DNA from: an uncultured Flavobacteriales bacterium
Lineage (GTDB): Bacteria > Bacteroidota > Bacteroidia > Flavobacteriales > BACL11
DNA length: 64,000 nt
Direction of reading: 5' to 3'
Assembly (NCBI GenBank): GCA_905478765.1
Contig: CAJQJY010000001.1
Coordinates: 1 to 64,000 of the forward strand
In this document: positions 1 to 64,000 of the stretch, in pieces
Layout: each line of letters opens with the position of its first letter
How positions within the stretch are numbered: the first letter of the stretch is position 1
Translations under genes and position numbers: made by a program
The notes under the pieces: generated by a model
The model's input: the letters and a program-made list of their open reading frames with translations, nothing else
Told to the model about the DNA's origin: nothing
Database searches by the model: none

Positions 1-127
1 GTCAACTAATGCAGCTAATATTTATGGGACATCAAAAACAATGTATGGTTTAACTGATGGTACTATTTATGAATGGCAATTAAGGAGTGTATGTTCATAC
101 GACACTTCTTCAGTTTCAGCATGGTCA
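1..127 (+). repeat. Direct repeat copy 1 within the fibronectin-like gene (left end cut by window)
   Basis: Bases 1-127 are identical to 919-1045, in the same reading frame and 918 bp (306 codons) apart. The copies diverge immediately after the shared atggtca. The left boundary is not visible. Confidence 0.95.
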
Positions 128-1639
128 TCATTACAAACCTTCACAACATTAGCAAATTGTAATGCTAAGCCATCAGCTTTAACCACTTCAAATATCACAT
201 TGAGTTCTGCTGATCTATCTTTTACAGGAACGGTTAATGCTGTCGCATACGCAGTAAGATTTAGGACTATTGGAGGAGGGTTCAATACTTGGACATATGA
301 TACTGTAACGGCTACTACGTATTCATTAACTGGATTGCTTTCAGGATCTAACAATCAATGGCAAGTGAGAGCATTATGTGATTTAGCTGGCACTAATATT
401 TCAGGCTGGTCTACACTAGAAACGTTCTTTACTCTACTACCTTGTGCTGACCCAACTAATCTTGGTGTCAGAAACAACTTTACTACTGCAACAGAAGCCT
501 CTTTAAGATGGTATGGCCCTAATAATACTGATTTTTTCTTAATTTTTAAAGAGACAACAGCTTCTAATTGGGATACTGTTATTGTAAATAATTCATTAGT
601 TACAAATGTTACAGCCCTACCACTGGGTATAGTAGTTACTTCATCTCAAGTAGGTCAAGAACAAAGAGTATTCTTTACAGGTTTAAGTTCTGCTACTGAT
701 TATGAATGGATGGTTGTTACAGCTTGTAGTCCTTCTAATTTATCTTCTGCTGTTTCTGGTTCCAATTTCACAACCCTAACCCCTTTGCCTCCATGTACAA
801 TTCCTACAGGCTTTAGTGTTACGGCAATTGGTACAGACAATGCAACTGTTAATTGGGGAGCAACAGCAACTGCTCATCATTATGCATTAAGAGCTAGGGT
901 TGCTGGAACTTCAACTTGGTCAACTAATGCAGCTAATATTTATGGGACATCAAAAACAATGTATGGTTTAACTGATGGTACTATTTATGAATGGCAATTA
1001 AGGAGTGTATGTTCATACGACACTTCTTCAGTTTCAGCATGGTCAATGATTGAATCATTTACTACTCAAGAATTTTGTACTAAGCCAACAAATCCTGATG
1101 AGTTAAATATTACAACAACAACTGCTGATTTAGTTTGGGACGCAATTCCAGGAGCTTGGGGTTATAGATTAATATATCTTGATACATCAGCGGCTTGGAG
1201 TACTAAAATAGTAGATACAATAAATTCTAACATTGATGCAATAGCATCATTAGATCCTGGAACCACATATAAATGGAGAGTAAAAGCACTTTGTGATTCT
1301 ACAGGTCAAAATAATTCTCCTTGGAAAGGATGGCAACTCTTCACAACTTTAACATCTAATAGAATTACTGCTGGAGATATTAATTTAGGACCTAAGCTTA
1401 ATGTTTATCCTAATCCAACTGATGGCATAATTAATATTAATTTTGTTTCTGAAGAGTTAGATAATTTTGAGATAACAGTTATTGATGCATTTGGGAAGTT
1501 AATTTCTTATGAAGAGAAACAAGACTTTGTTGGGGAATACACTAAGTCAGTTGATTTATCATCATATACAAAAGGAATTTACATGATACAAATTAAAACT
1601 CAGGAATCATTTGTAACTAAAAGAATAGTACTACAATAA
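1..1639 (+). CDS. Giant secreted fibronectin-type-III-like repeat protein with T9SS sorting domain (5' end outside window)
   Basis: The frame is open from base 2, so this is the 3' part of a longer gene. It encodes about 545 residues: the end of one fibronectin-III-like repeat, then four more repeats of roughly 90-115 residues. Each repeat has the pattern Cys-x-x-P near its start, a central Trp, a G-T-x-Y-E/K-W strand and a closing F-T-T-L. The last ~90 residues carry a type A T9SS sorting domain, with LNVYPNP at about 1397-1417, a GKL turn, and a final K-x-I-x-L-Q. The protein is expected to be exported by Sec, translocated by the type IX system and attached at or released from the surface; adhesion is the usual guess for this architecture. 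The substrate is unknown. A stretch of DNA is exactly duplicated within it (see repeat entries). Confidence 0.9.
   Translation, partial: STNAANIYGTSKTMYGLTDGTIYEWQLRSVCSYDTSSVSAWSSLQTFTTLANCNAKPSALTTSNITLSSADLSFTGTVNAVAYAVRFRTIGGGFNTWTYDTVTATTYSLTGLLSGSNNQWQVRALCDLAGTNISGWSTLETFFTLLPCADPTNLGVRNNFTTATEASLRWYGPNNTDFFLIFKETTASNWDTVIVNNSLVTNVTALPLGIVVTSSQVGQEQRVFFTGLSSATDYEWMVVTACSPSNLSSAVSGSNFTTLTPLPPCTIPTGFSVTAIGTDNATVNWGATATAHHYALRARVAGTSTWSTNAANIYGTSKTMYGLTDGTIYEWQLRSVCSYDTSSVSAWSMIESFTTQEFCTKPTNPDELNITTTTADLVWDAIPGAWGYRLIYLDTSAAWSTKIVDTINSNIDAIASLDPGTTYKWRVKALCDSTGQNNSPWKGWQLFTTLTSNRITAGDINLGPKLNVYPNPTDGIININFVSEELDNFEITVIDAFGKLISYEEKQDFVGEYTKSVDLSSYTKGIYMIQIKTQESFVTKRIVLQ
919..1045 (+). repeat. 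Direct repeat copy 2 within the fibronectin-like gene
   Basis: This copy is identical to 1-127 over its whole length and encodes the second half of a fibronectin-like repeat (AANIYGTSKTMYGL region). The repeats in between are clearly diverged, so the identity points to recent duplication or gene conversion, not selection on protein alone. Confidence 0.95.
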
Positions 1640-1642
1640 GAG

Positions 1643-1674
1643 TTTGTGAGATTAAATAAAACTCCTTATATTTG
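1643..1674 (+). promoter_or_regulatory. Bacteroidetes-type promoter for rimP-nusA-infB
   Basis: TTTG at 1643-1646 and TATATTTG at 1667-1674 are separated by 20 bp. This matches the -33 TTTG / -7 TAnnTTTG consensus of the Bacteroidetes primary sigma factor. Transcription should start around 1680, about 60 nt upstream of rimP. Confidence 0.75.
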
Positions 1675-1699
1675 CAAACGAAAATAGAGGAAGAAAAGG

Positions 1700-1727
1700 G
1701 AAGAGGCAGTTAGCCTCTTCTTTTTTT
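1700..1727 (+). terminator. Hairpin plus T-tract between promoter and rimP (terminator or attenuator)
   Basis: The 8-bp stem GAAGAGGC/GCCTCTTC (1700-1707 and 1713-1720) has a 5-nt loop and is followed by seven T. It looks like a Rho-independent terminator for the upstream gene, but it lies downstream of the rimP promoter at 1643-1674, so it may also act as an attenuator in the leader. Confidence 0.8.
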
Positions 1728-1737
1728 ACATAGATAT

Positions 1738-2196
1738 ATGATTTCAAAAGAAGAAATAAGAAAAGTAGCCGAAGCAAAGATAAAAGAAATTGATGGTTTT
1801 TTTGTTGACGTAAAATTAAACACGGCAAATGTTATTACAGTTTTCTTTGACAGAATAGATGGAGTGCAAGTAGAGCATTGCCTTGCTATTAGCAAGTATA
1901 TAGAAGAACATTTTGATAGAGATGTTGAAGATTATGAGCTGACAGTTTGTTCTGCTGGGCTTGATAATCCTTTTGTAGTTGAAGAGCAATATCATAAATA
2001 TAATGGAAAAGAAGTTGGAGTTTTACTAACTAATGGAAAGCGTAAAACTGGACTTATTCTTGCTTATAAAGAGAATGTTTTAATACTTGAAGTCGCAAAA
2101 AGGAAAAAAGGTAGTAGAAAAGAATACATATTGGAAGAGGTAGAAATTCCTAAAAATGAAATAAAAGAAACTAAACTTAAAATAAATTTTAAATAA
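1738..2196 (+). CDS. rimP: Ribosome maturation factor RimP
   Basis: A 152-residue protein of normal RimP length, needed for maturation of the 30S subunit. The N-terminal alpha/beta domain includes FVDVKLNTANVITVFFDRIDG. The conserved E-D-Y-x-L-x-V-C-S-A-G-L-D-x-P stretch lies near residues 63-78, followed by a C-terminal SH3-like domain. Gene order rimP-nusA-infB is the classic bacterial arrangement. The stop is one base before the nusA start, so the genes are cotranscribed and probably translationally coupled. The ATG follows an A/T-rich leader without a Shine-Dalgarno sequence, as usual in this phylum. Confidence 0.95.
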   Translation: MISKEEIRKVAEAKIKEIDGFFVDVKLNTANVITVFFDRIDGVQVEHCLAISKYIEEHFDRDVEDYELTVCSAGLDNPFVVEEQYHKYNGKEVGVLLTNGKRKTGLILAYKENVLILEVAKRKKGSRKEYILEEVEIPKNEIKETKLKINFK

Positions 2197-2197
2197 A

Positions 2198-3439
2198 ATG
2201 GAAGTAGAAAATCTAATTGAATCGTTTTCAGAATTTAAAGAGGTTAAAAATATTAACCGTGAAACAATGATGAACATTTTAGAAGATGTTTTTAAAGCGG
2301 TATTAGCAAAAAAATATGATGATGAAGGGGACTTTGATGTTATTATTAATGTTGATAAAGGAGATTTAGAAATCTGGAGAAACAGAGAGATAGTTGCAAA
2401 TGGAGAAGTTGAAAATCCTATTGCTCAAATTTCATTGTTAGATGCCTTAAAAATTGAAGATGATTATGAAGTTGGTGAGGAAGTTTCAGAACAAGTTAGT
2501 TTTGAATCAGAATTTGGAAGAAGACAAGTGCTTTCTATTCGCCAGCATTTAATGGCTCGTATCGCTGATCAGCATAGAGATGAGTTGATGAAGCGTTATG
2601 AAGATAGAATTGGTGAAATTATTAATGGTGAAGTTTATCAAATTTGGAGAAATGAAATCCTTTTGCAAGATGATGAAGGTAATGATTTATCTTTACCAAA
2701 AGACGAGCAAATCCCAAAGGATTACTTCAAAAAAGGAGAGTCAGTTAGAGCTGTTATCAAAGAAGTGAATTTGAAAAATAATAAAGCAAATATTGTTCTT
2801 TCTCGTATTGCTCCTGATTTTATAAAGAGATTATTTGAGCAAGAAGTTCCTGAAGTATTTGATGGAATTATTACTATTAAAAGAGTGGTTCGTGCACCAG
2901 GGGAGAGGGCAAAAGTAGCAGTTGAATCATATGATGATAGAATTGATCCAGTTGGAGCTTGTGTAGGAATGAAAGGATCTAGAATTCATGGTATTGTTCG
3001 TGAGCTTAAGAATGAAAATATTGATGTTGTAAATTTTACTGATAATACTCAACTGCTTATTAGTAGAGCATTATCTCCAGCTAAAATCACATCTGTAAAG
3101 TTAGATGAGGAAAAGATGAGGGCTTCAGTGTTTATGGATGCTGATCAAGTATCTTTAGCAATTGGTAGAGGGGGTCATAATATTAATTTAGCAGGTAAAT
3201 TAACGGGTTATGATCTTGATGTTTATAGAGATGCGGATAGTTTTGATGATGATGTAGCGATTGATGAATTCTCTGATGAAATTGAAGGATGGGTAATTGA
3301 TGCTCTTAAAAATATTGGTTGTGATACCGCTAAGAGTGTGTTAGATATCTCATCAAAAGATTTAGTTTTAAGAACTGATTTAGAGAAAGAAACTGTTGAT
3401 GAAGTACTGAGTATTTTAAGTTCAGAGTTTGAAGATTAA
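2198..3439 (+). CDS. nusA: Transcription termination/antitermination factor NusA
   Basis: NusA binds RNA polymerase and nascent RNA and modulates pausing, termination and antitermination. The 413-residue product shows the N-terminal polymerase-binding domain (1-~130), an S1 domain (~135-200), KH1 with GACVGMKGSRI, and KH2 with AIGRGGHNINLA. A short acidic helix-hairpin C-terminus replaces the two AR repeats found in E. coli; this short form is normal for Bacteroidetes. It starts one base after the rimP stop and is followed after 22 bp by infB. Autoregulation of this operon by NusA is known in other bacteria and could act on the leader hairpin at 1700-1727 (inference). Confidence 0.97.
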   Translation: MEVENLIESFSEFKEVKNINRETMMNILEDVFKAVLAKKYDDEGDFDVIINVDKGDLEIWRNREIVANGEVENPIAQISLLDALKIEDDYEVGEEVSEQVSFESEFGRRQVLSIRQHLMARIADQHRDELMKRYEDRIGEIINGEVYQIWRNEILLQDDEGNDLSLPKDEQIPKDYFKKGESVRAVIKEVNLKNNKANIVLSRIAPDFIKRLFEQEVPEVFDGIITIKRVVRAPGERAKVAVESYDDRIDPVGACVGMKGSRIHGIVRELKNENIDVVNFTDNTQLLISRALSPAKITSVKLDEEKMRASVFMDADQVSLAIGRGGHNINLAGKLTGYDLDVYRDADSFDDDVAIDEFSDEIEGWVIDALKNIGCDTAKSVLDISSKDLVLRTDLEKETVDEVLSILSSEFED

Positions 3440-3461
3440 GAAATAAATTGTAGAGACTATT

Positions 3462-6035
3462 ATGTCAGATAAAAAAAGTGTAAGGTTAAATAAGTTAGTA
3501 AAAGAATTCAATGTAAGTATTGATAGGATATTTTCATTTTTAGAAGAAAAGGGGATTGATGATTTAAAACCAACTTCCAAAGTTTCTTATGAAGTTTATA
3601 TGGACTTGTTAGGAGAGTTTAATTCTGAAAAGAAAGCGAAATTATCAGCCGAACTTTTATCTAAAGAAAAAGAATTAGTTAAAGCTGAGGAAATTATTAA
3701 ACAGCAGGAAACTGAGGAAAAAGCTAAAAAAGAAGCTGAAGCTGCAATGTTAGCAAAGATCAACAAAAAGGAAGAAGCTTCTAAAAAGAATGAGATTATT
3801 AAAGCAAAAGTTGCTAAAAAAGAGATGAAAGTCTTAGGAAAAGTTGAATTAGAACCAAAAACAAAGCAGCCTACTAAAAAAGAAACCCTAAGAACTTCTG
3901 AACCAAAGGAAGAAGCTCAAAAAACAGAAGCTTCTGTAAATAAGGTAGATGAAATTATTAAAGCATCTGCCGGCAAACTTAAAGGCGTTAAAGTTACAGG
4001 TCAAACAATTGATTTATCTCAATTTAAAAAACCTGAAAAGGTTGATAAAAAGAAAAGAGTAAGAATAGTAAAAGCTAAAGTTGATCCTAATAAGTTCAAA
4101 AAAGGAAGAAAGCCAATAAGGCAAGTAGTGGAAATTTCTCCTGAAGAAGCTCAAAAAAGAGTAAGAGAAACTTTAGAAAAATTACAAGGAAGAGGAAAGA
4201 AAAAATCTGTTAAAAACAGAAGAGAAAAAAGACAAGCACATAGAGATGTTGCTGAAGAAACAAACCAGCAAGCTACTGAAAATAGATCAATTAAGATTGC
4301 AGAGTTCGCTACAGCAAGTGAGTTAGCCACTATGATGGATGTTTCAGTAAATGAGATTGTAACTACTTGTATGGGACTTGGGATGATGATTTCAATGAAT
4401 CAAAGAATTGACGCTGAAACAATTCAAATGTTAGCTGAAGATTTTGGTTTTAAAGTTGAATTTGTAGGTGCTGATGTTCAAGAATCAATTGAAGAAATTG
4501 TAGATACAGAAGAGCAAATGCAAGTAAGAGCTCCTATTATCACTATTATGGGACATGTTGATCACGGTAAAACATCATTAATGGATTACATCCGTGAAAC
4601 TAATGTTATTGCTGGTGAATCAGGAGGAATTACACAGCATATTGGTGCTTATGAAGTAACTCTTGAAAGTGGAAAACAAATTTCATTCTTGGATACTCCA
4701 GGTCATGAGGCATTTACTGCCATGAGAGCAAGGGGTGCAAAAGTTACTGATATTGTAGTTGTAGTTGTAGCGGCTGATGATCGAGTGATGCCTCAAACTA
4801 AAGAGGCAATTAGTCACGCACAAGCTGCAGGAGTTCCAATTATTTTTGCAATTAATAAGATTGATAGACCAACTGCAGATCCTGAGAAAATTAAAGGAGA
4901 ACTTGCTGAAATGAATCTTCTTGTTGAAGATTGGGGAGGTAAATATCAGTCACAAGATATATCAGCCAAAGCAGGAACTGGTGTTCAGGAAATTTTAGAA
5001 AAGATTTTATTAGAAGCTGAGATGCTTGACTTAAAAGCAAATCCTGATAGATTGGCTAAAGGTACAGTTATTGAAGCATCACTTGATAAAGGAAAAGGAT
5101 ATTTATCTACAATTTTAGTTCAGAAAGGAACTTTAAAAGTTGGAGATTATGTGTTGGCTGGTTCTTTCTCTGGTAAAGTTAAAGCAATGCTTAACGAAAG
5201 AGGTGAGACAATGAATGAAGCAGGGCCATCAACTCCAGTTGTATTGTTAGGTTTAGATGGTGCGCCAACTGCTGGAGATGAATTCCATGTAATGGAAAGT
5301 GAGCAAGAAGCAAAGAAGATTGCTTCAAGAAGAGGTCAATTGCAAAGAGAACAAAATGTAAGAACTCAGAAACACCTTACACTTGATGAAATTGGAAGAA
5401 GAATTGCTTTAGGTGATTTCCAGGAGATAAATGTGATTGTAAAAGGTGATGTAGATGGTTCAATTGAAGCATTATCAGACTCATTACAACAATTATCTAC
5501 TGACGAAATTAAAGTAAATATAATCCAAAAAGCAGTTGGTCAGATTTCTGAATCCGATGTAATGCTAGCTGCTGCTTCTGATGCAATTATTATTGGATTC
5601 CAAGTAAGGCCATCATTGCAAGCTAGAAAGTTAGCTGAAACAGAACAAATTGATATTAGATTATATTCAATTATTTACAAAGCAATTGAAGAATTGAAAT
5701 TAGCAATGGAAGGGATGTTATCTCCTGATGTTGAGGAGCAAATTGTTTGTAATATTGAAGTTAGAGATGTATTCAAAATCTCAAAAGTTGGAACAATTGC
5801 AGGTTGTATGGTTCTTGATGGAGCATTATCAAGAAATACAGGCGTAAGACTTATACGTGATGGAGTTGTTGTTTACACTGGGGAGTTGTCATCCTTAAAA
5901 CGATTTAAAGATGATGTAGCTGAAGTAAGAAAAGGATTCGAATGTGGTATGTCAATCAAAAACTTTAATGATATTAAAGTGGGAGATATTATTGAAGGAT
6001 ATGCTGAGGTTGAAACAAAAAGAACTCTTGCTTAG
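3462..6035 (+). CDS. infB: Translation initiation factor IF-2
   Basis: A GTPase that brings initiator fMet-tRNA to the 30S subunit and promotes subunit joining. It has 857 residues, close to the E. coli length. There is an IF2_N module at the very N-terminus, a long Lys/Glu-rich linker (~60-270), and a second IF2_N-like module (~280-335). The G domain has GHVDHGKT near residue 364, DTPGH near 411 and NKID near 465. Domains II, III and the tRNA-binding C-terminal domain follow. It is the last gene of the rimP operon. Its stop overlaps by 4 bp the stop of the convergent SPOR gene. Confidence 0.98.
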
Positions 6036-6442
6036 TCCTCTAATAAATCAGGATCAATAATGATTGGAACAGGATAAGCACCAGGAAAGTTTTTACTTAT
6101 CTGGTGCTTTATTTTTAATGCCTGATTTCTTGTTCTAAAGTTTCCAACAGTTAATTTGTAGTTGGGAGAATCAAAAGCAATTTGGACAGGAATCTCTGGA
6201 TATAAATTTGTAAATTTTATTTGATAAGGAAGAATTTCTTCTTTTTGGTCTTTAAATATTAGTTGTATTCTCCAACCTTCTATCCCTCCAGTTTTCTTTA
6301 AAATTTGTTTGTATTTTGAAACTAATTTATCAACTCCCTTCTGATTAATGCTTATGATTTCCCCTTTATTATTAAAAGTTGTATCGCTTTGAGAAAACAC
6401 AAAAAATGGAAACATTAGTGTTAAAAAAAGTATTTTTTTCAT
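6032..6442 (-). CDS. Secreted SPOR-domain protein
   Basis: A 136-residue protein with a clear signal peptide ([18 protein letters not shown]). The body matches the SPOR fold: a first repeat beginning GWRIQLIF, an alpha-helical middle, and a second half with [18 protein letters not shown] and FPGAYPV. SPOR domains bind denuded glycan strands of septal peptidoglycan, so a periplasmic role at the cell wall is likely. Small stand-alone SPOR proteins are common in Flavobacteriia and their exact roles are mostly unknown. The gene converges on infB with a 4-bp overlap, and no terminator hairpin separates them. Confidence 0.85.
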
Positions 6443-6492
6443 AGTTCAAAAATATAAAATAAAATGAGTTTGCTTTTTAGTATTATTGCAAA

Positions 6493-7800
6493 GTGAGAAA
6501 TTTATTTAAATACCCTGATATTACTTCTACTAATTTAGTAAAAGCCTTGCTGAATATGAGTTTAGATAATGAATATATGAGTGTTTTAATATCTAATAGT
6601 ATTGATAAAAAAAAACGGTTACCACTCAATTATATAAATTATGATATTATTGCAGGAGTTGGTGCGATTGATGTTTTGAAATCAAATGCTGAATCTTTTG
6701 AAAGTTTAAAGAATCGTCACAATATAAAAAAAGATTGGTTTTTTGGTTATTTGTCATATGATTTAAAGAATGAAGTTAAGAATTTAAAATCACAAAATCA
6801 TGATGCTTTTGGAGTTAATAATTTATTGTTTTTTCAACCTAAGTATGTTTTATTATTAAAAGATAATCAGCTAGAAATTCAGACATTTCAAGCTAAAGAT
6901 GACTGTGATAAATTTGTAACAGCTTTTAGTTTTGAGGAGTTAGAAGGAGAAATACCAATAGTTAATTTTAATCAAAGAGATACAAAAGAATCATATATTG
7001 ACAAGATTGAGAATATAAAATTACATATTCAAAAAGGTGATATTTATGAAATGAATTATTGTCAAGAGTTTTATGCAGATCAAATTAAACTTAATCCTGA
7101 ATTAGTTTTTGCAGATATAAATAAGCAAATGAGCACTCCATTTTCAGCATTTTTGAAATTAGAAAAACAATATGTACTTTCAGCAAGCCCTGAAAGGTTT
7201 ATTAAAAAATCTGGAAAAAAAATTATTTCTCAGCCCATTAAAGGTACGAGAAAAAGAGGAGATAGCACAACCGAAGATTTGAAACTAATTGTAGAATTAT
7301 CTACAAGTCAAAAGGATATTTCAGAGAATATAATGATTACTGATTTGGTTAGAAATGATTTGTCAATTACTGCTTCAAAAGCTTCAGTAAATGTAGATGA
7401 GCTTTGCGAAATTTATACTTTTGAAAAAGTCCACCAGATGATTAGCACAATTAGTGCCAAGATTTCTGAGGATATTCATTTTACGGATGTTTTAGAAACT
7501 ACTTTCCCAATGGGCTCAATGACTGGTGCTCCAAAATTGAAATCAATGGAGCTTATCGAAAAGTTTGAGAATTTTAAAAGAGGAATTTTTTCTGGAGCGG
7601 TTGGCTATATTACTCCAGAAGGAGATTTTGATTTTAGTGTTGTTATCAGAACAATTTTGTATAATTTGGCTAGCCGATATTTATCTATTGGAGTAGGTGG
7701 TGCGATTACTATAAAATCAGATTCATTGGAAGAATATGAAGAATGCTTGATAAAAGCAAAACCCTTATTTGAGGCATTAAATTTTAATATAGATGATTAG
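6493..7800 (+). CDS. pabB: Aminodeoxychorismate synthase component I
   Basis: Converts chorismate and ammonia to 4-amino-4-deoxychorismate for folate synthesis. The 435-residue chorismate-binding protein has PIKGT with Lys at about residue 250; this Lys marks PabB, where anthranilate synthase has Ala. It also has the motifs ITDLVRNDL and FPMGSMTGAPK, and a GVGGAI strand near the end. The start is GTG at 6493, four bases after an imperfect -7 box (TATTATTG). It overlaps tilS by 8 bp. No glutamine amidotransferase partner (PabA) is nearby. Anthranilate synthase is less likely because of the Lys. Confidence 0.93.
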   Translation: MRNLFKYPDITSTNLVKALLNMSLDNEYMSVLISNSIDKKKRLPLNYINYDIIAGVGAIDVLKSNAESFESLKNRHNIKKDWFFGYLSYDLKNEVKNLKSQNHDAFGVNNLLFFQPKYVLLLKDNQLEIQTFQAKDDCDKFVTAFSFEELEGEIPIVNFNQRDTKESYIDKIENIKLHIQKGDIYEMNYCQEFYADQIKLNPELVFADINKQMSTPFSAFLKLEKQYVLSASPERFIKKSGKKIISQPIKGTRKRGDSTTEDLKLIVELSTSQKDISENIMITDLVRNDLSITASKASVNVDELCEIYTFEKVHQMISTISAKISEDIHFTDVLETTFPMGSMTGAPKLKSMELIEKFENFKRGIFSGAVGYITPEGDFDFSVVIRTILYNLASRYLSIGVGGAITIKSDSLEEYEECLIKAKPLFEALNFNIDD

Positions 7801-9106
7801 TATAGTAAGTAAATTTATTGATGAAAAGTCACTTTGTAAAATAAATAACAGGCTGTTGGTGGCTATTAGTGGAGGTGCTGATAGTGTTGCTTTATTTCTT
7901 TGTTTAAAAGAACTTGGTTATGATATAGAACTTGCTCACTGTAATTTTAATTTAAGAGGTAAAGAATCAGATATTGATGAGAAATTTGTGAAAAAATTAG
8001 CAGATAAGTTTGGAGTTAGGCTTCATTTAAAATCTTTTGACACACAAAAATATGCTAACAAAAATAAAGTTTCAATTCAGATGTCTGCACGAGATTTGCG
8101 TTATAAATGGTTTAATGAAATATTAATTGATAATAATTTAAATTATATTGCAGTTGGTCATCATAAAAATGATGATGTAGAGACTTTTTTTATAAACCTA
8201 ATTAGAGGAAGTGGATTAAAAGGTTTGCTTGGAATTAAGACTAAAAACAATAATATAATCAGACCATTATTATGTGTTAGTCGTCTTGAGATTGAAGCCT
8301 ATTTATCAGCTCTTAAGCAAAGTTTTAGAGAAGATAGTTCTAATAAAGCAGTAAAATATTTAAGGAATAAAATTAGACATGAGTTGATTCCCTTATTTAC
8401 TGAAATGAACCCAAGTATTCAGAAAACAATAAGTAACGAAGTAGGAATTTTAAAAGGAGTTTTTCAAGTTTTTGGAGAACAAATTGAAAGAAAAAGAAAC
8501 GAGATTTTGAGAAATGAAAATGGTATTTTCAAATTAAAAATCACAGATTTACAAAAATTAAATCCTCTCAACATTTATTTATATGAGTTTCTAAACCCAT
8601 ATGGGTTTTCAGAAGTTAATCAAATTATTAAAGCATTAAATACTCACAGTGGAAAACAATTTTTTTCAAAAAATTATCAAATAAATATTGATCGAGAATA
8701 TATTTTAATCTCTAAATTTTCAAAAGAGTGTGTGTCGTTTGAGATTTCAGAAAATCAGCATAAGATCAGCACTCCATTTACTATGGAATTATCAAAATCA
8801 ACTGATAGAAAAGTAGCAAAAGATCGTGTTAAAGCAAAACTAGATTTTGATAAGTTGAAATTTCCATTAGTTTTAAGAAAATGGAAAAAAGGTGATAAAT
8901 TCATACCTCTTGGAATGCAAACTTTTAAAAAGTTAAGTGATTTTTTTATTGATAAAAAATATTCTCTTATTGCAAAACAACAACAATGGATATTGTGCTC
9001 TGCTGATGATATTATTTGGATTGTTGGAGATAGAATTGATGATAGATTTAAGATTACTACTCAGACAAAAAATGTGTACATTGCAGAAATTTTAAAAGAC
9101 AAATAA
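7793..9106 (+). CDS. tilS: tRNA(Ile)-lysidine synthase
   Basis: Modifies C34 of tRNA-Ile(CAU) to lysidine so that it reads AUA. The 437-residue protein has the N-type ATP pyrophosphatase P-loop SGGADS near residue 27, the HCNFNLRG strand and the GHHKNDDVET motif. C-terminal TilS domains follow, including the LRKWKKGDKF...PLGM segment. It starts inside the end of pabB and ends directly against the next gene, which indicates a tight operon. TilS is essential in bacteria that use this tRNA. Confidence 0.96.
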   Translation: MISIVSKFIDEKSLCKINNRLLVAISGGADSVALFLCLKELGYDIELAHCNFNLRGKESDIDEKFVKKLADKFGVRLHLKSFDTQKYANKNKVSIQMSARDLRYKWFNEILIDNNLNYIAVGHHKNDDVETFFINLIRGSGLKGLLGIKTKNNNIIRPLLCVSRLEIEAYLSALKQSFREDSSNKAVKYLRNKIRHELIPLFTEMNPSIQKTISNEVGILKGVFQVFGEQIERKRNEILRNENGIFKLKITDLQKLNPLNIYLYEFLNPYGFSEVNQIIKALNTHSGKQFFSKNYQINIDREYILISKFSKECVSFEISENQHKISTPFTMELSKSTDRKVAKDRVKAKLDFDKLKFPLVLRKWKKGDKFIPLGMQTFKKLSDFFIDKKYSLIAKQQQWILCSADDIIWIVGDRIDDRFKITTQTKNVYIAEILKDK

Positions 9107-9586
9107 ATGTTAGAATTTGATTTTATAGAAAAGCAGTATTTGGGGCTTAATAAAATGTCATTGACCAGAAGAATGTCTTTGGCAATTTTTTGTTTTATTG
9201 CTTATTATTGGCGTGAAAACCATGATAAAGCAGGAGAGTTGTACTTTTTTATTGGGATTGGGATTATGGTAATTTCAATGTTACTTTTTTTCATTTTACA
9301 TTTTGAAACTAAAGTAATAAATGGTAGCATAATTTTGGACGGACTTTGGACGTCTAGAAAAGTTAAGATAGACACAGCTAGTATTGTATCAGCTAAAAAA
9401 GTAAAATACAGCAAATATTTTTTGAATCGTTCCGTTTATAATTTACATTTAAAAGGAACAATTCGTTTTTATACAAGAGGAGTTGATGCTGTTGAATTGA
9501 TTGATAAAGATGACTTAATCTATCTTATTGGGAGTCAAAAAGCAGAAGAGTTAGCAAGAGTAATAAATATCAAGTTAAAGAAATAA
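9107..9586 (+). CDS. Small membrane protein of unknown function
   Basis: A 159-residue protein I do not recognise. Two hydrophobic segments (about residues 24-36 and 48-66) flank a short charged loop, giving two probable membrane helices. The C-terminal ~90 residues are beta-rich and cytosol-like, reminiscent of the bacterial PH-like domains that follow helical hairpins in YdbS-type proteins, but the match is by eye only. It starts immediately after the tilS stop and shares one base with the dsbD start (TAATG), so it is certainly part of the pabB-tilS-dsbD operon. The coupling suggests a membrane or envelope role, not a proven one. Confidence 0.75.
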   Translation: MLEFDFIEKQYLGLNKMSLTRRMSLAIFCFIAYYWRENHDKAGELYFFIGIGIMVISMLLFFILHFETKVINGSIILDGLWTSRKVKIDTASIVSAKKVKYSKYFLNRSVYNLHLKGTIRFYTRGVDAVELIDKDDLIYLIGSQKAEELARVINIKLKK

Positions 9587-11523
9587 TGAAAAGATTATTA
9601 GTCGTATTATTTACATTGATGAGTGTAGTCGTTTCTGCACAAATCTTTAATCCAGTAGAGTGGGAATTCTCTCAAAAACAACTTTCTGATACTGAAATTG
9701 AATTGCAATTTAAAGCTAGTATTGAAGATCATTGGCATTTATATTCTCAAGACATAGAGGCTGATGGGCCTGTGCCGACTGAATTTACTTTTACAACAAC
9801 TGATGGTTTTGAGTTAGTTGGTAATATGCAAGAGGGTGAGCCGTTAGAAGAATTCGATCCAAACTTTGATATGATATTGAAGTACTTTGGGAATGAAGCT
9901 ATTTTTACTCAGAAAGTAAAAGTTATTTCTGCTACTGACTTTAAATTGGATGGAAATGTTTATTTTATGGTTTGTGATGAGGCACAATGTTTGCCGCCAG
10001 AAGAAGTAGAATTCTCTTTTGATATAAAAGGAGTTGATGGAGGAGAGCCTGTGTCTGGCACTAAAGATTCTTCTGATGAAAAAGAAGTAAAAAGCATGTG
10101 GGCTTTATTCTTTATTGCATTTTTTAGTGGTTTTGCAGCACTGCTAACACCTTGTGTTTTTCCTATGATTCCTATGACAGTTTCGTTTTTTACTAAGCAA
10201 TCAAAAACAAAAGCCAAAGGAATTGCAAATGCTATTATTTACGGACTTTCAATCATAGTTATATATGTTGCTTTAGGGGTTGGAGTTTCATCAATTTTTG
10301 GAGCAGATTCCTTAAATAATATGGCAACTAATGTGTATTTTAATATTGGGTTCTTTCTATTATTAATAATTTTTGGAGCCTCTTTTTTAGGTGCTTTTGA
10401 AATTCAATTACCTGCATCTTGGACAAATAAATCTGTAGAGGCAGAAGGGAAAGGTGGCTTGATTGGTATCTTTTTTATGGCATTTACCCTAGCATTGGTT
10501 TCATTCTCATGTACTGGTCCTATTGTTGGGACATTATTAGTTGAAGCTGCTACAGGAGGGTATATGGGGCCAATAATTGGTATGTTAGGTTTTTCATTAG
10601 CTATAGCATTGCCATTTGCATTATTTGCAGCTTTCCCAGCATGGTTAAATTCTTTGCCACAATCAGGTGGATGGTTAAATTCGGTCAAAGTAACCTTAGG
10701 ATTTCTAGAGATTGCTTTAGCTTTTAAATTCTTATCTAATGCTGATTTAGTAATGCAAACACATTGGTTGGAGCGTGAGTTATTTATTGCAATTTGGATT
10801 ATGATTTTCGGGCTGTTGACTATGTACCTTTTAGGGTTCTTAAAATTTGCTCATGATTCGGATTTAAAACACATTTCAGTAAGTCGTTTGAGTGTTGCAA
10901 TTTTAACAGGGACTTTAACTTTATACATGATTCCAGGTTTATGGGGAGCACCTTTAAAAATTATTAATGCATTTCCGCCTCCAATGCAATATAGCGAATC
11001 GCCATTTGGAGTAGGAAATTCTCAAGGAGGTGGGGTTGTTTCAAATGTTCATGAGGAAGATGGGCAGCATTTAGGCCCTCAAGGAATTATGGTTTTCCAT
11101 GATTATGATGAAGGGATGTCTCATGCTAAAAAAGTTAGTTTACCAGTTGTTGTTGATTTTACGGGTTGGGCTTGCGTAAATTGCAGAAAAATGGAAGAAC
11201 AAGTTTGGTCGGATGCAAATGTAAAAAGTATGCTTTCTACTGATGTTGTGCTTATTTCACTTCATGTTGATGAAAGAGAAGAGCTTCCTGAAAGTGATAA
11301 ATATGAAACTACTTTAGCAGGGAAAAATAAAAAAGTAAAAACTACTGGTGATAAATGGATGGTGTTGCAAGCCAATACCTATAATACTAACTCTCAACCT
11401 TATTATGTATTCTTAAATAATGATGGAGAACAAATGGTTGAAGCGGCTAATTACCAAGATTACGGTACAGTTGAACTATTTACAGATTGGTTAAATAGAG
11501 GGCTTAAAGAATTTAATAGATAA
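9586..11523 (+). CDS. dsbD: Thiol:disulfide interchange protein DsbD
   Basis: Carries electrons from cytosolic thioredoxin across the inner membrane to periplasmic reductases. All three modules are present in 645 residues: a signal peptide (1-18); an N-terminal alpha domain with a redox Cys pair in CDEAQC; a multi-helix beta domain (~165-455) with the paired cysteines at 190 (TPCVFP) and 309 (FSCTGP); and a C-terminal thioredoxin domain with Cys530-Val-Asn-Cys533. It is fused to the upstream small membrane gene by TAATG and followed 11 bp later by the M42 peptidase. Confidence 0.95.
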   Translation: MKRLLVVLFTLMSVVVSAQIFNPVEWEFSQKQLSDTEIELQFKASIEDHWHLYSQDIEADGPVPTEFTFTTTDGFELVGNMQEGEPLEEFDPNFDMILKYFGNEAIFTQKVKVISATDFKLDGNVYFMVCDEAQCLPPEEVEFSFDIKGVDGGEPVSGTKDSSDEKEVKSMWALFFIAFFSGFAALLTPCVFPMIPMTVSFFTKQSKTKAKGIANAIIYGLSIIVIYVALGVGVSSIFGADSLNNMATNVYFNIGFFLLLIIFGASFLGAFEIQLPASWTNKSVEAEGKGGLIGIFFMAFTLALVSFSCTGPIVGTLLVEAATGGYMGPIIGMLGFSLAIALPFALFAAFPAWLNSLPQSGGWLNSVKVTLGFLEIALAFKFLSNADLVMQTHWLERELFIAIWIMIFGLLTMYLLGFLKFAHDSDLKHISVSRLSVAILTGTLTLYMIPGLWGAPLKIINAFPPPMQYSESPFGVGNSQGGGVVSNVHEEDGQHLGPQGIMVFHDYDEGMSHAKKVSLPVVVDFTGWACVNCRKMEEQVWSDANVKSMLSTDVVLISLHVDEREELPESDKYETTLAGKNKKVKTTGDKWMVLQANTYNTNSQPYYVFLNNDGEQMVEAANYQDYGTVELFTDWLNRGLKEFNR

Positions 11524-11534
11524 ATAAAAGAACT

Positions 11535-12623
11535 ATGGCAAAAAAGAAAATTATTACTAAAAAGTCAGAGGATTTTTTAGAAAAATATTTAAATAATCCA
11601 TCACCTACAGGCTTTGAAAGTGGTGGCCAGAAAATGTGGTTAGATTATATTTCACCATATATTGATGAGCATTTTGTAGATACTTATGGTACAGTAGTTG
11701 GGGTAATAAATCCTGAAGCAAAATATAAAGTTGTAATTGAGGCACATGCTGATGAAATTTCATGGTTTGTGCATTACATTACTAAAGAGGGATATATTTA
11801 TTTAAGAAGAAATGGCGGTTCTGATCATCAGATAGCTCCCTCTAAAAGAGTAAACATTCATACTAAAAAAGGTATGGTTAAAGCTGTATTTGGTTGGCCA
11901 GCTATCCATACCAGAACTGCAGGAACTGAAAAATCCCCAAAGCTTGATAATATCTTTTTGGATTGTGGTTGTGCATCAAAAGAAGAAGTGGAGGAATTAG
12001 GAATTCATGTTGGTTGTGTGGTTACTTATGAAGATGAGTTCATGATTTTAAATAAGAATTTTTATGTAGGCAGGGCTTTGGATAATCGTATTGGTGGGTT
12101 TATGATTGCTGAGGTGGCACGTTTACTAAAAGAAAATAAAGTAAAATTACCATTCGGATTATACATTACAAACTCTGTACAGGAAGAGGTTGGTTTGAAA
12201 GGGGCGCAAATGATTGTGGATACGATAAGGCCTGATGTGGCGATTGTAACTGATGTGTGCCATGACACGGGCACACCAATGATAAATAAAATTAAGCAAG
12301 GTGATACTAAATGTGGTGCAGGTCCGGTATTGACGTATGGTCCGGCAGTGCAAAACAATTTGTTAGAACTAATTATTACTGCAGCTGAAAAGAATAAAAT
12401 TCCTTTCCAAAGAGCGGCAGCTTCTCGTGCTACAGGTACTGACACTGATGCTTTTGCTTATTCAACTGGTGGGGTGGCTTCTTCATTAATATCACTTGCA
12501 CTAAGGTATATGCACACTACAGTTGAGAGTGTACATAAGAATGATGTGGAAAATGTAATCCGATTGATTTATGAATCGCTACAGAAGATTAAAAATAATC
12601 ATGATTTTAGATATTTGAAATAA
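11535..12623 (+). CDS. M42-family metallopeptidase (glutamyl aminopeptidase/endoglucanase family)
   Basis: A 362-residue cytosolic co-catalytic di-metal aminopeptidase. Expected metal and catalytic residues are visible: His in EAHADEI, Asp in RALDNR, the Glu pair in QEEVG, Asp in VTDVCHD, and the late His in RYMHTTVE. There is no signal peptide. The family forms large tetrahedral shells in some organisms and trims peptides; the exact specificity cannot be read here. It is the last gene of the operon, followed by a strong terminator at 12629-12653. Confidence 0.9.
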   Translation: MAKKKIITKKSEDFLEKYLNNPSPTGFESGGQKMWLDYISPYIDEHFVDTYGTVVGVINPEAKYKVVIEAHADEISWFVHYITKEGYIYLRRNGGSDHQIAPSKRVNIHTKKGMVKAVFGWPAIHTRTAGTEKSPKLDNIFLDCGCASKEEVEELGIHVGCVVTYEDEFMILNKNFYVGRALDNRIGGFMIAEVARLLKENKVKLPFGLYITNSVQEEVGLKGAQMIVDTIRPDVAIVTDVCHDTGTPMINKIKQGDTKCGAGPVLTYGPAVQNNLLELIITAAEKNKIPFQRAAASRATGTDTDAFAYSTGGVASSLISLALRYMHTTVESVHKNDVENVIRLIYESLQKIKNNHDFRYLK

Positions 12624-12628
12624 AACTT

Positions 12629-12653
12629 AAGGAGCTGAAAAGCTCCTTTTTTT
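12629..12653 (+). terminator. Rho-independent terminator after the M42 peptidase
   Basis: Stem AAGGAGCT/AGCTCCTT with a GAAA tetraloop and a run of T. It begins six bases after the stop codon. Confidence 0.92.
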
Positions 12654-12701
12654 ATAACCTTATTTTTATTATTTTTGAGCAACTAATTTAAAACATAAAA
12701 A

Positions 12702-13625
12702 ATGGATACAAATCTTATTTTCGGCAACATAGTTTATATTGTTATTGCTATTTTCTTATTGAAAGGTTCGATATATATGGTGAAACAAAAAACATCAGTT
12801 GTTATTGAGCGTTTAGGTAAATTTCAAAAAGTATCTCGAGCAGGTCTGCATTTTAAAATCCCCTTAATTGATAGCATTGCAGGTAATGTAAACCTTAGAG
12901 TAAGAGAATTACCTGTCGAGGTGGAAACTAAAACTAAGGATGATGTATTTGTTAAGGTGGTGGTTTCTGTTCAGTTTTTTGTGGTGGATACTAGTGAGGG
13001 CATTGCAAACTCATTTTATAAATTAAATAATGCAGAACATCAAATACAATCTTATGTATTTGATTCTATTCGTTCGGAAGTACCTATGATGGAACTAGAT
13101 GCAGTATTTGCTGAGAAAGATAAAATTGCGATATCGGTTAAATCTGAACTTTCCGAAACTATGAAACAATTTGGTTTCGATTTTACAAAAGCGTTAGTTA
13201 CGGATATTGATCCTGATGCTAAGGTTAAGCAATCTATGAATGAGATAAATGCTGCTAAGCGTATGAAAGAAGCTGCAAAAGAAGAAGCTGCAGCAGCCAA
13301 AATTAGAGTTGTAGCAGCAGCTGAGGCTGATATGGAAAGTAAGCGATTAGCAGGGGAAGGAATAGCCTTACAAAGGATTGCAATTGCTAATGGATTGAAG
13401 GAGTCAGTTGCTGAGGTGAAGTTAGCTATGGAGGACCATGTTACCAGCCAAGATGTAATGAATATGCTCTTTATGACGCAACATTATGAAACGGTTGCTA
13501 AGCTTTCTGAAAATAATACGAGCACAATATTTATGCCGTATTCTCCTGATAATGTAGGTGACTTGCAAATGCAAATTCAAAGCAGTTTGTTGGCAGTTGA
13601 TGAAATGAAAAAAAAGAATAAATAG
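12702..13625 (+). CDS. SPFH/band-7 (stomatin-like) membrane protein
   Basis: A 307-residue protein with one N-terminal membrane helix (~8-24). A band-7 domain follows, with the family features VVIERLGKF, GLHFKIP, LRVRELPVEVETKTKDD and the DIDPD turn. An Ala/Glu-rich coiled-coil region (EAAAAKIRVVAAAEADME) comes next. These proteins build oligomeric cages or platforms in membranes and often regulate proteases or lipid microdomains. No NfeD partner is adjacent, so its partner is unknown. It sits alone between a terminator and the CIA30 gene. A TATTTTTG element at 12670-12677 may be its -7 box. Confidence 0.92.
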   Translation: MDTNLIFGNIVYIVIAIFLLKGSIYMVKQKTSVVIERLGKFQKVSRAGLHFKIPLIDSIAGNVNLRVRELPVEVETKTKDDVFVKVVVSVQFFVVDTSEGIANSFYKLNNAEHQIQSYVFDSIRSEVPMMELDAVFAEKDKIAISVKSELSETMKQFGFDFTKALVTDIDPDAKVKQSMNEINAAKRMKEAAKEEAAAAKIRVVAAAEADMESKRLAGEGIALQRIAIANGLKESVAEVKLAMEDHVTSQDVMNMLFMTQHYETVAKLSENNTSTIFMPYSPDNVGDLQMQIQSSLLAVDEMKKKNK

Positions 13626-13692
13626 TTAAATTATAAAAACTACTCAAATATTTACAAGTAAAAGAACAATCGATTAATAAGAAAATAAGATT

Positions 13693-14244
13693 ATGAAAAA
13701 AATACTAATTATATTAACTTTCTTATTAGTGTTTTTTAATTTAAAGATTCTTTTCGCTCAAGATATTATCTATAATTTTAATAATGAAAATAATTTAAAA
13801 GAATGGATGATTGTTAATGATGATGTAATGGGTGGTGTATCTACAAGTAATTTAAGCATAAACAAAGATAGTAATGGAGTTTTTGGAGGAAAAATATCTA
13901 CAGCTTATAATGGGGGTTTTGCTTCCGTAAGGTATAATTGCAAAAGAATCTATATTAAGGAAAAAAAGAACATCAAATTAAATATAAAAGGAGATAAAAA
14001 GGAATATCAATTGAGAATTAAAGCTAATACTAATGATTATTACTCTTATATACAACCATTTAAAACTACAGGTAAATGGGAAGAAATAACTATTCCTTTA
14101 AAAGAAATGTATGCATCTTTTCGTGGCAGAAGATTAGATGTTAAAAATTTTAATAATGATTATATCGAACAAATTACTTTTCTTTTTGGCAATAACAAAA
14201 ATGAAAGTTTCAATCTTATAATTGATAGTATAACTATTCAGTAA
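13693..14244 (+). CDS. CIA30-family (NDUFAF1-like) secreted protein
   Basis: A 183-residue protein with an N-terminal signal peptide ending near FAQ. The body matches the CIA30 family: W-x-x-x-N-D-D-V-M-G-G-V-S, then NGGFASVR, then W-E-E-I-x-I-P-L and SFRGR. The family is named for a mitochondrial complex I assembly factor. Bacterial members are common and uncharacterised, and the jelly-roll-like fold suggests ligand binding, so the complex I link should not be assumed. The signal peptide places it outside the cytosol. After it, 14245-14385 contains nothing I can assign. Confidence 0.85.
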   Translation: MKKILIILTFLLVFFNLKILFAQDIIYNFNNENNLKEWMIVNDDVMGGVSTSNLSINKDSNGVFGGKISTAYNGGFASVRYNCKRIYIKEKKNIKLNIKGDKKEYQLRIKANTNDYYSYIQPFKTTGKWEEITIPLKEMYASFRGRRLDVKNFNNDYIEQITFLFGNNKNESFNLIIDSITIQ

Positions 14245-14385
14245 ATTAAACAAAAAACTAAGATTATGATTAAACTAATTTCCTGTTATTGCTTACGTTA
14301 ATGTTATACTTATCCTCATGTATAAAAGCCACTCAACTAAAGATATGCTAGATTTAATTTTGTAGATTGGAGGTGTTTAGGAGTT

Positions 14386-14958
14386 TTACACTTCTTTATG
14401 CCTAAAACAATCAACAGTGTGGTCATTAACCATGCCCATAGCTTGCATGTGGGCGTATAAAAATAGTTGAGCCTATAAACTTAAACCCTCTACCTTTTAA
14501 GTATTTAGATATTTTATCAGATAAAGGAGTATTGGCAGGCATTTCTCTTATTGAGCTAAAGTTGTTTTTATTAGTTTGCAATCTACAAAATCCCAAATGT
14601 ATTTACTAAAGGTTCCAAACTCTTTTTGCACTTCCATAAAAGCAATAGCATTAGTTTTGGCCGCTTTTATTTTTCGCATATTTCTTATTATCCCAGTATC
14701 TAGTTTTAATTCCGCTAGTTTTTCATCCGAGTAATTCGCAATTTTTTGAAAATCAAAATTATCAAAAGCTGTATGAAAATTTTCTCTTTTTCTAAGGATG
14801 GTTATCCAACTAAGTCCCGCTTGGAAGGTTTCTAAGAGTAGAAATTCAAATATTTTGGTGTCTTCATAAATTGGAACACCCAATTCTTTGTCATGATACT
14901 CAATATATAGTGCGTGATTTTTAAGCTAGTTGCATTTCTTTTTATTAGATGTATCCAT
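14386..14958 (-). pseudogene. tag: Decayed DNA-3-methyladenine glycosylase I (tag) gene
   Basis: The intact ancestor would remove 3-methyladenine from DNA. Reading from ATG at 14958, the frame starts MDTSNKKKCN and then meets TAG at 14926-14928, exactly where the family has Trp (Cys-x-Trp). It continues with ALYIEYHDKELGVP, QAGLSWITIL and GIIRNMRKIK. Near 14565 one A is missing from an A-run on the coding strand, shifting the frame. The next frame gives SDKISKYLKGRGFKF-IGSTIF. A +1 shift near 14458 then restores HMQAMGMVNDHTVDCFRHK and a TAA at 14386-14388. One nonsense codon and two frameshifts make a functional enzyme very unlikely. The 111-codon open piece (14548-14883) would need a TTG start and lacks both ends. 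It overlaps the DUF3089 gene end by 14 bp. Confidence 0.9.
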
Positions 14959-15982
14959 TTTCTTTTAATCGATATCTTAGGTTGTTTCTAATGTTTATCC
15001 AATATAAATTATAATCAGCAATATGATAATTTTTCATGCGGTAAAAACGGGCAAAAGGAATTTTTATGGGTTTTATCCAAACAACTCCATTATGATTGTA
15101 TGCCGCTATCGATTTTGGATAATAGATTTTATGGTTTGGGAAAAGAATTCCTAGATGATTTTCATTTTGAGACACCAAGTTGTCTGTTTCCCAGCTGATA
15201 GGATTTACACATAAAATACTGTCAGACACTTCCCAATCTACTGGAAAATATCCTTCTGCTAACGTACGCCAAGAAAGAAAGCAATTCAACTGATTAGGCG
15301 ATATGCAAGGGGGTAATTCTTTATGGAATTGTTTGATTGGCATTCCTGGAAGGTAACTAATAAGTAGTAAACTTCTCATACTATCATTTTCAAGAATTAT
15401 TTCCTTTAACAATCTTTCTGCATGATTGGTGCCTTGACTATGTCCGGCAATTATAAATTTATTTCCTTTATTGTAATTTTGCCAATAATACATAAATGCA
15501 TTTTTCACATCTAAATAGGCAAGCTCAAAGGCCTGTAATCCATTTTCTAAATCGTAATACGATTGAATGTGCATTTGCCTATAATGTGGTGCATAAATAT
15601 TTGCAATACCTAAAAAAACACTTGCTTGATTTTGTATAGCTGTATTTCCAATTTCCTTATTTAGTTTTTTATCATTTATATCTGCATTCCAGCTATTACC
15701 TTTTAAATAAAGCGTAGGGTGAATAAAGAAAGCATCTATATTAGGATTTTCTTTGTTTAAGGTGTCTAGGTATTTTTTTGGTAAACTAGCATACTTTCTT
15801 TTCTTCTCTGGATGTTCTACCCAATGGTTTATTTTTGAATAATTTGGAAATTCTCCTGATGATTTTGTATCAAAAGCTCCAGTTGGAATATCACTCTTAT
15901 GAGGGAGAATTGTATAAGTTTTACAAGCGTTAATATTTAGAAATAAGGTAAAATAAAACAGATGTCTGATTATATTCTTCAC
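14945..15982 (-). CDS. DUF3089 alpha/beta-hydrolase lipoprotein
   Basis: About 345 residues from a GTG at 15982. This start is preferred over the longer frame to 16042 because it falls just after the secA stop, has AAGG in front of it, and begins a signal sequence ending LFLNINAC, a lipobox-like Cys. The alpha/beta-hydrolase nucleophile elbow GHSQG is clear in KFIIAGHSQGTNHAERL, followed by the acidic/His region toward the C-terminus. Substrate is unknown. It is cotranscribed behind secA and overlaps the tag pseudogene. Confidence 0.85.
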   Translation of the reverse strand: MKNIIRHLFYFTLFLNINACKTYTILPHKSDIPTGAFDTKSSGEFPNYSKINHWVEHPEKKRKYASLPKKYLDTLNKENPNIDAFFIHPTLYLKGNSWNADINDKKLNKEIGNTAIQNQASVFLGIANIYAPHYRQMHIQSYYDLENGLQAFELAYLDVKNAFMYYWQNYNKGNKFIIAGHSQGTNHAERLLKEIILENDSMRSLLLISYLPGMPIKQFHKELPPCISPNQLNCFLSWRTLAEGYFPVDWEVSDSILCVNPISWETDNLVSQNENHLGILFPNHKIYYPKSIAAYNHNGVVWIKPIKIPFARFYRMKNYHIADYNLYWINIRNNLRYRLKENGYI

Positions 15983-15986
15983 CTTG

Positions 15987-18900
15987 TTACCTGCCGTGAC
16001 ATTTCTTAAATTTTTTACCACTTCCACAAGGGCAAGGTGCATTACGCTCTACTTTTTCTTCTGCTCTTACGGGCTGTATTTTTTGTTTTGGTTTTCCTGC
16101 TTGCTGTGGAGCATTTCCTATATTTTCCGGTCGGCTAGTTTGGTGATTTTCGACTCTATGCTTATCTTCTTGAACAGATGATTGTGTAGGTAAACCTGAC
16201 TTAATTAAGAATGAAACAATATCTTTATTTACTTTATCTATCAATGTTTTAAATAAATTGAAGGATTCAAATTTGTAAATTAAAAGAGGATCTTTCTGCT
16301 CATAACTGGCTGTTTGTACAGCCTGTTTCAAATCATCCATTTCACGCAAATGCTCTTTCCAGATATCATCAATTATAGCAAGCGTTACACTTTTTTCAAT
16401 TGCTTCAGCAATATTTCCCCCTTCTGTTTCATGTGCTTCTTTTAGGTTCGTTACTACCTGCAAAGTTTTTAATCCATCAGTAAATGGGATAACTATGTTC
16501 TCATAAGTTGCCGACTGATTTTCGTACACATCTTTAATTACTGGGTAAGCTTGCCTTGCTATTGAAGTAGATTTATTTTGATACGAACTGTAACAACTTT
16601 CATATACTTTTTCTATAATCTCTTGTGATGATAAATCAGCAAATTCTGTTTCATTAATTGGACTTTCAGTTGCTAATAGTCTAATTAAATCTAACTTGAA
16701 AGTACCATAATCTTTTGCCTCATGTAGCTCTTCAACGATACTTTCACAAGTATCATAAATCATATTCGAAACATCAAGCGAGAGTCTATCTCCATGCAAA
16801 GCATGCCTTCTTTTCTTGTAGATCACCTCTCTTTGTTGATTCATTACATCATCATACTCTAACAATCTTTTTCTTGTTCCAAAGTTATTTTCTTCAACTT
16901 TCTTTTGCGCTCTTTCAATGGATTTACTTACCATAGAATGCTGAATGACCTCTCCTTCTTCAAGTCCCATTCTGTCCATTAATTTTGCAATTCTTTCTGA
17001 TCCAAAAAGTCGCATCAACTTATCTTCCAAAGAAACATAGAATTGCGATGAACCTGGATCTCCTTGCCTTCCTGCTCTTCCTCTTAGCTGTCTATCAACC
17101 CTTCTTGAATCGTGTCTTTCAGTACCAATAATTGCTAATCCTCCAGCAGCTTTTACTTCATCGGAAAGTTTAATATCGGTACCTCTACCAGCCATATTTG
17201 TTGCAATTGTAACTGCTGATTTGTTACCAGCTTCAGCTACAATATCGGCTTCTCTTTGATGCATTTTTGCATTAAGAACATTGTGCTTAATGCCTCTTCT
17301 CCTTAGTATTGTGCTTAGTAATTCTGATATTTCAACTGATGTGGTACCTACTAAAATTGGTCTTCCTTGCTCAGTTAATGTGACAATATCTTCAATTACA
17401 GCATTGTATTTTTCCCTGTTTGTTTTGTATACCAAATCATCTTTATCATCTCTTTGAATTGGTCTGTTTGTAGGGATTGCAACTACATCTAGTTTGTAGA
17501 TTTCCCAGAATTCGCCCGCTTCAGTTTCAGCAGTACCAGTCATTCCAGCAATCTTATTATACATTCTGAAATAGTTTTGCAGTGTAACTGTTGCGTAAGT
17601 TTGTGTGGCAGCTTCAATTTTCACGCTTTCTTTTGCTTCTATCGCTTGGTGTAGCCCATCAGAATATCTTCTACCATCCATTATACGACCGGTTTGCTCA
17701 TCAACAATTTTTACTTTGTTATCCATCACTACATACTCAACATCTTTTTCAAAAAGTGTGTATGCTTTTAGTAATTGATTAATTGTATGTACCCTTTCAC
17801 TTTTTATTGCATAATCTCTTAATACACCATCTTTAGCTGCAGCTTTTTCAGTGTCGGATTGAGCTGATTTATCAATTTCAGCAATATTTCCACCAACATC
17901 AGGTAGAATAAAAAATTCTTTATTTTCTGTAGAACTAGTCATTAATTCCAATCCTTTTTCAGTTAGTTCAATAGAGTTAGATTTTTCATCAATTACAAAA
18001 TAGAGTTCTTCATCAACTAGATGCATTTCTTTATTTTGATCTTGCATGTAGTAATTCTCAGTTTTTTGCAATTGTGCTCTTACACCATCTTCTGATAAAA
18101 ACTTGATAAGTGCTTTGTTTCTTGGCAATCCTCTAAAAGCTCTTAAAAGGCTAATACCTCCTTTTTCTGAGTTACCTTCTTTTAACAGTTTCTTAGCATC
18201 AGAAATTACGGTAGTAATAAATTTTCTTTGCGCATTTACAAGTTGATCAACCTTATGTTTGTATTCGTTAAATTCGTGTTTCTCTCCTTGGGGAGTTGGT
18301 CCTGAAATAATAAGTGGCGTTCTTGCATCATCAATAAGAACAGAATCTACTTCATCAACAATAGAATAATGTAATTTTCTTTGCACTAAATCTTCAGGTC
18401 GTTTTGCCATATTATCTCTTAGATAATCAAAGCCAAATTCGTTATTTGTGCCATAAGTAATATCAGATAGATAGGCTTTTCTTCTCTCATCAGAATTAGG
18501 CTGATGATTGTCTATACAATCTATGCTTAATCCATGAAATTGGAATAATGGCCCCATCCATAACGCATCCCTTTTTGCTAGGTAATTATTTACAGTTACT
18601 AGATGCACGCCTAACCCAGTAAGTGCATTTAAATAGATTGGTAGTGTTGCGGATAATGTCTTCCCTTCACCTGTTTGCATCTCAGCAATTTTTCCTTGAT
18701 GCAATACAATCCCTCCGATTAACTGAACATCATAATGTATCATGTCCCATTTGATCTCTGTTCCTGCCGCATCCCAAGTTGTTTGATAAGTTGCAATATC
18801 TCCATTAATGCTTACAAAATCTTTTGTGGCAGCTAATTCTGTGTCATTTTTGTTTGCAGTTACATCAATGCTTTTATTTTCTGCAAATCTTTTTGCAGTT

Positions 18901-19256
18901 TCTTTTACAACTGCAAAGGCTTGTGGTAAAACTGTATTTAGAATTTTTTCTATTTTATCAATTACAGTTTGTTCTAATACATCAATTTCTTTATAAAGTT
19001 CTTCTTTTTCTTCTGTTTTAGTTTCGGTAAGGTTTGATTTCTCTTTTAGAGTTTCAATCTTAGATTTTTCTTCACTAATAAAATCAGAGATCTGGTTTTT
19101 AAATTCAGTAGTCTTTTTTCTTAATTCATTATTTGATAAAGAACTTAATTTAGAAAACTCCTCATTAATCTTATCAACTAAAGGTGTTATTTCCTTAACA
19201 TCCTTATCATATTTGTTCCCAAATAATTTACCTAATATGCCTAATAAACCTGCCAT
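15987..19256 (-). CDS. secA: Preprotein translocase ATPase SecA
   Basis: The motor that drives preproteins through SecYEG. The 1089-residue protein has Walker A MQTGEGKT at about 193-200, the [14 protein letters not shown] helicase motif, and [12 protein letters not shown] in the second nucleotide-binding fold. The Lys/Arg-rich linker is followed by a C-terminal zinc-binding SEC-C motif ([14 protein letters not shown]) that binds SecB or ribosomes. It is ~190 residues longer than E. coli SecA. Much of the extra length is an insertion after the DEAD box region (~330-450) typical of Bacteroidetes, plus a charged N-terminal coiled segment. Confidence 0.98.
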
Positions 19257-19311
19257 TTGTATTTTTTAATTTAAAGGAGTAAAGTTAATTTTTTACAAGA
19301 GTATACAAAAT

Positions 19312-19338
19312 AAAAAAAGGTCGAATTCGACCTTTTTT
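19312..19338 (-). terminator. Rho-independent terminator after the DUF2795 gene
   Basis: The perfect palindrome GGTCGAATTCGACC is flanked by A7 on the left and T6 on the right, so it can fold and terminate on the minus strand just after the DUF2795 stop. It separates that gene from secA. Confidence 0.85.
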
Positions 19339-19339
19339 A

Positions 19340-19567
19340 TTAATATTCATCTTCATTAAAGAAGAAATCATCTTTAGTTGGGTAATCGGGCCAAATATCT
19401 TCAATAGTATCCCATTGCATTCCTAACTCTTCTTCTACCAATTCTTGCAAATTTTCAACTACTTCCATTGGTGCTCCTGATCTTATTGCAAAATCGACTA
19501 ACTCATCTTTTGTTGCCGGCCACGGTGCATCTTCTAGTTTAGATGCTAATTCTAAAGTCCAATACAT
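19340..19567 (-). CDS. Small DUF2795 protein
   Basis: A 75-residue acidic protein of the DUF2795 type. It opens MYWTLELASKLEDAPWPATKDELVDFA, contains ENLQELVEEELG, and has a strongly acidic tail (DDFFFNEDEY). It is widespread and nearly invariant in Bacteroidetes, usually as a single small gene; the function is not established. It has its own likely -7 box (19590-19597) and terminator (19312-19338), so it is probably monocistronic. Confidence 0.9.
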   Translation of the reverse strand: MYWTLELASKLEDAPWPATKDELVDFAIRSGAPMEVVENLQELVEEELGMQWDTIEDIWPDYPTKDDFFFNEDEY

Positions 19568-19589
19568 TTCTTCTTTTTTAAATCTTTTG

Positions 19590-19597
19590 CAAAAGTA
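19590..19597 (-). promoter_or_regulatory. Probable -7 box for the DUF2795 gene
   Basis: On the minus strand this reads TACTTTTG, a full match to TAnnTTTG, 22 bases before the ATG. I see no convincing -33 TTTG. Confidence 0.5.
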
Positions 19598-19626
19598 TAT
19601 GTTTTATTGAATTGAGAGTTAAATTG

Positions 19627-20172
19627 TTAATTTTTTTGCCACACTATTTCTGTGCCGCCATTATCTTTTAAAATAGCTCTAGAAAGTACAAACAAATAAT
19701 CAGACAACCTGTTTAAATATTGCAGATGTAATATGTCAATTTCTGATGTTTTACTTAGATTAACTAAACTACGCTCAGCTCTCCTACAAACTGTTCGTGC
19801 AATATGGCATTTAGATGTAGTAGGGTGACCAGAAGGAAGAATAAAATTCTTTAACATGGGCAATGATTCTTCCATTTTATCTATTGCTTTTTCCAACATT
19901 TCAATGTTTTTGGCTGTAATATTGGGTAAATTAATTATACTTTTTTTACCGTCAAATGAAATTACTGAACCTAAATTGAAAAGTTGATTTTGAATGTTTA
20001 ATAAAATTTCTTTATGAAATTCTTTTAAATCTTGATCATAAATATTTCCAATAAATGAGTTGAGCTCATCAATTGTTCCGTAACAATCTAATCTTACATG
20101 ATCTTTGTCAACTATACTGCCTCCATGTAATTGTGTTTGTCCTTTATCTCCCTTTTTAGTGTATACTTTCAT
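19627..20172 (-). CDS. PduO-type cob(I)alamin adenosyltransferase
   Basis: Transfers the adenosyl group of ATP to cob(I)alamin to make coenzyme B12. The 181-residue helical protein carries the PduO/ATR hallmarks: TKKGDKGQTQLHGG near the N-terminus (ATP loop), YGTIDELNSFIG, CHIARTVCRRAERSL (Arg residues of the active site) and YLNRLSDYLFVLSR. It lies three bases downstream of the methyltransferase gene, so they share a transcript. No B12 biosynthesis or B12-dependent mutase is in the window; it probably supports salvage for enzymes such as methylmalonyl-CoA mutase elsewhere. Confidence 0.93.
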   Translation of the reverse strand: MKVYTKKGDKGQTQLHGGSIVDKDHVRLDCYGTIDELNSFIGNIYDQDLKEFHKEILLNIQNQLFNLGSVISFDGKKSIINLPNITAKNIEMLEKAIDKMEESLPMLKNFILPSGHPTTSKCHIARTVCRRAERSLVNLSKTSEIDILHLQYLNRLSDYLFVLSRAILKDNGGTEIVWQKN

Positions 20173-20175
20173 GAT

Positions 20176-20961
20176 TTAGAATTTAATGGTAAAATTTTCT
20201 TTGCTTAATTCTGATTTTATAAAAACAACTCCAACAAAAAATAAATCAATTGTTAATGTAGTTTTTTGGTGCCTCTTAATGTAATTCCAAGCATTCTCCA
20301 TCCCCTCTGACCAATGAATATCATCAAATATAAAAATAGTGTCATTGTTAGCGTATTTCAAGCACTTCTCAAAATAATCAATAGTTGGTTTTTCTTGATG
20401 ATTTCCATCAATAAAAGCTAAATCTACAGTTTTAATTTTTTCAAGTTTAGCTTCTAGTGTGGTATTAAAATCTCCTAAAGTGATAGATGTGTTCTTCGTA
20501 TTTAATTTCTTAAAATTTTGTTGCGCAACTTTTGCTGTTTCAGGGCAGCCTTCAAAAGTATGAACTTGAGATTCTTTATTTGCTTGTGCTAAATAAAGCG
20601 TACTTATTCCTAGTGATGTTCCTAGTTCTAAAATATTTTTTGGTTTATAAAACTGAGTTATTCTATAAAGTAGTTTCCCAAATTTTGAATTCTTTGCAGA
20701 ATTCTTTGCAATATCTTTAACTTTTCTTGAGTTATTATTATTAACATGGCTTCCTGCTCCAAAATCAGTAATTTTTATTATATCATCTGATTTGATTAAA
20801 TCCCTTCTTAACTGCTCAATATTTTTGCAGTTTTGGTCATCAGATTTTTTATTTAGAACCATTGTGATAAACTCATATAAAAAAGGAGCCTGTGCACTGT
20901 GTTTATTTTTTGCTGTAAAAAAATACTTAATATATCTAAAAATGAGTTGCAATGCTTTCAT
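20176..20961 (-). CDS. Class I SAM-dependent methyltransferase
   Basis: 261 residues from ATG at 20961. The upstream in-frame ATG at 21000 is rejected because a full promoter ends only five bases before 20961 and because the extra codons belong to a shifted frame of the dead dksA gene. The SAM-binding motif I is ILELGTSLGIST, motif II ends FEGCPE, and the O-methyltransferase-like acidic motif is VDLAFIDGNH with FDDIHWSEGM later. The pattern resembles the catechol/caffeoyl-CoA O-methyltransferase branch, but the substrate cannot be read. The adenosyltransferase gene follows after three bases. Confidence 0.85.
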   Translation of the reverse strand: MKALQLIFRYIKYFFTAKNKHSAQAPFLYEFITMVLNKKSDDQNCKNIEQLRRDLIKSDDIIKITDFGAGSHVNNNNSRKVKDIAKNSAKNSKFGKLLYRITQFYKPKNILELGTSLGISTLYLAQANKESQVHTFEGCPETAKVAQQNFKKLNTKNTSITLGDFNTTLEAKLEKIKTVDLAFIDGNHQEKPTIDYFEKCLKYANNDTIFIFDDIHWSEGMENAWNYIKRHQKTTLTIDLFFVGVVFIKSELSKENFTIKF

Positions 20962-20966
20962 GGGTT

Positions 20967-21001
20967 CAAAAGTACATTTTATTGTGCACAATTCACACAA
21001 A
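20967..21001 (-). promoter_or_regulatory. Promoter of the methyltransferase gene
   Basis: Minus strand: TTTG at 20998-21001 and TACTTTTG at 20967-20974, 23 bp apart. The -7 box ends five bases before the ATG, so the transcript should be leaderless or nearly so. It lies within the 3' end of the dksA-like pseudogene. Confidence 0.65.
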
Positions 21002-21262
21002 ATTTCTATGTGGACGAATCATTAAAATACCTCAAGGAATATTTTGTTTACATTTATAGCATGTGCTGAAATTAGCATCTTTAATTTTGTGTTGCATTAT
21101 CTATATTTGCTGCATTTTATTTTCTGCTTACCTAAGAGCTGATTCAACTACACATTTATTATTGATAGCATCTCTGCGTGACATTCTCTCAATTGAATTT
21201 TCAGTTGCAATTGGCTCACAAAGCTTAGTATACTTGGCTGTCTTTTTTTGTGTTTCGTCCAT
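20979..21262 (-). pseudogene. Decayed DksA/TraR-type C4 zinc-finger gene
   Basis: From ATG at 21262 a 44-codon frame contains CEPIATENSIERMSRRDAIN and then VVESALR, the signature of the short Bacteroidetes DksA/TraR family (PIAPDNAIGR-x-SR-x-DAINNKSV-x-EAALR). It is followed in the same frame by TAA (21128-21130), AENKMQQI, TAG (21101-21103), DANFSTCYKCKQNIP, TGA (21032-21034), and ILMIRPH. A shift of frame then gives KFCVNCAQ and TAA at 20979-20981. Both Cys pairs of the zinc finger remain recognisable. Three stops and a frameshift within ~95 codons show a dead gene. Intact homologues bind the RNA polymerase secondary channel. The 44-codon piece alone lacks the zinc finger. Confidence 0.88.
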
Positions 21263-21267
21263 CAAGG

Positions 21268-21275
21268 CAAATGTA
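21268..21275 (-). promoter_or_regulatory. Relic -7 box of the dksA-like pseudogene
   Basis: Minus strand TACATTTG, five bases before the pseudogene ATG. It is back-to-back with the epimerase -7 box at 21290-21297. I see no clear -33 element. Confidence 0.45.
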
Positions 21276-21289
21276 TAGTTTTTTTACTG

Positions 21290-21297
21290 TATTTTTG
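21290..21297 (+). promoter_or_regulatory. -7 box of the heptose epimerase gene
   Basis: TATTTTTG matches TAnnTTTG and ends four bases before the ATG at 21302. This supports that start and suggests a leaderless mRNA. No TTTG at normal spacing is visible. Confidence 0.55.
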
Positions 21298-21301
21298 CAT
21301 A

Positions 21302-22267
21302 ATGATTATCGTTACAGGCGCAGCAGGTTTTATTGGTTCCGTTTTAGTTGGCAAGCTAAATTCATTAGACAAGTTAAACTTAATATTAGTTGATGATTTT
21401 TCAAATGATGAGAAAAACAAAAACCTGTATAATAAGCAGTTTACTCAACAGATTGATCGTTCAGAATTTCTAAATTGGTTTATGAATAATGCTGAATCAG
21501 TTGCTGAATTTTATCATATTGGTGCTAGAACTGATACTACAGAGTTTAATGTTGAGATATTTAATGAGTTGAACCTGAATTATACTAAGCAATTATGGAA
21601 TATTTGTGCTGACAATAGCATTCCTTTTGTGTATGCTTCCTCAGCAGCTACTTATGGTATGGGAGAGTTTGGGTTTGAGGATAATCATGATATTATTAAT
21701 GATTTAGTTCCATTAAATCCTTATGGGGAATCAAAAAATGATTTTGATAAATGGGCTATAAAACAAAAGTCAGACCCTCCATTTTGGGCAGGTTTTAAGT
21801 TTTTTAATGTTTATGGGCCTAATGAATTTCATAAAAGCAGAATGGCTTCAGTAATTTCACATGCTTTTCGTCAAATTTCAGTTAGTAATGGAATGAAACT
21901 TTTTAAATCGCATAACGCTAAATATAAAGATGGGGAACAATTACGTGATTTTATTTATGTAAAGGATGTAGTTGAAGTATTGGTTTTTATGATGGAGAGC
22001 AAAAAGCAAAGCGGAATTTATAATCTTGGAAGTGGGAAAGCAAGGACTTTTAAAGATTTAGTTGAGGCAACTTTCTCTGCTATGAATATCAAAAGTGACA
22101 TTTCATATATAGATACTCCCATTGATATTAGAGATAAATACCAATATTTTACTGAGGCAGATATGCAAAAATTAAAAACGGTGGGTTATAAAAACTCCTT
22201 TACGAATTTAGAAGATGGAGTAAAGGATTATGTTCAGAACTATCTGATTGACAAGAAGTATTACTAG
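21302..22267 (+). CDS. rfaD: ADP-L-glycero-D-manno-heptose-6-epimerase
   Basis: Epimerises ADP-heptose for the inner core of lipopolysaccharide. The 321-residue short-chain dehydrogenase-type protein has an NADP-binding VTGAAGFIGS at its very N-terminus, the catalytic Tyr-x3-Lys in NPYGESKNDFDKW, and EQLRDFIYVKDVV, characteristic of HldD/RfaD. The start at 21302 is chosen over 21248 because the Rossmann strand begins there and a -7 box sits just in front. It converges on merR with a 4-bp overlap. Another extended SDR sugar epimerase is possible but less likely. Confidence 0.9.
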   Translation: MIIVTGAAGFIGSVLVGKLNSLDKLNLILVDDFSNDEKNKNLYNKQFTQQIDRSEFLNWFMNNAESVAEFYHIGARTDTTEFNVEIFNELNLNYTKQLWNICADNSIPFVYASSAATYGMGEFGFEDNHDIINDLVPLNPYGESKNDFDKWAIKQKSDPPFWAGFKFFNVYGPNEFHKSRMASVISHAFRQISVSNGMKLFKSHNAKYKDGEQLRDFIYVKDVVEVLVFMMESKKQSGIYNLGSGKARTFKDLVEATFSAMNIKSDISYIDTPIDIRDKYQYFTEADMQKLKTVGYKNSFTNLEDGVKDYVQNYLIDKKYY

Positions 22268-22599
22268 AGCTGTGCTCTCAATTTTACTAAAAATCCCCTG
22301 ATATCTTTCAGGTGATTTACAATTTCAATATTGTTAATTGTATCTTCTTTATTTTCTTTAAGTTTCATTTTAGCACCTTCTAAAGTAAACCCTCTTTCTT
22401 TTATTAAATGATAAATAATTTGAAGGTTTTTTATGTCTTTTGGAGTAAACAATCTGTTACCTTTTTTATTTTTTTTTGGTGTTAAAATATCAAATTCTTT
22501 CTCCCAAAATCGGATAGCAGAAATATTTAACTCAAACATTTTAGCAACTTCACCTATTTTGTAAAATAGTTTTTCTTTTGGTAAATTATTAAAATCCAT
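22264..22599 (-). CDS. MerR-family transcriptional regulator
   Basis: A 111-residue protein. The winged-helix DNA-binding domain comprises FYKIGEVAKMF, then ISAIRFWEKEF, and GNRLFTPKDI, followed by the start of a dimerisation coiled coil (GFTLEGAKMKL). It lacks an effector domain and Cys metal ligands, so it is the short type typical of Bacteroidetes. It is coupled to the upstream M23 peptidase gene by TAATG. This pairing suggests a constant operon, but its targets are unknown. Confidence 0.9.
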   Translation of the reverse strand: MDFNNLPKEKLFYKIGEVAKMFELNISAIRFWEKEFDILTPKKNKKGNRLFTPKDIKNLQIIYHLIKERGFTLEGAKMKLKENKEDTINNIEIVNHLKDIRGFLVKLRAQL

Positions 22600-23570
22600 T
22601 AATCAAATGATTGATTATTTTGAGAAGAAATTTCTAACATCTTTTCATACTCATCAGGATTTAAATCATTGTAGTAGAAGTTAACAGGATTTATTTTTCT
22701 ACCATCTTTATGAACTTCATAATGAAGGTGAGGAGCAACTGAAGTTCCTGTACTTCCAACATATCCAATAACATCACCTCTTTTAACTTTTTGCCCTTTT
22801 TTCACAATGTATTTTTTCATGTGAGCGTAAAGCGTTTTGTATCCATATCCATGGTCAATAACTACATGATTGCCATATCCTCTTCTACTTCTTCTTACTT
22901 TATGTATTTTACCATCGCCTGTAGCATAAATAGGCGTTCCACTTTTTGCAGAGAAGTCCATTCCAGTATGTAGTTTTCTAGTTTTGTATATTGGATGTAT
23001 TCTATAACCCCATCCACTTGCCATTCGGCTTAAATCTTTATTCGAAACTGGTTGTATGGCAGGAATTGCAGCAAGCATATCGGCTTTATTTTTTGCTAAT
23101 TCAATAATATCATCAAAGGATTTTGACTGAATATAAAGTTGTTTAGTGATCTGATCAAGTTTCTTGCTCGTTTCAACTATTAGTTCAGTATTTTTAAATC
23201 CATTTAATTCTTGATACCTATTTACGCCACCATATCCCGCTTTTCTGATTGAAGATGGAATTGGGTCTGCTTCAAAAATTACTCTATAAATGTTGTCATC
23301 ACGCTTTTGAATATCATCTAGAACAAGCTCAACTTGTGACAACTTATCTTGCACTAAATCATATTGAGTGGTAAGTTGTGCAATCTCTCTATTAAGAGTT
23401 TTTTCTTTAGGGCTATCAAAAAATTGAAAGAAAACCAAAACCATTACAAGTCCTAAAAATGCACTTCCCATCAGTAAGTAAAACATTTGTTTTAACTTAT
23501 TTAAACTATTAAGTTCAATTCGTTTGTAACTTAGTGATTTAGTATCGTAATAATATTTTACCTTAGCCAT
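22599..23570 (-). CDS. M23-family peptidoglycan endopeptidase (LytM-type) with membrane anchor
   Basis: 323 residues from ATG at 23570 (MAKVKYYYD); the extra codons up to 23588 would need a TTG start. One membrane helix (~31-50) is followed by a coiled coil (~60-100). The M23 domain has the zinc ligands His and Asp in HTGMDFSA, then HVVIDHGYGYKTLYAH, and HLHYEV. GYVGSTGTSVAPHLHYE is standard for active enzymes, so cleavage of peptidoglycan crosslinks is likely. A -7 box is at 23586-23593. Confidence 0.93.
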   Translation of the reverse strand: MAKVKYYYDTKSLSYKRIELNSLNKLKQMFYLLMGSAFLGLVMVLVFFQFFDSPKEKTLNREIAQLTTQYDLVQDKLSQVELVLDDIQKRDDNIYRVIFEADPIPSSIRKAGYGGVNRYQELNGFKNTELIVETSKKLDQITKQLYIQSKSFDDIIELAKNKADMLAAIPAIQPVSNKDLSRMASGWGYRIHPIYKTRKLHTGMDFSAKSGTPIYATGDGKIHKVRRSRRGYGNHVVIDHGYGYKTLYAHMKKYIVKKGQKVKRGDVIGYVGSTGTSVAPHLHYEVHKDGRKINPVNFYYNDLNPDEYEKMLEISSQNNQSFD

Positions 23571-23585
23571 CTTAAAATTATTGTA

Positions 23586-23593
23586 CAAATTTA
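23586..23593 (-). promoter_or_regulatory. -7 box of the M23 peptidase-merR operon
   Basis: Minus strand TAAATTTG, a full match to TAnnTTTG, 15 bases before the ATG at 23570. It supports that start. Confidence 0.5.
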
Positions 23594-23672
23594 CTTATTT
23601 TGCATTAGATAAAGCATGAAATAGTGCTGATTTCTTACAACTTATTGTGAATTGTAAAATTAACAACAGAAA

Positions 23673-26267
23673 ATGAAAGCCAATACACTCAGAGCTCTAT
23701 ACTTAGATTTCTTTAAATCAAAGCAACATAAACTTGTTTCATCAGCACCTATGGTGGTAAAAAATGACCCTACATTAATGTTTACAAATGCAGGGATGAA
23801 TCAATTTAAAGATGTCTTTTTAGGATATTCTGATCCTAAAAATTTAAGAATAGTAAATTCACAAAAATGTTTGAGAGTTTCGGGTAAGCATAATGATTTG
23901 GAGGAAGTAGGGCATGATACTTACCATCATACCATGTTTGAAATGTTGGGGAGTTGGAGTTTTGGTGATTACTTTAAAGAAGATGCAATAAATTGGGCTT
24001 GGGAATTTCTTATTGAAGTTTGCAAGCTAGATAAAGACCGGATTTATGTTACTGTTTTTGAAGGCGCTAAAGAAGATGGGTTAGATAAAGATAATGAAGC
24101 ATTTAATAAGTGGAGGAACCACCTTCCTGAAGATAGAATTCTAAATGGAAATAAAGAGGACAACTTTTGGGAAATGGGGGAGACAGGACCTTGTGGACCT
24201 TGTTCTGAAATCCATTTTGATAATAGGAATAATGAAGAAAGAGCAAAAGTTAATGGTATCAACTTAGTAAATGAAGACCATCCACAAGTTATTGAAATCT
24301 GGAATTTAGTATTTATGCAATACATTAGAATTTCTGATGGTAGTTTAAAGCCTTTACCAAATTCTCATGTTGATACTGGAATGGGATTTGAAAGGCTGGC
24401 TATGATAATGCAAGGGGTGCAGTCAAATTATGATACTGATATTTTTCAGCCAATAATTCAAGCTATTGCTAAAAAAGCAGAACTGCAATATGGAGAAAAT
24501 CAAAAGCAAGATATTGCAATGCGAGTTATTGCAGATCATATAAGAGCAATTTCATTTTCAATTGCTGACGGACAATTGCCATCCAATGTAAAAGCAGGTT
24601 ATGTTATAAGAAGGATTTTAAGAAGAGCAGTTAGGTATGCTTATACTTTTTTAAACCTTAAAACTTCATTTATGTATGAATTGGTTGCTGTACTTTCTGA
24701 TCAAATGGGAGTGCAGTTTGAAGAATTAAAAGCTCAAAAAGATTTGATACAAAAAGTAGTAAAAGAGGAAGAAGAATCTTTCTTAAGAACTCTTGAAGAT
24801 GGCTTAAAAAGGATAGGGCAAATCACTAAAAATGTAAAAGGAGAGATATCAGGAAAGCAAGTTTTTGAACTTTATGATACTTATGGTTTCCCTGCTGACT
24901 TAACAGCTCTTATTTTAAGTGAGCAAAACTTAGCTTTTAGTCAAGAGGAATTTGATGTTGCTATGCAAGAACAAAAAGATAGGTCAAAACAAGCGGGTAA
25001 AATTGCAAAAGGAGATTGGACGGTTCTGATAGCAGATGAAAAAGAAGAATTTGTTGGCTATAAAAACTTAGAAACTGAATTTAAAATCACTAGATACAGA
25101 AAAGTTACTTCAAATGATGGGAAAAAATATCAGTTGGTGTTTAATTTAACACCATTTTATCCTGAAAGTGGAGGGCAAGTTGGTGATACTGGAACAATTT
25201 CATCTGGAAGTGAATCAATAAATATTGTTGACACTAAGAAGGAAAACAAGTTAATTGTTCATTTTGTTGATAAGTTACCAAATGATGTTAATGAAAAATT
25301 TTCAGCAAAAGTAAATGCAATTGACAGAAAAGCATCTGAAAGAAATCATACTGCAACTCATTTATTGCACGAAAGTTTGCGAGATATTTTAGGAGAGCAT
25401 GTAGTTCAAAAAGGCTCATTAGTAAATCCACTTTATTTACGTTTTGATTTTACTCATTTTTCAAAAATTGAAAAAGCTAATTTAGATATGATAGAAGCAG
25501 ATGTAAATGCTAAAATTTTAGCTAATATCATTTTGGATGAACATATTAATTTGCCACTTAAAAAAGCTGAGGATATGGGGGCTATTATGTTATTTGGCGA
25601 AAAATATGAAGAGGTTGTGCGTGTGATTCAGTTTAGTTCTTCTAAGGAGTTGTGTGGTGGAACCCATGTAAATGCTACTGGAGAAATTGGGCTTTTTAAA
25701 ATCCTTTCGGAAGGATCTGCTGCATCAGGAATTAGAAGAATAGAAGCAATTACTGGAGTGAATGCGATGGATTATCTTAATAATAAGGAAACTTTATTAA
25801 ATGAAATAGGTGGGCTAGTTAAAAATAAGGATTTGAAAAAGGGGGTAGAGAAGTTAATCACAACAAATAAAGCTTTAGAAAAACAAATCAGTACTCTTAA
25901 AAAAGCCAATGCAGGAAATGTAAAAGATAATTTATTGAGCTCAGTAGTAGAGGTAAACGGAATTCGTTTTATTGCACAAGAAGTTGATATGGATGCAGAG
26001 GATATGAAGAATGTTTCGTTTTCACTTAGAAAAGAAGAGAACTTAGCTATGGTGTTAGGCACTAAGCATGGTGAAAAAGCACTTTTAACGGTTATGCTAA
26101 CTGATGATTTAGTTGCTAAAGGAATGAATGCAGGAGCAATGATAAGTGAAATTGCAATCGAAATAACTGGAGGTGGTGGCGGACAGCCTTTCTTTGCTAC
26201 TGCTGGTGGTACTAAACTAAGTGGTATAGTAGATGCTTTGGAAAAAGCAAAAGAAATATTAGGATAA
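23673..26267 (+). CDS. alaS: Alanyl-tRNA synthetase
   Basis: Charges tRNA-Ala. The 864-residue class II synthetase has the N-terminal catalytic core (LMFTNAGMNQFKD, HHTMFEMLGSWSFGDYFK, GPCGPCSEIHFD, GMGFERL). The editing domain shows HTATHLLH and CGGTHV zinc/editing motifs, followed by a C-Ala/DHHA1 domain ending GGGGGQPFFA. Length and motif order are normal. It is transcribed divergently from the M23 peptidase and ends at a bidirectional terminator. Confidence 0.98.
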   Translation: MKANTLRALYLDFFKSKQHKLVSSAPMVVKNDPTLMFTNAGMNQFKDVFLGYSDPKNLRIVNSQKCLRVSGKHNDLEEVGHDTYHHTMFEMLGSWSFGDYFKEDAINWAWEFLIEVCKLDKDRIYVTVFEGAKEDGLDKDNEAFNKWRNHLPEDRILNGNKEDNFWEMGETGPCGPCSEIHFDNRNNEERAKVNGINLVNEDHPQVIEIWNLVFMQYIRISDGSLKPLPNSHVDTGMGFERLAMIMQGVQSNYDTDIFQPIIQAIAKKAELQYGENQKQDIAMRVIADHIRAISFSIADGQLPSNVKAGYVIRRILRRAVRYAYTFLNLKTSFMYELVAVLSDQMGVQFEELKAQKDLIQKVVKEEEESFLRTLEDGLKRIGQITKNVKGEISGKQVFELYDTYGFPADLTALILSEQNLAFSQEEFDVAMQEQKDRSKQAGKIAKGDWTVLIADEKEEFVGYKNLETEFKITRYRKVTSNDGKKYQLVFNLTPFYPESGGQVGDTGTISSGSESINIVDTKKENKLIVHFVDKLPNDVNEKFSAKVNAIDRKASERNHTATHLLHESLRDILGEHVVQKGSLVNPLYLRFDFTHFSKIEKANLDMIEADVNAKILANIILDEHINLPLKKAEDMGAIMLFGEKYEEVVRVIQFSSSKELCGGTHVNATGEIGLFKILSEGSAASGIRRIEAITGVNAMDYLNNKETLLNEIGGLVKNKDLKKGVEKLITTNKALEKQISTLKKANAGNVKDNLLSSVVEVNGIRFIAQEVDMDAEDMKNVSFSLRKEENLAMVLGTKHGEKALLTVMLTDDLVAKGMNAGAMISEIAIEITGGGGGQPFFATAGGTKLSGIVDALEKAKEILG

Positions 26268-26269
26268 TA

Positions 26270-26298
26270 AAAAAGCCAGCTTTTAACTGGCTTTTTTT
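26270..26298. terminator. Bidirectional terminator between alaS and the beta-barrel gene
   Basis: Stem AAAAAGCCAG/CTGGCTTTTT with a 7-nt loop and T run on the plus strand. The A run gives a T run on the minus strand, so it can serve both converging genes. Confidence 0.9.
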
Positions 26299-26319
26299 AA
26301 TGTTTAAGAATTTTTTACC

Positions 26320-26745
26320 TTAGAATCTGTAAGAAAGACCAAAATTGAAAGATCCTTCTCTGTTTCCATCAGCATCTTCACTTGTAGGCATAGTGTAATT
26401 TGGCTCTACATATAGGCCATTCCATACATTAAAAGCAAAACCTACGCCTATACTCATGTCTTCTGCGTCATCACCGGGCATTGTTAATGATGCATAAGCA
26501 CCTTCCACCTGAGCAATGCTGTAACGAGCAAAAATATCATAAGTTCCTTCACCATTAGCATCATCACCACCATTTGCAAGACCTACAGTGATCATATCAT
26601 TTACCATGTATCCGATTCCCAAGTTTGTGGTAATCTTGTCCATGTTTTCTTCTTGGTCCCCATCATAAGTTGTTACGACCATAAACTGTGCAGATGCTAC
26701 TAATGTTGAGAATGCAACAACTGCGGTTAATAATAATTTTTTCAT
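26320..26745 (-). CDS. Small outer-membrane beta-barrel protein
   Basis: A 141-residue protein with a signal peptide (MKKLLLTAVVAFSTLVASAQ). The mature part shows alternating strands and acidic loops and ends in the outer-membrane signature LSYRF with terminal Phe. It is strongly acidic and resembles the OmpW/OprD-like small barrel proteins annotated in marine flavobacteria. No ligand can be inferred. It lies downstream of the porin-like gene on the same strand but behind that gene's terminator. Confidence 0.75.
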   Translation of the reverse strand: MKKLLLTAVVAFSTLVASAQFMVVTTYDGDQEENMDKITTNLGIGYMVNDMITVGLANGGDDANGEGTYDIFARYSIAQVEGAYASLTMPGDDAEDMSIGVGFAFNVWNGLYVEPNYTMPTSEDADGNREGSFNFGLSYRF

Positions 26746-26862
26746 TTTTTTATTTTTTTAAATGATTAATAATGGCCGCAAGATAGCAAAGCAATTTTTA
26801 ATACTTACAAATTGTTATTTACACTTATGCACACAAATTTGTTAATTGCTAGATTTAGTTCA

Positions 26863-26892
26863 TAAAAAAAGGGCTGCAAAAAGCAGCCCTTT
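26863..26892 (-). terminator. Rho-independent terminator after the porin-like gene
   Basis: Stem AAAGGGCTGC/GCAGCCCTTT with an A5 loop. On the minus strand it is followed by seven or eight T. It lies about 25 bases past the stop codon. Confidence 0.9.
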
Positions 26893-26916
26893 AATATATT
26901 GTTTATTGTGTAAATA

Positions 26917-27957
26917 TTATAAACCTACATTTAAAGTTAACCACATGTACTTAACTTCATTATCATCAACCATTGATAAGTGTAATCCAGCATTATCATT
27001 TAATGAATAACCTAAAGAAATTTCAGTAGCATCTGTGTCAACTGCTTCATCCATAGAGTTTGTTACATTATGCATAGTTGCCCCTAAAGAGATTCCAGAC
27101 ATTTTGTAAGTTATTCCATAAGATAACAATTCAGCACCTGCACCTAAATAACCTATATTACCAGTTGTCATCCATGAACCATCCATGTTAGTACCAGCCA
27201 TATTGAAGTCACCATCCTCACCATAAACTGTTTGTGAAGCATGAACTCCCATATCATCATTTACAGCATAAGTTAAGCCGATAACTCTCATTTCATTTTC
27301 ATCAAAGTCTGAATTCATAGAAGCAGATATTCCAGCACCCATTACTTCACCACTAATGTCAATACCAGTTGCAGCATTATCACCAGATTCACCATCTGTA
27401 GTTGTAGTCATGTATACTAAGTTTACATTCCATCCAGAAAACTCACCACCTGCATTAAGGAACATATTACCATTACTACCGTCTGCTACTCCATTTTCGT
27501 CTGCACCTCCCATGTTGTTAGAAGCATAACCAATAGTAACGTCAGCCATGTCAAGATCTAAACCAATCTTGAATCCATCCCAAGTAGTTCTGTTAGTTCC
27601 CCAATCGTTAGAAGAAATTAAAGCACCTGAACCATAGTTTAATGCTTGACGACCAGCAGTTACATTAGCGTAACCCATTACATCAGTAGAAGCATATGCC
27701 TCAAAGATATTCATTGTTATCTCACCAGTAGCTGCTTGGTTTGATAACATGTAGTTTACATCTGAACTCAAATGAATACCCCAATCAGATCCTCCCCAAG
27801 TAGCGCCTAAAGTAGCTCTTTGGTTAGTCACCATTTTGTCGTTATCTCCACTCATATCAATTCTTGTTCTTGAATCAACATCCCAATCTTGAGCGAAAGT
27901 AACTGTTGTCATTAATCCCATTGCTAAGACTAATGCGTTTTGTAAATTCTTTTTCAT
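26917..27957 (-). CDS. Porin-like outer-membrane beta-barrel protein
   Basis: A 346-residue protein with a signal peptide ending VTFAQ. The mature protein consists of repeated amphipathic strands separated by Asp/Gly/Asn-rich loops (NMGGADENGVADGS) and ends LTLNVGL. An early strand contains ATLGATWGGSDWG and later FKIGLDLDMADVTIGYAS, a pattern seen in general or phosphate/alginate-type porins. The mature part is very acidic, like many marine porins. It has its own -7 box and strong terminator, which suggests an abundant, independently expressed protein. Substrate is unknown. Confidence 0.8.
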   Translation of the reverse strand: MKKNLQNALVLAMGLMTTVTFAQDWDVDSRTRIDMSGDNDKMVTNQRATLGATWGGSDWGIHLSSDVNYMLSNQAATGEITMNIFEAYASTDVMGYANVTAGRQALNYGSGALISSNDWGTNRTTWDGFKIGLDLDMADVTIGYASNNMGGADENGVADGSNGNMFLNAGGEFSGWNVNLVYMTTTTDGESGDNAATGIDISGEVMGAGISASMNSDFDENEMRVIGLTYAVNDDMGVHASQTVYGEDGDFNMAGTNMDGSWMTTGNIGYLGAGAELLSYGITYKMSGISLGATMHNVTNSMDEAVDTDATEISLGYSLNDNAGLHLSMVDDNEVKYMWLTLNVGL

Positions 27958-27984
27958 TTTTTTTAATTTTGATTAATACAAGTG

Positions 27985-27992
27985 CAAAGATA
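27985..27992 (-). promoter_or_regulatory. -7 box of the porin-like gene
   Basis: Minus strand TATCTTTG, a full TAnnTTTG match, 27 bases before the ATG. A TTTG further upstream is only 11 bp away, too close for a normal -33 element. Confidence 0.5.
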
Positions 27993-28276
27993 AACCTCTT
28001 TAACAAATGGCACCTAATAAAATGCACTCTTTTTAACAATTAAATGTTTGTAATGCAGTTAATTAATTGTAATTAAGGGTTTTAGGATGTATAGTTCTGT
28101 GCTGGTATTCCAGTTAAAAATGTTAAAAACAGTTGAAAATGAACCTAAATACTTAAAATTACACATAAATTGCACTTGTTTTTTAGAAAATATTGTGTCA
28201 TTTCAACCCATTTGGGCCTTTTTTAAGTGCTTTTTTGATACTAAATTTGATTATTTACTAGTAGTAAAAAGTTGTT
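27993..28276. other. Intergenic region without recognisable gene
   Basis: About 280 bp of A+T-rich DNA lie between the porin-like gene and the end of the ABC permease gene. A 66-codon frame at 28087-28287 has no recognisable features. I see no clear terminator for the permease operon and no convincing gene remnant on either strand. Confidence 0.6.
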
Positions 28277-29527
28277 TTAGTACTTAAGCCATCTCCAAAG
28301 CTCTTTATAGCTTACTTTTTTGCCATACATCAATATTCCAGTGCGATAAATACGCCCTGCAAACCATGTTGTTCCTATAAAAGCGGCTATAAGTATTACT
28401 ATAGAAAGGGCTAATTCCCAGTTTGCTACCCCAAATGGAAGTCTTACCATCATTATTACTGGAGAGGTAAAAGGTATCATGCTCATCCAAAAAGCCAATG
28501 TGCCATCCGGGTTTTCCATTATTGGTGTAATCAATAAAAAGGAGAGTATTAGTGGAATAGTTATTGGAAGTACAAATTGTTGCGTGTCTGCTTCTGCATC
28601 TACTGCCGATCCAACTGCTGCAAATAATGCGCTATACATAAGATATCCTGCTAAGAAGTAGAATATAAATGCTAAGAAAATCTGTAACAAATTTATTCCT
28701 CCAGTTAATTCATCTACTTGTGCTAATATCATTGATTGATCAGAACTATTCATTTCAGTAGCCATGACATTTAAATCTAAAAAGAAAAGTTCCGCTAAAG
28801 TTGATATTATTACTGTAAGGAGTATCCAGAGTATAAATTGAGTAAGTCCTACTAAAGCTACACCTAGAATTTTGCCCATCATTAGTTGAAATGGTTTAAC
28901 AGATGAGATGATTACCTCTACAATTCTGCTGGTTTTCTCTTCAATAACACCTCTCATGACCATAGTTCCGTACATAAAAATGAAAATATATATAAGTATA
29001 CCACTAATAAAGCCGATTCCCATACTTGCTTCAGCTTGGGAATTACTTGTATTTCCATCTTCTGAAATTATCTTGGTAGTGATGTTGATTTCTGTACTTG
29101 CATTTTCTAGAATTTGCAAATCAATTCCAAAAAGTTTTAATTTTTCGTGTTCTATTATTTGTTCTAGTTGCCTTTCTATAGATTTACTTACTGATAAACT
29201 AATCTGCTGATTGGAATAGAGTGTAAAATTTTCTCCCTCTATATGCAGTAGTGCATAAAACAGACTTTCGCTAAAATCAGTTTTAAGTATTTCTGCTTCT
29301 GATGTAGGGATAGTTGTAAAGTGAATAAACTCACTATCTTCTAGATTAAAGTTTGCATCTTCGTTTAACGCAATTATTCTGTTCTCTTTAGTTTGGGTTG
29401 CTAAGAAAGTGGGAACTATTAAAAGTGCTGCCATAAGCATTGGCCCAAGAATTGTCATTATAATAAATGATTTTTTCCTTACCCTTACTAGGTATTCTCT
29501 TTTAATAATGAGCCAAATCTTATGCAT
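28277..29527 (-). CDS. ABC-2 type transporter permease (NatB-like)
   Basis: A 416-residue membrane protein. One N-terminal helix (SFIIMTILGPMLMAALL) is followed by a ~140-residue extracytoplasmic domain, then five or six C-terminal helices with the ABC-2 signature GVIEEKTSRIVEVIISSVKPFQLMMGKILG. It pairs with the ATPase gene just upstream (8-bp overlap) to form an exporter of the NatAB/YhaP type. Substrate is unknown; sodium or drug export are guesses from the family name. Confidence 0.9.
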   Translation of the reverse strand: MHKIWLIIKREYLVRVRKKSFIIMTILGPMLMAALLIVPTFLATQTKENRIIALNEDANFNLEDSEFIHFTTIPTSEAEILKTDFSESLFYALLHIEGENFTLYSNQQISLSVSKSIERQLEQIIEHEKLKLFGIDLQILENASTEINITTKIISEDGNTSNSQAEASMGIGFISGILIYIFIFMYGTMVMRGVIEEKTSRIVEVIISSVKPFQLMMGKILGVALVGLTQFILWILLTVIISTLAELFFLDLNVMATEMNSSDQSMILAQVDELTGGINLLQIFLAFIFYFLAGYLMYSALFAAVGSAVDAEADTQQFVLPITIPLILSFLLITPIMENPDGTLAFWMSMIPFTSPVIMMVRLPFGVANWELALSIVILIAAFIGTTWFAGRIYRTGILMYGKKVSYKELWRWLKY

Positions 29528-30413
29528 TATTTACAGCTTTTATAAATATTTCCTCCATGCTTGGTGTTTCCTTTTTAAAAGAAATGATTTCTGTATCTTT
29601 TAAGATACTTTCTAAAATTTCTTTAATTGATTTTCCATCTTTGGGTTTGATCTGGTAATTATTATCTTCCATTGATACAATATTGAAAAAATCATTTTCT
29701 TGTATTTCTCCACCTGATGTAACAATTTTAAAAGTATTAGTAGCAAATTGTTTTTTAATATCTTCTATTGTCCCATCTAGTATAGTATTTGATTTATTTA
29801 TAAGTGCAATATGATCACAAATCTCTTCAACAGATTCCATCCTGTGAGTTGAGAAAATAATAGTTGTTCCTTTTTCAGCTAGTTCTAGAATTTCTTTTCT
29901 GATAATAGCAGCATTTATAGGGTCAAAACCAGAAAATGGCTCATCAAAAATTAAGAGTTTTGGCTCATGAATTACTGTTACAATAAACTGTATTTTTTGT
30001 GCCATTCCTTTACTTAATTCTTCTACTTTTTTATTCCACCAACTTAAAATATCCAGTTTTTCAAACCAATACTTTAATTTATCTAAAGCTGTATTGTAGC
30101 TCATTCCTTTTAGTTGCGCTAGATAAAGAGCTTGCTCTCCAACTTTCATTTTTTTGTAAAGTCCTCTTTCCTCTGGCATGTAGCCAATTTCAGCAATGTG
30201 ATGTTTTTGTAAAGGTTCTCCATCAAAAATAACTTCACCACTATCTGGTGCAGTAATCTGATTAATGATGCGCATTAAAGTAGTTTTTCCTGCTCCATTT
30301 GGTCCAAGTAAACCGTAAATACTTCCTTTGGGTACTGAAATATTTGCATTTGTTAATGCAGTATAATCTCCATATTGCTTTACAACATCTTTTACTATAA
30401 GGAGGTCTTGCAT
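29520..30413 (-). CDS. ABC transporter ATP-binding protein (NatA-like)
   Basis: A 297-residue ATPase with Walker A GPNGAGKTT, a Q-loop, a slightly degenerate signature (ELSKGMAQKIQF), Walker B LLIFDEPFSGFDP and the H-loop STHRM. About 80 C-terminal residues form the accessory domain common in NatA/DrrA-type ATPases. The gene overlaps the permease gene, and the two form a two-gene operon downstream of dnaJ on the same strand. Confidence 0.93.
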   Translation of the reverse strand: MQDLLIVKDVVKQYGDYTALTNANISVPKGSIYGLLGPNGAGKTTLMRIINQITAPDSGEVIFDGEPLQKHHIAEIGYMPEERGLYKKMKVGEQALYLAQLKGMSYNTALDKLKYWFEKLDILSWWNKKVEELSKGMAQKIQFIVTVIHEPKLLIFDEPFSGFDPINAAIIRKEILELAEKGTTIIFSTHRMESVEEICDHIALINKSNTILDGTIEDIKKQFATNTFKIVTSGGEIQENDFFNIVSMEDNNYQIKPKDGKSIKEILESILKDTEIISFKKETPSMEEIFIKAVNNA

Positions 30414-30448
30414 ATTTTGAAGTATTTATTACTAGATACTAGTTATTT

Positions 30449-31561
30449 TTAACCAAACATTTCTCTTACCCTATCAAAAAATGATTTATCACTTCTTGTT
30501 GGTTTTGGCATAAAGGTGTCTGATTTCTTGCAACTTTCAAAGAATTTCTTTTCTTCTTTTGATAAAGCTTGAGGAGTCCAAACATTTATATGAATGAGTA
30601 AATCTCCTTTACCATATGCATTTACTGAGGGCAATCCTTTGCCTTTTAATCTTAAAATTTTACCGGACTGTATACCTTCTTCTAATTTAATTTTTACTTT
30701 TCCAGTAACTGTTGGTATTTCAGATGAAGTTCCAAGTGCAGCATCAGCAAAACTAATATAATGGTCAAAGTGTAAGTTTTGTCCATCACGGATTAAACTT
30801 TCATGGTCTTCAATTGCAATAAGAACGATTAAATCTCCATTTATTCCTTCAAAAGGTGCCGCATTTCCTTTTCCACTAACCTTTAACTGCATTCCATCTT
30901 CAACTCCTTCAGGAATAGTAATTTTAACTGTTTCAGTTTCTTTAAGCATCCCATTTGCATCTGTTTCTGCTGGACGTTTATCAATGCTTTTTCCATTCCC
31001 ATTACAATTTGGGCATGCGCTTTGAGTTTGCATTTGCCCTAAAATTGTATTGCTAATTCTAGTAACTTGACCGCTTCCATTGCAAGTTCTACATGTTGTG
31101 TAAGTTACTCCTTCAGCATTTACTAATCGGCTTACTTTTATCTTTTTCTCAACTCCTTCAGCAACTTCTTTAAGATTTAATGATAAACGGATTCTAAGGT
31201 TTGATCCTTTTACAACTCTTCTTCCTCTTTGTCGACCACCTCCACCAAAACCACCTCCACCAAAAATATCACCAAACTGACTGAATATGTCATCCATATT
31301 CATTCCACCACCACCGAATCCACCACCAGCAGCACCCCCCATTCCAGCATGTCCGTATTGATCGTATCTTTGTTTTTTCTCAGCATTACTTAATACATCA
31401 TAAGCTTCCGCAGCTTCTTTAAATTTTTCTTCAGCAGCAGGGTTGTCAGGGTTCTTATCAGGATGATATTTTACTGCTAATTTCCTGTAAGCTTTTTTAA
31501 TCTCTTTGGATTCAGCATTTTTGCTGACGCCTAAAGTTTCGTAATAATCTCTTTTTGACAT
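30449..31561 (-). CDS. dnaJ: Chaperone DnaJ with a single zinc centre
   Basis: Co-chaperone of DnaK. The 370-residue protein has a J domain with HPD (~33-35), a G/F-rich linker (~72-110), the zinc region, and two C-terminal substrate-binding beta domains. Only two of the usual four C-x2-C-x-G-x-G motifs remain: CRTCNGSG and CPNCNGNG, corresponding to motifs 2 and 3 (zinc centre II). The positions of motifs 1 and 4 read [10 protein letters not shown] and [10 protein letters not shown], without Cys. grpE lies three bases upstream on the same transcript; dnaK is not in the window. Confidence 0.95.
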
Positions 31562-31564
31562 GCT

Positions 31565-32119
31565 TTATTCTTTATTAGCTACAACTACTTTTGCATAGCG
31601 TATTACTTTGTTCCCAAGTAGATATCCTTTTTCAACAACATCAATAATTTTACCTTTCATATCATCAGTTGGTGCAGGGATATTTGTAATCGCCTCATGA
31701 AAGTCAGTATCTAATTCTATACCTATAGGGTCTTCAATTTCTTTTAAACCTTTCTTCTCAAGTTCTGATTTTAGCTGTTTATAGATTAAAACTGTACCGT
31801 CTTCATCACCATAATTATTAGCTTTTATGGATCTTTCAAAATTATCCAGAATTGGCAGTAGAGTAGACATAATGTCTTTATTAGCAGAAGTAAAAAGTTC
31901 AATTCTTTCCTTAGTAGTTCTTTTTCTAAAGTTTTCAAACTCAGCAAAAAGTCTTAGGTTTTTATCTTTTTCAGTTGCTAACAATTCTTCAGTAGTAGGT
32001 GGGATTACTTCCTCTTTCACTTTTTTCTTCTCTGATTTTTTAGTATTTTCATCAGCAATTACCTCCTCATTATCGTTCACTTTTTTAGTAATTTTTTGCT
32101 CTTCTTTTTTTTTACTCAT
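31565..32119 (-). CDS. grpE: Nucleotide exchange factor GrpE
   Basis: The ADP-release factor for DnaK. The 184-residue protein has a charged, disordered N-terminus (~1-45), a long helix (ATEKDKNLRLFAEFENFRKRT region), the LLPILDNFERSI motif, and a C-terminal beta domain ending with KGYLLGNKVIRYAKVVV. It is followed after three bases by dnaJ, as is standard. The upstream 70 bp contain an inverted repeat (32182-32194), but no CIRCE element is visible. Confidence 0.96.
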   Translation of the reverse strand: MSKKKEEQKITKKVNDNEEVIADENTKKSEKKKVKEEVIPPTTEELLATEKDKNLRLFAEFENFRKRTTKERIELFTSANKDIMSTLLPILDNFERSIKANNYGDEDGTVLIYKQLKSELEKKGLKEIEDPIGIELDTDFHEAITNIPAPTDDMKGKIIDVVEKGYLLGNKVIRYAKVVVANKE

Positions 32120-32181
32120 GATATTTTTTTATTATACTGCATATATCTGTGCAAATAGTTTGCCAAAGGCATTTATAAGTC

Positions 32182-32194
32182 AAACTGTCAGTTT
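32182..32194. repeat. Short perfect inverted repeat upstream of grpE
   Basis: AAACTG-T-CAGTTT is a 13-bp palindrome with one central base. It overlaps the stop codon of the thioredoxin-like gene and lies about 65 bp upstream of grpE. It could be an operator half-site pair or a weak hairpin; it has no T-tract. Confidence 0.4.
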
Positions 32195-32699
32195 ATTTTT
32201 TTTGGGATTTAAGGAATCGGTGTAATGCAGGGCCTTTTAAGTCTTTTGCAATAATTATTCCATTACCGTCAATTAGCACATTGCTAGGGATAGAACGAAT
32301 GCCATATTTATTAGACCCTTCTGACTCCCAACCCCCTAAATCAGAAACATGATATTCCCAAAAAAGTTGATCTTTGTTTATTGCTTTTACCCATGCTTTT
32401 TGCTTGGAATCAAGCGATAAACTGTAGATTTCAAAACCATTTCCGTTTTTGAATTTCTGTTTATTGAATTTACGGTAGGCATCAACTATATTTGGGTTTT
32501 CTCTCCTGCAAGGCCCACACCAGCTTGCCCAAAAATCAATTAGGACTAAATTTCCTTTTAATGAAGATAACGTCATTTTATTTCCTGTTGGATTGTTATA
32601 TTCGAGTGCAGGAGCAATGTCTCCTATTTTTAATCCTATTTCTTGTGCTGAAGCAAATGATGTAAGTATACAGAAAGCAATTAGCAATATTTTATTCAT
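32193..32699 (-). CDS. TlpA-like thioredoxin-family protein
   Basis: A 168-residue secreted thioredoxin fold protein. It has a signal peptide (MNKILLIAFCILTSFASAQ), an AhpC/TSA-like body and the active site WASWCGPCRRE, then IRSIPSNVLID with the cis-Pro loop. It probably acts as a periplasmic thiol-disulfide reductase. DsbD, encoded at 9586-11523, would be a natural electron donor (inference). Its ATG shares a base with the murA stop, so it is cotranscribed with murA. Confidence 0.92.
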   Translation of the reverse strand: MNKILLIAFCILTSFASAQEIGLKIGDIAPALEYNNPTGNKMTLSSLKGNLVLIDFWASWCGPCRRENPNIVDAYRKFNKQKFKNGNGFEIYSLSLDSKQKAWVKAINKDQLFWEYHVSDLGGWESEGSNKYGIRSIPSNVLIDGNGIIIAKDLKGPALHRFLKSQKK

Positions 32700-34006
32700 T
32701 AATCTATTCTTGTAATTTGTGCTCCAATAGCATTTAATCTAGTATCAATATTTTGATATCCTCTATCAATTTGCTCAATGTTGTGTATTGTGCTTTCTCC
32801 ATCAGCAGCAAGTGCAGCTAATAATAATGAAACTCCAGCTCTAATATCAGGAGAAGTCATGGTTGTTGCTTTAAATTGATGCTGATGATTTAGTCCAATA
32901 ACTGTTGCTCTATGAGGATCACATAGAATAATTTGAGCTCCCATATCAATCAATTTATCCACAAAGAATAATCTTGATTCAAACATTTTTTGGTGTATTA
33001 GTACAGATCCTTTAGCTTGAGATGCAACAACTAAAATAATTGATAACAAATCAGGTGTAAATCCTGGCCAAGGAGCATCTGAAATAGTTAAAATTGAACC
33101 ATCAATAAAGGATTGTATTTTATAGCTATCTTGTGAAGGAATATAAATATCATCTCCTCTTCTTTCCATTTTGATTCCTAATTTTGCAAAAACAGACGGG
33201 ATTAATCCTAACTCATTATAAGCTACATTTTTAATAGTAATCTCTGATTTTGTAATTGCAGCCAAGCCTATAAAAGACCCTATTTCAATCATATCAGGAA
33301 GTATTCTGTGTGTACATCCTCCTAGATATTGTACACCTTCAATGTGTAACAAATTAGAGCCAACACCAGTAATCTTAGCCCCCATTGAATTTAACATTTT
33401 GCATAATTGTTGCAAGTAAGGTTCGCATGCAGCATTATAAATGCTCGTTTTTCCTTTAGCCATTACGGCTGTCATTACAATGTTTGCAGTTCCAGTAACT
33501 GATGCTTCATCAAGTAACATGTCTGCCCCTTTTAGCTCATCAGCAGTTACTCGGTAGAACTGTTCTTTAGTATCATATACAAATTTAGCGCCTAGATTTT
33601 CAAAGCCAATAAAGTGTGTGTCTAATCTTCTTCTTCCGATTTTATCGCCACCAGGCTTTGGAATATATCCTTTTCCGTATCGAGCTAAAAGAGGGCCTAC
33701 TATCATAATTGAACCTCTAATTCGACTACTTTTTGATTTATAATCTTCTGATGATAAATAATCAACATCAACATTATCGGCTTTAAAAGTATAAGTTGAT
33801 TCATCAAGTTGATTTATGGTTACATTTAAATCACGTAACAAATCAATTAAGATATTTACATCACGAATGTTCGGTACATTTTCCATTCTTACTTCCTCAG
33901 GAGTAAGTAAGACGGCACACAAAACTTGAAGTGCCTCATTTTTTGCTCCTTGCGGATGTAAATCTCCTCTTAGCTGTATTCCTCCTTTTACTTTAAATGT
34001 AGCCAT
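32699..34006 (-). CDS. murA: UDP-N-acetylglucosamine 1-carboxyvinyltransferase with Asp in place of the catalytic Cys
   Basis: First committed step of peptidoglycan synthesis: transfer of enolpyruvate from PEP to UDP-GlcNAc. The 435-residue protein keeps the family frame (LHPQGAKNEALQ, RIRGSIMIVGPLLARYGKG, DLLSIILVVASQAKG, RGYQNIDTRL). In the active-site loop, where E. coli has PGGC115, this protein reads PGGDKIGRRRLDTH with Asp at residue 121 (codon at 33644-33646). Cys-to-Asp at this place is known to keep activity and give fosfomycin resistance. It lies between the DUF4290 and TlpA-like genes in a tight operon. Confidence 0.96.
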   Translation of the reverse strand: MATFKVKGGIQLRGDLHPQGAKNEALQVLCAVLLTPEEVRMENVPNIRDVNILIDLLRDLNVTINQLDESTYTFKADNVDVDYLSSEDYKSKSSRIRGSIMIVGPLLARYGKGYIPKPGGDKIGRRRLDTHFIGFENLGAKFVYDTKEQFYRVTADELKGADMLLDEASVTGTANIVMTAVMAKGKTSIYNAACEPYLQQLCKMLNSMGAKITGVGSNLLHIEGVQYLGGCTHRILPDMIEIGSFIGLAAITKSEITIKNVAYNELGLIPSVFAKLGIKMERRGDDIYIPSQDSYKIQSFIDGSILTISDAPWPGFTPDLLSIILVVASQAKGSVLIHQKMFESRLFFVDKLIDMGAQIILCDPHRATVIGLNHQHQFKATTMTSPDIRAGVSLLLAALAADGESTIHNIEQIDRGYQNIDTRLNAIGAQITRID

Positions 34007-34630
34007 TTAGTAATTCTTTTTATAGTTCTTTTTATAATTTTTTTTCTTACTGTTATTCTTTTTAATGCTGTTAGTACCTCCTTGCCTTACAGATGCTGAA
34101 CGGATAAATTCAAAATCATCACCAAGTTTTAACTCATCATTAGACATTTGATTAAGATGTAAACGAATGATGTTATTATCCACTGAACTTTCATTGAATA
34201 AAATATAAGATTTTTTCATCTGATTAGCAATCATTCCAGTCATAATTTCTTTCTCAGAACCTTCCATTTTCATGGCAGTTTTTATCATTGTTTGGATCGT
34301 ATTTCCATAATATGAGAAACGAATTTTATTGCTAGGATAGGTCATTGGTTCTGGTTTTTCTTCTAGCTTTTCAGCCTCTGGCTTAGGGTAAGGTGATTTT
34401 ATATCAAGTTTAAAATCAGACATTATATGCAAGTGATCCCATAGCTTATGAGTAAATTCCTTTACATCTCGCAAGTGAGGATTCATTTGCCCCATAAATG
34501 CAATAATTGCATCTACACATTTTTGTTGCTCTTCTTTATCAGTTAAGCTTGTAGCGTGATTAATCATTTTATGAACATGCCTTCCATATTCAGGTATCGT
34601 TAGATGCTCTCTCTCAGTATTGTATTTCAT
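34007..34630 (-). CDS. DUF4290 family protein
   Basis: 207 residues from ATG at 34630 (MKYNTEREHLTIPEYGRHVH). The extra codons up to 34702 run through a terminator hairpin and are unlikely to be translated. The conserved opening and the LWDHLHIMSDF and NQMKKSYILFN segments identify DUF4290, a Bacteroidetes-specific family of unknown function that is usually encoded next to murA. The C-terminus is a low-complexity Lys/Asn/Tyr tail of repeated KNYK units, made by a 12-bp tandem repeat at 34014-34037; such a tail may bind RNA or nucleic acid (inference). Confidence 0.88.
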   Translation of the reverse strand: MKYNTEREHLTIPEYGRHVHKMINHATSLTDKEEQQKCVDAIIAFMGQMNPHLRDVKEFTHKLWDHLHIMSDFKLDIKSPYPKPEAEKLEEKPEPMTYPSNKIRFSYYGNTIQTMIKTAMKMEGSEKEIMTGMIANQMKKSYILFNESSVDNNIIRLHLNQMSNDELKLGDDFEFIRSASVRQGGTNSIKKNNSKKKNYKKNYKKNY

Positions 34631-34646
34631 GAAAATATATTTGTAG

Positions 34647-34654
34647 CAAAAGTA
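34647..34654 (-). promoter_or_regulatory. -7 box of the DUF4290-murA operon
   Basis: Minus strand TACTTTTG, 16 bases before the ATG at 34630. A TTTG at 34670-34673 is only 15 bp upstream and lies inside the terminator of the preceding gene. Confidence 0.5.
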
Positions 34655-34656
34655 AT

Positions 34657-34685
34657 AAAAAAAGCCCACCAAATTGGTGAGCTTT
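34657..34685 (-). terminator. Rho-independent terminator after the thiamine-type TonB receptor
   Basis: On the minus strand the stem AAAGCTCACC/GGTGGGCTTT has one G-U pair, an AATTT loop and a following run of T. It lies about 38 bases past the stop codon of the receptor gene. Confidence 0.85.
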
Positions 34686-34722
34686 TGTCTAATCTCTAAC
34701 ATCTATATGCTAGTACCAAAAT

Positions 34723-36924
34723 CTAAAATCCTAAAGTAAGTCCTAAAAGATAATTTCTTGTTGCTTCAGGAAAATAACCAGCAGAATTGTAGCCTCTTTC
34801 GCTATCAGCATTTACATAATGATCGTATTCTCTAGGGTCATAACCATCAGAAACAAAACGATACACCCAAGCATTGCTTACATATTCGTTATCTAATAAG
34901 TTGTTTACTTGTAATGTAAGTTTTGCAGTTTTAAATATTTTACTTTCCCATTTATATGCTAATCTTAAATTATTTACTAAGTAATCATCTAATTTTCTAT
35001 CATCAGAAGAAGTGTTATCAATAAATTGCTCACCAACATATTTGCTTATAAAATCAATACTGATATTTTTATCTATTTTATAATTGAAAATTGAAGCCCA
35101 AATAGCTGTTGGAGAAAAAGCTAAATCAGTATTTTCATAATCTATTTTTTCTTGGCCTCCAGTATCCCAATTGTCAATATATTCAGTATGGCTAATTATT
35201 TTGTTTTCTGATAGCGTCATGTTTCCTGCCCAAGTCATTTTTTCAGACAACTTGTATTTAGCTTCAATCTCAATTCCTTTTCTGTACGACTCATCAATAT
35301 TTGCTCTTCTATTAGCTCCTACATCATTAATCTGTCCAGTAAGGACTAACTGGTTTATATATTTCATCTGGTAAAGATTTACACCTAATGAAAATTTCTC
35401 TCCACTTTGTTTGTACCCAACTTCAGTATCGTAAAGTGTTTCATGTGATGGATATTCATCAGCTTTATTTTCTACATAATCATTTCTGTTCGGTTCTTTA
35501 TTGGCTACTGCAAATGACACATAAATGGATTGACTCTGATTTAAATCATGAAAAAGCCCGACTTTTGGATTGAAAAAAGCATGAGATACTTCTTGTTCGG
35601 ATGGCACCCCATTTCTATCATATCCTTCAAATATATAATCTACCCTTCTTCTTTGTAAATCTAAATAAAGGTTAGTGGCATCAGAATATTTATAATTTGT
35701 TTTTGCATAAAAGTTATGATCTAATTTTTTAGCTTTGTTCCAATAATACTGATGATTGATTGCTCCATTACTTGCGTACTCAGCCCAGATAATATTGCCG
35801 TAATGTTGCCCAGAATAACTATTGCTGGCACCCCCTAAAACTAAATCAAGCTTACCCATTTGATGATTAAGAGAATAAGTAAATCCTCCAAAATCATTAT
35901 TTAACCATTTCCTTCTGATAAGGTTAGTTGAAGAAATAGTATCATCAGATAAAATGATATTTTCCAGACCATAATCTACAAATTCTTCTCCAATTTTTTC
36001 TTGCTCATAATATCCTTCACCATGCGTAAAATGTGCAGCAATATTTACAGTGGTTTCTTTGCTTAATTGCTTGTTGTAATGCAATTGATAATGTGTTTGC
36101 TCATAATTATCAACTTCATTTTTGTAAGTGTAAGAGTTGTAGGTCCTATTTGAGTCTAAATAATTTAAAGGAACACCATTCCAAGCTTGATAAGTGCGTT
36201 CATGTCCCGTAAAAACCAATGCTTTTATAACTGATTTTTTCCCAAAATATGTTGCTTGGAGGTAAAGAGATTTTAAGTTAGAAGTTGCTCTATCTATATA
36301 ACCATCCGATGAAATTTTAGACACACGCCCATCAAAAGTAAACTTGTTATTAATAAGTCCAGTACCAAACTCTACATTGTTTTTTAAAGTAGAAAAACTC
36401 CCCATAGTATTGTTTGTAAGGAAGTAAGCGTTTTTGTTTAATCCGTCAGTTTTTAGGTTTACTGATGCCCCAAAAGCAGAAGCTCCATTAGTTGAAGTCC
36501 CTACACCTCTTTGAATTTGAATGTTCTCAATTGAAGATGAGAAATCGGGCATATTTACCCACCAAACTCCTTGGCTCTCAGAATCATTTAATGGAATTCC
36601 ATTAACTGTAACATTTATTCTTGTTGGGTCAGAACCTCTTACTCTAAAGCCAGTATAACCCACTCCAGCTCCTGCATCAGAAGTAGTAACTACTGAGGGA
36701 GTAAGTGAAATGATATAAGGTAAATCCTGTCCCAGATTTCCTTTTTCAATTTCTGATTTACTGATGTTTGTAAACGCTATTGGAGTTTTTTCAGTTGCTC
36801 TAAGCGCATTTACATTTACATCATTTAACACCTTTTGCATTAAAATAGTGTCATTTGGCTGTTGTGCAAAACCAATAAATGGTAGAGCAAGCAGAGCAGC
36901 CATGCAGTTTTTTTTGTTATACAT
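34723..36924 (-). CDS. TonB-dependent outer-membrane receptor under TPP riboswitch control (probable thiamine receptor)
   Basis: 733 residues: signal peptide ending IGFAQ, a plug domain (DLPYIISLTPSVV, GYTGFRVRGSDPTRINVTVNGIPLND, IQIQRGVGTSTNGASAFGAS), and a 22-strand barrel with the terminal domain LTLQVNNLLDNEYVSN. The last strand ends LLGLTLGF. It has no carboxypeptidase-like N-terminal extension, so it is a vitamin/siderophore-type receptor, not a SusC. The TPP riboswitch directly upstream and the PnuC-type transporter two genes upstream indicate uptake of thiamine or a thiamine precursor. A terminator at 34657-34685 ends the unit. Confidence 0.9.
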   Translation of the reverse strand: MYNKKNCMAALLALPFIGFAQQPNDTILMQKVLNDVNVNALRATEKTPIAFTNISKSEIEKGNLGQDLPYIISLTPSVVTTSDAGAGVGYTGFRVRGSDPTRINVTVNGIPLNDSESQGVWWVNMPDFSSSIENIQIQRGVGTSTNGASAFGASVNLKTDGLNKNAYFLTNNTMGSFSTLKNNVEFGTGLINNKFTFDGRVSKISSDGYIDRATSNLKSLYLQATYFGKKSVIKALVFTGHERTYQAWNGVPLNYLDSNRTYNSYTYKNEVDNYEQTHYQLHYNKQLSKETTVNIAAHFTHGEGYYEQEKIGEEFVDYGLENIILSDDTISSTNLIRRKWLNNDFGGFTYSLNHQMGKLDLVLGGASNSYSGQHYGNIIWAEYASNGAINHQYYWNKAKKLDHNFYAKTNYKYSDATNLYLDLQRRRVDYIFEGYDRNGVPSEQEVSHAFFNPKVGLFHDLNQSQSIYVSFAVANKEPNRNDYVENKADEYPSHETLYDTEVGYKQSGEKFSLGVNLYQMKYINQLVLTGQINDVGANRRANIDESYRKGIEIEAKYKLSEKMTWAGNMTLSENKIISHTEYIDNWDTGGQEKIDYENTDLAFSPTAIWASIFNYKIDKNISIDFISKYVGEQFIDNTSSDDRKLDDYLVNNLRLAYKWESKIFKTAKLTLQVNNLLDNEYVSNAWVYRFVSDGYDPREYDHYVNADSERGYNSAGYFPEATRNYLLGLTLGF

Positions 36925-36989
36925 TTTAATTATTTTTTGTTAACATTAGCAGATAAAATAGGGTTATTATCTGTTCTATTTAATGTTGA

Positions 36990-37072
36990 CTCATTTTCCT
37001 ATGATGAATTACCACCTCAGGTTCAATGGGTGTAATCTCAGCCTTTCGGCACCCCTTTTAAGATGGGGTAAA
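36990..37072 (-). promoter_or_regulatory. TPP (THI-box) riboswitch
   Basis: Minus-strand RNA carries all conserved THI-box blocks in order: GGGGTGCC (37048-37055), CTGAGAT (37035-37041), ACACCC (37028-37033), GAACCTGA (37017-37024), GGTAAT (37008-37013) and CATAGGA (36997-37003). The receptor ATG lies about 70 bases downstream. It binds thiamine pyrophosphate and should switch the receptor off when TPP is plentiful. I see no T-tract terminator after it, so control of translation start is more likely than termination. Confidence 0.93.
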
Positions 37073-37096
37073 AGTATGAAAAAAGTTTATAGTTGA

Positions 37097-37603
37097 CTAA
37101 AAATTAGTTGCTAGACTTTCAATTGCCTGCTCATTTCTATCCTCACCTTTAATTATTAAAAATTTGTGTCCTAAGTTTTCTAGTTCTTGTTTGTAGATTT
37201 CAAGAAGTTCATTTCTGTTTGTAGGGTTTTCTCTTAATGTGTCGTAATCCCATTTTAAGTCTGGCTTACATAAAAGATAAAATCTATTCTCAACTTTTTG
37301 TTTTTCAATTTGCTCTAAAATCCAATTGTTGCAGTTACCATATTTATAGTCGCTCCATATTTTAAGGGTTATAAGATCAGTATCATGTAGAGAAATTTGT
37401 TGATTGTTAGTAATAAGTTGCTCGTTTTCCAATTGCCCTTTAGCAATTTCTAATAAATCTTCTTGTAAGTAATTTTTGCCTAAATCAGTTAGATATTCTC
37501 TTGCAAACTCTTTTGTAAAAGGAAGGTTGTAATGTTTAGAAAGGGCTATGCAAAGAGTTGTTTTCCCACTACTTTCAGGACCTGTAACTATAATTTTAAG
37601 CAT
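37097..37603 (-). CDS. NadR-type P-loop kinase, candidate vitamin (thiamine or nicotinamide riboside) kinase
   Basis: A 168-residue single-domain protein like the C-terminal ribosylnicotinamide kinase part of NadR (AAA_28 type). It has P-loop GPESSGKTT at residues 8-16, then FTKEFAREYL, a DTD segment in LHDTDLITLKIW, and YLLCKPDLKWDYDTLRENP. It overlaps the PnuC-type transporter gene by 8 bp, and the TPP riboswitch follows 25 bases after its stop. PnuC plus NadR kinase elsewhere means nicotinamide riboside salvage; the riboswitch beside it instead points to thiamine. Trapping the imported vitamin by phosphorylation fits either case. Confidence 0.85.
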   Translation of the reverse strand: MLKIIVTGPESSGKTTLCIALSKHYNLPFTKEFAREYLTDLGKNYLQEDLLEIAKGQLENEQLITNNQQISLHDTDLITLKIWSDYKYGNCNNWILEQIEKQKVENRFYLLCKPDLKWDYDTLRENPTNRNELLEIYKQELENLGHKFLIIKGEDRNEQAIESLATNF

Positions 37604-38192
37604 CAGAAGTAGTTTGTTTTAGCCAGGCAAAATACCCAAACACAGCAATAATAGTGTAAGCGATAAAAAGGAGAGAGGTAAGGTGTAAATCCCTGCTGAA
37701 ATACAAATAAATTGAAACGGCATCAATCACAATCCAATAAAGCCAATTAGAAAGCACTTTTTTGGTAACCATAAAAGTTGCGATAATTGAAAATACTGTA
37801 GTAAATGAATCAACAATTGGCATTTTTGCACTTGTATAAGTGGCAAAATAAAAGCCCATTAAAAAAGTAAAAATTGCACCTGTCAAAATAAGTATTAAAT
37901 GTTTCCCTATTGTCCATTGGGCTATTTCTATTTTTCCATCATTTTTATTCCATTGATAATAACCATAAAAAGCCATCAACAAATAATAAATTTGCAAACC
38001 AGTTTCAGGATATAATTGTGCAGTAAAACAAATGTAAATATAAAGAATTACACTAATTGCAGCTGCACTCCAACACCAGATGTTTTGCTTTGCAGCCAAT
38101 ACTACATAAAGGACAGAAAGAACTACTGCTATAGTTTCAATAATACTCCAATTGAAATCTACGCTGCTAAAAAATAAAATTATTTCATTCAT
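37596..38192 (-). CDS. PnuC/PnuT-family vitamin transporter
   Basis: 198 residues from ATG at 38192 (MNEIILFF). The longer frame to 38255 runs through the promoter, so it is rejected. About seven membrane helices fill the protein, with PnuC features WCWSAAAISVILYIYI, YGYYQW, and a final FGYFAWLK. PnuC proteins import nicotinamide riboside by facilitated diffusion, and PnuT variants import thiamine. The adjacent riboswitch-controlled TonB receptor favours thiamine. Overlap with the kinase gene shows translational coupling. Confidence 0.88.
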   Translation of the reverse strand: MNEIILFFSSVDFNWSIIETIAVVLSVLYVVLAAKQNIWCWSAAAISVILYIYICFTAQLYPETGLQIYYLLMAFYGYYQWNKNDGKIEIAQWTIGKHLILILTGAIFTFLMGFYFATYTSAKMPIVDSFTTVFSIIATFMVTKKVLSNWLYWIVIDAVSIYLYFSRDLHLTSLLFIAYTIIAVFGYFAWLKQTTSDA

Positions 38193-38203
38193 ATTAAATG
38201 AGT

Positions 38204-38232
38204 CAAAAATACGAATTTGCATAAGTTTGCAA
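38204..38232 (-). promoter_or_regulatory. Promoter of the pnuC-kinase pair
   Basis: Minus strand TTG (38230-38232), an 18-bp spacer, then TATTTTTG (38204-38211). It ends 11 bases before the ATG at 38192. No riboswitch lies between it and the gene. Confidence 0.55.
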
Positions 38233-38288
38233 GCGAAAAGAGAGTTTTTAGTCAACAGTCACTAGTTTTAAAATAAATTTAAATCAAA

Positions 38289-39149
38289 ATGAAAAAAATC
38301 TTAGTTGTTACATTGCTTTATTGTTCAATCGCAAGCTTGTCTTTTGGCCAAGAAAAAGCACATCAAATTTACAATAAAGTTGGCAATAAAATCTCATATA
38401 AAACTATGCTTTTCAAAATAAAAAATGCGGATGTAGTTTTGTTTGGTGAAAATCATAATGACCCGATTTCACATTGGTTGCAATTAGAACTTACTAAAAG
38501 TTTACACGAAAAACATGGTTCTAATTTAATGCTTGGAGCCGAAATGATTGCGTCAGACAATCAAGTTGTATTAGATGAGTATTTACTAGGTTACAGTAGA
38601 GAGAAAGATTTTGAAAAAGAAGCAAAAATATGGCCAAATCATAAAACAGATTACCGGCCATTATTAAGTTTTGCAAGGGAAAATAAATTGCACTTTGTAG
38701 CTACAAATATACCAAGAAGGTTCGCAAATATGGTTTATCGTTTTGGGATTGACACGCTTACGTATTTGCCAGAAGCATCAAAACAATTTATTGCACCACT
38801 ACCTATAGCTTACGATACTTCATTGCATTGCTATAAAGAAATTTCTATTAAGGCTGGAGGGCATGGAGGTGAAAACTTCCCGAAATCTCAGGCAATAAAA
38901 GATGCTACTATGGCGCATTTTATTAATGATAATATGAAAGAAAATACAAAGTTTATACATTATAATGGTTCATACCACTCAAAATATTATGAGTCGATAA
39001 TGTGGTATTTACTCCAGTTAAACAAAGAGTTAAGTATTACTACAATTGAAGTTGTAGAACAGGCCGACATTTCAGAATTTGACAAGAACCTTTTAGGAAA
39101 TGCTGATTTCTTTATTGTGGTGGATGAAGATATGTGTAAAACACATTAA
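38289..39149 (+). CDS. ChaN-like haem-binding/Tiki-superfamily lipoprotein or secreted protein
   Basis: A 286-residue protein with a signal peptide (MKKILVVTLLYCSIASLSFGQ). The body matches the ChaN family: VVLFGENHNDP near residue 48, the G-E-x-H motif typical of this fold, then LMLGAEMI and FIHYNGSYHSKY. ChaN of Campylobacter is an iron-regulated haem-binding lipoprotein; related Tiki proteins are metalloproteases. A role in haem/iron uptake is plausible but unproven. It is divergent from the pnuC-type gene and converges on the GGGP synthase gene with a 4-bp overlap. Confidence 0.85.
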   Translation: MKKILVVTLLYCSIASLSFGQEKAHQIYNKVGNKISYKTMLFKIKNADVVLFGENHNDPISHWLQLELTKSLHEKHGSNLMLGAEMIASDNQVVLDEYLLGYSREKDFEKEAKIWPNHKTDYRPLLSFARENKLHFVATNIPRRFANMVYRFGIDTLTYLPEASKQFIAPLPIAYDTSLHCYKEISIKAGGHGGENFPKSQAIKDATMAHFINDNMKENTKFIHYNGSYHSKYYESIMWYLLQLNKELSITTIEVVEQADISEFDKNLLGNADFFIVVDEDMCKTH

Positions 39150-39883
39150 CAATTGCGCACTGCATTTGCAATTTCAAAAATTAGATTTTCGTCCTTTTCA
39201 ATTGCATTTCCAACTACTATGATGTCAGCTCCAGCTTTGCAATTTACAAGCGCTTTTTCTCCACTACTTATTCCTCCTCCTATAATTAAAGGAACATCAA
39301 CTGATTTGCTTACAGTTGCAATCATTTCTTCTGAAATCGGATTTTGAGCACCACTTCCTCCATCCATAAATATGAGTTTAAGTCCTAGCATTTCACCAGC
39401 CATAGCCGTGCAAGCAGCAACTGCATTTTTTTCAGCAGGAATAGGATTTGTGTTGCTCATATAAGAAACTGTAGTAGGTCTTCCACTATCAATTAACATA
39501 TATCCTGTGGATAAAACTTCTACTGATGATTGTTTTAAAATAGGAGCTGTAACAACTTGTTTCCCAATTAACATATCAGCATTTCTTCCTGATATTAAGG
39601 ATAAAAATAAAATTCCATCTGCTTTATCATTTACTTGCATGGCATCTCCAGGAAACAATATAACAGGAATGTTAGAGTTTTCTTTTAATGTTGATAGGCA
39701 GGAGTCTAAACTATCATTTGTTAGCAAACTTCCTCCAACAAAAAAGTAATCGGTATTTGCTTTCTCTGCTTTTTCAATAATTGTAAGTAGTTGATTTTTA
39801 TCTTGCTTATCTGGGTCAATTAAAAGTGCAAATGATTTTTTATTTGCTTTTTTGTTTTGAAGTATAATTTTGTAGATATCCAT
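39146..39883 (-). CDS. Geranylgeranylglyceryl-phosphate synthase-like (PcrB/GGGPS) prenyltransferase
   Basis: 245 residues from ATG at 39883. A second in-frame ATG at 39907 overlaps the preceding gene, and the shorter start aligns with the family opening. The TIM-barrel has FALLIDPDK, FFVGGSLLT, PVILFPGD, IPAEKNAVAA, FMDGGSGA and a phosphate-binding IIGGGISSGE. It joins glycerol-1-phosphate with a polyprenyl diphosphate to form an ether bond. Bacteroidetes carry group II enzymes of this archaeal-type family, and the lipid product in cells is poorly known. It lies downstream of the phosphopantetheinyl transferase gene. Confidence 0.9.
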   Translation of the reverse strand: MDIYKIILQNKKANKKSFALLIDPDKQDKNQLLTIIEKAEKANTDYFFVGGSLLTNDSLDSCLSTLKENSNIPVILFPGDAMQVNDKADGILFLSLISGRNADMLIGKQVVTAPILKQSSVEVLSTGYMLIDSGRPTTVSYMSNTNPIPAEKNAVAACTAMAGEMLGLKLIFMDGGSGAQNPISEEMIATVSKSVDVPLIIGGGISSGEKALVNCKAGADIIVVGNAIEKDENLIFEIANAVRNC

Positions 39884-39893
39884 AAGTAATTTT

Positions 39894-40475
39894 CTATTTG
39901 CAAACATACACTAAAAAGTGCGTATCTATTTTTGTGTAATACAATGTATGTTGTTTTTTATTAAAGCGTGTTTCTATTTTACCTTTCTCTTTCATAATAA
40001 ATGGAGATATCTGTATATCTTTTTTAAAATCAACACTTCCTTTTTGATGCCATTTAAAAACTGCTTCCTTGCAACACCATATTAATGTTGCTTTTTCTTT
40101 TGTTAGATCATTATGACTATTGTCCGTAATAAATTTAGGTGAGAGTTTTAGTGGTTTTTCAGAGATATACTCAATATCTAATCCTATTTTTTTGTTGCTT
40201 ATAATTATTGCGACTAAATTTTTAGAATGAGAAATTGAAATGTGCTTCCCATTTGAAATTTCAGGAGCACCATTTGAATTATATGAAATTTGTTGATTTG
40301 GTTCTAGTTCATTAAAGAGTAGTCTGCTTGCTAAAAAGTGTTTTTTTCTTTTTTCATTTTTCATTTTTGATGAGTCAAAACGCGCTCCAATTTTTAAAAT
40401 TTCTGTTAAGCTCTCATTCAAGTCCCAAATAGCAATTTGACAATTATTTTCAGTGTATTTTTTAATGACTCCCAT
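39894..40475 (-). CDS. 4'-phosphopantetheinyl transferase superfamily protein
   Basis: 193 residues. The hallmarks are KRKKHFLASRLL near residue 60, ISISHSKNLVAIIIS, the Mg-binding GLDIE, and WCCKEAVFKW (the W-x-x-K-E-A motif). It attaches phosphopantetheine from CoA to a Ser of acyl or peptidyl carrier proteins. In Bacteroidetes such a gene next to the GGGP synthase and ahcY genes is usual and may serve fatty-acid ACP. It is divergent from ahcY. Confidence 0.9.
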   Translation of the reverse strand: MGVIKKYTENNCQIAIWDLNESLTEILKIGARFDSSKMKNEKRKKHFLASRLLFNELEPNQQISYNSNGAPEISNGKHISISHSKNLVAIIISNKKIGLDIEYISEKPLKLSPKFITDNSHNDLTKEKATLIWCCKEAVFKWHQKGSVDFKKDIQISPFIMKEKGKIETRFNKKQHTLYYTKIDTHFLVYVCK

Positions 40476-40486
40476 CTCAAATTTTA

Positions 40487-40520
40487 TTTGTTGCGAATGT
40501 AATAATTATCATTATCTTTG
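40487..40520 (+). promoter_or_regulatory. Promoter of ahcY
   Basis: TTTG (40487-40490) and TATCTTTG (40513-40520), spaced 22 bp. It is 35 bases upstream of the ATG at 40556 and downstream of the divergent transferase gene. Confidence 0.75.
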
Positions 40521-40555
40521 CCAACCTTTAAAATAAAAAATTGACAACTGTAACT

Positions 40556-41848
40556 ATGAATTATAAAGTAAAAGACATCTCATTAGCAGAATGGGGGAGA
40601 AAAGAAATTACATTAGCTGAGGCAGAAATGCCAGGGTTAATGGCTATAAGAGAAGAGTATGGAGAAAACAAACCATTAGCTGGTGCTAGAATTGCTGGAT
40701 GTTTACACATGACAATTCAGACTGCAGTTTTAATTGAAACATTAGTTCATTTAGGTGCTGAGGTTACTTGGTCATCTTGTAATGTTTTCTCTACACAAGA
40801 CCAAGCAGCAGCTGCTATTGCGGCAACAGGTGTTCCTGTTTTTGCCTGGAAAGGACTTTCGGAAGAAGAGTTTGATTGGTGTATTTTACAAACACTAACT
40901 GCCTTTGAAGGTGGTAAATCGTTAAACATGATATTAGATGATGGTGGTGATTTAACTAATATGGTATTTGATAGATTTCCTGAAATGGTAGAAGATATTA
41001 AAGGCCTTTCTGAAGAAACTACTACTGGAGTGCATAGATTGTACGAAAGAATGGAGAAGGGGACACTTTTAATTCCTGCTATCAATATTAATGACTCAGT
41101 TACTAAATCAAAATTTGATAACAAGTATGGTTGTAAAGAATCGTTAGTAGATGCAATTAGAAGGGCAACTGATGTAATGATGGCTGGTAAAGTTGCGGTT
41201 GTTGCAGGCTATGGTGATGTTGGGAAAGGTTCTGCAGCTTCATTAAGGGGTGCTGGAGCAAGAGTTATTGTTACTGAAATTGATCCTATTTGTGCATTGC
41301 AGGCGGCAATGGATGGTTTTGCAGTAAAAAGAATGGATGATGCGTGTAAGAATGCTGATATTATTGTAACAACTACAGGTAATAAAGATATTATACAGGC
41401 TCGTCATTTTGAGGCAATGAAAGATAAAACGATTGTGTGTAATATTGGTCATTTTGATAATGAAATTGATGTAGCTTGGTTGAATGACAATTGGGGACAC
41501 ACCAAAGATACCATTAAACCTCAAGTGGATATGTATACAATTGATGGTAAAAACATTATTTTATTAGCTGAAGGTAGATTAGTTAATTTAGGTTGCGCAA
41601 CAGGACATCCTTCATTTGTTATGTCAAATTCATTTACAAATCAAGTATTGGCTCAGTTAGAACTTTGGAATAACATAGATGCGTATGCTAAAGAGGTTTA
41701 TATGTTACCCAAACATTTAGATGAAAAAGTAGCTAGACTTCACCTTGCTAAAATTGGAGTTGATTTAGAAACGTTAAGATCAGATCAAGCAGAATATATT
41801 GGAGTTACGGTTGAAGGTCCTTATAAGCCAGAATATTATAGATACTAG
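40556..41848 (+). CDS. ahcY: Adenosylhomocysteinase
   Basis: Splits S-adenosylhomocysteine into adenosine and homocysteine, relieving inhibition of methyltransferases. 430 residues from ATG at 40556; the in-frame TTG at 40541 is not needed. Motifs: [45 protein letters not shown], the NAD-binding [21 protein letters not shown] and the C-terminal KPEYYRY with the Lys/Tyr that reach into the partner subunit. It has its own promoter and terminator. Confidence 0.98.
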
Positions 41849-41864
41849 ATATTTATTGTATAAT

Positions 41865-41895
41865 AAAAAAGTCCCTAGAAATAGGGTCTTTTTTT
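41865..41895 (+). terminator. Rho-independent terminator after ahcY
   Basis: Stem AAAAG-t-CCCTA / TAGGG-t-CTTTT with a GAAA loop and one T-T mismatch, ending in a T run. Confidence 0.88.
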
Positions 41896-41969
41896 ATGCT
41901 TTAAATCTGCCATTTTATTAAGTATAAAAAAAATACCTTAATATTGTGGCTGAATTAAATCCTATTACT

Positions 41970-43757
41970 ATGAAAAGATTCTTTACAATTTTATTTTTTA
42001 ATTTGTTTATTGTAGTTTTTATAAATGCACAATGTTCTATTGATTATAGTTATTTTCCAATTGGCGAAAATTATGGTTTGTTTCCTGATACTTTGCCTGT
42101 TGGGGTTGTTGGGCAAACCTATAATCAAGATTTAACTTTTTACCTGCCTGTTGATACTATTTTTGGTGGTGTTTTTGTAGAGTTTACAGATTTTCACATT
42201 ACATCAATTTCACTTCCACTAGGAATTACTTGGGAATGTAATAATAGTTCAAATGCGTGTCATTACGATCCTTTAGTTAGTCAATACGGCTGTGTAAATG
42301 TTTCTGGTACTCCTTTAGTTGTTGGAAATTATGATGTTGAGGTTAATTTAGTAGCTACTCATAGTTTATCTGCTTTATTGGGTACAGAGAGTATTTCTTT
42401 CTCACTTCCAATGACAATAATTAATGATACATCTACATCTAATAACGCTGGTTTTGCAATGACAAATTCATCAGGTTGCGCTCCAATAACAGTTAGTTTT
42501 ACAAATAATAATACTAGTATGTTATCTTATTTTTGGGATTTTGGAAATGGGAACACTAGCACTATGCAAAATCCTGTGGATCAGTTATATTCACAGGCTG
42601 GGCAGTATATTGTGCAGTATTCAGCAATGCAAAGTAATCCTACATATTTTTTAGAAAATATTGAGGTATTTTCAGGTACTTGTACAGATAATTTCCTAAT
42701 TGGTGATGTAGATTTGTTGTATGATATTACAACTTCAAGTGGAGTTGTGCAGTCTGTACCCCCTTCTAATGCGATAACTCAGGCTTTTCCTTTAATGATT
42801 AATTTATCTAATCCATTGCAGTTAACGGGTCAAGATGTTACAATTGAAGTATGGGATGATGATGGTTGGATAAGCGGATTAGAATACTGTGGTGGCGTTA
42901 CTTTTACACCACCACAGCAAGCAGGAACATTTTCTGCAAATGGAGGTGGTTTATCTATAAACTATACTATCATAGAGTTACCTGCAAATACAGTAATTAC
43001 AGCAGATACGATAAATGTCTATGGATTTCCTACTGCACCTGTACTGGTTTACGATACTTTAAATAACTTGATTTACACAACTTCAGATTCTACTGCCATG
43101 CAATGGTATTATTATAATAGCCCAATTCCTGGGGCTAATGACACCTTTCTTGAGCCAACAGCTTCTGGATTATACTCTTTAGTAGTTGTAAATGAGAATG
43201 GTTGTATAAATAATTCTTTAGAGGTTTTGATTGTAATATGCGACTCTTCTTATCAGCCAATGTTGGGTGATAATGGATCTACAGCATGGATGTTAGATTC
43301 AGCCTTATATTCTGATCTGCAATGGTATAGTGTTATTACTGGAATTATTAATGGCGCAAATAACTCTTTTTTCCCAGCTACTGAAAACGGGGAGTACTAT
43401 ATTGTTGCAACTGATACATTTGGTTGTTCATACATGTCAGCTCCAGTATATCTAAGCCCTTTTGTAAGTTCAGAAGTAATATTTACATCTGAGATTGTAA
43501 AGGTTGGTCCCAACCCTATTAAAAATGGACTTTCTTTGAATATCTATATAGAAGCCTCTGCGTTATCACCAGTTGTATTTGTTTTGATAGATTTCTATGG
43601 AAGAGAGGTTGTTCGTAAGGTTGTTAATTACCGCTGTTATCCTTATCAACTTGAAGCAAATGAGATTAGTAAGTTATCCAATGGAGTATATTATTTAGAT
43701 ATCTCATTTGATGATAATAAGATAAGAAAGAAGGTTGTAAAGTTGGGAGCTAATTAA
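41970..43757 (+). CDS. Secreted PKD-domain protein with T9SS sorting domain
   Basis: 595 residues from ATG at 41970 (MKRFFTILF, a signal peptide ending INAQ); the GTG eight codons upstream is rejected. After an N-terminal ~150-residue domain comes a PKD domain (~165-230: GCAPITVSFTNNN, then YFWDFGNGN). Two Ig-like modules follow with W-Y-x-N-x-x-I-x-G-A-N and G-x-Y-x-V-V-x-N-x-x-G-C patterns. The last ~85 residues are a T9SS sorting domain (KVGPNPIKNG, then DFYGREV, LSNGVYYL, KKVVKL). It is a surface or released protein of unknown target. It converges on the Rieske-like gene with an 8-bp overlap. Confidence 0.88.
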   Translation: MKRFFTILFFNLFIVVFINAQCSIDYSYFPIGENYGLFPDTLPVGVVGQTYNQDLTFYLPVDTIFGGVFVEFTDFHITSISLPLGITWECNNSSNACHYDPLVSQYGCVNVSGTPLVVGNYDVEVNLVATHSLSALLGTESISFSLPMTIINDTSTSNNAGFAMTNSSGCAPITVSFTNNNTSMLSYFWDFGNGNTSTMQNPVDQLYSQAGQYIVQYSAMQSNPTYFLENIEVFSGTCTDNFLIGDVDLLYDITTSSGVVQSVPPSNAITQAFPLMINLSNPLQLTGQDVTIEVWDDDGWISGLEYCGGVTFTPPQQAGTFSANGGGLSINYTIIELPANTVITADTINVYGFPTAPVLVYDTLNNLIYTTSDSTAMQWYYYNSPIPGANDTFLEPTASGLYSLVVVNENGCINNSLEVLIVICDSSYQPMLGDNGSTAWMLDSALYSDLQWYSVITGIINGANNSFFPATENGEYYIVATDTFGCSYMSAPVYLSPFVSSEVIFTSEIVKVGPNPIKNGLSLNIYIEASALSPVVFVLIDFYGREVVRKVVNYRCYPYQLEANEISKLSNGVYYLDISFDDNKIRKKVVKLGAN

Positions 43758-44166
43758 AGATGTGCAGAACATTATTATCATTCAAACTCCAATTGTAATT
43801 TTTTAATGACAAAAGAGCTGGTGCATTTATAGCTTCACCTGTGTTGCTTATTAAGAATGCTGAGGTGCAACAACCGCAAAATGCAATTCCAGAATTTACT
43901 GAATCAATAACTGAACAAGATAGTGATGGTTCGTAACTGCAGTTTCTGTCATATACTTTATAGTCATTGCCAACTCCATGATATATAATTATTCCATCCA
44001 CACCACCTTCAATAAAAATTGCAGTTCCTGATATTGAAATTTCACTATATTCGGGTAAGCTTAAATTCACATACTCATTTACATAAACTTCTTGTATATA
44101 ATCATTTTTTGTGTTACAGCTGAGCACTAAAATATTCATTGTTAGAATGTAAATAAGCTTTTTCAT
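43750..44166 (-). CDS. Rieske-fold-like lipoprotein with Cys-rich site
   Basis: A 138-residue protein with a lipoprotein signal (LVLSC at residues 13-17). The body follows the Rieske ferredoxin plan: a beta-rich front; a first cluster loop reading YDRNCSYEP and SCSV; a second reading FCGCCTSAF; and then G-E-A-I-x-A-P-A-L-x-S-L-K-x-Y. Canonical Rieske proteins use C-x-H and C-x2-H; no His is present in the loops here. The Cys residues could bind a different cluster or metal, or form disulfides in the periplasm. Similar His-less proteins occur in Bacteroidetes, and the function is unknown. Confidence 0.7.
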   Translation of the reverse strand: MKKLIYILTMNILVLSCNTKNDYIQEVYVNEYVNLSLPEYSEISISGTAIFIEGGVDGIIIYHGVGNDYKVYDRNCSYEPSLSCSVIDSVNSGIAFCGCCTSAFLISNTGEAINAPALLSLKNYNWSLNDNNVLHIFN

Positions 44167-44253
44167 GTCTGCAATTTTAGGTAAAATAAATGAGATTTAT
44201 TACCTTTATTAATTTGAAAATATTTATATCTTTACAGCCTTTAAAATTAGAAT

Positions 44254-47200
44254 ATGTCGAGAAAAATTTATTTAATAGTTGCATTTGCATTAACAACCAC
44301 TTTTGCTTTTGCTCAAACAGGATCACTTAAGGGAGTAATTACTGATGCAATGACTGGGGAGCCGGTTCCTTTTGCTAATATCGTTGCGGAAAAAGGCGGA
44401 AATCAAATTGGAGGTACTACTACTGATTTTGATGGAAACTATACAATTAAACCTTTAGTTCCAGGTAATTATACAGTAAAAGCAACTTTTGTAGGTTATG
44501 GAGCTGTTGAAATTACAGGAGTAATTGTTTCGTCTAACAAGATTACAAAGCAAGATGTTAAACTGCAAGAAGGTATTGCTATTGGTGAGGTGAAAATTAT
44601 TGCTTACAAGAAGCCCTTACTTGATCAAGATAACTTATCAGGTGAGACAAAAACTGCTGAGGAAATTGTGGCCTTACCTACAAGAAATGTAAGTTCTGTA
44701 GCCGCAACAACTGCAGGTATTTACCAAAAAGATGAGGGTGAAGGTGTTAATGTAAGAGGATCTCGTTCTGATGCTACAGAATATTATATTGATGGAATTA
44801 AAGTGAGAGGTGCTATCGGAGTTCCTACTTCTGGTATTGAGCAGATTACTGTAATTACTGGCGGTGTTCCTGCGCAATATGGTGATGCTACAGGAGGGAT
44901 TATTTCTGTTACTACAAAGGGTCCTTCTAATAAAACATTTGGAGGTTTTGAGTATGAGTCTTCATCATTATTTGATAGTTATAATTACAATTTATTAGGT
45001 TTTTCTTTGTCTGGACCTTTATTAAAAAAGAGAAATACTGATGGCTCTAAAGGGAGTTCAATTTTAGGGTATTTTATTTCAGGTGAGCTTAGAAGTGTTG
45101 ATGATACTGATCCATCTGCAGTTGGAATGTGGAAAGTTAAGGATGATGTTTTAGCTGATTTAAAATTAAATCCTTTTATATTAGCTCCTAATGCAAATGC
45201 AGGTTTATTAAGCTCTTCTGAGTTTTTAAATGAGAATGACTTTGAATTGGTTGATGCTAAACAAAATACAAATGATAAAAGAATAAATGTATCTGGTAAA
45301 ATTGATTTTAAACCATCTAATAATACTTTTTTATCCTTAGGTGGATCTTTATATGCTAGAAAAAGTAATGATTTTAGCTATTGGAGATCAATGTACTCAT
45401 CGGATGATAATCGAAATTCTTCACAAACTACTTATCGTTTGTTTGGTAAGTTGACTCAAAAGTTTGGTTCTGAAGAATCAAATTCAGAAGAAAGTGCATC
45501 AGTTATTAAAAATGCATTCTTTACAATACAAGGAGATTACACAAATAATAAGTATACTTATGGTGATGAAAAACATGGAGAGAATATTTTCAACTATGGT
45601 TATGTTGGAAATTTCAATACATATAAAGCACCTATTTATCAAAATGGTACTGCAGTTGATTCTACAAGCGGTATCATTTATAGTGGGCAAACTCTATCTG
45701 GTTGGGCTGATACTTTATATACTTTTGAGGCTAGTGATATTAACCCTGGTTTAGTAAATTATACTTCTGCTTATTATGATATGTTTTCTGAATATGGCGG
45801 GAACTCTTTCATGTCTCCAATTATGGGTCTATTTGGTGTTGATGCTTCTAATGATGGCGTGATTAGAACTGCAGCAGATTTGCAAGGACAAGGTTTAATG
45901 AATGGAGATTCGCCTGCATCAGCATATTCTTTATTTGGAAGTAATGCTTCTTGGTATGGGTATTCTATTAAACAAGAAAATACACAGTCAACTTTTAAAG
46001 CTTCAGGATCTGCTGATATTAAGTCTCATGAATTCTCATTCGGATTTGAATTTGAACAAAGGAAAGATTATTATTGGCAATTTAATGCATTTAAATCTGT
46101 ATGGACTTTAATGAATCAATTGGCAAATAAACATATTTTAGAGCGTGACTTAGCAAACCCTAATCCTGTATTTGATGCAAACGGAACTTTCCAAGACACT
46201 ATTAATTATGATAGATTGTTTGTTGCTGATGAGCAATCTGATTTTGATAGAAACTTAAGAGATGCATTAGGATTAGATCCTAATGGAACTGATTTTATTG
46301 ATGTTGATTCTTATGATCCTTCAACTTACTCATTAAGTATGTTTAGTGAAGATGAGTTATTAAATAATGGTTCATCTTATGCAGTTTATTATGGTTACGA
46401 TATTTATGGAAACAAAAATAATGGAGATGCTACTTTAGCCAACTTCTTTAAAGAAGAGGGCAGTAAAAGATTAATTGCTCCTTTTAATCCAATTTATACT
46501 GCAGGATACATTCAAGATAAATTTGCAATTGACGATTTAATTTTCAATGTAGGTGTTAGGGTAGATCGTTATGATGCCAATCAAAAAGTATTAAAAGATC
46601 AGCACCTACTATATAGTGCGTATACGGCTGGCGCTAATATTGATTTAATTAATTCTACAGCAATCCCTTCAAATATTGGTAATGACTATGTTGTATATGT
46701 TGATGATGTTGATAATCCTTCAGCAATTGTAGGGTATAGAAATAATGATGGTGATACTTGGTATAATGCTGAAGGGTTAGAAATTTCTGATCCATCTTTA
46801 TTAGCTGAAGCTGCTGGCGGTAAAATTGCTCCTTATTTGAAAGATGCAGAATCAGCTGCTCAAGGAATCGTAAATGTTAATGAAGTGTTTGAAGATTATA
46901 CTCCTGAGGTAGTGTTTATGCCTAGGATTGCATTCTCTTTCCCTATTTCTGATGAAGCTCAATTCTTTGCGCATTATGACGTATTAACACAAAGACCTCC
47001 TACAGGCAATAGATTAGAGCCAGTTGATTATTTATTTATGGCTGACAGAGTTGGTGAAAGATTAAACAACCCTAACTTGAAGCCAGAAAAAAATGTTGAT
47101 TACGAGTTAGGGTTTGCAAAAACATTATCTTTAAAATCGGCATTAAAAATATCTGCATTTTATAAAGAGTTAAGAGATATGGTTCAGGTAACTAGTGTGC

Positions 47201-47964
47201 TTTCTGCTTATCCTGCACAATATTATACTTATGGTAATATTGACTTTAGTACAGTAAAAGGTTTGTCTGTGAATTATGATTTAAGAAGAACAAATAATGT
47301 TCAGATGACTGCTAACTATACTTTGCAATTTGCTGATGGGACAGGTTCATCTGCAACTTCAGGTGCAAATTTAGCAGAGACTGGTCAGCCTAACTTAAGA
47401 ACATTAACTCCACTTGATTATGATCAAAGACATGCGGTATCTGCATCTGTTGATTATCATTATGGAGAAGGAAAGGATTATAATGGTCCTTTATTGTTTG
47501 GAGCAAAAGTATTTGAGAATGCAGGTGCGAATGTAATGTTCTCTGCAGGATCAGGAACTCCTTACTCTAAGCAATCTAACATTACACAAGAAGCAGCAAG
47601 TGGAATTAATGACAGATCAACACTAGAAGGGAGTTTAAATGGATCTCGTTTACCGTGGCAGTTCCGTATTAATGCTAAAGTTAATAAAGAATTTGAAATT
47701 AAGTGGAGTGATAAAAAGAGTTCACACTTGAATGTATACGTTCAAGTTCAAAACTTATTAGATGCGAAAAATATAATGGAGGTTTATCGTGCAACAGGTA
47801 ACCCTAATGATGATGGATATTTAACTTCATCAGCAGCACAAAATAGTATTGATGCGAAAAATGACCCTGAATCTTTCAGATACTTATATTCATTGGCCGT
47901 AAACAATCCTTCGCATTATAGTTTACCTAGAATGTGGAGAGCAGGTATAAGCTTCCAATTTTAA
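44254..47964 (+). CDS. Large TonB-dependent receptor with carboxypeptidase-like regulatory domain
   Basis: 1236 residues: signal peptide ending FAFAQ; a CarboxypepD_reg-like beta-sandwich (~22-105, GVITDAMTGEPVPFANIVA and TDFDGNYTIKPL); a plug domain with VNVRGSRSDATEYYIDGIKV and GGVPAQYGDATGGIISVTT; and a very long barrel ending with MWRAGISFQF. Architecture is SusC/Oar-like, but no SusD gene follows. The next genes are a 1411-residue secreted protein (36 bp away) and a PorV-like barrel, suggesting a functional unit on the outer membrane. Cargo is unknown. Confidence 0.92.
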   Translation: MSRKIYLIVAFALTTTFAFAQTGSLKGVITDAMTGEPVPFANIVAEKGGNQIGGTTTDFDGNYTIKPLVPGNYTVKATFVGYGAVEITGVIVSSNKITKQDVKLQEGIAIGEVKIIAYKKPLLDQDNLSGETKTAEEIVALPTRNVSSVAATTAGIYQKDEGEGVNVRGSRSDATEYYIDGIKVRGAIGVPTSGIEQITVITGGVPAQYGDATGGIISVTTKGPSNKTFGGFEYESSSLFDSYNYNLLGFSLSGPLLKKRNTDGSKGSSILGYFISGELRSVDDTDPSAVGMWKVKDDVLADLKLNPFILAPNANAGLLSSSEFLNENDFELVDAKQNTNDKRINVSGKIDFKPSNNTFLSLGGSLYARKSNDFSYWRSMYSSDDNRNSSQTTYRLFGKLTQKFGSEESNSEESASVIKNAFFTIQGDYTNNKYTYGDEKHGENIFNYGYVGNFNTYKAPIYQNGTAVDSTSGIIYSGQTLSGWADTLYTFEASDINPGLVNYTSAYYDMFSEYGGNSFMSPIMGLFGVDASNDGVIRTAADLQGQGLMNGDSPASAYSLFGSNASWYGYSIKQENTQSTFKASGSADIKSHEFSFGFEFEQRKDYYWQFNAFKSVWTLMNQLANKHILERDLANPNPVFDANGTFQDTINYDRLFVADEQSDFDRNLRDALGLDPNGTDFIDVDSYDPSTYSLSMFSEDELLNNGSSYAVYYGYDIYGNKNNGDATLANFFKEEGSKRLIAPFNPIYTAGYIQDKFAIDDLIFNVGVRVDRYDANQKVLKDQHLLYSAYTAGANIDLINSTAIPSNIGNDYVVYVDDVDNPSAIVGYRNNDGDTWYNAEGLEISDPSLLAEAAGGKIAPYLKDAESAAQGIVNVNEVFEDYTPEVVFMPRIAFSFPISDEAQFFAHYDVLTQRPPTGNRLEPVDYLFMADRVGERLNNPNLKPEKNVDYELGFAKTLSLKSALKISAFYKELRDMVQVTSVLSAYPAQYYTYGNIDFSTVKGLSVNYDLRRTNNVQMTANYTLQFADGTGSSATSGANLAETGQPNLRTLTPLDYDQRHAVSASVDYHYGEGKDYNGPLLFGAKVFENAGANVMFSAGSGTPYSKQSNITQEAASGINDRSTLEGSLNGSRLPWQFRINAKVNKEFEIKWSDKKSSHLNVYVQVQNLLDAKNIMEVYRATGNPNDDGYLTSSAAQNSIDAKNDPESFRYLYSLAVNNPSHYSLPRMWRAGISFQF

Positions 47965-47999
47965 TAAAATAACTAGTAAAAAAGAAAAATAGATTTTTT

Positions 48000-50900
48000 A
48001 TGTATAATAAAATTAAACAAATAGTAACATTATCATTTGCATTCTATAGTATTGCATTGATGGCTAAAGAGAATGTTCCAAATCCTGGAGTAACATCTGT
48101 AGTTAATACAAGGGTAGCTGCTGGTTGTAATCCTTCAAAATCTAAAACTGACTTGGATGTAAATAATGTGAGAACTACCATTATGGGTGGAGGAGATATG
48201 TGGTGGGATTTAGCTGACGCACAATATGAAATTCCTAAAGGAAGTAAAAAGAATTCAATGTTTGCAGGCGCACTTTGGATTGGTGGTGTTGATGATGGGG
48301 GGCAATTGAAGGTTGCTGCAATGACTTACCGCCAAGATGGTAATGATTTTTGGCCAGGACCTTTAAATGTAAATAATGCAACAATATCAGCTGATGAGTG
48401 CGTAACCTGGGATAAACATTTCAAATTAGATCGTTCAGAAGTTGAGGAATATGTTGCTCGTTTTGCTACTGACCCAACTTATGTTATTCCTAATTCAATC
48501 TTAGAATGGCCAGCACATGGTAATGAGGCATTGGGACAAGATGAGTTTTTAGCGCCGTTCTATGATGCAAACGGAAATGATCTCTATGAGCCGTATGATG
48601 GTGATTATCCTGATTATAATATTACTGGAACAAATGATAATGCTAGATTGTTTGGTGATCAAACATTATTCTGGATTTTTAATGATAAAGGAAATATTCA
48701 TACAGAAACTGAAGCTGAACCTTTAGGTTTAGAGATTCATGCACAAGCATTTGGATTTACTGCTGATAATGAAGTGAATGATATGACTTTTTACAATTAT
48801 AAAGTAATTAACCGTTCAACATTACCTTTAAATGATACTTATTTTGGGCAATGGGTAGATCCTGATTTAGGGTATTATTTAGATGATTATGTAGGTTGTG
48901 ATGTAAATCTTGGATTAGGTATTTGTTATAATGGAGACGCTGAAGATGAAGGGGCTGATGGTTACGGATTTAATCCACCTGCTATTGGAGTAGACTTCTT
49001 TCAAGGACCAATAGCCGATCCAAATGATGGTATTGATAACGATAGAGATGGATTAATAGATGAAGGGTATGATGGTTTAGACAATAATAATAATGGTTTA
49101 ATTGATGACCCACAAGAGCGTGAGCAAATTATTATGTCAAAATTTGTTTATTATAATAATGACTTTACTACTATGGGTAATCCTGAAAGTGGAACAGATA
49201 TTTATAACTACTTAAGAGGTATTTGGAAAGATAATGTTCCTATGACTTATGGTGGAGATGGGCATGGTGGGGGATCAGGCTCAACAACTGACGAATGTAA
49301 CTTTATGTTCCCTGGAACTTCTGATGCATCTTTTGCTGGTACAGAGTGGACAGAGGTAACTGCTGGAAATGTGCCGGCTGATAGAAGATTCTTACAATCA
49401 GCTGGGGCCTTTACTTTACAACCCGGTGCTGTAAATGTTATTACAACTGGTGTCGTATGGGCAAGAGCTAAATCTGGTGGGCAAACTGCATCAGTGCAGT
49501 TACTTAAAATTTATGATAGAGAAGCTCAAGCTTTATTTGATAATAATTTTGATATTCTTAACGGACCAGATGCGCCTGATGTAACAGTTCGTGAGTTAGA
49601 TAAGGAATTAATTTTTACATTATCAAATGGTGCTACATCAAATAATATTGATGAATCTTACTCTGAGAAAGATCCTTATATTACTAAGCCAGAAAATCTT
49701 GCAAACTATCCAAATTATGAGTTCCAAGGTTACTTAGTTTATCAATTGGAGAGTGCAACTGTTTCAGTTACTGATTTAGATGATCCTGATAAAGCAAGAC
49801 TTATATTCAGAAGTGATGTAAATGATGATGTAACAGGAATTGTTAATCAATACTTAGATCCTATTTTAGCAGTATATACTCCAATTGAAGAAGTTTCATC
49901 TATATTGAGTTCTGGTGTAATAGGCTCTGTAGATGAGGGAGTTCAGTTTTCTTTCCAAGTTACTGATGATAGATTTGCTTTAGGAAATACAAGATTGGTA
50001 AATCATAAAACTTATTACTTTATGTCATTATCATACGGTTACAATCGCGCTGAAGAGAATGCTGACCCTTATGATGTAAATGCAGCTGAATATGATGGTA
50101 GAAACCAGCCTTATATTTCAGGAAGAAGAAATATTAAAGTTTATTCTGCAATCCCTCATGTTAATAATCCTGAAAATGGAGGTACAACTTTAAATGCATC
50201 TTATGGTGATGGAGTTGAACTTACAAGAAAAGAAGGTCAAGGAAATGGAGGAATGGCTTTAGATTTTACAAAGCAAACTGTTGAAGATATTTTAACTTCT
50301 GAGGATCATAGAAGTTTAAATCCAACATATGTAGCTGGACAAGGACCAATAACTATTACGGTTGTTGATCCTGTAAAAGTACCGCAAGGAGACTTTACTT
50401 TCAAATTAATGGATCCTATCTTTAATGTTAATGCTATTATCTCTTATGGAAGATGGGAATTGATTGATAATATAACAGGAAATATAAAAGCTTCAGCTGA
50501 TCAAGATATTGAGTTAGGTTCTGAGCAATACATCTCTCAATTAGGATTGAATGTAAAAGTAAAACAAACACAAAACCCTGGTGCTGATCCAACTAATATT
50601 GATGATAACGGTTTAATTTCTGGTACAATAGAATTCGAAAATCCTAATGACAGATGGTTAAGCGGGGTTGCCGATAGAGATGACGAGAACGGATTCTTTA
50701 ATATATGGGGCTTTAATTGGATTAGATCAGGTTCTTATACGAATGAGACTATTAATCAGTTGAGTGATTATAATATGACTGATGATCCAAATGGTGTATT
50801 TGAAGGAGTTGTAATGCAATCAAATGTTGCATCAGGACAATTTGGAAGTTTTGAATGGACAGGAGGAACATGGGCCCCTTATCGTTTTGCATCTAACTTT

Positions 50901-52235
50901 AACGATGGTCCTGGTATTAGTAATTCAATTACTAACTTAGCAAAACTTACGAATTTAAATTCAGTTGATATTGTATTCACTGATGAGAAATCCAAATGGA
51001 GTAGAGTGTGTGTTGTTGAAGCTCAAGATGATGAAACATTATCAATCGGTAATCAAAAGAAAATGGGATTAAGACAGTCAGTTTCTGTTGGTAAAGATGG
51101 TCTCCCAGATGGAATGTTAGATGCGAATGGTGATTCTATAAAAGGGATGGGTTGGTTTCCTGGTTATGCTCTTGATATTGAAACAGGCGAAAGGTTAAAT
51201 ATTATCTTTTCTGAAGATTCATGGCAAACTTCTGAGAATGGAAATGATATGAAATGGAATCCTACATCTACTTTATTAACTCCAGGTGATTTTCCTCAAT
51301 ATGATTCTCAGAATAATGAGTTTTTAGGAGGTAATTATTTATTAGGGGGAAAACACTTTATTTATGTTGTTAAAGGAGAATCATGGGTAAAAGGTTCTGA
51401 GGATTATATGACAGACACTGTTAGTTCAGATTTTTCACCTAATTATGATGAAAGTGCATGGATTTATAGTAAATTACTAAATGATAATAATGGCACTGGG
51501 AAATGGGCTGTATTCAAAAATGTGACTTGGGTTGGAGCTCCTTTGTTAGCACCAGGAAGAGATATGAATTTAGATAATAAGGTAGCTGTTAAATTAAGAG
51601 TAACTAAACCTTATAATGCTTACGAAACTGTTACCGAAGATAAATTCTTTGATAGAAATATGGATTTAAATTTAGGAACAACTTATGTTGTCGCTTATGA
51701 AAATTCAACTTCTACATGGGGCGGTAAAACTGTTACTTATGATGGTGTTGATTATGAAGTTGGAGAGTCATTTGTAGCTACAGCTACACTTAATTTTAGT
51801 GGTTCAGCAAAAGCAAGAGCTATTGAAGCAACTGCACTTAATAGTTTTAATCCTACTTATAGTTTCAATACTAATAATATTGTTGCGGTAACTGGTGATA
51901 ATGATGTTGCTAAAGATGCCTTAGATATTATTAATATTGTTCCCAATCCTTATTATGGTTATTCTTCATATGAAGTTAATCAATTAGATAATAGAGTAAA
52001 AATTACAAACTTACCAAGAAGAGCAACTATAAAGATATTTAGTGTAAGTGGAGCTGAAGTTCGCACTTTAAGTAAGGATAATGGGATGACTTCAATAGAT
52101 TGGGATTTAAAAAATAACTTTGGGATTCCTATTTCTAGTGGTTTATATATTTTGCATATAAATGTTCCTGGAGTTGGAGAAAAAATAATTAAATGGTATG
52201 GAGCTTTAAGACCAATTGATTTAGATACATTCTAA
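48000..52235 (+). CDS. 1411-residue secreted surface protein with T9SS/FlgD-like C-terminal domain
   Basis: A signal peptide (~1-22) leads a very long beta-rich protein without a recognised enzyme domain. Around residues 335-375 there is an Asp/Asn-rich calcium-binding-like segment (DGIDNDRDGLIDEG, then DGLDNNNNGLIDDP) of the thrombospondin-3/EF-hand-loop type. Trp- and Gly-rich strands fill the middle. The C-terminal ~95 residues resemble T9SS/FlgD Ig-like sorting domains: VPNPYYGYSSYE, TNLPRRATIKIFSVSG, SGLYILHI, ending DLDTF. It is sandwiched between the TonB receptor and the PorV-like gene with 35-36-bp gaps, and almost surely cotranscribed. Function unknown. Confidence 0.85.
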   Translation: MYNKIKQIVTLSFAFYSIALMAKENVPNPGVTSVVNTRVAAGCNPSKSKTDLDVNNVRTTIMGGGDMWWDLADAQYEIPKGSKKNSMFAGALWIGGVDDGGQLKVAAMTYRQDGNDFWPGPLNVNNATISADECVTWDKHFKLDRSEVEEYVARFATDPTYVIPNSILEWPAHGNEALGQDEFLAPFYDANGNDLYEPYDGDYPDYNITGTNDNARLFGDQTLFWIFNDKGNIHTETEAEPLGLEIHAQAFGFTADNEVNDMTFYNYKVINRSTLPLNDTYFGQWVDPDLGYYLDDYVGCDVNLGLGICYNGDAEDEGADGYGFNPPAIGVDFFQGPIADPNDGIDNDRDGLIDEGYDGLDNNNNGLIDDPQEREQIIMSKFVYYNNDFTTMGNPESGTDIYNYLRGIWKDNVPMTYGGDGHGGGSGSTTDECNFMFPGTSDASFAGTEWTEVTAGNVPADRRFLQSAGAFTLQPGAVNVITTGVVWARAKSGGQTASVQLLKIYDREAQALFDNNFDILNGPDAPDVTVRELDKELIFTLSNGATSNNIDESYSEKDPYITKPENLANYPNYEFQGYLVYQLESATVSVTDLDDPDKARLIFRSDVNDDVTGIVNQYLDPILAVYTPIEEVSSILSSGVIGSVDEGVQFSFQVTDDRFALGNTRLVNHKTYYFMSLSYGYNRAEENADPYDVNAAEYDGRNQPYISGRRNIKVYSAIPHVNNPENGGTTLNASYGDGVELTRKEGQGNGGMALDFTKQTVEDILTSEDHRSLNPTYVAGQGPITITVVDPVKVPQGDFTFKLMDPIFNVNAIISYGRWELIDNITGNIKASADQDIELGSEQYISQLGLNVKVKQTQNPGADPTNIDDNGLISGTIEFENPNDRWLSGVADRDDENGFFNIWGFNWIRSGSYTNETINQLSDYNMTDDPNGVFEGVVMQSNVASGQFGSFEWTGGTWAPYRFASNFNDGPGISNSITNLAKLTNLNSVDIVFTDEKSKWSRVCVVEAQDDETLSIGNQKKMGLRQSVSVGKDGLPDGMLDANGDSIKGMGWFPGYALDIETGERLNIIFSEDSWQTSENGNDMKWNPTSTLLTPGDFPQYDSQNNEFLGGNYLLGGKHFIYVVKGESWVKGSEDYMTDTVSSDFSPNYDESAWIYSKLLNDNNGTGKWAVFKNVTWVGAPLLAPGRDMNLDNKVAVKLRVTKPYNAYETVTEDKFFDRNMDLNLGTTYVVAYENSTSTWGGKTVTYDGVDYEVGESFVATATLNFSGSAKARAIEATALNSFNPTYSFNTNNIVAVTGDNDVAKDALDIINIVPNPYYGYSSYEVNQLDNRVKITNLPRRATIKIFSVSGAEVRTLSKDNGMTSIDWDLKNNFGIPISSGLYILHINVPGVGEKIIKWYGALRPIDLDTF

Positions 52236-52271
52236 TAAATAAAGTAATAGACTATAATAAATATTATAAAT

Positions 52272-53333
52272 ATGAAACAAATTAATAACTGGATAAAAGC
52301 TATAGCAATAATTGCATTAATGCTTCCTTTTTCTAATGCCTTTGCAGGTAATCCCCAAAGAGCAGGACAAGCAGGCGCTTCAGAATTATTGATCAATCCT
52401 TGGGCTAGAACTTCTGGTTGGGGAGGAGCAAATGTTGCTGGAGTTAGAGGATTAGAGGGTATATTCTCAAATGTTGCCGGACTTGCTTTTACTGAAAAAA
52501 CAGAACTGATTTTTAGTCAAACGCAATGGTTAAAATATGGAGATGAGGCTGTAAGTAATATTAGTGCTTTTGGTTTTTCTCAGAAGGTTGGAGAGTCAGG
52601 GGTTTTAGGTTTTTCTGTAATGAGTATGGATTTTGGAGATATTGAAATTACTACTGTAGATTTACCTGATGGTGGTATTGGTACGTATTCACCTTCATTT
52701 ATGAATATTTCTCTTTCTTATGCTAAGATTTTTTCTAATAGCATATATGGGGGTATGACAGTTAAAATGATTTCAGAACAAATTTCAAATGTAGGAGCTA
52801 ATGGTGTAGCTTTAGATGCAGGGATTCAGTATGTAACTGGTTCAGAAGATAATTTTAAATTTGGTATTGCGTTAAAAAATGTAGGACCAAGAATGTCTTT
52901 CTCTGGTGATGGACTTTCATTTAGAGGTATAGTTGGTGATGCAGACGATTATAAAATGACTGTTGAGCAAAGATCATCAGATTTGGAATTACCGGCATTA
53001 TTAAATATTGGACTTTCTTATGATGTTAATTTTATTCAACATAGAATTACTGGTGCTGGTACATTTACTTCTAACTCTTTTCAAAAAGATCAATACCGTT
53101 TAGGCGGTGAGTACTCTTACAATGAAATGTTTATGGTAAGGTTGGGTTACACTTATGAGGATGGGATTAGAACACCATCAACAAGAACAACTGCCTTAAG
53201 AGGACCTACAGCTGGCTTTACAGTTGAGTTGCCAATGGGAGATAATGATTCAACTTTCGGTTTAGATTATTCTTACCGTCATACTGATCCTTTCCAAGGT
53301 TCGCACACTATTGGTGCAAGGATTAATTTATAA
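52272..53333 (+). CDS. PorV/PorQ-family outer-membrane protein
   Basis: 353 residues with a signal peptide ending AFA. The mature N-terminus AGQAGASELLINPWARTSGWGGANVA and then SNVAGLAF follows the PorV/PorQ pattern (A-G-x-x-G-A...A-R-x-x-x-x-G-G-A...N-P-A-G-L). Amphipathic strands continue to the end (SHTIGARINL), giving a FadL-like barrel. PorV escorts and anchors T9SS cargo at the outer membrane; this paralogue lies next to a T9SS-type cargo gene and may be dedicated to it (inference). The canonical PorV/PorQ copies should be elsewhere in the genome. A terminator follows. Confidence 0.85.
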   Translation: MKQINNWIKAIAIIALMLPFSNAFAGNPQRAGQAGASELLINPWARTSGWGGANVAGVRGLEGIFSNVAGLAFTEKTELIFSQTQWLKYGDEAVSNISAFGFSQKVGESGVLGFSVMSMDFGDIEITTVDLPDGGIGTYSPSFMNISLSYAKIFSNSIYGGMTVKMISEQISNVGANGVALDAGIQYVTGSEDNFKFGIALKNVGPRMSFSGDGLSFRGIVGDADDYKMTVEQRSSDLELPALLNIGLSYDVNFIQHRITGAGTFTSNSFQKDQYRLGGEYSYNEMFMVRLGYTYEDGIRTPSTRTTALRGPTAGFTVELPMGDNDSTFGLDYSYRHTDPFQGSHTIGARINL

Positions 53334-53357
53334 AATAAAAACAAACATATTATGTTC

Positions 53358-53381
53358 AAAAAGGAAGGTGACTTCCTTTTT
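53358..53381 (+). terminator. Rho-independent terminator after the PorV-like gene
   Basis: Stem AAAAAGGAAG/CTTCCTTTTT with a GTGA loop, 24 bases past the stop codon. It closes the three-gene surface cassette. Confidence 0.9.
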
Positions 53382-53404
53382 GTGCGTTTATAAGCTTACT
53401 AATT

Positions 53405-53878
53405 ATGAGTACAATATATTTATCACAAGAAGGTTACAACAACTTAAAAGAAGAGTTAAATACTTTAAAATCGGTTGATAGACCAAGAGTTATTAATCAA
53501 ATTGCTGAAGCAAGAGATAAAGGTGATTTATCAGAAAATGCTGAATATGATGCAGCCAAAGAGGCACAAGGATTATTAGAGGCAAGAATTGCAAAACTAG
53601 AAAATAATATTGCTAACTCTAGGGTGTTGGATCAGTCTGAGATGGACACCACAACTGTTCATTTGCTTACTAAAGCTACTATAAAAAACACTGCTAATGA
53701 TATGGTAATGACTTATGCTATAGTTTCAGAATCTGAGGCTGATTTTGCGGCAAAAAAGATTTCTGCTACTTCACCAATTGGAAAAGGCTTACTTGGGAAA
53801 TCTATTGGTGATATTGCTGATATTGAAGTTCCTAATGGCATTTTGCATTTTGAAATTATTGATATCCAACCGTTATAA
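53405..53878 (+). CDS. greA: Transcription elongation factor GreA
   Basis: Rescues backtracked RNA polymerase by stimulating cleavage of the RNA 3' end. The 157-residue protein has the N-terminal coiled coil with acidic tip GDLSENAEYDAAKEAQG, and a C-terminal FKBP-like domain with ISATSPIGKGLLGKSIGD. Normal length. Its stop shares a base with the HIT gene start (TAATG). Confidence 0.97.
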   Translation: MSTIYLSQEGYNNLKEELNTLKSVDRPRVINQIAEARDKGDLSENAEYDAAKEAQGLLEARIAKLENNIANSRVLDQSEMDTTTVHLLTKATIKNTANDMVMTYAIVSESEADFAAKKISATSPIGKGLLGKSIGDIADIEVPNGILHFEIIDIQPL

Positions 53879-54270
53879 TGCCTAGTATTTTTTCTAAAAT
53901 AGTATATGGTGATATTCCTGCTTTTAAAGTAGCTGAGGATGAAAATCATTTAGCTTTTTTAGATATTTTTCCTTTAGCAAAAGGTCATGTTTTAGTAATT
54001 CCTAAAAAGGAAACTGATTATATTTTTGATTTAGGTTCTGAAGAATATTCAGGACTTTTTAGTTTTGCTAAAAAAGTAGCAAAAGCAATGGATAAAATTA
54101 TCTCTTGTGAGAGAATTGGAGTTGCAGTTATTGGATTAGAAGTTCCTCATGCGCATATTCACTTAGTACCCTTGCAAAATGTTTCTGATATTAATTTTGA
54201 AAGACCAAAATTAAAGTTTCCAGATTCAGAAATGAAAGAAATTGCTGATCTTATTAAATCTGCTATTTAA
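53878..54270 (+). CDS. HIT-family nucleotide hydrolase/transferase
   Basis: 130 residues with the opening IFSKIVYGDIPAFKVAEDE typical of HINT-like proteins, then PLAKGHVLVIPKK. The active-site triad is in HAHIHLVP (H-x-H-x-H-x-x) near residue 100-107. It probably hydrolyses purine nucleoside phosphoramidates. It is coupled to greA, a conserved pair in Bacteroidetes, and converges on ruvC with an 8-bp overlap. Confidence 0.94.
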   Translation: MPSIFSKIVYGDIPAFKVAEDENHLAFLDIFPLAKGHVLVIPKKETDYIFDLGSEEYSGLFSFAKKVAKAMDKIISCERIGVAVIGLEVPHAHIHLVPLQNVSDINFERPKLKFPDSEMKEIADLIKSAI

Positions 54271-54817
54271 GTTTATTAGGATTATCTTTTAAGAAAGAAC
54301 CCCAACTCGTATAACTTTTTCCACAACCTTGCCCAGGGGTTCTTTGAAAATGATGACAGACTGCTGCGGCTAACCCATCACTTGCATCTAAATGTTTAGG
54401 CATTTCTTTAATATTTAAAATTGATTTTAACATTGCAGCAACTTGCTCTTTACTAGCAGTACCTTGCCCAGTAATTGCCATCTTAATTTTTTTAGGTGCA
54501 TACTCAAAAATAGGAATATCTCGGTAAAGTGCAGCCGACATAGCAACTCCTTGCGCTCTTCCTAGCTTTAACATGGACTGTACATTCTTACCAAAGAAGG
54601 GCGCTTCAACAGCAAATTCATCTGGTTTGTATTCATCAACTAATTGCAGTGTTCTTTCAAAAATTTTTTTAAGTTTTAACTCATGTGACCCAAGTTTTGA
54701 AAGATGCAAAACCCCCATTTGAATGAGCTCCATTTTGTTGCCTTTTACATGAATCAATCCATATCCCATTATTGTTGTTCCTGGATCTATTCCTAATATG
54801 ATATTATCAGTTTGCAT
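54263..54817 (-). CDS. ruvC: Crossover junction endodeoxyribonuclease RuvC
   Basis: Resolves Holliday junctions with RuvAB. The 184-residue protein has the acidic catalytic residues in ILGIDPGTT (Asp), FAVEAPFFGKN (Glu), and the C-terminal DASDGLAAAVCH (Asp pair). KMAITGQGTASKEQV is a standard DNA-binding region. It is divergent from the flippase-like gene. Confidence 0.97.
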   Translation of the reverse strand: MQTDNIILGIDPGTTIMGYGLIHVKGNKMELIQMGVLHLSKLGSHELKLKKIFERTLQLVDEYKPDEFAVEAPFFGKNVQSMLKLGRAQGVAMSAALYRDIPIFEYAPKKIKMAITGQGTASKEQVAAMLKSILNIKEMPKHLDASDGLAAAVCHHFQRTPGQGCGKSYTSWGSFLKDNPNKLK

Positions 54818-54821
54818 TTGT

Positions 54822-54829
54822 TATCTTTG
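54822..54829 (+). promoter_or_regulatory. -7 box of the flippase-like/GT2 operon
   Basis: TATCTTTG, a full TAnnTTTG match, 18 bases before the ATG at 54848. The nearest TTTG is too close to be the -33 element. Confidence 0.5.
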
Positions 54830-54847
54830 TAACAACAAAACTAAGCA

Positions 54848-55825
54848 ATGCTAAGCAGAAAAACTATTGGCTTCTTATTAAAAGTTGGAATTGTAGCTTT
54901 TGCTCTTTTCTTTTTGTATCAACAACTCACTTCCAAAAGTAGTGTTGAGCAATTTGATTTAGATCAAATCCTAGTTAAGTTACAAGAGAACTACATTGTT
55001 GTTACTGTTGTAATTTTGATGATGTTCCTCAATTGGTTTATAGAATCATTAAAGTGGAGATTCCTAATTTCAAAGATTGAAAAAGTATCTATTAAACGCT
55101 CAATCCGTGCAATTTTTTCAGGAATTACTGTTTCTGCATTTACACCAAATAGAGTTGGAGAATATGGAGGAAGAGTATTTTGTTTAGAAAAAGCAGACAG
55201 AATTAAAGGTATTTTGATTACAGTTATTGGGTCTATGGCTCAGTTGGTAATAACTATATTTTTTGGTTCAATTGGAATTTTATTAATACCTAATTTAATG
55301 CCTGAATTTGACGCAATACTATCTCAGTTTGTATTTGCATATCCAATAATGTTATTCTTATTGATATTGTTGAATGTACTTTTAGTTACTTTATTTTTAA
55401 ATGCCTCAGTGTTTTCAGTTGTTTTATCTAAGATTAAGTTTTTAAGAAAATTTAAAAAGTATAATGAGGTATTTTCCTTTTATAATTCATCAGAATTATT
55501 GGAAATACTGCTTTATTCAGTAGGGAGGTATATCGTTTTTACAACTCAGTTCTTTATTTTGTTACAAGTTTTTGGTGTCCAAATTGGATATGTTGATGCA
55601 ATGATTTTGATTACCACTAAGCTTTTAGTGATATCAATTATTCCTACTATTGCAATTACTGAAATTGGAATTAGAGGCTCAGTTGCACTTTTCCTTTTCG
55701 GATTGGTTTCCGTAAATGCAATTGGGATATTATCAGCTACTTTTGTAATGTGGGTTATCAATCTTTTATTACCTGCTTTAATTGGAACAATCTTTATTTT
55801 CTCTCTTAAATTCTTTAGAAAATAA
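54848..55825 (+). CDS. Flippase-like/lysylphosphatidylglycerol synthase transmembrane-region protein
   Basis: A 325-residue integral membrane protein with seven or eight helices, matching the LPG_synthase_TM/UPF0104 family. Typical parts are WFIESLKWRFLISKIEKVS, TVSAFTPNRVGEYGGR and TEIGIRGSVALFLF. The family moves lipids or lipid-linked molecules across membranes in some cases, but most members are uncharacterised. It shares its last base with the next gene, a GT2 glycosyltransferase, which hints at a glycolipid role. Confidence 0.85.
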   Translation: MLSRKTIGFLLKVGIVAFALFFLYQQLTSKSSVEQFDLDQILVKLQENYIVVTVVILMMFLNWFIESLKWRFLISKIEKVSIKRSIRAIFSGITVSAFTPNRVGEYGGRVFCLEKADRIKGILITVIGSMAQLVITIFFGSIGILLIPNLMPEFDAILSQFVFAYPIMLFLLILLNVLLVTLFLNASVFSVVLSKIKFLRKFKKYNEVFSFYNSSELLEILLYSVGRYIVFTTQFFILLQVFGVQIGYVDAMILITTKLLVISIIPTIAITEIGIRGSVALFLFGLVSVNAIGILSATFVMWVINLLLPALIGTIFIFSLKFFRK

Positions 55826-56928
55826 TGCAGATTGGAATTTTAATAATCTTGTTTTTATATGCGTTATTAATTATAAGATATACTTTAGGTTGGCATAAAG
55901 TTAAAGCAATAACTAATAAAGATTTTACCCCAAAAGTTAGTATTGTAATTGCAATGCGAAATGAGGAAAATGAAGTAGAAAGATTATTGCAAAATTTACA
56001 ATCCCAAATTTACCCTACTGATAAGTTAGAGTTGATTTTAGTAAATGATCATTCAACTGATAATACCCTTAATATTCTAAATTTCTCACAATTAGATAAT
56101 TTGCAAGTTATAAATATGCCCAAAGAAGAATTTGGGAAGAAAAATTCTATTAAAAACGCTATTGAGCTCGCAAGTGGGGATATTATTTTAGCATCAGATG
56201 CAGATTGTAGTTTTAATCCGAAATGGGTGCGAACTATGGTTAACTATTTTAATGATGAGAATATAAAACTGCTGTCTGGTCCTGTTGCTTATCACAAAAA
56301 AAAAGGAATATTTTTGAGTTTGCAAGCCTTAGAATTTTCTAGCTTAATTGGAAGTGGTGCTGGAGCAATTGGAGTTAACAATGCAATATTCTGTAATGGT
56401 GCTAATATGGCTTACAGAAAAGAAATTTTTTTAGAAGTAAATGAGTTTTCTATTGATACTGCAGTAAGTGGTGATGATGTTTTTTTACTTCATAGTGTAA
56501 AAGCAAAGTATCCTAATTCTATTGCATTTGCAAAAGAGAAAAGTGCTATTGTGATTACGGATGCTGTGCAAACAGTTTCAGGATTTATTAACCAAAGAAA
56601 AAGGTGGACTGCCAAGAGTAGTGGCTATAAAGATAATGCAAGTATTTATACTTCATTTTTAGTTCTTTTTACTAACTTGGCATTCGTTTTTCTTTTTGCA
56701 ATGCCCTTTTGGAATATTGAATATTTTAATTTATTCATATTATTTTATGGAGTTAAATTTTTGGTAGATTTAATTCTGTTATTCCCAATTTTAAAATTTT
56801 TCAACCGAATAGATTTAGTAAAATGGATTTTTCCTTTTGAAATCTTTTATTCTTTTTATATAGTTTTGATTGTGGTTTTGTCTTTTACAAAATCATTTGA
56901 ATGGAAGGGTAGAGTGCATAGTAAATAG
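55825..56928 (+). CDS. Membrane-associated family 2 glycosyltransferase
   Basis: 367 residues: one N-terminal helix, a GT-A domain with VSIVIAMRNEENEVERLL, LVNDHSTDNT and the metal-binding ASDADC, then SGDDVFLL and QRKRWTAKS (Q-x-x-R-W), and three C-terminal membrane helices. This arrangement is that of processive or lipid-linked GT2 enzymes. Sugar donor and acceptor unknown. It is coupled on both sides: TAATG with the flippase-like gene and direct contact with the ABC permease gene. Confidence 0.92.
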   Translation: MQIGILIILFLYALLIIRYTLGWHKVKAITNKDFTPKVSIVIAMRNEENEVERLLQNLQSQIYPTDKLELILVNDHSTDNTLNILNFSQLDNLQVINMPKEEFGKKNSIKNAIELASGDIILASDADCSFNPKWVRTMVNYFNDENIKLLSGPVAYHKKKGIFLSLQALEFSSLIGSGAGAIGVNNAIFCNGANMAYRKEIFLEVNEFSIDTAVSGDDVFLLHSVKAKYPNSIAFAKEKSAIVITDAVQTVSGFINQRKRWTAKSSGYKDNASIYTSFLVLFTNLAFVFLFAMPFWNIEYFNLFILFYGVKFLVDLILLFPILKFFNRIDLVKWIFPFEIFYSFYIVLIVVLSFTKSFEWKGRVHSK

Positions 56929-57981
56929 ATGAATAACACATCATTAAATAAATTAGCTTGGAAAAAGTTTAAGAAAGATAAACTAGCTTTCTCATCTTTA
57001 ATATTTATTTTCTGCTGTGTGCTAATTGCTGTTTTTGCAACAATTATCAGCCCAGATGGCAGTAAAAATGCAAATGAAATGCATATTGAATTAGCAACTA
57101 ATAAACCCTTAACTAAAATCATTTTTATAGAGCTTCCAAAGCAAATAATTGATGACTCTTCAATAATTGAAAAGTTGGTTTTTGGCACTCCATCAAAAGT
57201 AAGTCGAATCCCGATTAGTAGTTTTGAAAATTTAGAGGGTGGATTAACTTATTTGCCTTTTCAATCAGAGATGGAAAAAAACTATTTTGGTGATTATAAG
57301 ATAGTGGAACAAACGTTTTGGTTTGGTACAGATAAGTACGGTAGAGATTTATTAAGCAGAATAATTCTTGGAACAAGAATATCTCTTTCAGTTGGTTTTA
57401 TTGCTGTAATTATTTCATTAATTATCGGAATAATTTTTGGGCTTATTGCTGGTTATTTCAGAGGAAAAACTGATGATGTAATTATGTGGTTTGTAAATGT
57501 AATTTGGAGCATACCAACTTTACTAATGGTAATTGCAATTACATTGGCTTTAGGAAAAGGATTTTGGCAAGTGTTTGTAGCGGTTGGCTTAACAATGTGG
57601 GTAGAAGTTGCTCGTATTGTTAGGGGGCAGGTCTTGGTTATTAGAGAATTGGAATATGTAGAGGCTGGAAAAGCATTGGCTTTTAAATCCTTTAGAATAA
57701 TATTTAAACACATTTTACCCAATGTTATTGGACCAGTAATTGTAATTTCTGCAGCCAATTTTGCTGCTGCAATTTTGATTGAAGCAGGGCTTTCTTTTTT
57801 AGGGATTGGTGCGCAACCTCCTATGCCAAGTTGGGGAGGAATGATAAAGGATCATTATGCTTATATTATTATGGATAAAGCGTATTTGGCAATTATTCCA
57901 GGTATGGCAATTATGACTTTAGTACTTGCATTTATGCTTTTAGGTAATGGTTTGCGTGATGCATTTGATGTTAGAAATTAA
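56929..57981 (+). CDS. DppC/OppC-type ABC transporter permease
   Basis: 350 residues with one N-terminal helix and an extracytoplasmic region (~40-120). A binding-protein-dependent permease domain follows, containing FGTDKYGRDLLSRI, the EAA loop EYVEAGKALAFKSFRIIFKHILPN and LSFLGIGAQPPMPSWGGMI. It imports peptides or similar solutes together with DppB, ATPases and a binding protein, none of which is encoded here. It is the third gene of an operon with the flippase-like and GT2 genes. Confidence 0.92.
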   Translation: MNNTSLNKLAWKKFKKDKLAFSSLIFIFCCVLIAVFATIISPDGSKNANEMHIELATNKPLTKIIFIELPKQIIDDSSIIEKLVFGTPSKVSRIPISSFENLEGGLTYLPFQSEMEKNYFGDYKIVEQTFWFGTDKYGRDLLSRIILGTRISLSVGFIAVIISLIIGIIFGLIAGYFRGKTDDVIMWFVNVIWSIPTLLMVIAITLALGKGFWQVFVAVGLTMWVEVARIVRGQVLVIRELEYVEAGKALAFKSFRIIFKHILPNVIGPVIVISAANFAAAILIEAGLSFLGIGAQPPMPSWGGMIKDHYAYIIMDKAYLAIIPGMAIMTLVLAFMLLGNGLRDAFDVRN

Positions 57982-57996
57982 AAAATAGATTTAATA

Positions 57997-58497
57997 ATGG
58001 AACTAATATTTTCAGCACTTATAATTTTCACACTTAGACTAGCAGACCAGAGTCTAGGCACTATGCGTGCTCTTTTAGTGAGTAAGAACAAACCAATTTA
58101 TGCAGCAGTTATTGGCTTAGTTGAGTCAGCAATTTGGATAGTTGCTATTTCACAAGTAATAAAGGATATTGATGACCCTATTTTAATTGGAGCTTATGCG
58201 ACTGGTTTTGCTGCAGGTACTATTTTAGGAACATACATTGAGCGTATAGTTGGGGTTGGAAATATAGTTGTTAGGGTTTTTACTACGATTCATTCTCCTT
58301 CAGTTGCAGAAACCTTAAGAGATAACGGGCATGGTGTTACCGTTATTGATGGTGAGGGTAAAGATGGGCCTGTGAAAATTTATTTGTGCGTTATTCCAAG
58401 GAGAAAATTAAAATCGGTATTGCAGATGATAGAAGAGATAAACCCAAACGCTTATATCACTACTGATATGGCAAATCCTACTTCATTGAAAAAGTAA
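57997..58497 (+). CDS. UPF0316/DUF2179-type membrane protein
   Basis: 166 residues. Three N-terminal membrane helices contain LRLADQSLGTMRALLVSKNK and GLVESAIWIVAISQV. A small cytosolic DUF2179 domain (~90-160) with GHGVTVIDGEGKDGPVKI and VIPRRKL follows. DUF2179 resembles a ligand- or nucleotide-sensing fold; function unknown. It ends the operon 54848-58497, followed by a bidirectional terminator. Confidence 0.88.
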   Translation: MELIFSALIIFTLRLADQSLGTMRALLVSKNKPIYAAVIGLVESAIWIVAISQVIKDIDDPILIGAYATGFAAGTILGTYIERIVGVGNIVVRVFTTIHSPSVAETLRDNGHGVTVIDGEGKDGPVKIYLCVIPRRKLKSVLQMIEEINPNAYITTDMANPTSLKK

Positions 58498-58544
58498 AAG
58501 AACCTTAAGTGTTAAGTCCAAAACCGATTACTTTTGTAAAAACC

Positions 58545-58580
58545 AAAAAAAAGGAGCTGAAAATTAATTCAGCTCCTTTT
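58545..58580. terminator. Bidirectional terminator
   Basis: A 13-bp stem AAAAGGAGCTGAA/TTCAGCTCCTTTT, with A8 on the left and T4 on the right, separates the converging UPF0316 and DUF3127 genes. Confidence 0.88.
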
Positions 58581-58602
58581 ACGTTTAATCTTTATTTATT
58601 AT

Positions 58603-58956
58603 TTAAAAAGGCAAGTCATCATCTTCTGATGCGGGGGCATTAAATTCTGGCGCAGCTTCCATGTCAGCACTTCCTGCCCCTTGGCTTTCAATTCTCCAAG
58701 CATCAATATTATGGAAATATCTTCCGTTATACTCTCTTGATGATAAGTTAAAAGAAACTTCTACTTGATCCCCTTCATTATGGTGGTTTAACATTTCAAT
58801 TTTATCCTCTCCAAATAATTGGAAACAAACTTCTGGGTTATATTGTGCGCCAGTATCTACAAGGAAAGATTGTTTTTTCCATTCTTTTCCTGCTTTAGAT
58901 GTTCCGCTTTCTACACTTAATTTTCTGCTTAATTTTCCTTTTACTGATAAACTCAT
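58603..58956 (-). CDS. DUF3127 protein, OB-fold/SSB-like with SSB-type C-terminal tip
   Basis: 117 residues. DUF3127 features are KGKLSRKLSVESGTSKAGKEWKKQ, FQLFGEDKIEML and VEVSFNLSSREYNGRYFHNI, a small OB-fold-like protein restricted mostly to Bacteroidetes. The tail is Gly/Ala-rich and ends in EDDDLPF, very like the D-D-D-I-P-F tip through which SSB recruits partner proteins. Nucleic-acid binding is likely but not shown. Ends at a shared terminator. Confidence 0.88.
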   Translation of the reverse strand: MSLSVKGKLSRKLSVESGTSKAGKEWKKQSFLVDTGAQYNPEVCFQLFGEDKIEMLNHHNEGDQVEVSFNLSSREYNGRYFHNIDAWRIESQGAGSADMEAAPEFNAPASEDDDLPF

Positions 58957-59026
58957 TTTTATATTTTTTTAATTTTAATCTTGCAAAATTAAGTAAAATA
59001 AATGCATAAAAATCTTTAAAGCGGCT

Positions 59027-59059
59027 TTTGTGTGTAAATGTTAAAAAATAATATCTTTG
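59027..59059 (+). promoter_or_regulatory. Promoter of tRNA-Leu
   Basis: TTTG (59027-59030) and TATCTTTG (59052-59059), spaced 21 bp, 13 bases upstream of the tRNA 5' end. Confidence 0.75.
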
Positions 59060-59072
59060 CCGTCCTTTTTAA

Positions 59073-59154
59073 GCGGATGTGGCGGAATTGGTAGACGCGC
59101 TAGACTTAGGATCTAGTGCCGCAAGGTGTGAGAGTTCGAGTCTCTTCATCCGCA
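59073..59154 (+). tRNA. tRNA-Leu (anticodon TAG)
   Basis: The acceptor stem GCGGATG pairs with CATCCGC, with discriminator A. The D arm contains the G-G of AATTGGTAGA. The anticodon stem CTAGA/TCTAG encloses the loop CTTAGGA with anticodon TAG. A class II variable arm (GCCGCAAGGTGT) and the T arm GAGAGTTCGAGTCTC follow. The 3' CCA is not encoded. Reads CTN leucine codons. Confidence 0.97.
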
Positions 59155-59161
59155 CAAAATT

Positions 59162-59187
59162 AAGCAAGCATTATAGCTTGCTTTTTT
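59162..59187 (+). terminator. Rho-independent terminator after tRNA-Leu
   Basis: Stem AAGCAAGC/GCTTGCTT, loop ATTATA, then a T run. It begins eight bases after the tRNA. Confidence 0.92.
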
Positions 59188-59223
59188 GTTTTCATAACTT
59201 TTTCTTTATCTGATAAATAAGTG

Positions 59224-59231
59224 TATTTTTG
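59224..59231 (+). promoter_or_regulatory. -7 box of tig
   Basis: TATTTTTG, a full match to TAnnTTTG, 27 bases before the trigger factor ATG and downstream of the tRNA terminator. No clear -33 TTTG. Confidence 0.55.
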
Positions 59232-59258
59232 CAGCCCTTTTAAAAAAAAAAATAAAAG

Positions 59259-60611
59259 ATGAAACTTACACAAAGCAAAGCAAAAGATTTAATGGCAACT
59301 ATTACTGTTGAGTTAAAAGTTGCAGATTACTCTGAAAGAGTTGAAAAAGTATTAAAAGATTATCGTAAAACAGCTGAGATTCCTGGATTCAGAAAAGGAA
59401 AAACTCCTATGGGAATCATCAATAAAAAATACAGAACATCTGTTATTGTTGAAGAGGTTAATAAGATGCTGCAAGATGAATTATACAAGCATATTACTGC
59501 TGAAAAAGTAAGAGTTTTAGGCTCACCAATGCCAATTGATGAAAAGCCAATTGACTGGGAAAATGATGAAGATTTTACTTTTGAATATGAAGTTGGTTTA
59601 GCCCCAGAGTTTGATGTAAAGATAACTGCAAAGGATAAATTAAACTACTATAAAATTAAAGCTGATGCTAAGTTAGTTGATGGATATTGTAATGATATTG
59701 CAAAGCGTTATGGTAAAATGAGTAATCCTGAAGCATCAGTTGAGGGAGATTTGATTTTCTGTACTATTGAGCAATTAGATGTTGATGGGATAGTAATGGT
59801 TAATGGTATTAAAAATGATGCTACAGTTGCTATGGATTACATTGCTGATAAGAAAATTAAAAAGCAATTTGTTGGTGTAAAAACGGATGACTTAATTACT
59901 ATTAATGTAATGAAAGCTTTTACAAATCATTCTGATTTAGGGGCAATGTTAAATGTTGATCATACTGCAATTCATAACTTAACTTCAGAAGAATTTCAGT
60001 TTACTGTAAAGAATGTAAACAGATTAGAGCCAGCTGAGTTGAATGTTGAGCTTTTTGATAAAGTTTACGGGCCTGGTGCAATAAAAAATGAAAAAGAATT
60101 TAAAGCAAAAGTAAAGTCAGAAGCAGAAGCTCAATTTGTAGGAGAGAGTGATAGAATGCTTAAAAATGATGTCGTAACTTACTTTGTTGATAAATTGAAG
60201 TTAGCTATGCCAAATGAGTTTTTAAAGAGATGGTTAGTACAAACTTCTGAGCAACCAATAACAATGGAGATGCTAGAAACTGAGTACGATATGTATGCAA
60301 AAAGCTTACAATGGCAGTTAATTGAAAACAAAATCTTAGAAAATCATAGCATTAAAGTTACTCAAGATGATGTTCTAGCGCATACTAAAGTTTTAATTTC
60401 AGCTCAAATGAAGCAGTACGGCCAGCCAGAAGGAGATGATAAGAAATTGACCGATATTGCCACTAACATTCTTAAAAATGAGGAAGAAAGAAAGAAAGTT
60501 TACGACCAAATTTTTGATGAACGAACTCTAGCAGTTTATAAGGAAAACTTCAAATTGACTGAAAAGTCAGTTTCTTATGATGAATTTGTTAAATTAGCAT
60601 CAAGAAAATAA
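59259..60611 (+). CDS. tig: Trigger factor (ribosome-associated chaperone)
   Basis: 450 residues. The N-terminal ribosome-binding domain carries the tail-loop signature GFRKGKTP near residue 45-52 in the sequence IPGFRKGKTPMGII. A middle region takes the place of the PPIase domain and is poorly conserved, as usual in Bacteroidetes, followed by the helical C-terminal chaperone domain. It holds nascent chains at the tunnel exit. tig-clpP-clpX is a common gene order. Confidence 0.93.
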   Translation: MKLTQSKAKDLMATITVELKVADYSERVEKVLKDYRKTAEIPGFRKGKTPMGIINKKYRTSVIVEEVNKMLQDELYKHITAEKVRVLGSPMPIDEKPIDWENDEDFTFEYEVGLAPEFDVKITAKDKLNYYKIKADAKLVDGYCNDIAKRYGKMSNPEASVEGDLIFCTIEQLDVDGIVMVNGIKNDATVAMDYIADKKIKKQFVGVKTDDLITINVMKAFTNHSDLGAMLNVDHTAIHNLTSEEFQFTVKNVNRLEPAELNVELFDKVYGPGAIKNEKEFKAKVKSEAEAQFVGESDRMLKNDVVTYFVDKLKLAMPNEFLKRWLVQTSEQPITMEMLETEYDMYAKSLQWQLIENKILENHSIKVTQDDVLAHTKVLISAQMKQYGQPEGDDKKLTDIATNILKNEEERKKVYDQIFDERTLAVYKENFKLTEKSVSYDEFVKLASRK

Positions 60612-60694
60612 AGCGAGTTTTAGCAGTTGTATATTAAGCTAATTTTATCGGTTGTTATCTAGAATCTAAATACTAACATCTAAATACTAAAAAA

Positions 60695-61369
60695 ATGGAT
60701 TACGGAAAAGAATTTCAAAAATACGCAACTAAACATAAGGGAATAAGTAGTTTGCACCTTAATGATTTTTCATCAATCCATGCTGGTTATATTTCACCAA
60801 CAATTATTGAAGAACGACAAATGAATGTTGCTAGTATGGATGTTTTTTCTCGCTTGATGATGGATAGAATTATTTTTTTAGGCGTTGGGATTAATGATCA
60901 TGTTGCAAATATTATTCAAGCACAATTATTGTTTTTAGAGTCAGTTGATGCTCAGAAAGATATTTTAATTTACTTAAATTCACCGGGAGGTGGAGTATAT
61001 GCAGGACTTGGGATTTATGATACTATGCAGTATATTAACCCTGATGTTTCTACTATCTGTACAGGTATGGCAGCATCAATGGGGGCTGTGCTTTTATGTG
61101 CAGGTGCTGAGGGTAAAAGAACAGCTCTTAAACACTCAAGAGTAATGATTCATCAACCTTTAGGAGGTGCTCAAGGACAAGCATCTGACATTGAAATTAC
61201 TGCTCGTGAAATTCAAAAATTGAAGAAAGAATTATATGAAATTCTTTCTGAACATTCAGGAAAATCATATAAGGAAGTATGGAATGATAGTGATAGAGAT
61301 TACTGGATGACTGCTGAGGAAGCAAAAGCATACGGTATGATTGATGAAGTATTGGAAAGAAAAAAATAA
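60695..61369 (+). CDS. clpP: ATP-dependent Clp protease proteolytic subunit
   Basis: 224 residues. The serine peptidase motifs are GMAASMGAVLL (Ser nucleophile) and VMIHQPLGGAQGQASD (His). DRIIFLGVGINDHVA and YLNSPGGGVYAGLGIYDTM are conserved. The N-terminal ~25 residues are longer than mature ClpP and may be a processed propeptide. It shares its last base with the clpX start (TAATG). Confidence 0.97.
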   Translation: MDYGKEFQKYATKHKGISSLHLNDFSSIHAGYISPTIIEERQMNVASMDVFSRLMMDRIIFLGVGINDHVANIIQAQLLFLESVDAQKDILIYLNSPGGGVYAGLGIYDTMQYINPDVSTICTGMAASMGAVLLCAGAEGKRTALKHSRVMIHQPLGGAQGQASDIEITAREIQKLKKELYEILSEHSGKSYKEVWNDSDRDYWMTAEEAKAYGMIDEVLERKK

Positions 61370-62598
61370 TGTCAGAAAGCGAAAAAGTTGGATGTTCTTT
61401 TTGTGGTAAAAATAAGCAAGATACTAATATTTTAATTGCTGGAACCTCTGCGCATATTTGTGATGCTTGTATTGAGCAAGCTCACGAAATTGTAAAGGAA
61501 GATTTAAATGATGATCTCTTCTCTACTGAAGATTTTACTCTTTTAAAACCAAAAGCAATTAAGGCACATCTTGATGATTTTGTAATTGGACAAGAGGATG
61601 CAAAAAAAGTAATGTCAGTTGCAGTTTATAATCATTATAAAAGATTAATGCAACCTGATACATCTGAAGAAGATATTGAGATTGAAAAGTCAAATATCAT
61701 AATGGTTGGGCGTACTGGAACTGGAAAAACATTAATTGCAAAATCCATTGCTAAACTTTTAAAAGTCCCTTTTTGTATTGCTGATGCTACTGTACTTACT
61801 GAAGCAGGATATGTTGGAGAGGATGTAGAAAGTATACTCACAAGATTATTACAAGCTGCCGATTATGATGTAGAACAAGCAAGAAGAGGAATTGTATTTA
61901 TTGACGAGATTGATAAGGTTGCTCGTAAAAGTGATAACCCTTCAATTACCAGAGATGTCAGCGGGGAGGGAGTTCAGCAGGCAATGCTAAAGTTATTAGA
62001 GGGGACAATTGTAAATGTCCCACCACAAGGAGGTCGTAAACACCCCGACCAAAAAATGATAGCTTTAGACACAAAGGATATTTTGTTTATTAGTGGAGGT
62101 GCTTTTGATGGAATTGAAAGGCATATTTCAAACAGAATGAATACGAAATCAATTGGCTTTAAATCTAATAAAGGGAATGATATTGAAAAAGATAATTTAT
62201 TGAAATATGTTTCACCTCAGGATTTAAAATCATTCGGATTAATACCTGAACTTATTGGAAGAATGCCTGTATTAACATATTTAAATCCATTAGATAGAAT
62301 AGCACTTAAGTTAATCCTTACTGAGCCTAAAAATGCATTAACTAAGCAATATCAAAAGTTATTTGATATGGATGGAATTGCTTTAACATTTGATGAAAAA
62401 GCAATAGATATTATAGTTGATAAAGCAATGAAATTTAAACTAGGAGCAAGAGGTTTACGTTCTATTTGTGAAGCAATAATGCTAGACGCAATGTTCGAGT
62501 TTCCTTCTGATGAAAGTAAAAAAGATTTGAAGATAACTGCTTCTTATGTAAAAAATCAGTTGACTAAACTTTCATTCACTAAACTAAAAGTAGCTTAG
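61369..62598 (+). CDS. clpX: ClpX, ATPase subunit of the Clp protease
   Basis: 409 residues. The N-terminal C4 zinc-binding domain has CSFCGKN and HICDACIEQ. The AAA+ core has Walker A GRTGTGKT, Walker B GIVFIDEIDKVA, the GYVGEDVES pore loop, and the IGF-type ClpP-binding loop near KSIGFKS. The C-terminal domain includes KFKLGARGLRSICE. It unfolds substrates and feeds them to ClpP. Converges on a lipoprotein gene with a 4-bp overlap. Confidence 0.98.
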   Translation: MSESEKVGCSFCGKNKQDTNILIAGTSAHICDACIEQAHEIVKEDLNDDLFSTEDFTLLKPKAIKAHLDDFVIGQEDAKKVMSVAVYNHYKRLMQPDTSEEDIEIEKSNIIMVGRTGTGKTLIAKSIAKLLKVPFCIADATVLTEAGYVGEDVESILTRLLQAADYDVEQARRGIVFIDEIDKVARKSDNPSITRDVSGEGVQQAMLKLLEGTIVNVPPQGGRKHPDQKMIALDTKDILFISGGAFDGIERHISNRMNTKSIGFKSNKGNDIEKDNLLKYVSPQDLKSFGLIPELIGRMPVLTYLNPLDRIALKLILTEPKNALTKQYQKLFDMDGIALTFDEKAIDIIVDKAMKFKLGARGLRSICEAIMLDAMFEFPSDESKKDLKITASYVKNQLTKLSFTKLKVA

Positions 62599-63401
62599 TT
62601 TACTACTATTGAATAAGTTTTTCCGTTTATTATAACATCAAAGTTACAATCACAAATACTACCACCATAACTAATGATTCTATCTGCATAACCATTTGGA
62701 GAAATTTTTGCTTTACCACTTTTTATTACACAAGTTGGTAAGCAACCTAAATCAACTTCTAAAGAATCAGTAATTTCCATAGTAAAAGCATTTCCGTTTA
62801 CACTATTTCCGCTTGCATTTCCAGCTATCAAATATCTGTCATCAGAAATGTTAAGGTGAGTGTTCTGCCCACTTACCCATTCCCTAACTCTACTTGATTC
62901 CCAATTAATTGTTCCATTTGAAGTGTTAATACTAGCATTTTTTATCTCAATTGTAAACCACATATTCCCATTGTTGTTTCTACCTTGGTTTGTAATAATT
63001 CGTTCACCTTGTACTAGATTGTAATTCACATGATAATCATCAAAAGTTGTAGTAGTTACTGATAATGAATCTCTATATCTTCCAGTATAAACTGAAATGA
63101 TTTTACCGCTTCTTATAATAGTGTTGTTAGAAACAGTAGACGTCCCAAAGTTAACAATAAGTGTGTCAGAATTTGATGTGTCAGAATTCATAATTGTATA
63201 AGTAGGTCCTAATTTATGATCAAGGTTTGCATCAAAACCTGCTTCAACCATTCTGCCTGCATCATTAAATATTTGTTCTGCAATAAGGTTGTCTCTTGCA
63301 GCTTGTGTGCTAGTCAATTCATTTTGTGTTTTAATATCTTCATCTTTACATGCGTAAAGTAAAACAGTTAAAATACTTAGGGCTATTCCTATTTTCTTCA
63401 T
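62595..63401 (-). CDS. Hypothetical lipoprotein
   Basis: 268 residues with a lipoprotein signal (MKKIGIALSILTVLLYAC, Cys at residue 18). The mature part is Asn/Thr/Ser-rich and beta-strand-rich (repeated N-x-x-x-G-N and T-x-x-x-x-D patterns). Four cysteines occur near the C-terminus in CLPTCV and ICDCNFDV, likely disulfides or a metal site. I do not recognise a family beyond similarity in style to other flavobacterial lipoproteins. It converges on clpX and lies 19 bp downstream of folA on the same strand. Confidence 0.75.
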   Translation of the reverse strand: MKKIGIALSILTVLLYACKDEDIKTQNELTSTQAARDNLIAEQIFNDAGRMVEAGFDANLDHKLGPTYTIMNSDTSNSDTLIVNFGTSTVSNNTIIRSGKIISVYTGRYRDSLSVTTTTFDDYHVNYNLVQGERIITNQGRNNNGNMWFTIEIKNASINTSNGTINWESSRVREWVSGQNTHLNISDDRYLIAGNASGNSVNGNAFTMEITDSLEVDLGCLPTCVIKSGKAKISPNGYADRIISYGGSICDCNFDVIINGKTYSIVVN

Positions 63402-63420
63402 CTTAATATTTTTGGTAAAC

Positions 63421-63927
63421 TTAGTTAATTTTCTGAAAAGTTAAAAAACTATAATCATGAGCATGTTTTTGATCAGCTTTACAATCTATTCTTCCTACTT
63501 TTTTCCAATTATTTCCTAACTTAGGGAAAAAGGTATCGCCATCATAAGCATGGTGTACTTTAGTAAGATAAATTTTATCTACTAAATTGGCTTCAAGTGC
63601 TAGCTTGTAAATTTGACCGCCTCCAATAATAAAAGGTTCTTTATCTCTATTTTTTTTTGCAATTTCTAAAGCGGCTTCTACAGAATTAACTACTACACAT
63701 CCATTTGCTTTATAGTCGGTTTGTCTTGTAATAATAATATTCGTTCTATTTGGTAATGGCCTGTACTTATGCGGAATAGATTCAAAGTTCTTTCTACCCA
63801 TTATCACATGATGATTTAAAGTAGTATCCTTGAAAAAACGCATGTCTTTTGGTAAATGCCAAATGAGGTCATTATCTTTTCCAATCACTCCATTTTTGGC
63901 TGCTGCTACTATTAGTGAAACTTTCAT
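63421..63927 (-). CDS. folA: Dihydrofolate reductase
   Basis: Reduces dihydrofolate to tetrahydrofolate. The 168-residue protein has SLIVAAAKNGVIGKDNDL, the active-site WHLPKDMRFFKDTT (Asp in the catalytic place), VIMGRKNFESIP, FIIGGGQIYKLAL, and DTFFPKL. Normal length. Its ATG overlaps the stop of the upstream partial gene (ATGA). It links functionally with pabB at 6493-7800 in folate metabolism. Confidence 0.97.
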   Translation of the reverse strand: MKVSLIVAAAKNGVIGKDNDLIWHLPKDMRFFKDTTLNHHVIMGRKNFESIPHKYRPLPNRTNIIITRQTDYKANGCVVVNSVEAALEIAKKNRDKEPFIIGGGQIYKLALEANLVDKIYLTKVHHAYDGDTFFPKLGNNWKKVGRIDCKADQKHAHDYSFLTFQKIN

Positions 63928-64000
63928 TTGCTTTTAATTACTTTATATTGCACTCCTCTTTCTTCCAAATAATTTCTTACAAAAGCAAAATGTCCTCCCA
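63924..64000 (-). CDS. 3' end of an unidentified gene upstream of folA
   Basis: Minus strand, in frame from the window edge: 24 codons giving GGHFAFVRNYLEERGVQYKVI and a short Lys-rich end, with TGA at 63924-63926 overlapping the folA ATG. The G-G-H-F followed by a terminal helix could be the end of an alpha/beta-type enzyme, but this is too short to identify. It must be cotranscribed with folA. Confidence 0.65.
   Translation of the reverse strand, partial: GGHFAFVRNYLEERGVQYKVIKSK

Follow-up and report, generated by a model that had tools for sequence, protein, structure and literature searches.

The locus lies within the window, a 64,000-nucleotide stretch of DNA from an uncultured Flavobacteriales bacterium (assembly GCA_905478765.1, contig CAJQJY010000001.1). 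All of its features are on the minus strand, in the transcription order pnuC-like reading frame, kinase gene, TPP riboswitch aptamer, TonB receptor gene. The permease gene (37596..38192) encodes 198 amino acids from the ATG at 38192, the likely start, while the longest reading frame begins at a TTG at 38255. It overlaps by 8 nt (38255/38192-37596 versus 37603-37097) the gene of a 168-amino acid NadR-type P-loop kinase (37097..37603), and is preceded by TATTTTTG at 38204..38211, which resembles a promoter -7 box. The aptamer, a THI element (36979..37066), has an imperfect -7-like box immediately 5' of it (TACTTTTA, 37069..37076, by resemblance) and heads the gene of a 733-amino acid TonB-dependent receptor (34723..36924) with a plug domain (PF07715, 45 bits). 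The initial annotation had placed a THI-box directly ahead of the receptor, and this is borne out by the positions of aptamer (37066-36979) and receptor (36924-34723). It had also placed the permease and kinase behind the riboswitch; the shared strand and the mutual 8-nt overlap stand, but the pair is situated 5' of the riboswitch. As the pair precedes the aptamer and has a promoter-like box of its own, only the receptor is riboswitch-led here, and riboswitch control of the pair in this genome is ruled out by the 3' position of the aptamer. In four other loci (L048, L227, L231 and L240) a weak TPP match directly heads a PnuC, scoring 24–27 bits with R1, a covariance model trained on 23 aptamers, that of the window included, whose R1 scores are high by construction.

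The aptamer matches the full-length Rfam model RF00059 with 39.5 bits (E 2e-5 in a 4-kb search) and carries the conserved cores CTGAGA and ACCC..TGAACCTGA. One stem is preserved through two-sided changes in an alignment of 23 relatives, with a maximum of 12/23 sequences at one pair. The score falls below the curated RF00059 cut-off of 54.3 bits, and the element is therefore missing from a default Rfam scan of the window. This cut-off appears strict for the order, since matches occur in 95 of 118 genomes and pass it in just 37. No other convincing TPP element was found in a search of the genome, the next candidate reaching 16.4 bits. A TPP call at another locus (L056), made from a loose sequence pattern, disappeared under the covariance model. 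Folding of the leader gave a z of -2.4 for the whole leader and a two-armed hairpin at 36939..36990, between aptamer and receptor start, which is predicted as a possible expression platform; judging from the sequence, the riboswitch would act on expression of the receptor. TAnnTTTG is the -7 promoter element of Bacteroidota, and its full form lies within 35 nt upstream of 26 of 34 aptamers examined, the window aptamer being among the 8 without it. For 60 of 69 inspected aptamers, a receptor of this family starts no more than 400 nt downstream. Being a TonB receptor headed by a TPP riboswitch, as defines Omr1/OMthi, it is proposed to be an Omr1/OMthi-like outer-membrane thiamine receptor.

The permease belongs to the PnuC family (PF04973, 184 bits), scores 90 bits and above cut-off against TIGR01528, and shares the PnuC fold, matching structure 4qtn with E 3e-10. 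No second member of the family turned up in the genome. A tree of 73 out of 101 sequences, the remainder left out mostly as close repeats, groups it with TPP-led PnuC and away from the PnuC of E. coli and those linked to NadR; the SH-aLRT value is only 83, and the weakness of the split from E. coli PnuC is a point against the thiamine reading. A PnuT-type thiamine facilitator is nevertheless the proposed function. Current models label such genes as NR (nicotinamide riboside) transporter and as NadR-like or AAA ATPase.

The kinase matches P-loop kinase families only (PF13521 with 97 bits, PF13238 weakly, no other Pfam family), and shows no match to the TPK catalytic domain PF04263. Against TIGR01526 it aligns to the kinase part alone, at 70 bits versus a cut-off of 341; by this profile, the NMN adenylyltransferase domain that is N-terminal in NadR is not present in its 168 residues. 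The structure model (pLDDT 95) superposes on NadR 6gyf across the whole kinase with a Z of 21.5, and sequence and structure comparisons agree on a ribosylnicotinamide-kinase fold. The structure comparison returned NadR, thymidylate kinases and deoxynucleoside kinases; a thiamine kinase was not among these matches, an absence which carries no evidential weight. In a tree the kinase occupies a branch separate from three NadR domains. A residue signature was sought by setting the conserved columns of 56 TPP-linked kinases against three NadR kinase domains. Q57 and A34 were rejected as marks of thiamine specificity because, while differing from these domains, they occur in L. lactis NadR. At the level of sequence, residue signatures thus leave thiamine and NR kinases unseparated.

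The genome, 98.6% complete, was searched for thiamine synthesis and for another TPK, as the initial annotation had advised, and ThiC, ThiE and TPK (no PF04263 match anywhere) were not found in it. ThiL is present elsewhere in the genome (302 bits). The bacterium is thus apparently unable to make thiamine. With TPK, ThiC and ThiE absent and ThiL kept, some enzyme has to supply thiamine monophosphate (TMP), and the window kinase is the best candidate for this. It is quite likely that the locus serves thiamine salvage, with PnuT-type uptake, trapping as TMP by the NadR-type candidate kinase and conversion to TPP by ThiL. Thiamine would enter through the TonB receptor, whose mRNA has the TPP riboswitch as leader, and would be carried over the inner membrane by the PnuT-type facilitator. 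The kinase would then trap it as TMP, ThiL would convert TMP to TPP, and TPP in turn would switch off the receptor. Thiamine as the ligand of the receptor and the substrate of permease and kinase is our inference, and the thiamine-to-TMP role proposed for the kinase draws on genome context.

This context was surveyed in 118 genomes, one draw of the order, counting ThiE only at or above about 80 bits (34 of 61 genomes with any match) and NadA only above cut-off (40 of 43). The kinase occurs in 57/59 genomes that lack both TPK and ThiE. Among the 68 TPK-less genomes, 63 have the kinase and 3 have ThiE, the remaining 2 being a genome of 300 kb and an assembly in 340 contigs. ThiL is above cut-off in 60 of the 63 genomes with the kinase but without TPK, and the kinase is kept in 9/50 TPK-bearing genomes, a point against the thiamine reading. 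A TPP riboswitch lies within 10 kb of 57 of 72 kinases, and 15 of those 57 have no PnuC beside them. Of 31 TPKs inspected, none has a TPP element within that distance. Gene order in relatives, a comparison likewise put forward with the initial annotation, shows that the kinase-TPP-receptor neighbourhood persists from family to family, including where PnuC is encoded at another place.

An unlikely alternative is that the pair performs ordinary NR salvage (NR to NMN) and merely adjoins a TPP-led thiamine receptor. The sequence and fold of the kinase are nearest to NadR kinase domains, and neither NadA nor NAPRT/NAMPT was found in its own genome. Across the survey, the kinase is present in 48/50 genomes without NadA and without NAPRT. 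The initial annotation had named pairs apart from TPP riboswitches and with NAD genes as evidence against thiamine, and this is seen in part: 15 of 72 kinases are without a TPP element within 10 kb (14 after one turned up for G061), and the kinase also tends to be present where NadA and NAPRT are missing. In a set of genome contigs, moreover, a strong TPP element is missing from the flanks of 35/51 kinase loci. Against NR salvage, the step from thiamine to TMP would have no enzyme in this genome, the kinase has no adenylyltransferase domain and remains next to the TPP-receptor where PnuC has moved off, and none of 40 NadA genes has a kinase within 10 kb. NadE is encoded in the genome itself (a first match, GuaA, having been discarded) and NadC in the same genus, which makes a deamido NAD route likely; with NadD in a sister genus, the NAD explanation is weakened. 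The genome's own NadC is absent from the site predicted by synteny with genome G010. A match taken for RlmH was judged not to be RlmH.

Where NadA or NAPRT is present, the kinase occurs in 14/14 genomes with a TMP gap versus 10/54 without, and among the 59 genomes with no TMP gap it occurs in 5/5 without NadA and NAPRT versus 10/54 others; P-values for these counts ignore relatedness. As kinase presence follows both gaps, TMP and NAD, and the enzyme shares its fold with NR kinases and deoxynucleoside kinases, a dual or broad specificity in which the pair serves both vitamins may be considered, though it is improbable. Two genomes (G105 and G113) carry a two-domain NadR with its own PnuC, separate from the window-type pair, which suggests a division of labour and favours the thiamine reading. 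Least probable is import of TMP or TPP as such, with the kinase acting on some other substrate. TonB receptors can carry phosphorylated ligands, and given imported TMP, ThiL alone would suffice to make TPP. However, PnuC-type facilitators carry unphosphorylated vitamins and depend on trapping by phosphorylation, and the kinase's tie to the TMP gap would be left unexplained. Thiamine as substrate, with a NadR-related candidate thiamine kinase as the initial annotation had suggested, is thus the reading best supported by the gene gaps and the kept neighbourhood; the position of the riboswitch, which does not head the pair, and the tie of the kinase to missing NadA and NAPRT speak against it.

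Many of the sampled Bacteroidota have no thiamine synthesis and no TPK but keep ThiL, so that thiamine phosphorylation is a gap. A previously unrecognised NadR-fold thiamine kinase, acting with ThiL, likely replaces TPK in many Bacteroidota that are auxotrophic for thiamine, among them the small-genome families around the window. If true, this gap would be closed, a wide range of gene pairs labelled "NR transporter plus NadR-like" would be re-annotated from B3 to B1 salvage, and predictions of vitamin dependency would change. A literature search found no description of a NadR-type thiamine kinase in titles or abstracts.

ThiK (YcfN) of E. coli converts thiamine to TMP, with ThiL following, and has an aminoglycoside-phosphotransferase-like fold. 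The reaction proposed here is the same, with ThiL next, whereas all matches of the window kinase are to P-loop kinase families. With NadR kinase domains (PDB 6gyf, 8x7f, 1lw7) and PnuC, the window pair has in common the whole-kinase fold (Z 21.5 to 6gyf) and a PnuC-family permease partner; it differs in the missing adenylyltransferase domain, the TPP-riboswitch neighbourhood, a presence that follows the TMP gap and a separate tree branch. The Bacteroides thiamine locus, described as OMthi - pnuT - tnr3, shares the TPP riboswitch, TonB receptor, PnuC-family permease and an enzyme gene beside the permease, here the candidate thiamine kinase (PMC5613172). In that account the enzyme is Tnr3, a TPK that reaches TPP in a single step, while in the window a NadR-type kinase takes its place, there is no TPK, ThiL is needed and the riboswitch heads the receptor only. 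Flavobacteriales and Cytophagales MAGs with ThiL and omr1 salvage, lacking key synthesis enzymes, resemble the window genome in higher taxa, ThiL, a TonB-type thiamine receptor and the same absence of key synthesis enzymes; in the parts of that report consulted, the enzyme for thiamine to TMP is not named, and the window kinase is a candidate for it (PMC12236431).

The locus lies on the minus strand and is transcribed in the order PnuC-family permease (37596–38192; PF04973, 184 bits), P-loop kinase of 168 amino acids (37097–37603; PF13521, 97 bits), TPP aptamer (36979–37066) and TonB receptor of 733 amino acids (34723–36924). As initially annotated, the permease and kinase genes overlap, the kinase ATG sharing 8 nt with the permease stop. 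The aptamer is a full-length match to RF00059 at 39.5 bits (E 2e-5 in a 4-kb search), which is below the curated cut-off of 54.3, and compensatory pairs are seen among its relatives. The receptor gene starts approximately 55 nt 3′ of it, with a hairpin between. Of 34 loci examined, 26 have a TAnnTTTG box, which we take to be the Bacteroidota −7 element, at most 35 nt upstream of their aptamer. The window's own copy at this position is imperfect, and a perfect box (TATTTTTG, 38211–38204) precedes the permease. Given this box and those near aptamers, the receptor and the permease–kinase pair look like two transcription units, with the riboswitch in the window leading the receptor only. Its proposed position ahead of the receptor stands, but not ahead of the pair, which the aptamer follows in transcription order. 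Upstream of the permease and divergent from it, a ChaN-like haem-binding family protein (PF04187) is encoded at 38289–39149 on the plus strand.

The host genome (1,608,600 bases, 20 contigs, 98.6% complete) contains one ThiL (302 bits), one PnuC-family protein and a single kinase of this type, and only one TPP element in it is convincing. TPK, ThiC and ThiE were not found in it. ThiL needs TMP, which must come either from a thiamine kinase or by import. We consider this to be probably a thiamine salvage locus, in which the likely thiamine kinase is the NadR-type enzyme. Anatomy, genomic gaps and conservation are what the data show; the substrates of receptor, permease and kinase are all inferred. 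NadA and NAPRT/NAMPT were likewise not found in this 98.6% complete genome, and ordinary salvage of nicotinamide riboside (NR), taken up by the permease and converted to NMN by the kinase, thereby becomes a serious rival. Against this, a quinolinate–NaMN–NaAD–NAD route, its quinolinate perhaps supplied by a kynurenine pathway, is likely in the lineage, judging from sequence matches to NadE in the host genome (L186, in a cluster conserved with sister-genus genome G031, 67% identical to its NadE; TIGR00552, 180 bits), NadC in the congeneric genome G010 (next to an rlmH match; 35% identity to E. coli NadC over 282 aa, E 3e-44) and NadD in G031 (TIGR00482, 167 bits). The 852,213 bases of the host genome that were examined, in stretches, yielded neither NadC nor NadD.

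Across 118 Flavobacteriales genomes, the kinase is present in 72, TPK in 50, ThiL (above cut-off) in 95, ThiC in 26, ThiE (approximately 80 bits or more) in 34, a TPP element in 95, the PnuC family in 114, NadA (above cut-off) in 40 and NAPRT in 54. Among the 68 TPK-less genomes, 63 have the kinase and three have ThiE; of the other two, one is a genome of only 300 kb and one an assembly in 340 contigs. TPK and kinase occur together in nine genomes, all of genus g10 of family f3. Parallel to the TMP pattern, 48 of the 50 genomes lacking both NadA and NAPRT carry the kinase. Where NadA or NAPRT is present (n = 68), the kinase is found in 14/14 genomes with the TMP gap (neither TPK nor ThiE) versus 10/54 without; where there is no TMP gap (n = 59), it is found in 5/5 genomes lacking NadA and NAPRT versus 10/54 others. 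The five include G105, which encodes a two-domain NadR in addition to the kinase. Both associations, which ignore kinship of the genomes, hold, with that to the TMP gap backed by more genomes. Thiamine as the substrate of this kinase is thus favoured by the TMP gap and the TPP neighbourhood, although the NadA/NAPRT association speaks for the rival.

Much of this neighbourhood is retained in relatives: a TPP element lies within 10 kb of 57 of the 72 kinases (within 1 kb of 34), but not of the other 15, and PnuC within 300 bp of 54. For one of those 15, in G061, a locally built model does find a TPP element (L036). Fifteen of the kinases near a TPP element lack an adjacent PnuC, among them that of G064, which lies at a contig edge. 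None of 31 TPKs examined has a TPP element within 10 kb; the 19 TPKs of family f15, for which no TPP element was listed, are not counted here. Of 51 kinase loci in genome_contigs, 16 have a flanking TPP element above 46 bits, all in Bacteroidota and including Hymenobacteraceae, Saprospiraceae and Flavobacteriaceae. The other 35 (including Chitinophagaceae, Bacteroidales, Pseudomonas and Sphingomonas) show none that strong in the available flanks, and some members of this broader family may accordingly act on a different substrate. G105 and G113 encode a two-domain NadR (331 and 348 aa) with its own PnuC on a contig different from that of the kinase–TPP locus. In G105 the TonB receptor, PnuC and two-domain NadR at L206:2812–6000, where no TPP element was found, are likely a complete NR uptake island.

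In the kinase-domain tree (n = 113) the TPP label needs 20 changes versus a shuffled mean of 38. All three NadR domains included (E. coli, G105, G113) group on a single branch (97/94), subject to long-branch warnings. The window's permease sides with TPP-led PnuC, apart from E. coli PnuC, at an SH-aLRT of only 83. The AlphaFold model of the kinase (pLDDT 95) best matches NadR kinase domains (Z 21.5, 166 residues, rmsd 1.9; Foldseek E 3e-9), followed by thymidylate kinases and deoxynucleoside kinases; the predicted fold does not discriminate between NR and thiamine as substrate.

Related loci vary in composition. At L034:2769–4889, from the g10 genome examined by Pfam, the kinase forms a fusion with DUF4301 (PF14134), which adjoins or is near the kinase in other Flavobacteriaceae-type loci (L035:3465–5006, L079, L095, L222). 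Two f7 genomes fuse the kinase to a 4′-phosphopantetheinyl transferase domain (L045:1482–2687, L046:1232–2461); phosphopantetheinyl transferase genes and PcrB-like genes are neighbours elsewhere. Hymenobacteraceae loci have an aldose-1-epimerase-like gene after the kinase (L054:6497–7408, L057:6538–7416, L066:6611–7537) or fused to it (L055:6001–7440). A weak TPP element directly leads PnuC and then an acyl-CoA-dehydrogenase/HsaA-like gene at L227:3998–5731, L231:4550–6294, L048 and L240, which might represent an oxidation or salvage step related to B1. G059 has a second TPP element, placed ahead of an ORF of 239 aa that contains a TonB plug domain (L050:4566–5414) and is apparently a truncated or broken receptor.

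Excerpts of three papers (PMC6593275, PMC3766115, PMC7221760) make no mention of a NadR-type thiamine kinase. In MAGs of Flavobacteriales and Cytophagales, the occurrence of ThiL together with omr1 has been reported as salvage, the portion available naming no thiamine kinase for them (PMC12236431), and omr1 and pnuC are described, in part of another report, as dominating Bacteroidetes B1 expression (PMC12442306). The counterpart in Bacteroides comprises OMthi, pnuT and tnr3 according to the extract seen (PMC5613172); the window's locus corresponds to it, with tnr3 on the Bacteroides side.

Follow-up and report, generated by a model that had tools for sequence, protein, structure and literature searches.

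The window analysed here, a stretch of 64,000 nucleotides from an uncultured Flavobacteriales bacterium, contains a three-gene cassette in which a TonB-dependent receptor, a giant secreted protein (the cargo) and an outer-membrane barrel of the PorV/PorQ family are encoded as a unit. Export of the cargo by the T9SS and its pairing with the barrel are well supported. We propose that the cassette builds one outer-membrane complex, in which the T9SS cargo remains bound to its own barrel and cooperates with the TonB receptor in uptake, a reading that we consider evenly balanced between right and wrong. Taken more widely, and falling somewhat short of that balance, the cassette may represent a phylum-wide class of T9SS cargo and carrier with its own C-terminal domain (CTD) ticket, type A-like plus an 8-residue tail, that builds TonB-energised uptake complexes. 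Such a class would add to lipoprotein export and BAM a third route by which a TonB receptor gains a surface partner; it would be found in most of the Bacteroidia lineages sampled and in none of the sampled Flavobacteriaceae-like genomes.

If true, TonB uptake and T9SS secretion, so far studied apart, would be joined, PorV-family barrels would have diversified into dedicated anchors, and a short C-terminal signature would tell anchored from released cargos. The combined TonB machine would, if shown, be new in kind; the cargo/barrel part would be a variation on known T9SS cargo/carrier pairs.

The cassette and its three products

The features of the cassette are as follows.

44254..47964, + strand: TonB-dependent receptor ORF, 1236 aa; signal peptide, CarboxypepD_reg, Plug and beta-barrel; no SusC model matched
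48000..52235, + strand: giant secreted cargo ORF, 1411 aa
48069..50174, + strand: N-terminal half of the cargo, residues 24-725; rich in beta structure, fold match weak, no relative found by sequence in the PDB
49026..49121, + strand: calcium-loop-like segment of the cargo, DGIDNDRDGLIDEGYDGLDNNNNGLIDDPQER; loop 1 conserved, loop 2 mostly local
51921..52232, + strand: T9SS type A-like CTD of the cargo, residues 1308-1411; nearest solved relatives PorZ and PorU
52209..52232, + strand: C-terminal extension of the cargo, RPIDLDTF, 8 residues; lacking in the ordinary type A domains encoded elsewhere in this genome
52272..53333, + strand: PorV/PorQ-family outer-membrane barrel ORF, 353 aa; clade apart from PorV and PorQ
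53358..53381, + strand: intrinsic-terminator-like hairpin 3' of the three genes; 10-bp stem, GTGA loop, T-rich end

A preliminary description of this DNA had listed three plus-strand ORFs separated by 35-36 bp and followed by a single terminator. The coordinates proved exact to the base, with intergenic gaps of 35 bases between receptor and cargo and 36 bases between cargo and barrel. The hairpin at 53358-53381 has a perfect 10-bp stem and folded at -18 kcal/mol (z -4.4), in keeping with a terminator after all three genes; it was not among the terminators listed by a simple terminator scan.

A domain search of the receptor matched CarboxypepD_reg, Plug and the TonB barrel, as expected for the 1236-residue TonB receptor with a carboxypeptidase-like domain that had been described. 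At E<=1, SusC models did not match the receptor and the SusD domain was not matched in the cassette, in agreement with the earlier statement that the receptor's partner is not a SusD lipoprotein.

The barrel scored 145 bits against the PorV/PorQ family model NF033709 (cut-off 90) and fell below the cut-offs of the equivalog models for PorV (NF033710, 63.5 of 250 bits), PorQ (NF033711, 70.5 of 220) and PorV2 (NF052325, 32.8 of 325). Its only solved sequence relative was PorV (6h3i, E 9e-18). In a tree of 104 barrels, including 28 PorV and 17 PorQ, the PorV and PorQ clades were each recovered (100/100 for both), and the cassette barrels together with six others formed a third branch (99/93). The assignment of the third gene to the PorV/PorQ family thus holds, and its product lies outside both named clades.

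The domain search of the cargo gave no match apart from a weak T9SS tail: TIGR04183 (Por_Secre_tail) scored 16.9 bits at the C-terminus in one search and 23.5 in another, with a cut-off of 23. In a Foldseek search with the AlphaFold model, the last ~110 residues displayed the type A fold, with PorZ (5m11, E 7e-5) as the best match and further matches to the CTDs of NucA (TM 0.69) and RemZ (TM 0.65 to the target). The T9SS-type C-terminus that had been claimed is therefore weak by sequence and clear by fold. When the CTD profile was searched against the PDB, the best relatives were PorZ (E 2e-4) and then PorU (E 0.05); this search recovered no ordinary cargo, nor the RemZ and NucA entries found by Foldseek. 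According to a review, the PorU CTD is retained on PorV and the PorZ CTD on PorQ, and the same review suggests that cognate PorV-like barrels possibly shield the CTD from cleavage (PMC10202324). The nearness of the cargo CTD to PorZ and PorU is, as a sign of a retained CTD, only suggestive. The type B domain models PF13585 and TIGR04131 had no match in the cassette.

The cargo was modelled by AlphaFold as two halves, with mean pLDDT of 82 and 87. By Foldseek, the N-terminal half matched, weakly and in part, the sandwich region of GH116/GH94-type enzymes (low TM, E 6e-6). In the model of this half, helices are scarce and nothing points to an (alpha/alpha)6 catalytic domain. A PDB sequence search recovered no solved relative of this half; an enzyme activity was set aside because the match is partial. 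The calcium-loop segment that had been reported was found, with loop 1, DGIDNDRDGLIDE, at residues 343-355 and kept in relatives; loop 2 is absent from most of them. Across orders, the ectodomain is conserved at ~50% identity.

The genome to which the window belongs (1.6 Mb in 20 contigs, 98.6% complete) is equipped for T9SS export. SprA was present in every cassette genome tested, this one included. Three PorV-family barrels are encoded: PorV, which adjoins PorU; PorQ, which adjoins lon; and the cassette barrel. The barrel on contig C11 had been considered as half of a PorZ-PorQ pair, which was rejected since its neighbour is Lon and the barrel itself is PorQ. The genome also encodes ~45 other type A C-termini without a private carrier. 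Because PorU, PorV, PorQ and these ~45 other C-termini are all present, ordinary export does not call for a private barrel.

Gene order and co-occurrence among relatives

The cargo is encoded by 31 of 40 relatives. Among order-level relatives, the receptor lay upstream in all flanked loci, in the same order and on the same strand, down to 37% cargo identity, and the barrel came next wherever the downstream flank was covered. Across the phylum, the cargo profile was matched in 139 of 296 genomes, some at the CTD only. Wide loci from deep-branching genomes of this set were complete TonB-cargo-barrel triples in 38 of 40 cases, again in the same order and strand, as were 66 of 80 loci from named genomes, in which the two gaps had medians of 24.5 and 27.5 bases. 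The preliminary description had treated the three genes as a unit and proposed a survey of their homologues; these are not usually found apart. Since the arrangement recurs throughout the phylum, it is far beyond chance.

In Bacteroidia loci, greA lay 3' of the barrel in 55 of 80 and a HIT gene in 58 of 80. Since greA and the HIT gene usually come after the barrel, the Bacteroidia cassette is, as read from gene order, a vertically kept chromosomal site, and adjacency of the receptor in this class could be in part frozen ancestral gene order.

We also surveyed 346 Bacteroidia genomes that were at least 90% complete. The cargo was found in 276 and the cassette barrel in 270; both were present in 270, the cargo only in six, the barrel only in none and neither in 70. 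The PorV-family barrel thus travels with the cargo, as had been proposed. About 80% of the Bacteroidia genomes sampled have the cassette, mostly at a single fixed site, and in deep-branching relatives it is multiplied. For one well-sampled family (f3) within the order of the window's own genome, probably the Flavobacteriaceae, neither cargo nor barrel was present in the genomes listed.

Paralogous cassettes allowed the three genes to be compared within a single genome. In a complete deep-branching genome (G067), 14 further PorV-family regions included nine complete triples, one porU-porV pair and one receptor and barrel without a cargo. Among the ten paralogous triples, counting the one like that of the window, receptor, cargo and barrel distances were correlated (Mantel r 0.65-0.88, p <= 7e-4), and the receptor followed the cargo no less tightly than the barrel does. 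With all ten triples in one genome, species history is excluded as the cause of this correlation. Judged from these distances, receptor, cargo and barrel co-diversify as triples in G067.

The C-terminal tail and its barrel

A conserved CTD lysine touches the loops of PorV in the substrate-bound translocon (PMC10994853), and K1398 of the cargo, judged by alignment, is likely its counterpart. In the window cargo, K1398 is followed by 13 residues, KWYGALRPIDLDTF. In contrast, the 28 ordinary type A CTDs examined from this genome stop 4-6 residues past the lysine, and tail-less cassette paralogues end ~5 residues after it, as GKFAIVK. Relative to these paralogues, the cassette tail is an 8-residue extension of near-constant length. 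Almost every Bacteroidia cargo shared the 13-residue spacing, as did 37 of 40 deep-lineage cargos that were compared, with a spacing one residue shorter in the cargo of L102. Within the tail, R1404 and D1407 were each conserved in 79 of 80 Bacteroidia sequences and F1411 in 66 of 80.

All readable tail-bearing cargos were paired with a single barrel clade of 42 members (100/100), and the barrels of tail-less cargos fell outside it. This match amounts to essentially one evolutionary split and is consistent with co-evolution of tail and barrel, of which it is no independent proof. Because tail-less cassettes exist, a cassette does not as such depend on the tail. Nor can the tail cause retention in general, because PorZ, the best relative of the CTD, has no such extension.

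Tail-bearing cargos away from a cassette barrel were found at ten loci, and a cassette barrel was present elsewhere in nine of the ten genomes. Most cassette barrels of these extra-cargo genomes lay 3' of another cargo copy and were followed by greA. The notion that such 'stand-alone' cargos represent a broken unit was rejected, as in nine of ten cases they are extra copies beside a canonical locus or cassette barrel. Several genomes contained a second tail-bearing cargo and one cassette barrel. Thus, of the earlier proposal of a barrel dedicated to one giant cargo, the pairing stands and the word 'one' is too strict. Since nine of ten extra-cargo genomes hold a cassette barrel elsewhere, the tail looks like a ticket for one barrel able to serve more than one cargo.

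Proposed mechanism, alternatives and known systems

In the proposed mechanism, all three proteins would exit the cytoplasm via Sec, and the receptor and barrel would be inserted into the outer membrane. The cargo would cross the outer membrane by way of SprA, the T9SS translocon, where its CTD would be taken over by the cassette barrel instead of the general PorV; that this barrel is the carrier of the cargo is very probable. The CTD would then not be cut off and would be kept by the barrel, as PorQ does with PorZ and PorV with PorU, a step that we regard as rather more probable than its opposite. The 8-residue extension would act as ticket and lock for the cassette barrel clade. Finally, the surface-held ectodomain and the TonB receptor would form a capture-and-uptake machine similar to SusCD, with a partner that arrives via the T9SS and not as a lipoprotein; uptake by cargo and receptor together we consider slightly less likely than even. 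Neither the genes beside the cassette in deep lineages nor the weak fold match of the N-terminal half gave a hint of the ligand. Copurification of PorV with a TonB receptor in Cytophaga hutchinsonii provides a precedent for contact between such proteins (PMC8564354).

The alternative that survives best, which we nonetheless consider unlikely, is that the barrel is a specialised secretion carrier only. PorU would then cut the CTD, the cargo would be released or joined to LPS, and the TonB receptor would be linked merely by a common substrate or regulation. PorV does serve ordinary cargos in this manner (PMC10202324, PMC10994853), PorU is encoded in the same genome and the cargo CTD has the type A fold. 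However, the ~45 other cargos of this genome manage with no carrier of their own, the CTD profile lies nearest to PorZ and PorU, both reported to be uncut, and a conserved 8-residue tail beyond the usual end point suggests binding that is tighter or of another kind.

It is improbable that the TonB receptor serves secretion or assembly in the manner of PorF, energising or gating delivery of the cargo. PG0534 (PorF) has been reported as required for gingipain secretion, and CHU_1606, its C. hutchinsonii homologue, copurifies with PorV (PMC8564354). The comparison of the ten triples, in which the receptor was tied to the cargo as closely as the barrel, also fits such a role. Yet T9SS export has its own motor (PMC10994853), and the ~45 other cargos have no partner receptor alongside.

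We see little prospect that the cassette forms a surface coat or adhesin, with a structural or sticky cargo kept on the barrel and a receptor that acts as anchor or sensor. The large all-beta ectodomain with a calcium loop and no recognisable enzyme domain would suit this role, but its ~50% identity across orders is unlike that of fast-evolving adhesins, and a Plug-and-barrel TonB receptor is always part of full cassettes. We give hardly any credence to the absence of a functional link, with inertia alone preserving an old gene order next to greA and HIT: the whole cargo-barrel-greA-HIT block is indeed kept in Bacteroidia, so that adjacency there counts as few events, but the triples of deep lineages lie beside other genes and have multiplied as triples within one genome, and cargo and barrel are lost together.

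The proposed uptake complex resembles several known systems in part. By analogy, the cassette may work like PorZ-PorQ plus SusCD; by models and tree it belongs to none of PorV, PorQ, PorV2, SusC, SusD or type B. As in PorZ-PorQ and PorU-PorV, a large protein with a type A-like CTD is tied to one PorV/PorQ-family barrel; the cassette differs by its barrel clade, its ectodomain, the 8-residue extension and the TonB receptor in the unit. Similarly, the gene of the type B cargo SprB is clustered with that of a cognate carrier barrel, SprF/PorP, thought to anchor it (PMC10202324), whereas the cassette has no type B domain match, a barrel of the PorV/PorQ family and an additional TonB receptor. As in SusCD, a TonB receptor gene lies directly 5' of the gene for a large surface partner. 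Unlike SusCD, the partner bears a T9SS CTD, no SusD domain or SusC model was matched, a third gene encodes a barrel and no sugar-degrading genes lie nearby. PorF (PG0534/CHU_1606) is likewise a TonB receptor, with reported physical and functional ties to PorV and secretion; it reportedly serves secretion of several cargos and is not in a private cargo/barrel unit (PMC8564354).

No description of the three-gene unit was found in the open-access journal literature. The cassette had been put forward as an undescribed system; this held within that literature, and the system turned out to be phylum-wide and not rare. A link to the Bacteroidota BAM complex (BamG/BamH/BamP) was rejected, as its components are different (PMC12611786, PMC12578637). 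A role as a polysaccharide locus was likewise rejected, as the leading families of neighbouring genes included none for glycan degradation. Downstream of the deep-lineage cassettes, GWxTD and TPR proteins were the commonest partners, together with a few multihaem cytochromes.

Cargo sequences outside the cassette

Second copies of the giant cargo were found standing alone in other genomes at loci L109, L116, L117, L135, L143, L154, L163 and L180 (near 9000-13000 within these loci, where flanks allow), and they carry the same tail at the C-terminus. In all but one of the genomes with a stand-alone cargo, the cassette barrel is encoded elsewhere. Additionally, residues about 45-520 of the cargo, its N-terminal part, recur in shorter proteins of about 450-830 aa from relatives' genomes:

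G018:C8:12062-13285, shorter protein with the cargo N-terminal part
G022:C71:11439-12692, shorter protein with the cargo N-terminal part
G031, G036 and G037, further such proteins

Since these proteins share just this region with the cargo, we conclude that the N-terminal module is in use outside the cassette as well.

Additional barrels of the PorV family

Barrels at L257, L268, L271 and L273 form a small additional PorV-family group outside the PorV, PorQ and cassette clades (branch 100/100), one member of which comes from the best-sampled family of the order. This group possibly corresponds to NCBIfam PorV2. At L253:1679-5687, in the complete genome that carries many cassettes, a cassette-type barrel directly follows a TonB receptor with no cargo in between.

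Genes flanking the cassette

Two genes lie upstream of the cassette in the window:

41946-43757, PKD-domain protein of 603 aa that ends in an ordinary T9SS type A C-terminus, adjoining the region on its upstream side
43750-44166, - strand, lipoprotein-like ORF of 138 aa, located between the gene for the T9SS/PKD protein and the cassette

At 28 of 80 loci, a cluster of small ORFs resembling the lipoprotein-like one lies upstream of the cassette and is encoded on the strand opposite to it. Downstream of the barrel in the deep-branching cassettes (L063-L102), GWxTD-domain proteins account for 11 of the 46 neighbours, and some multihaem cytochrome-like proteins also occur there.
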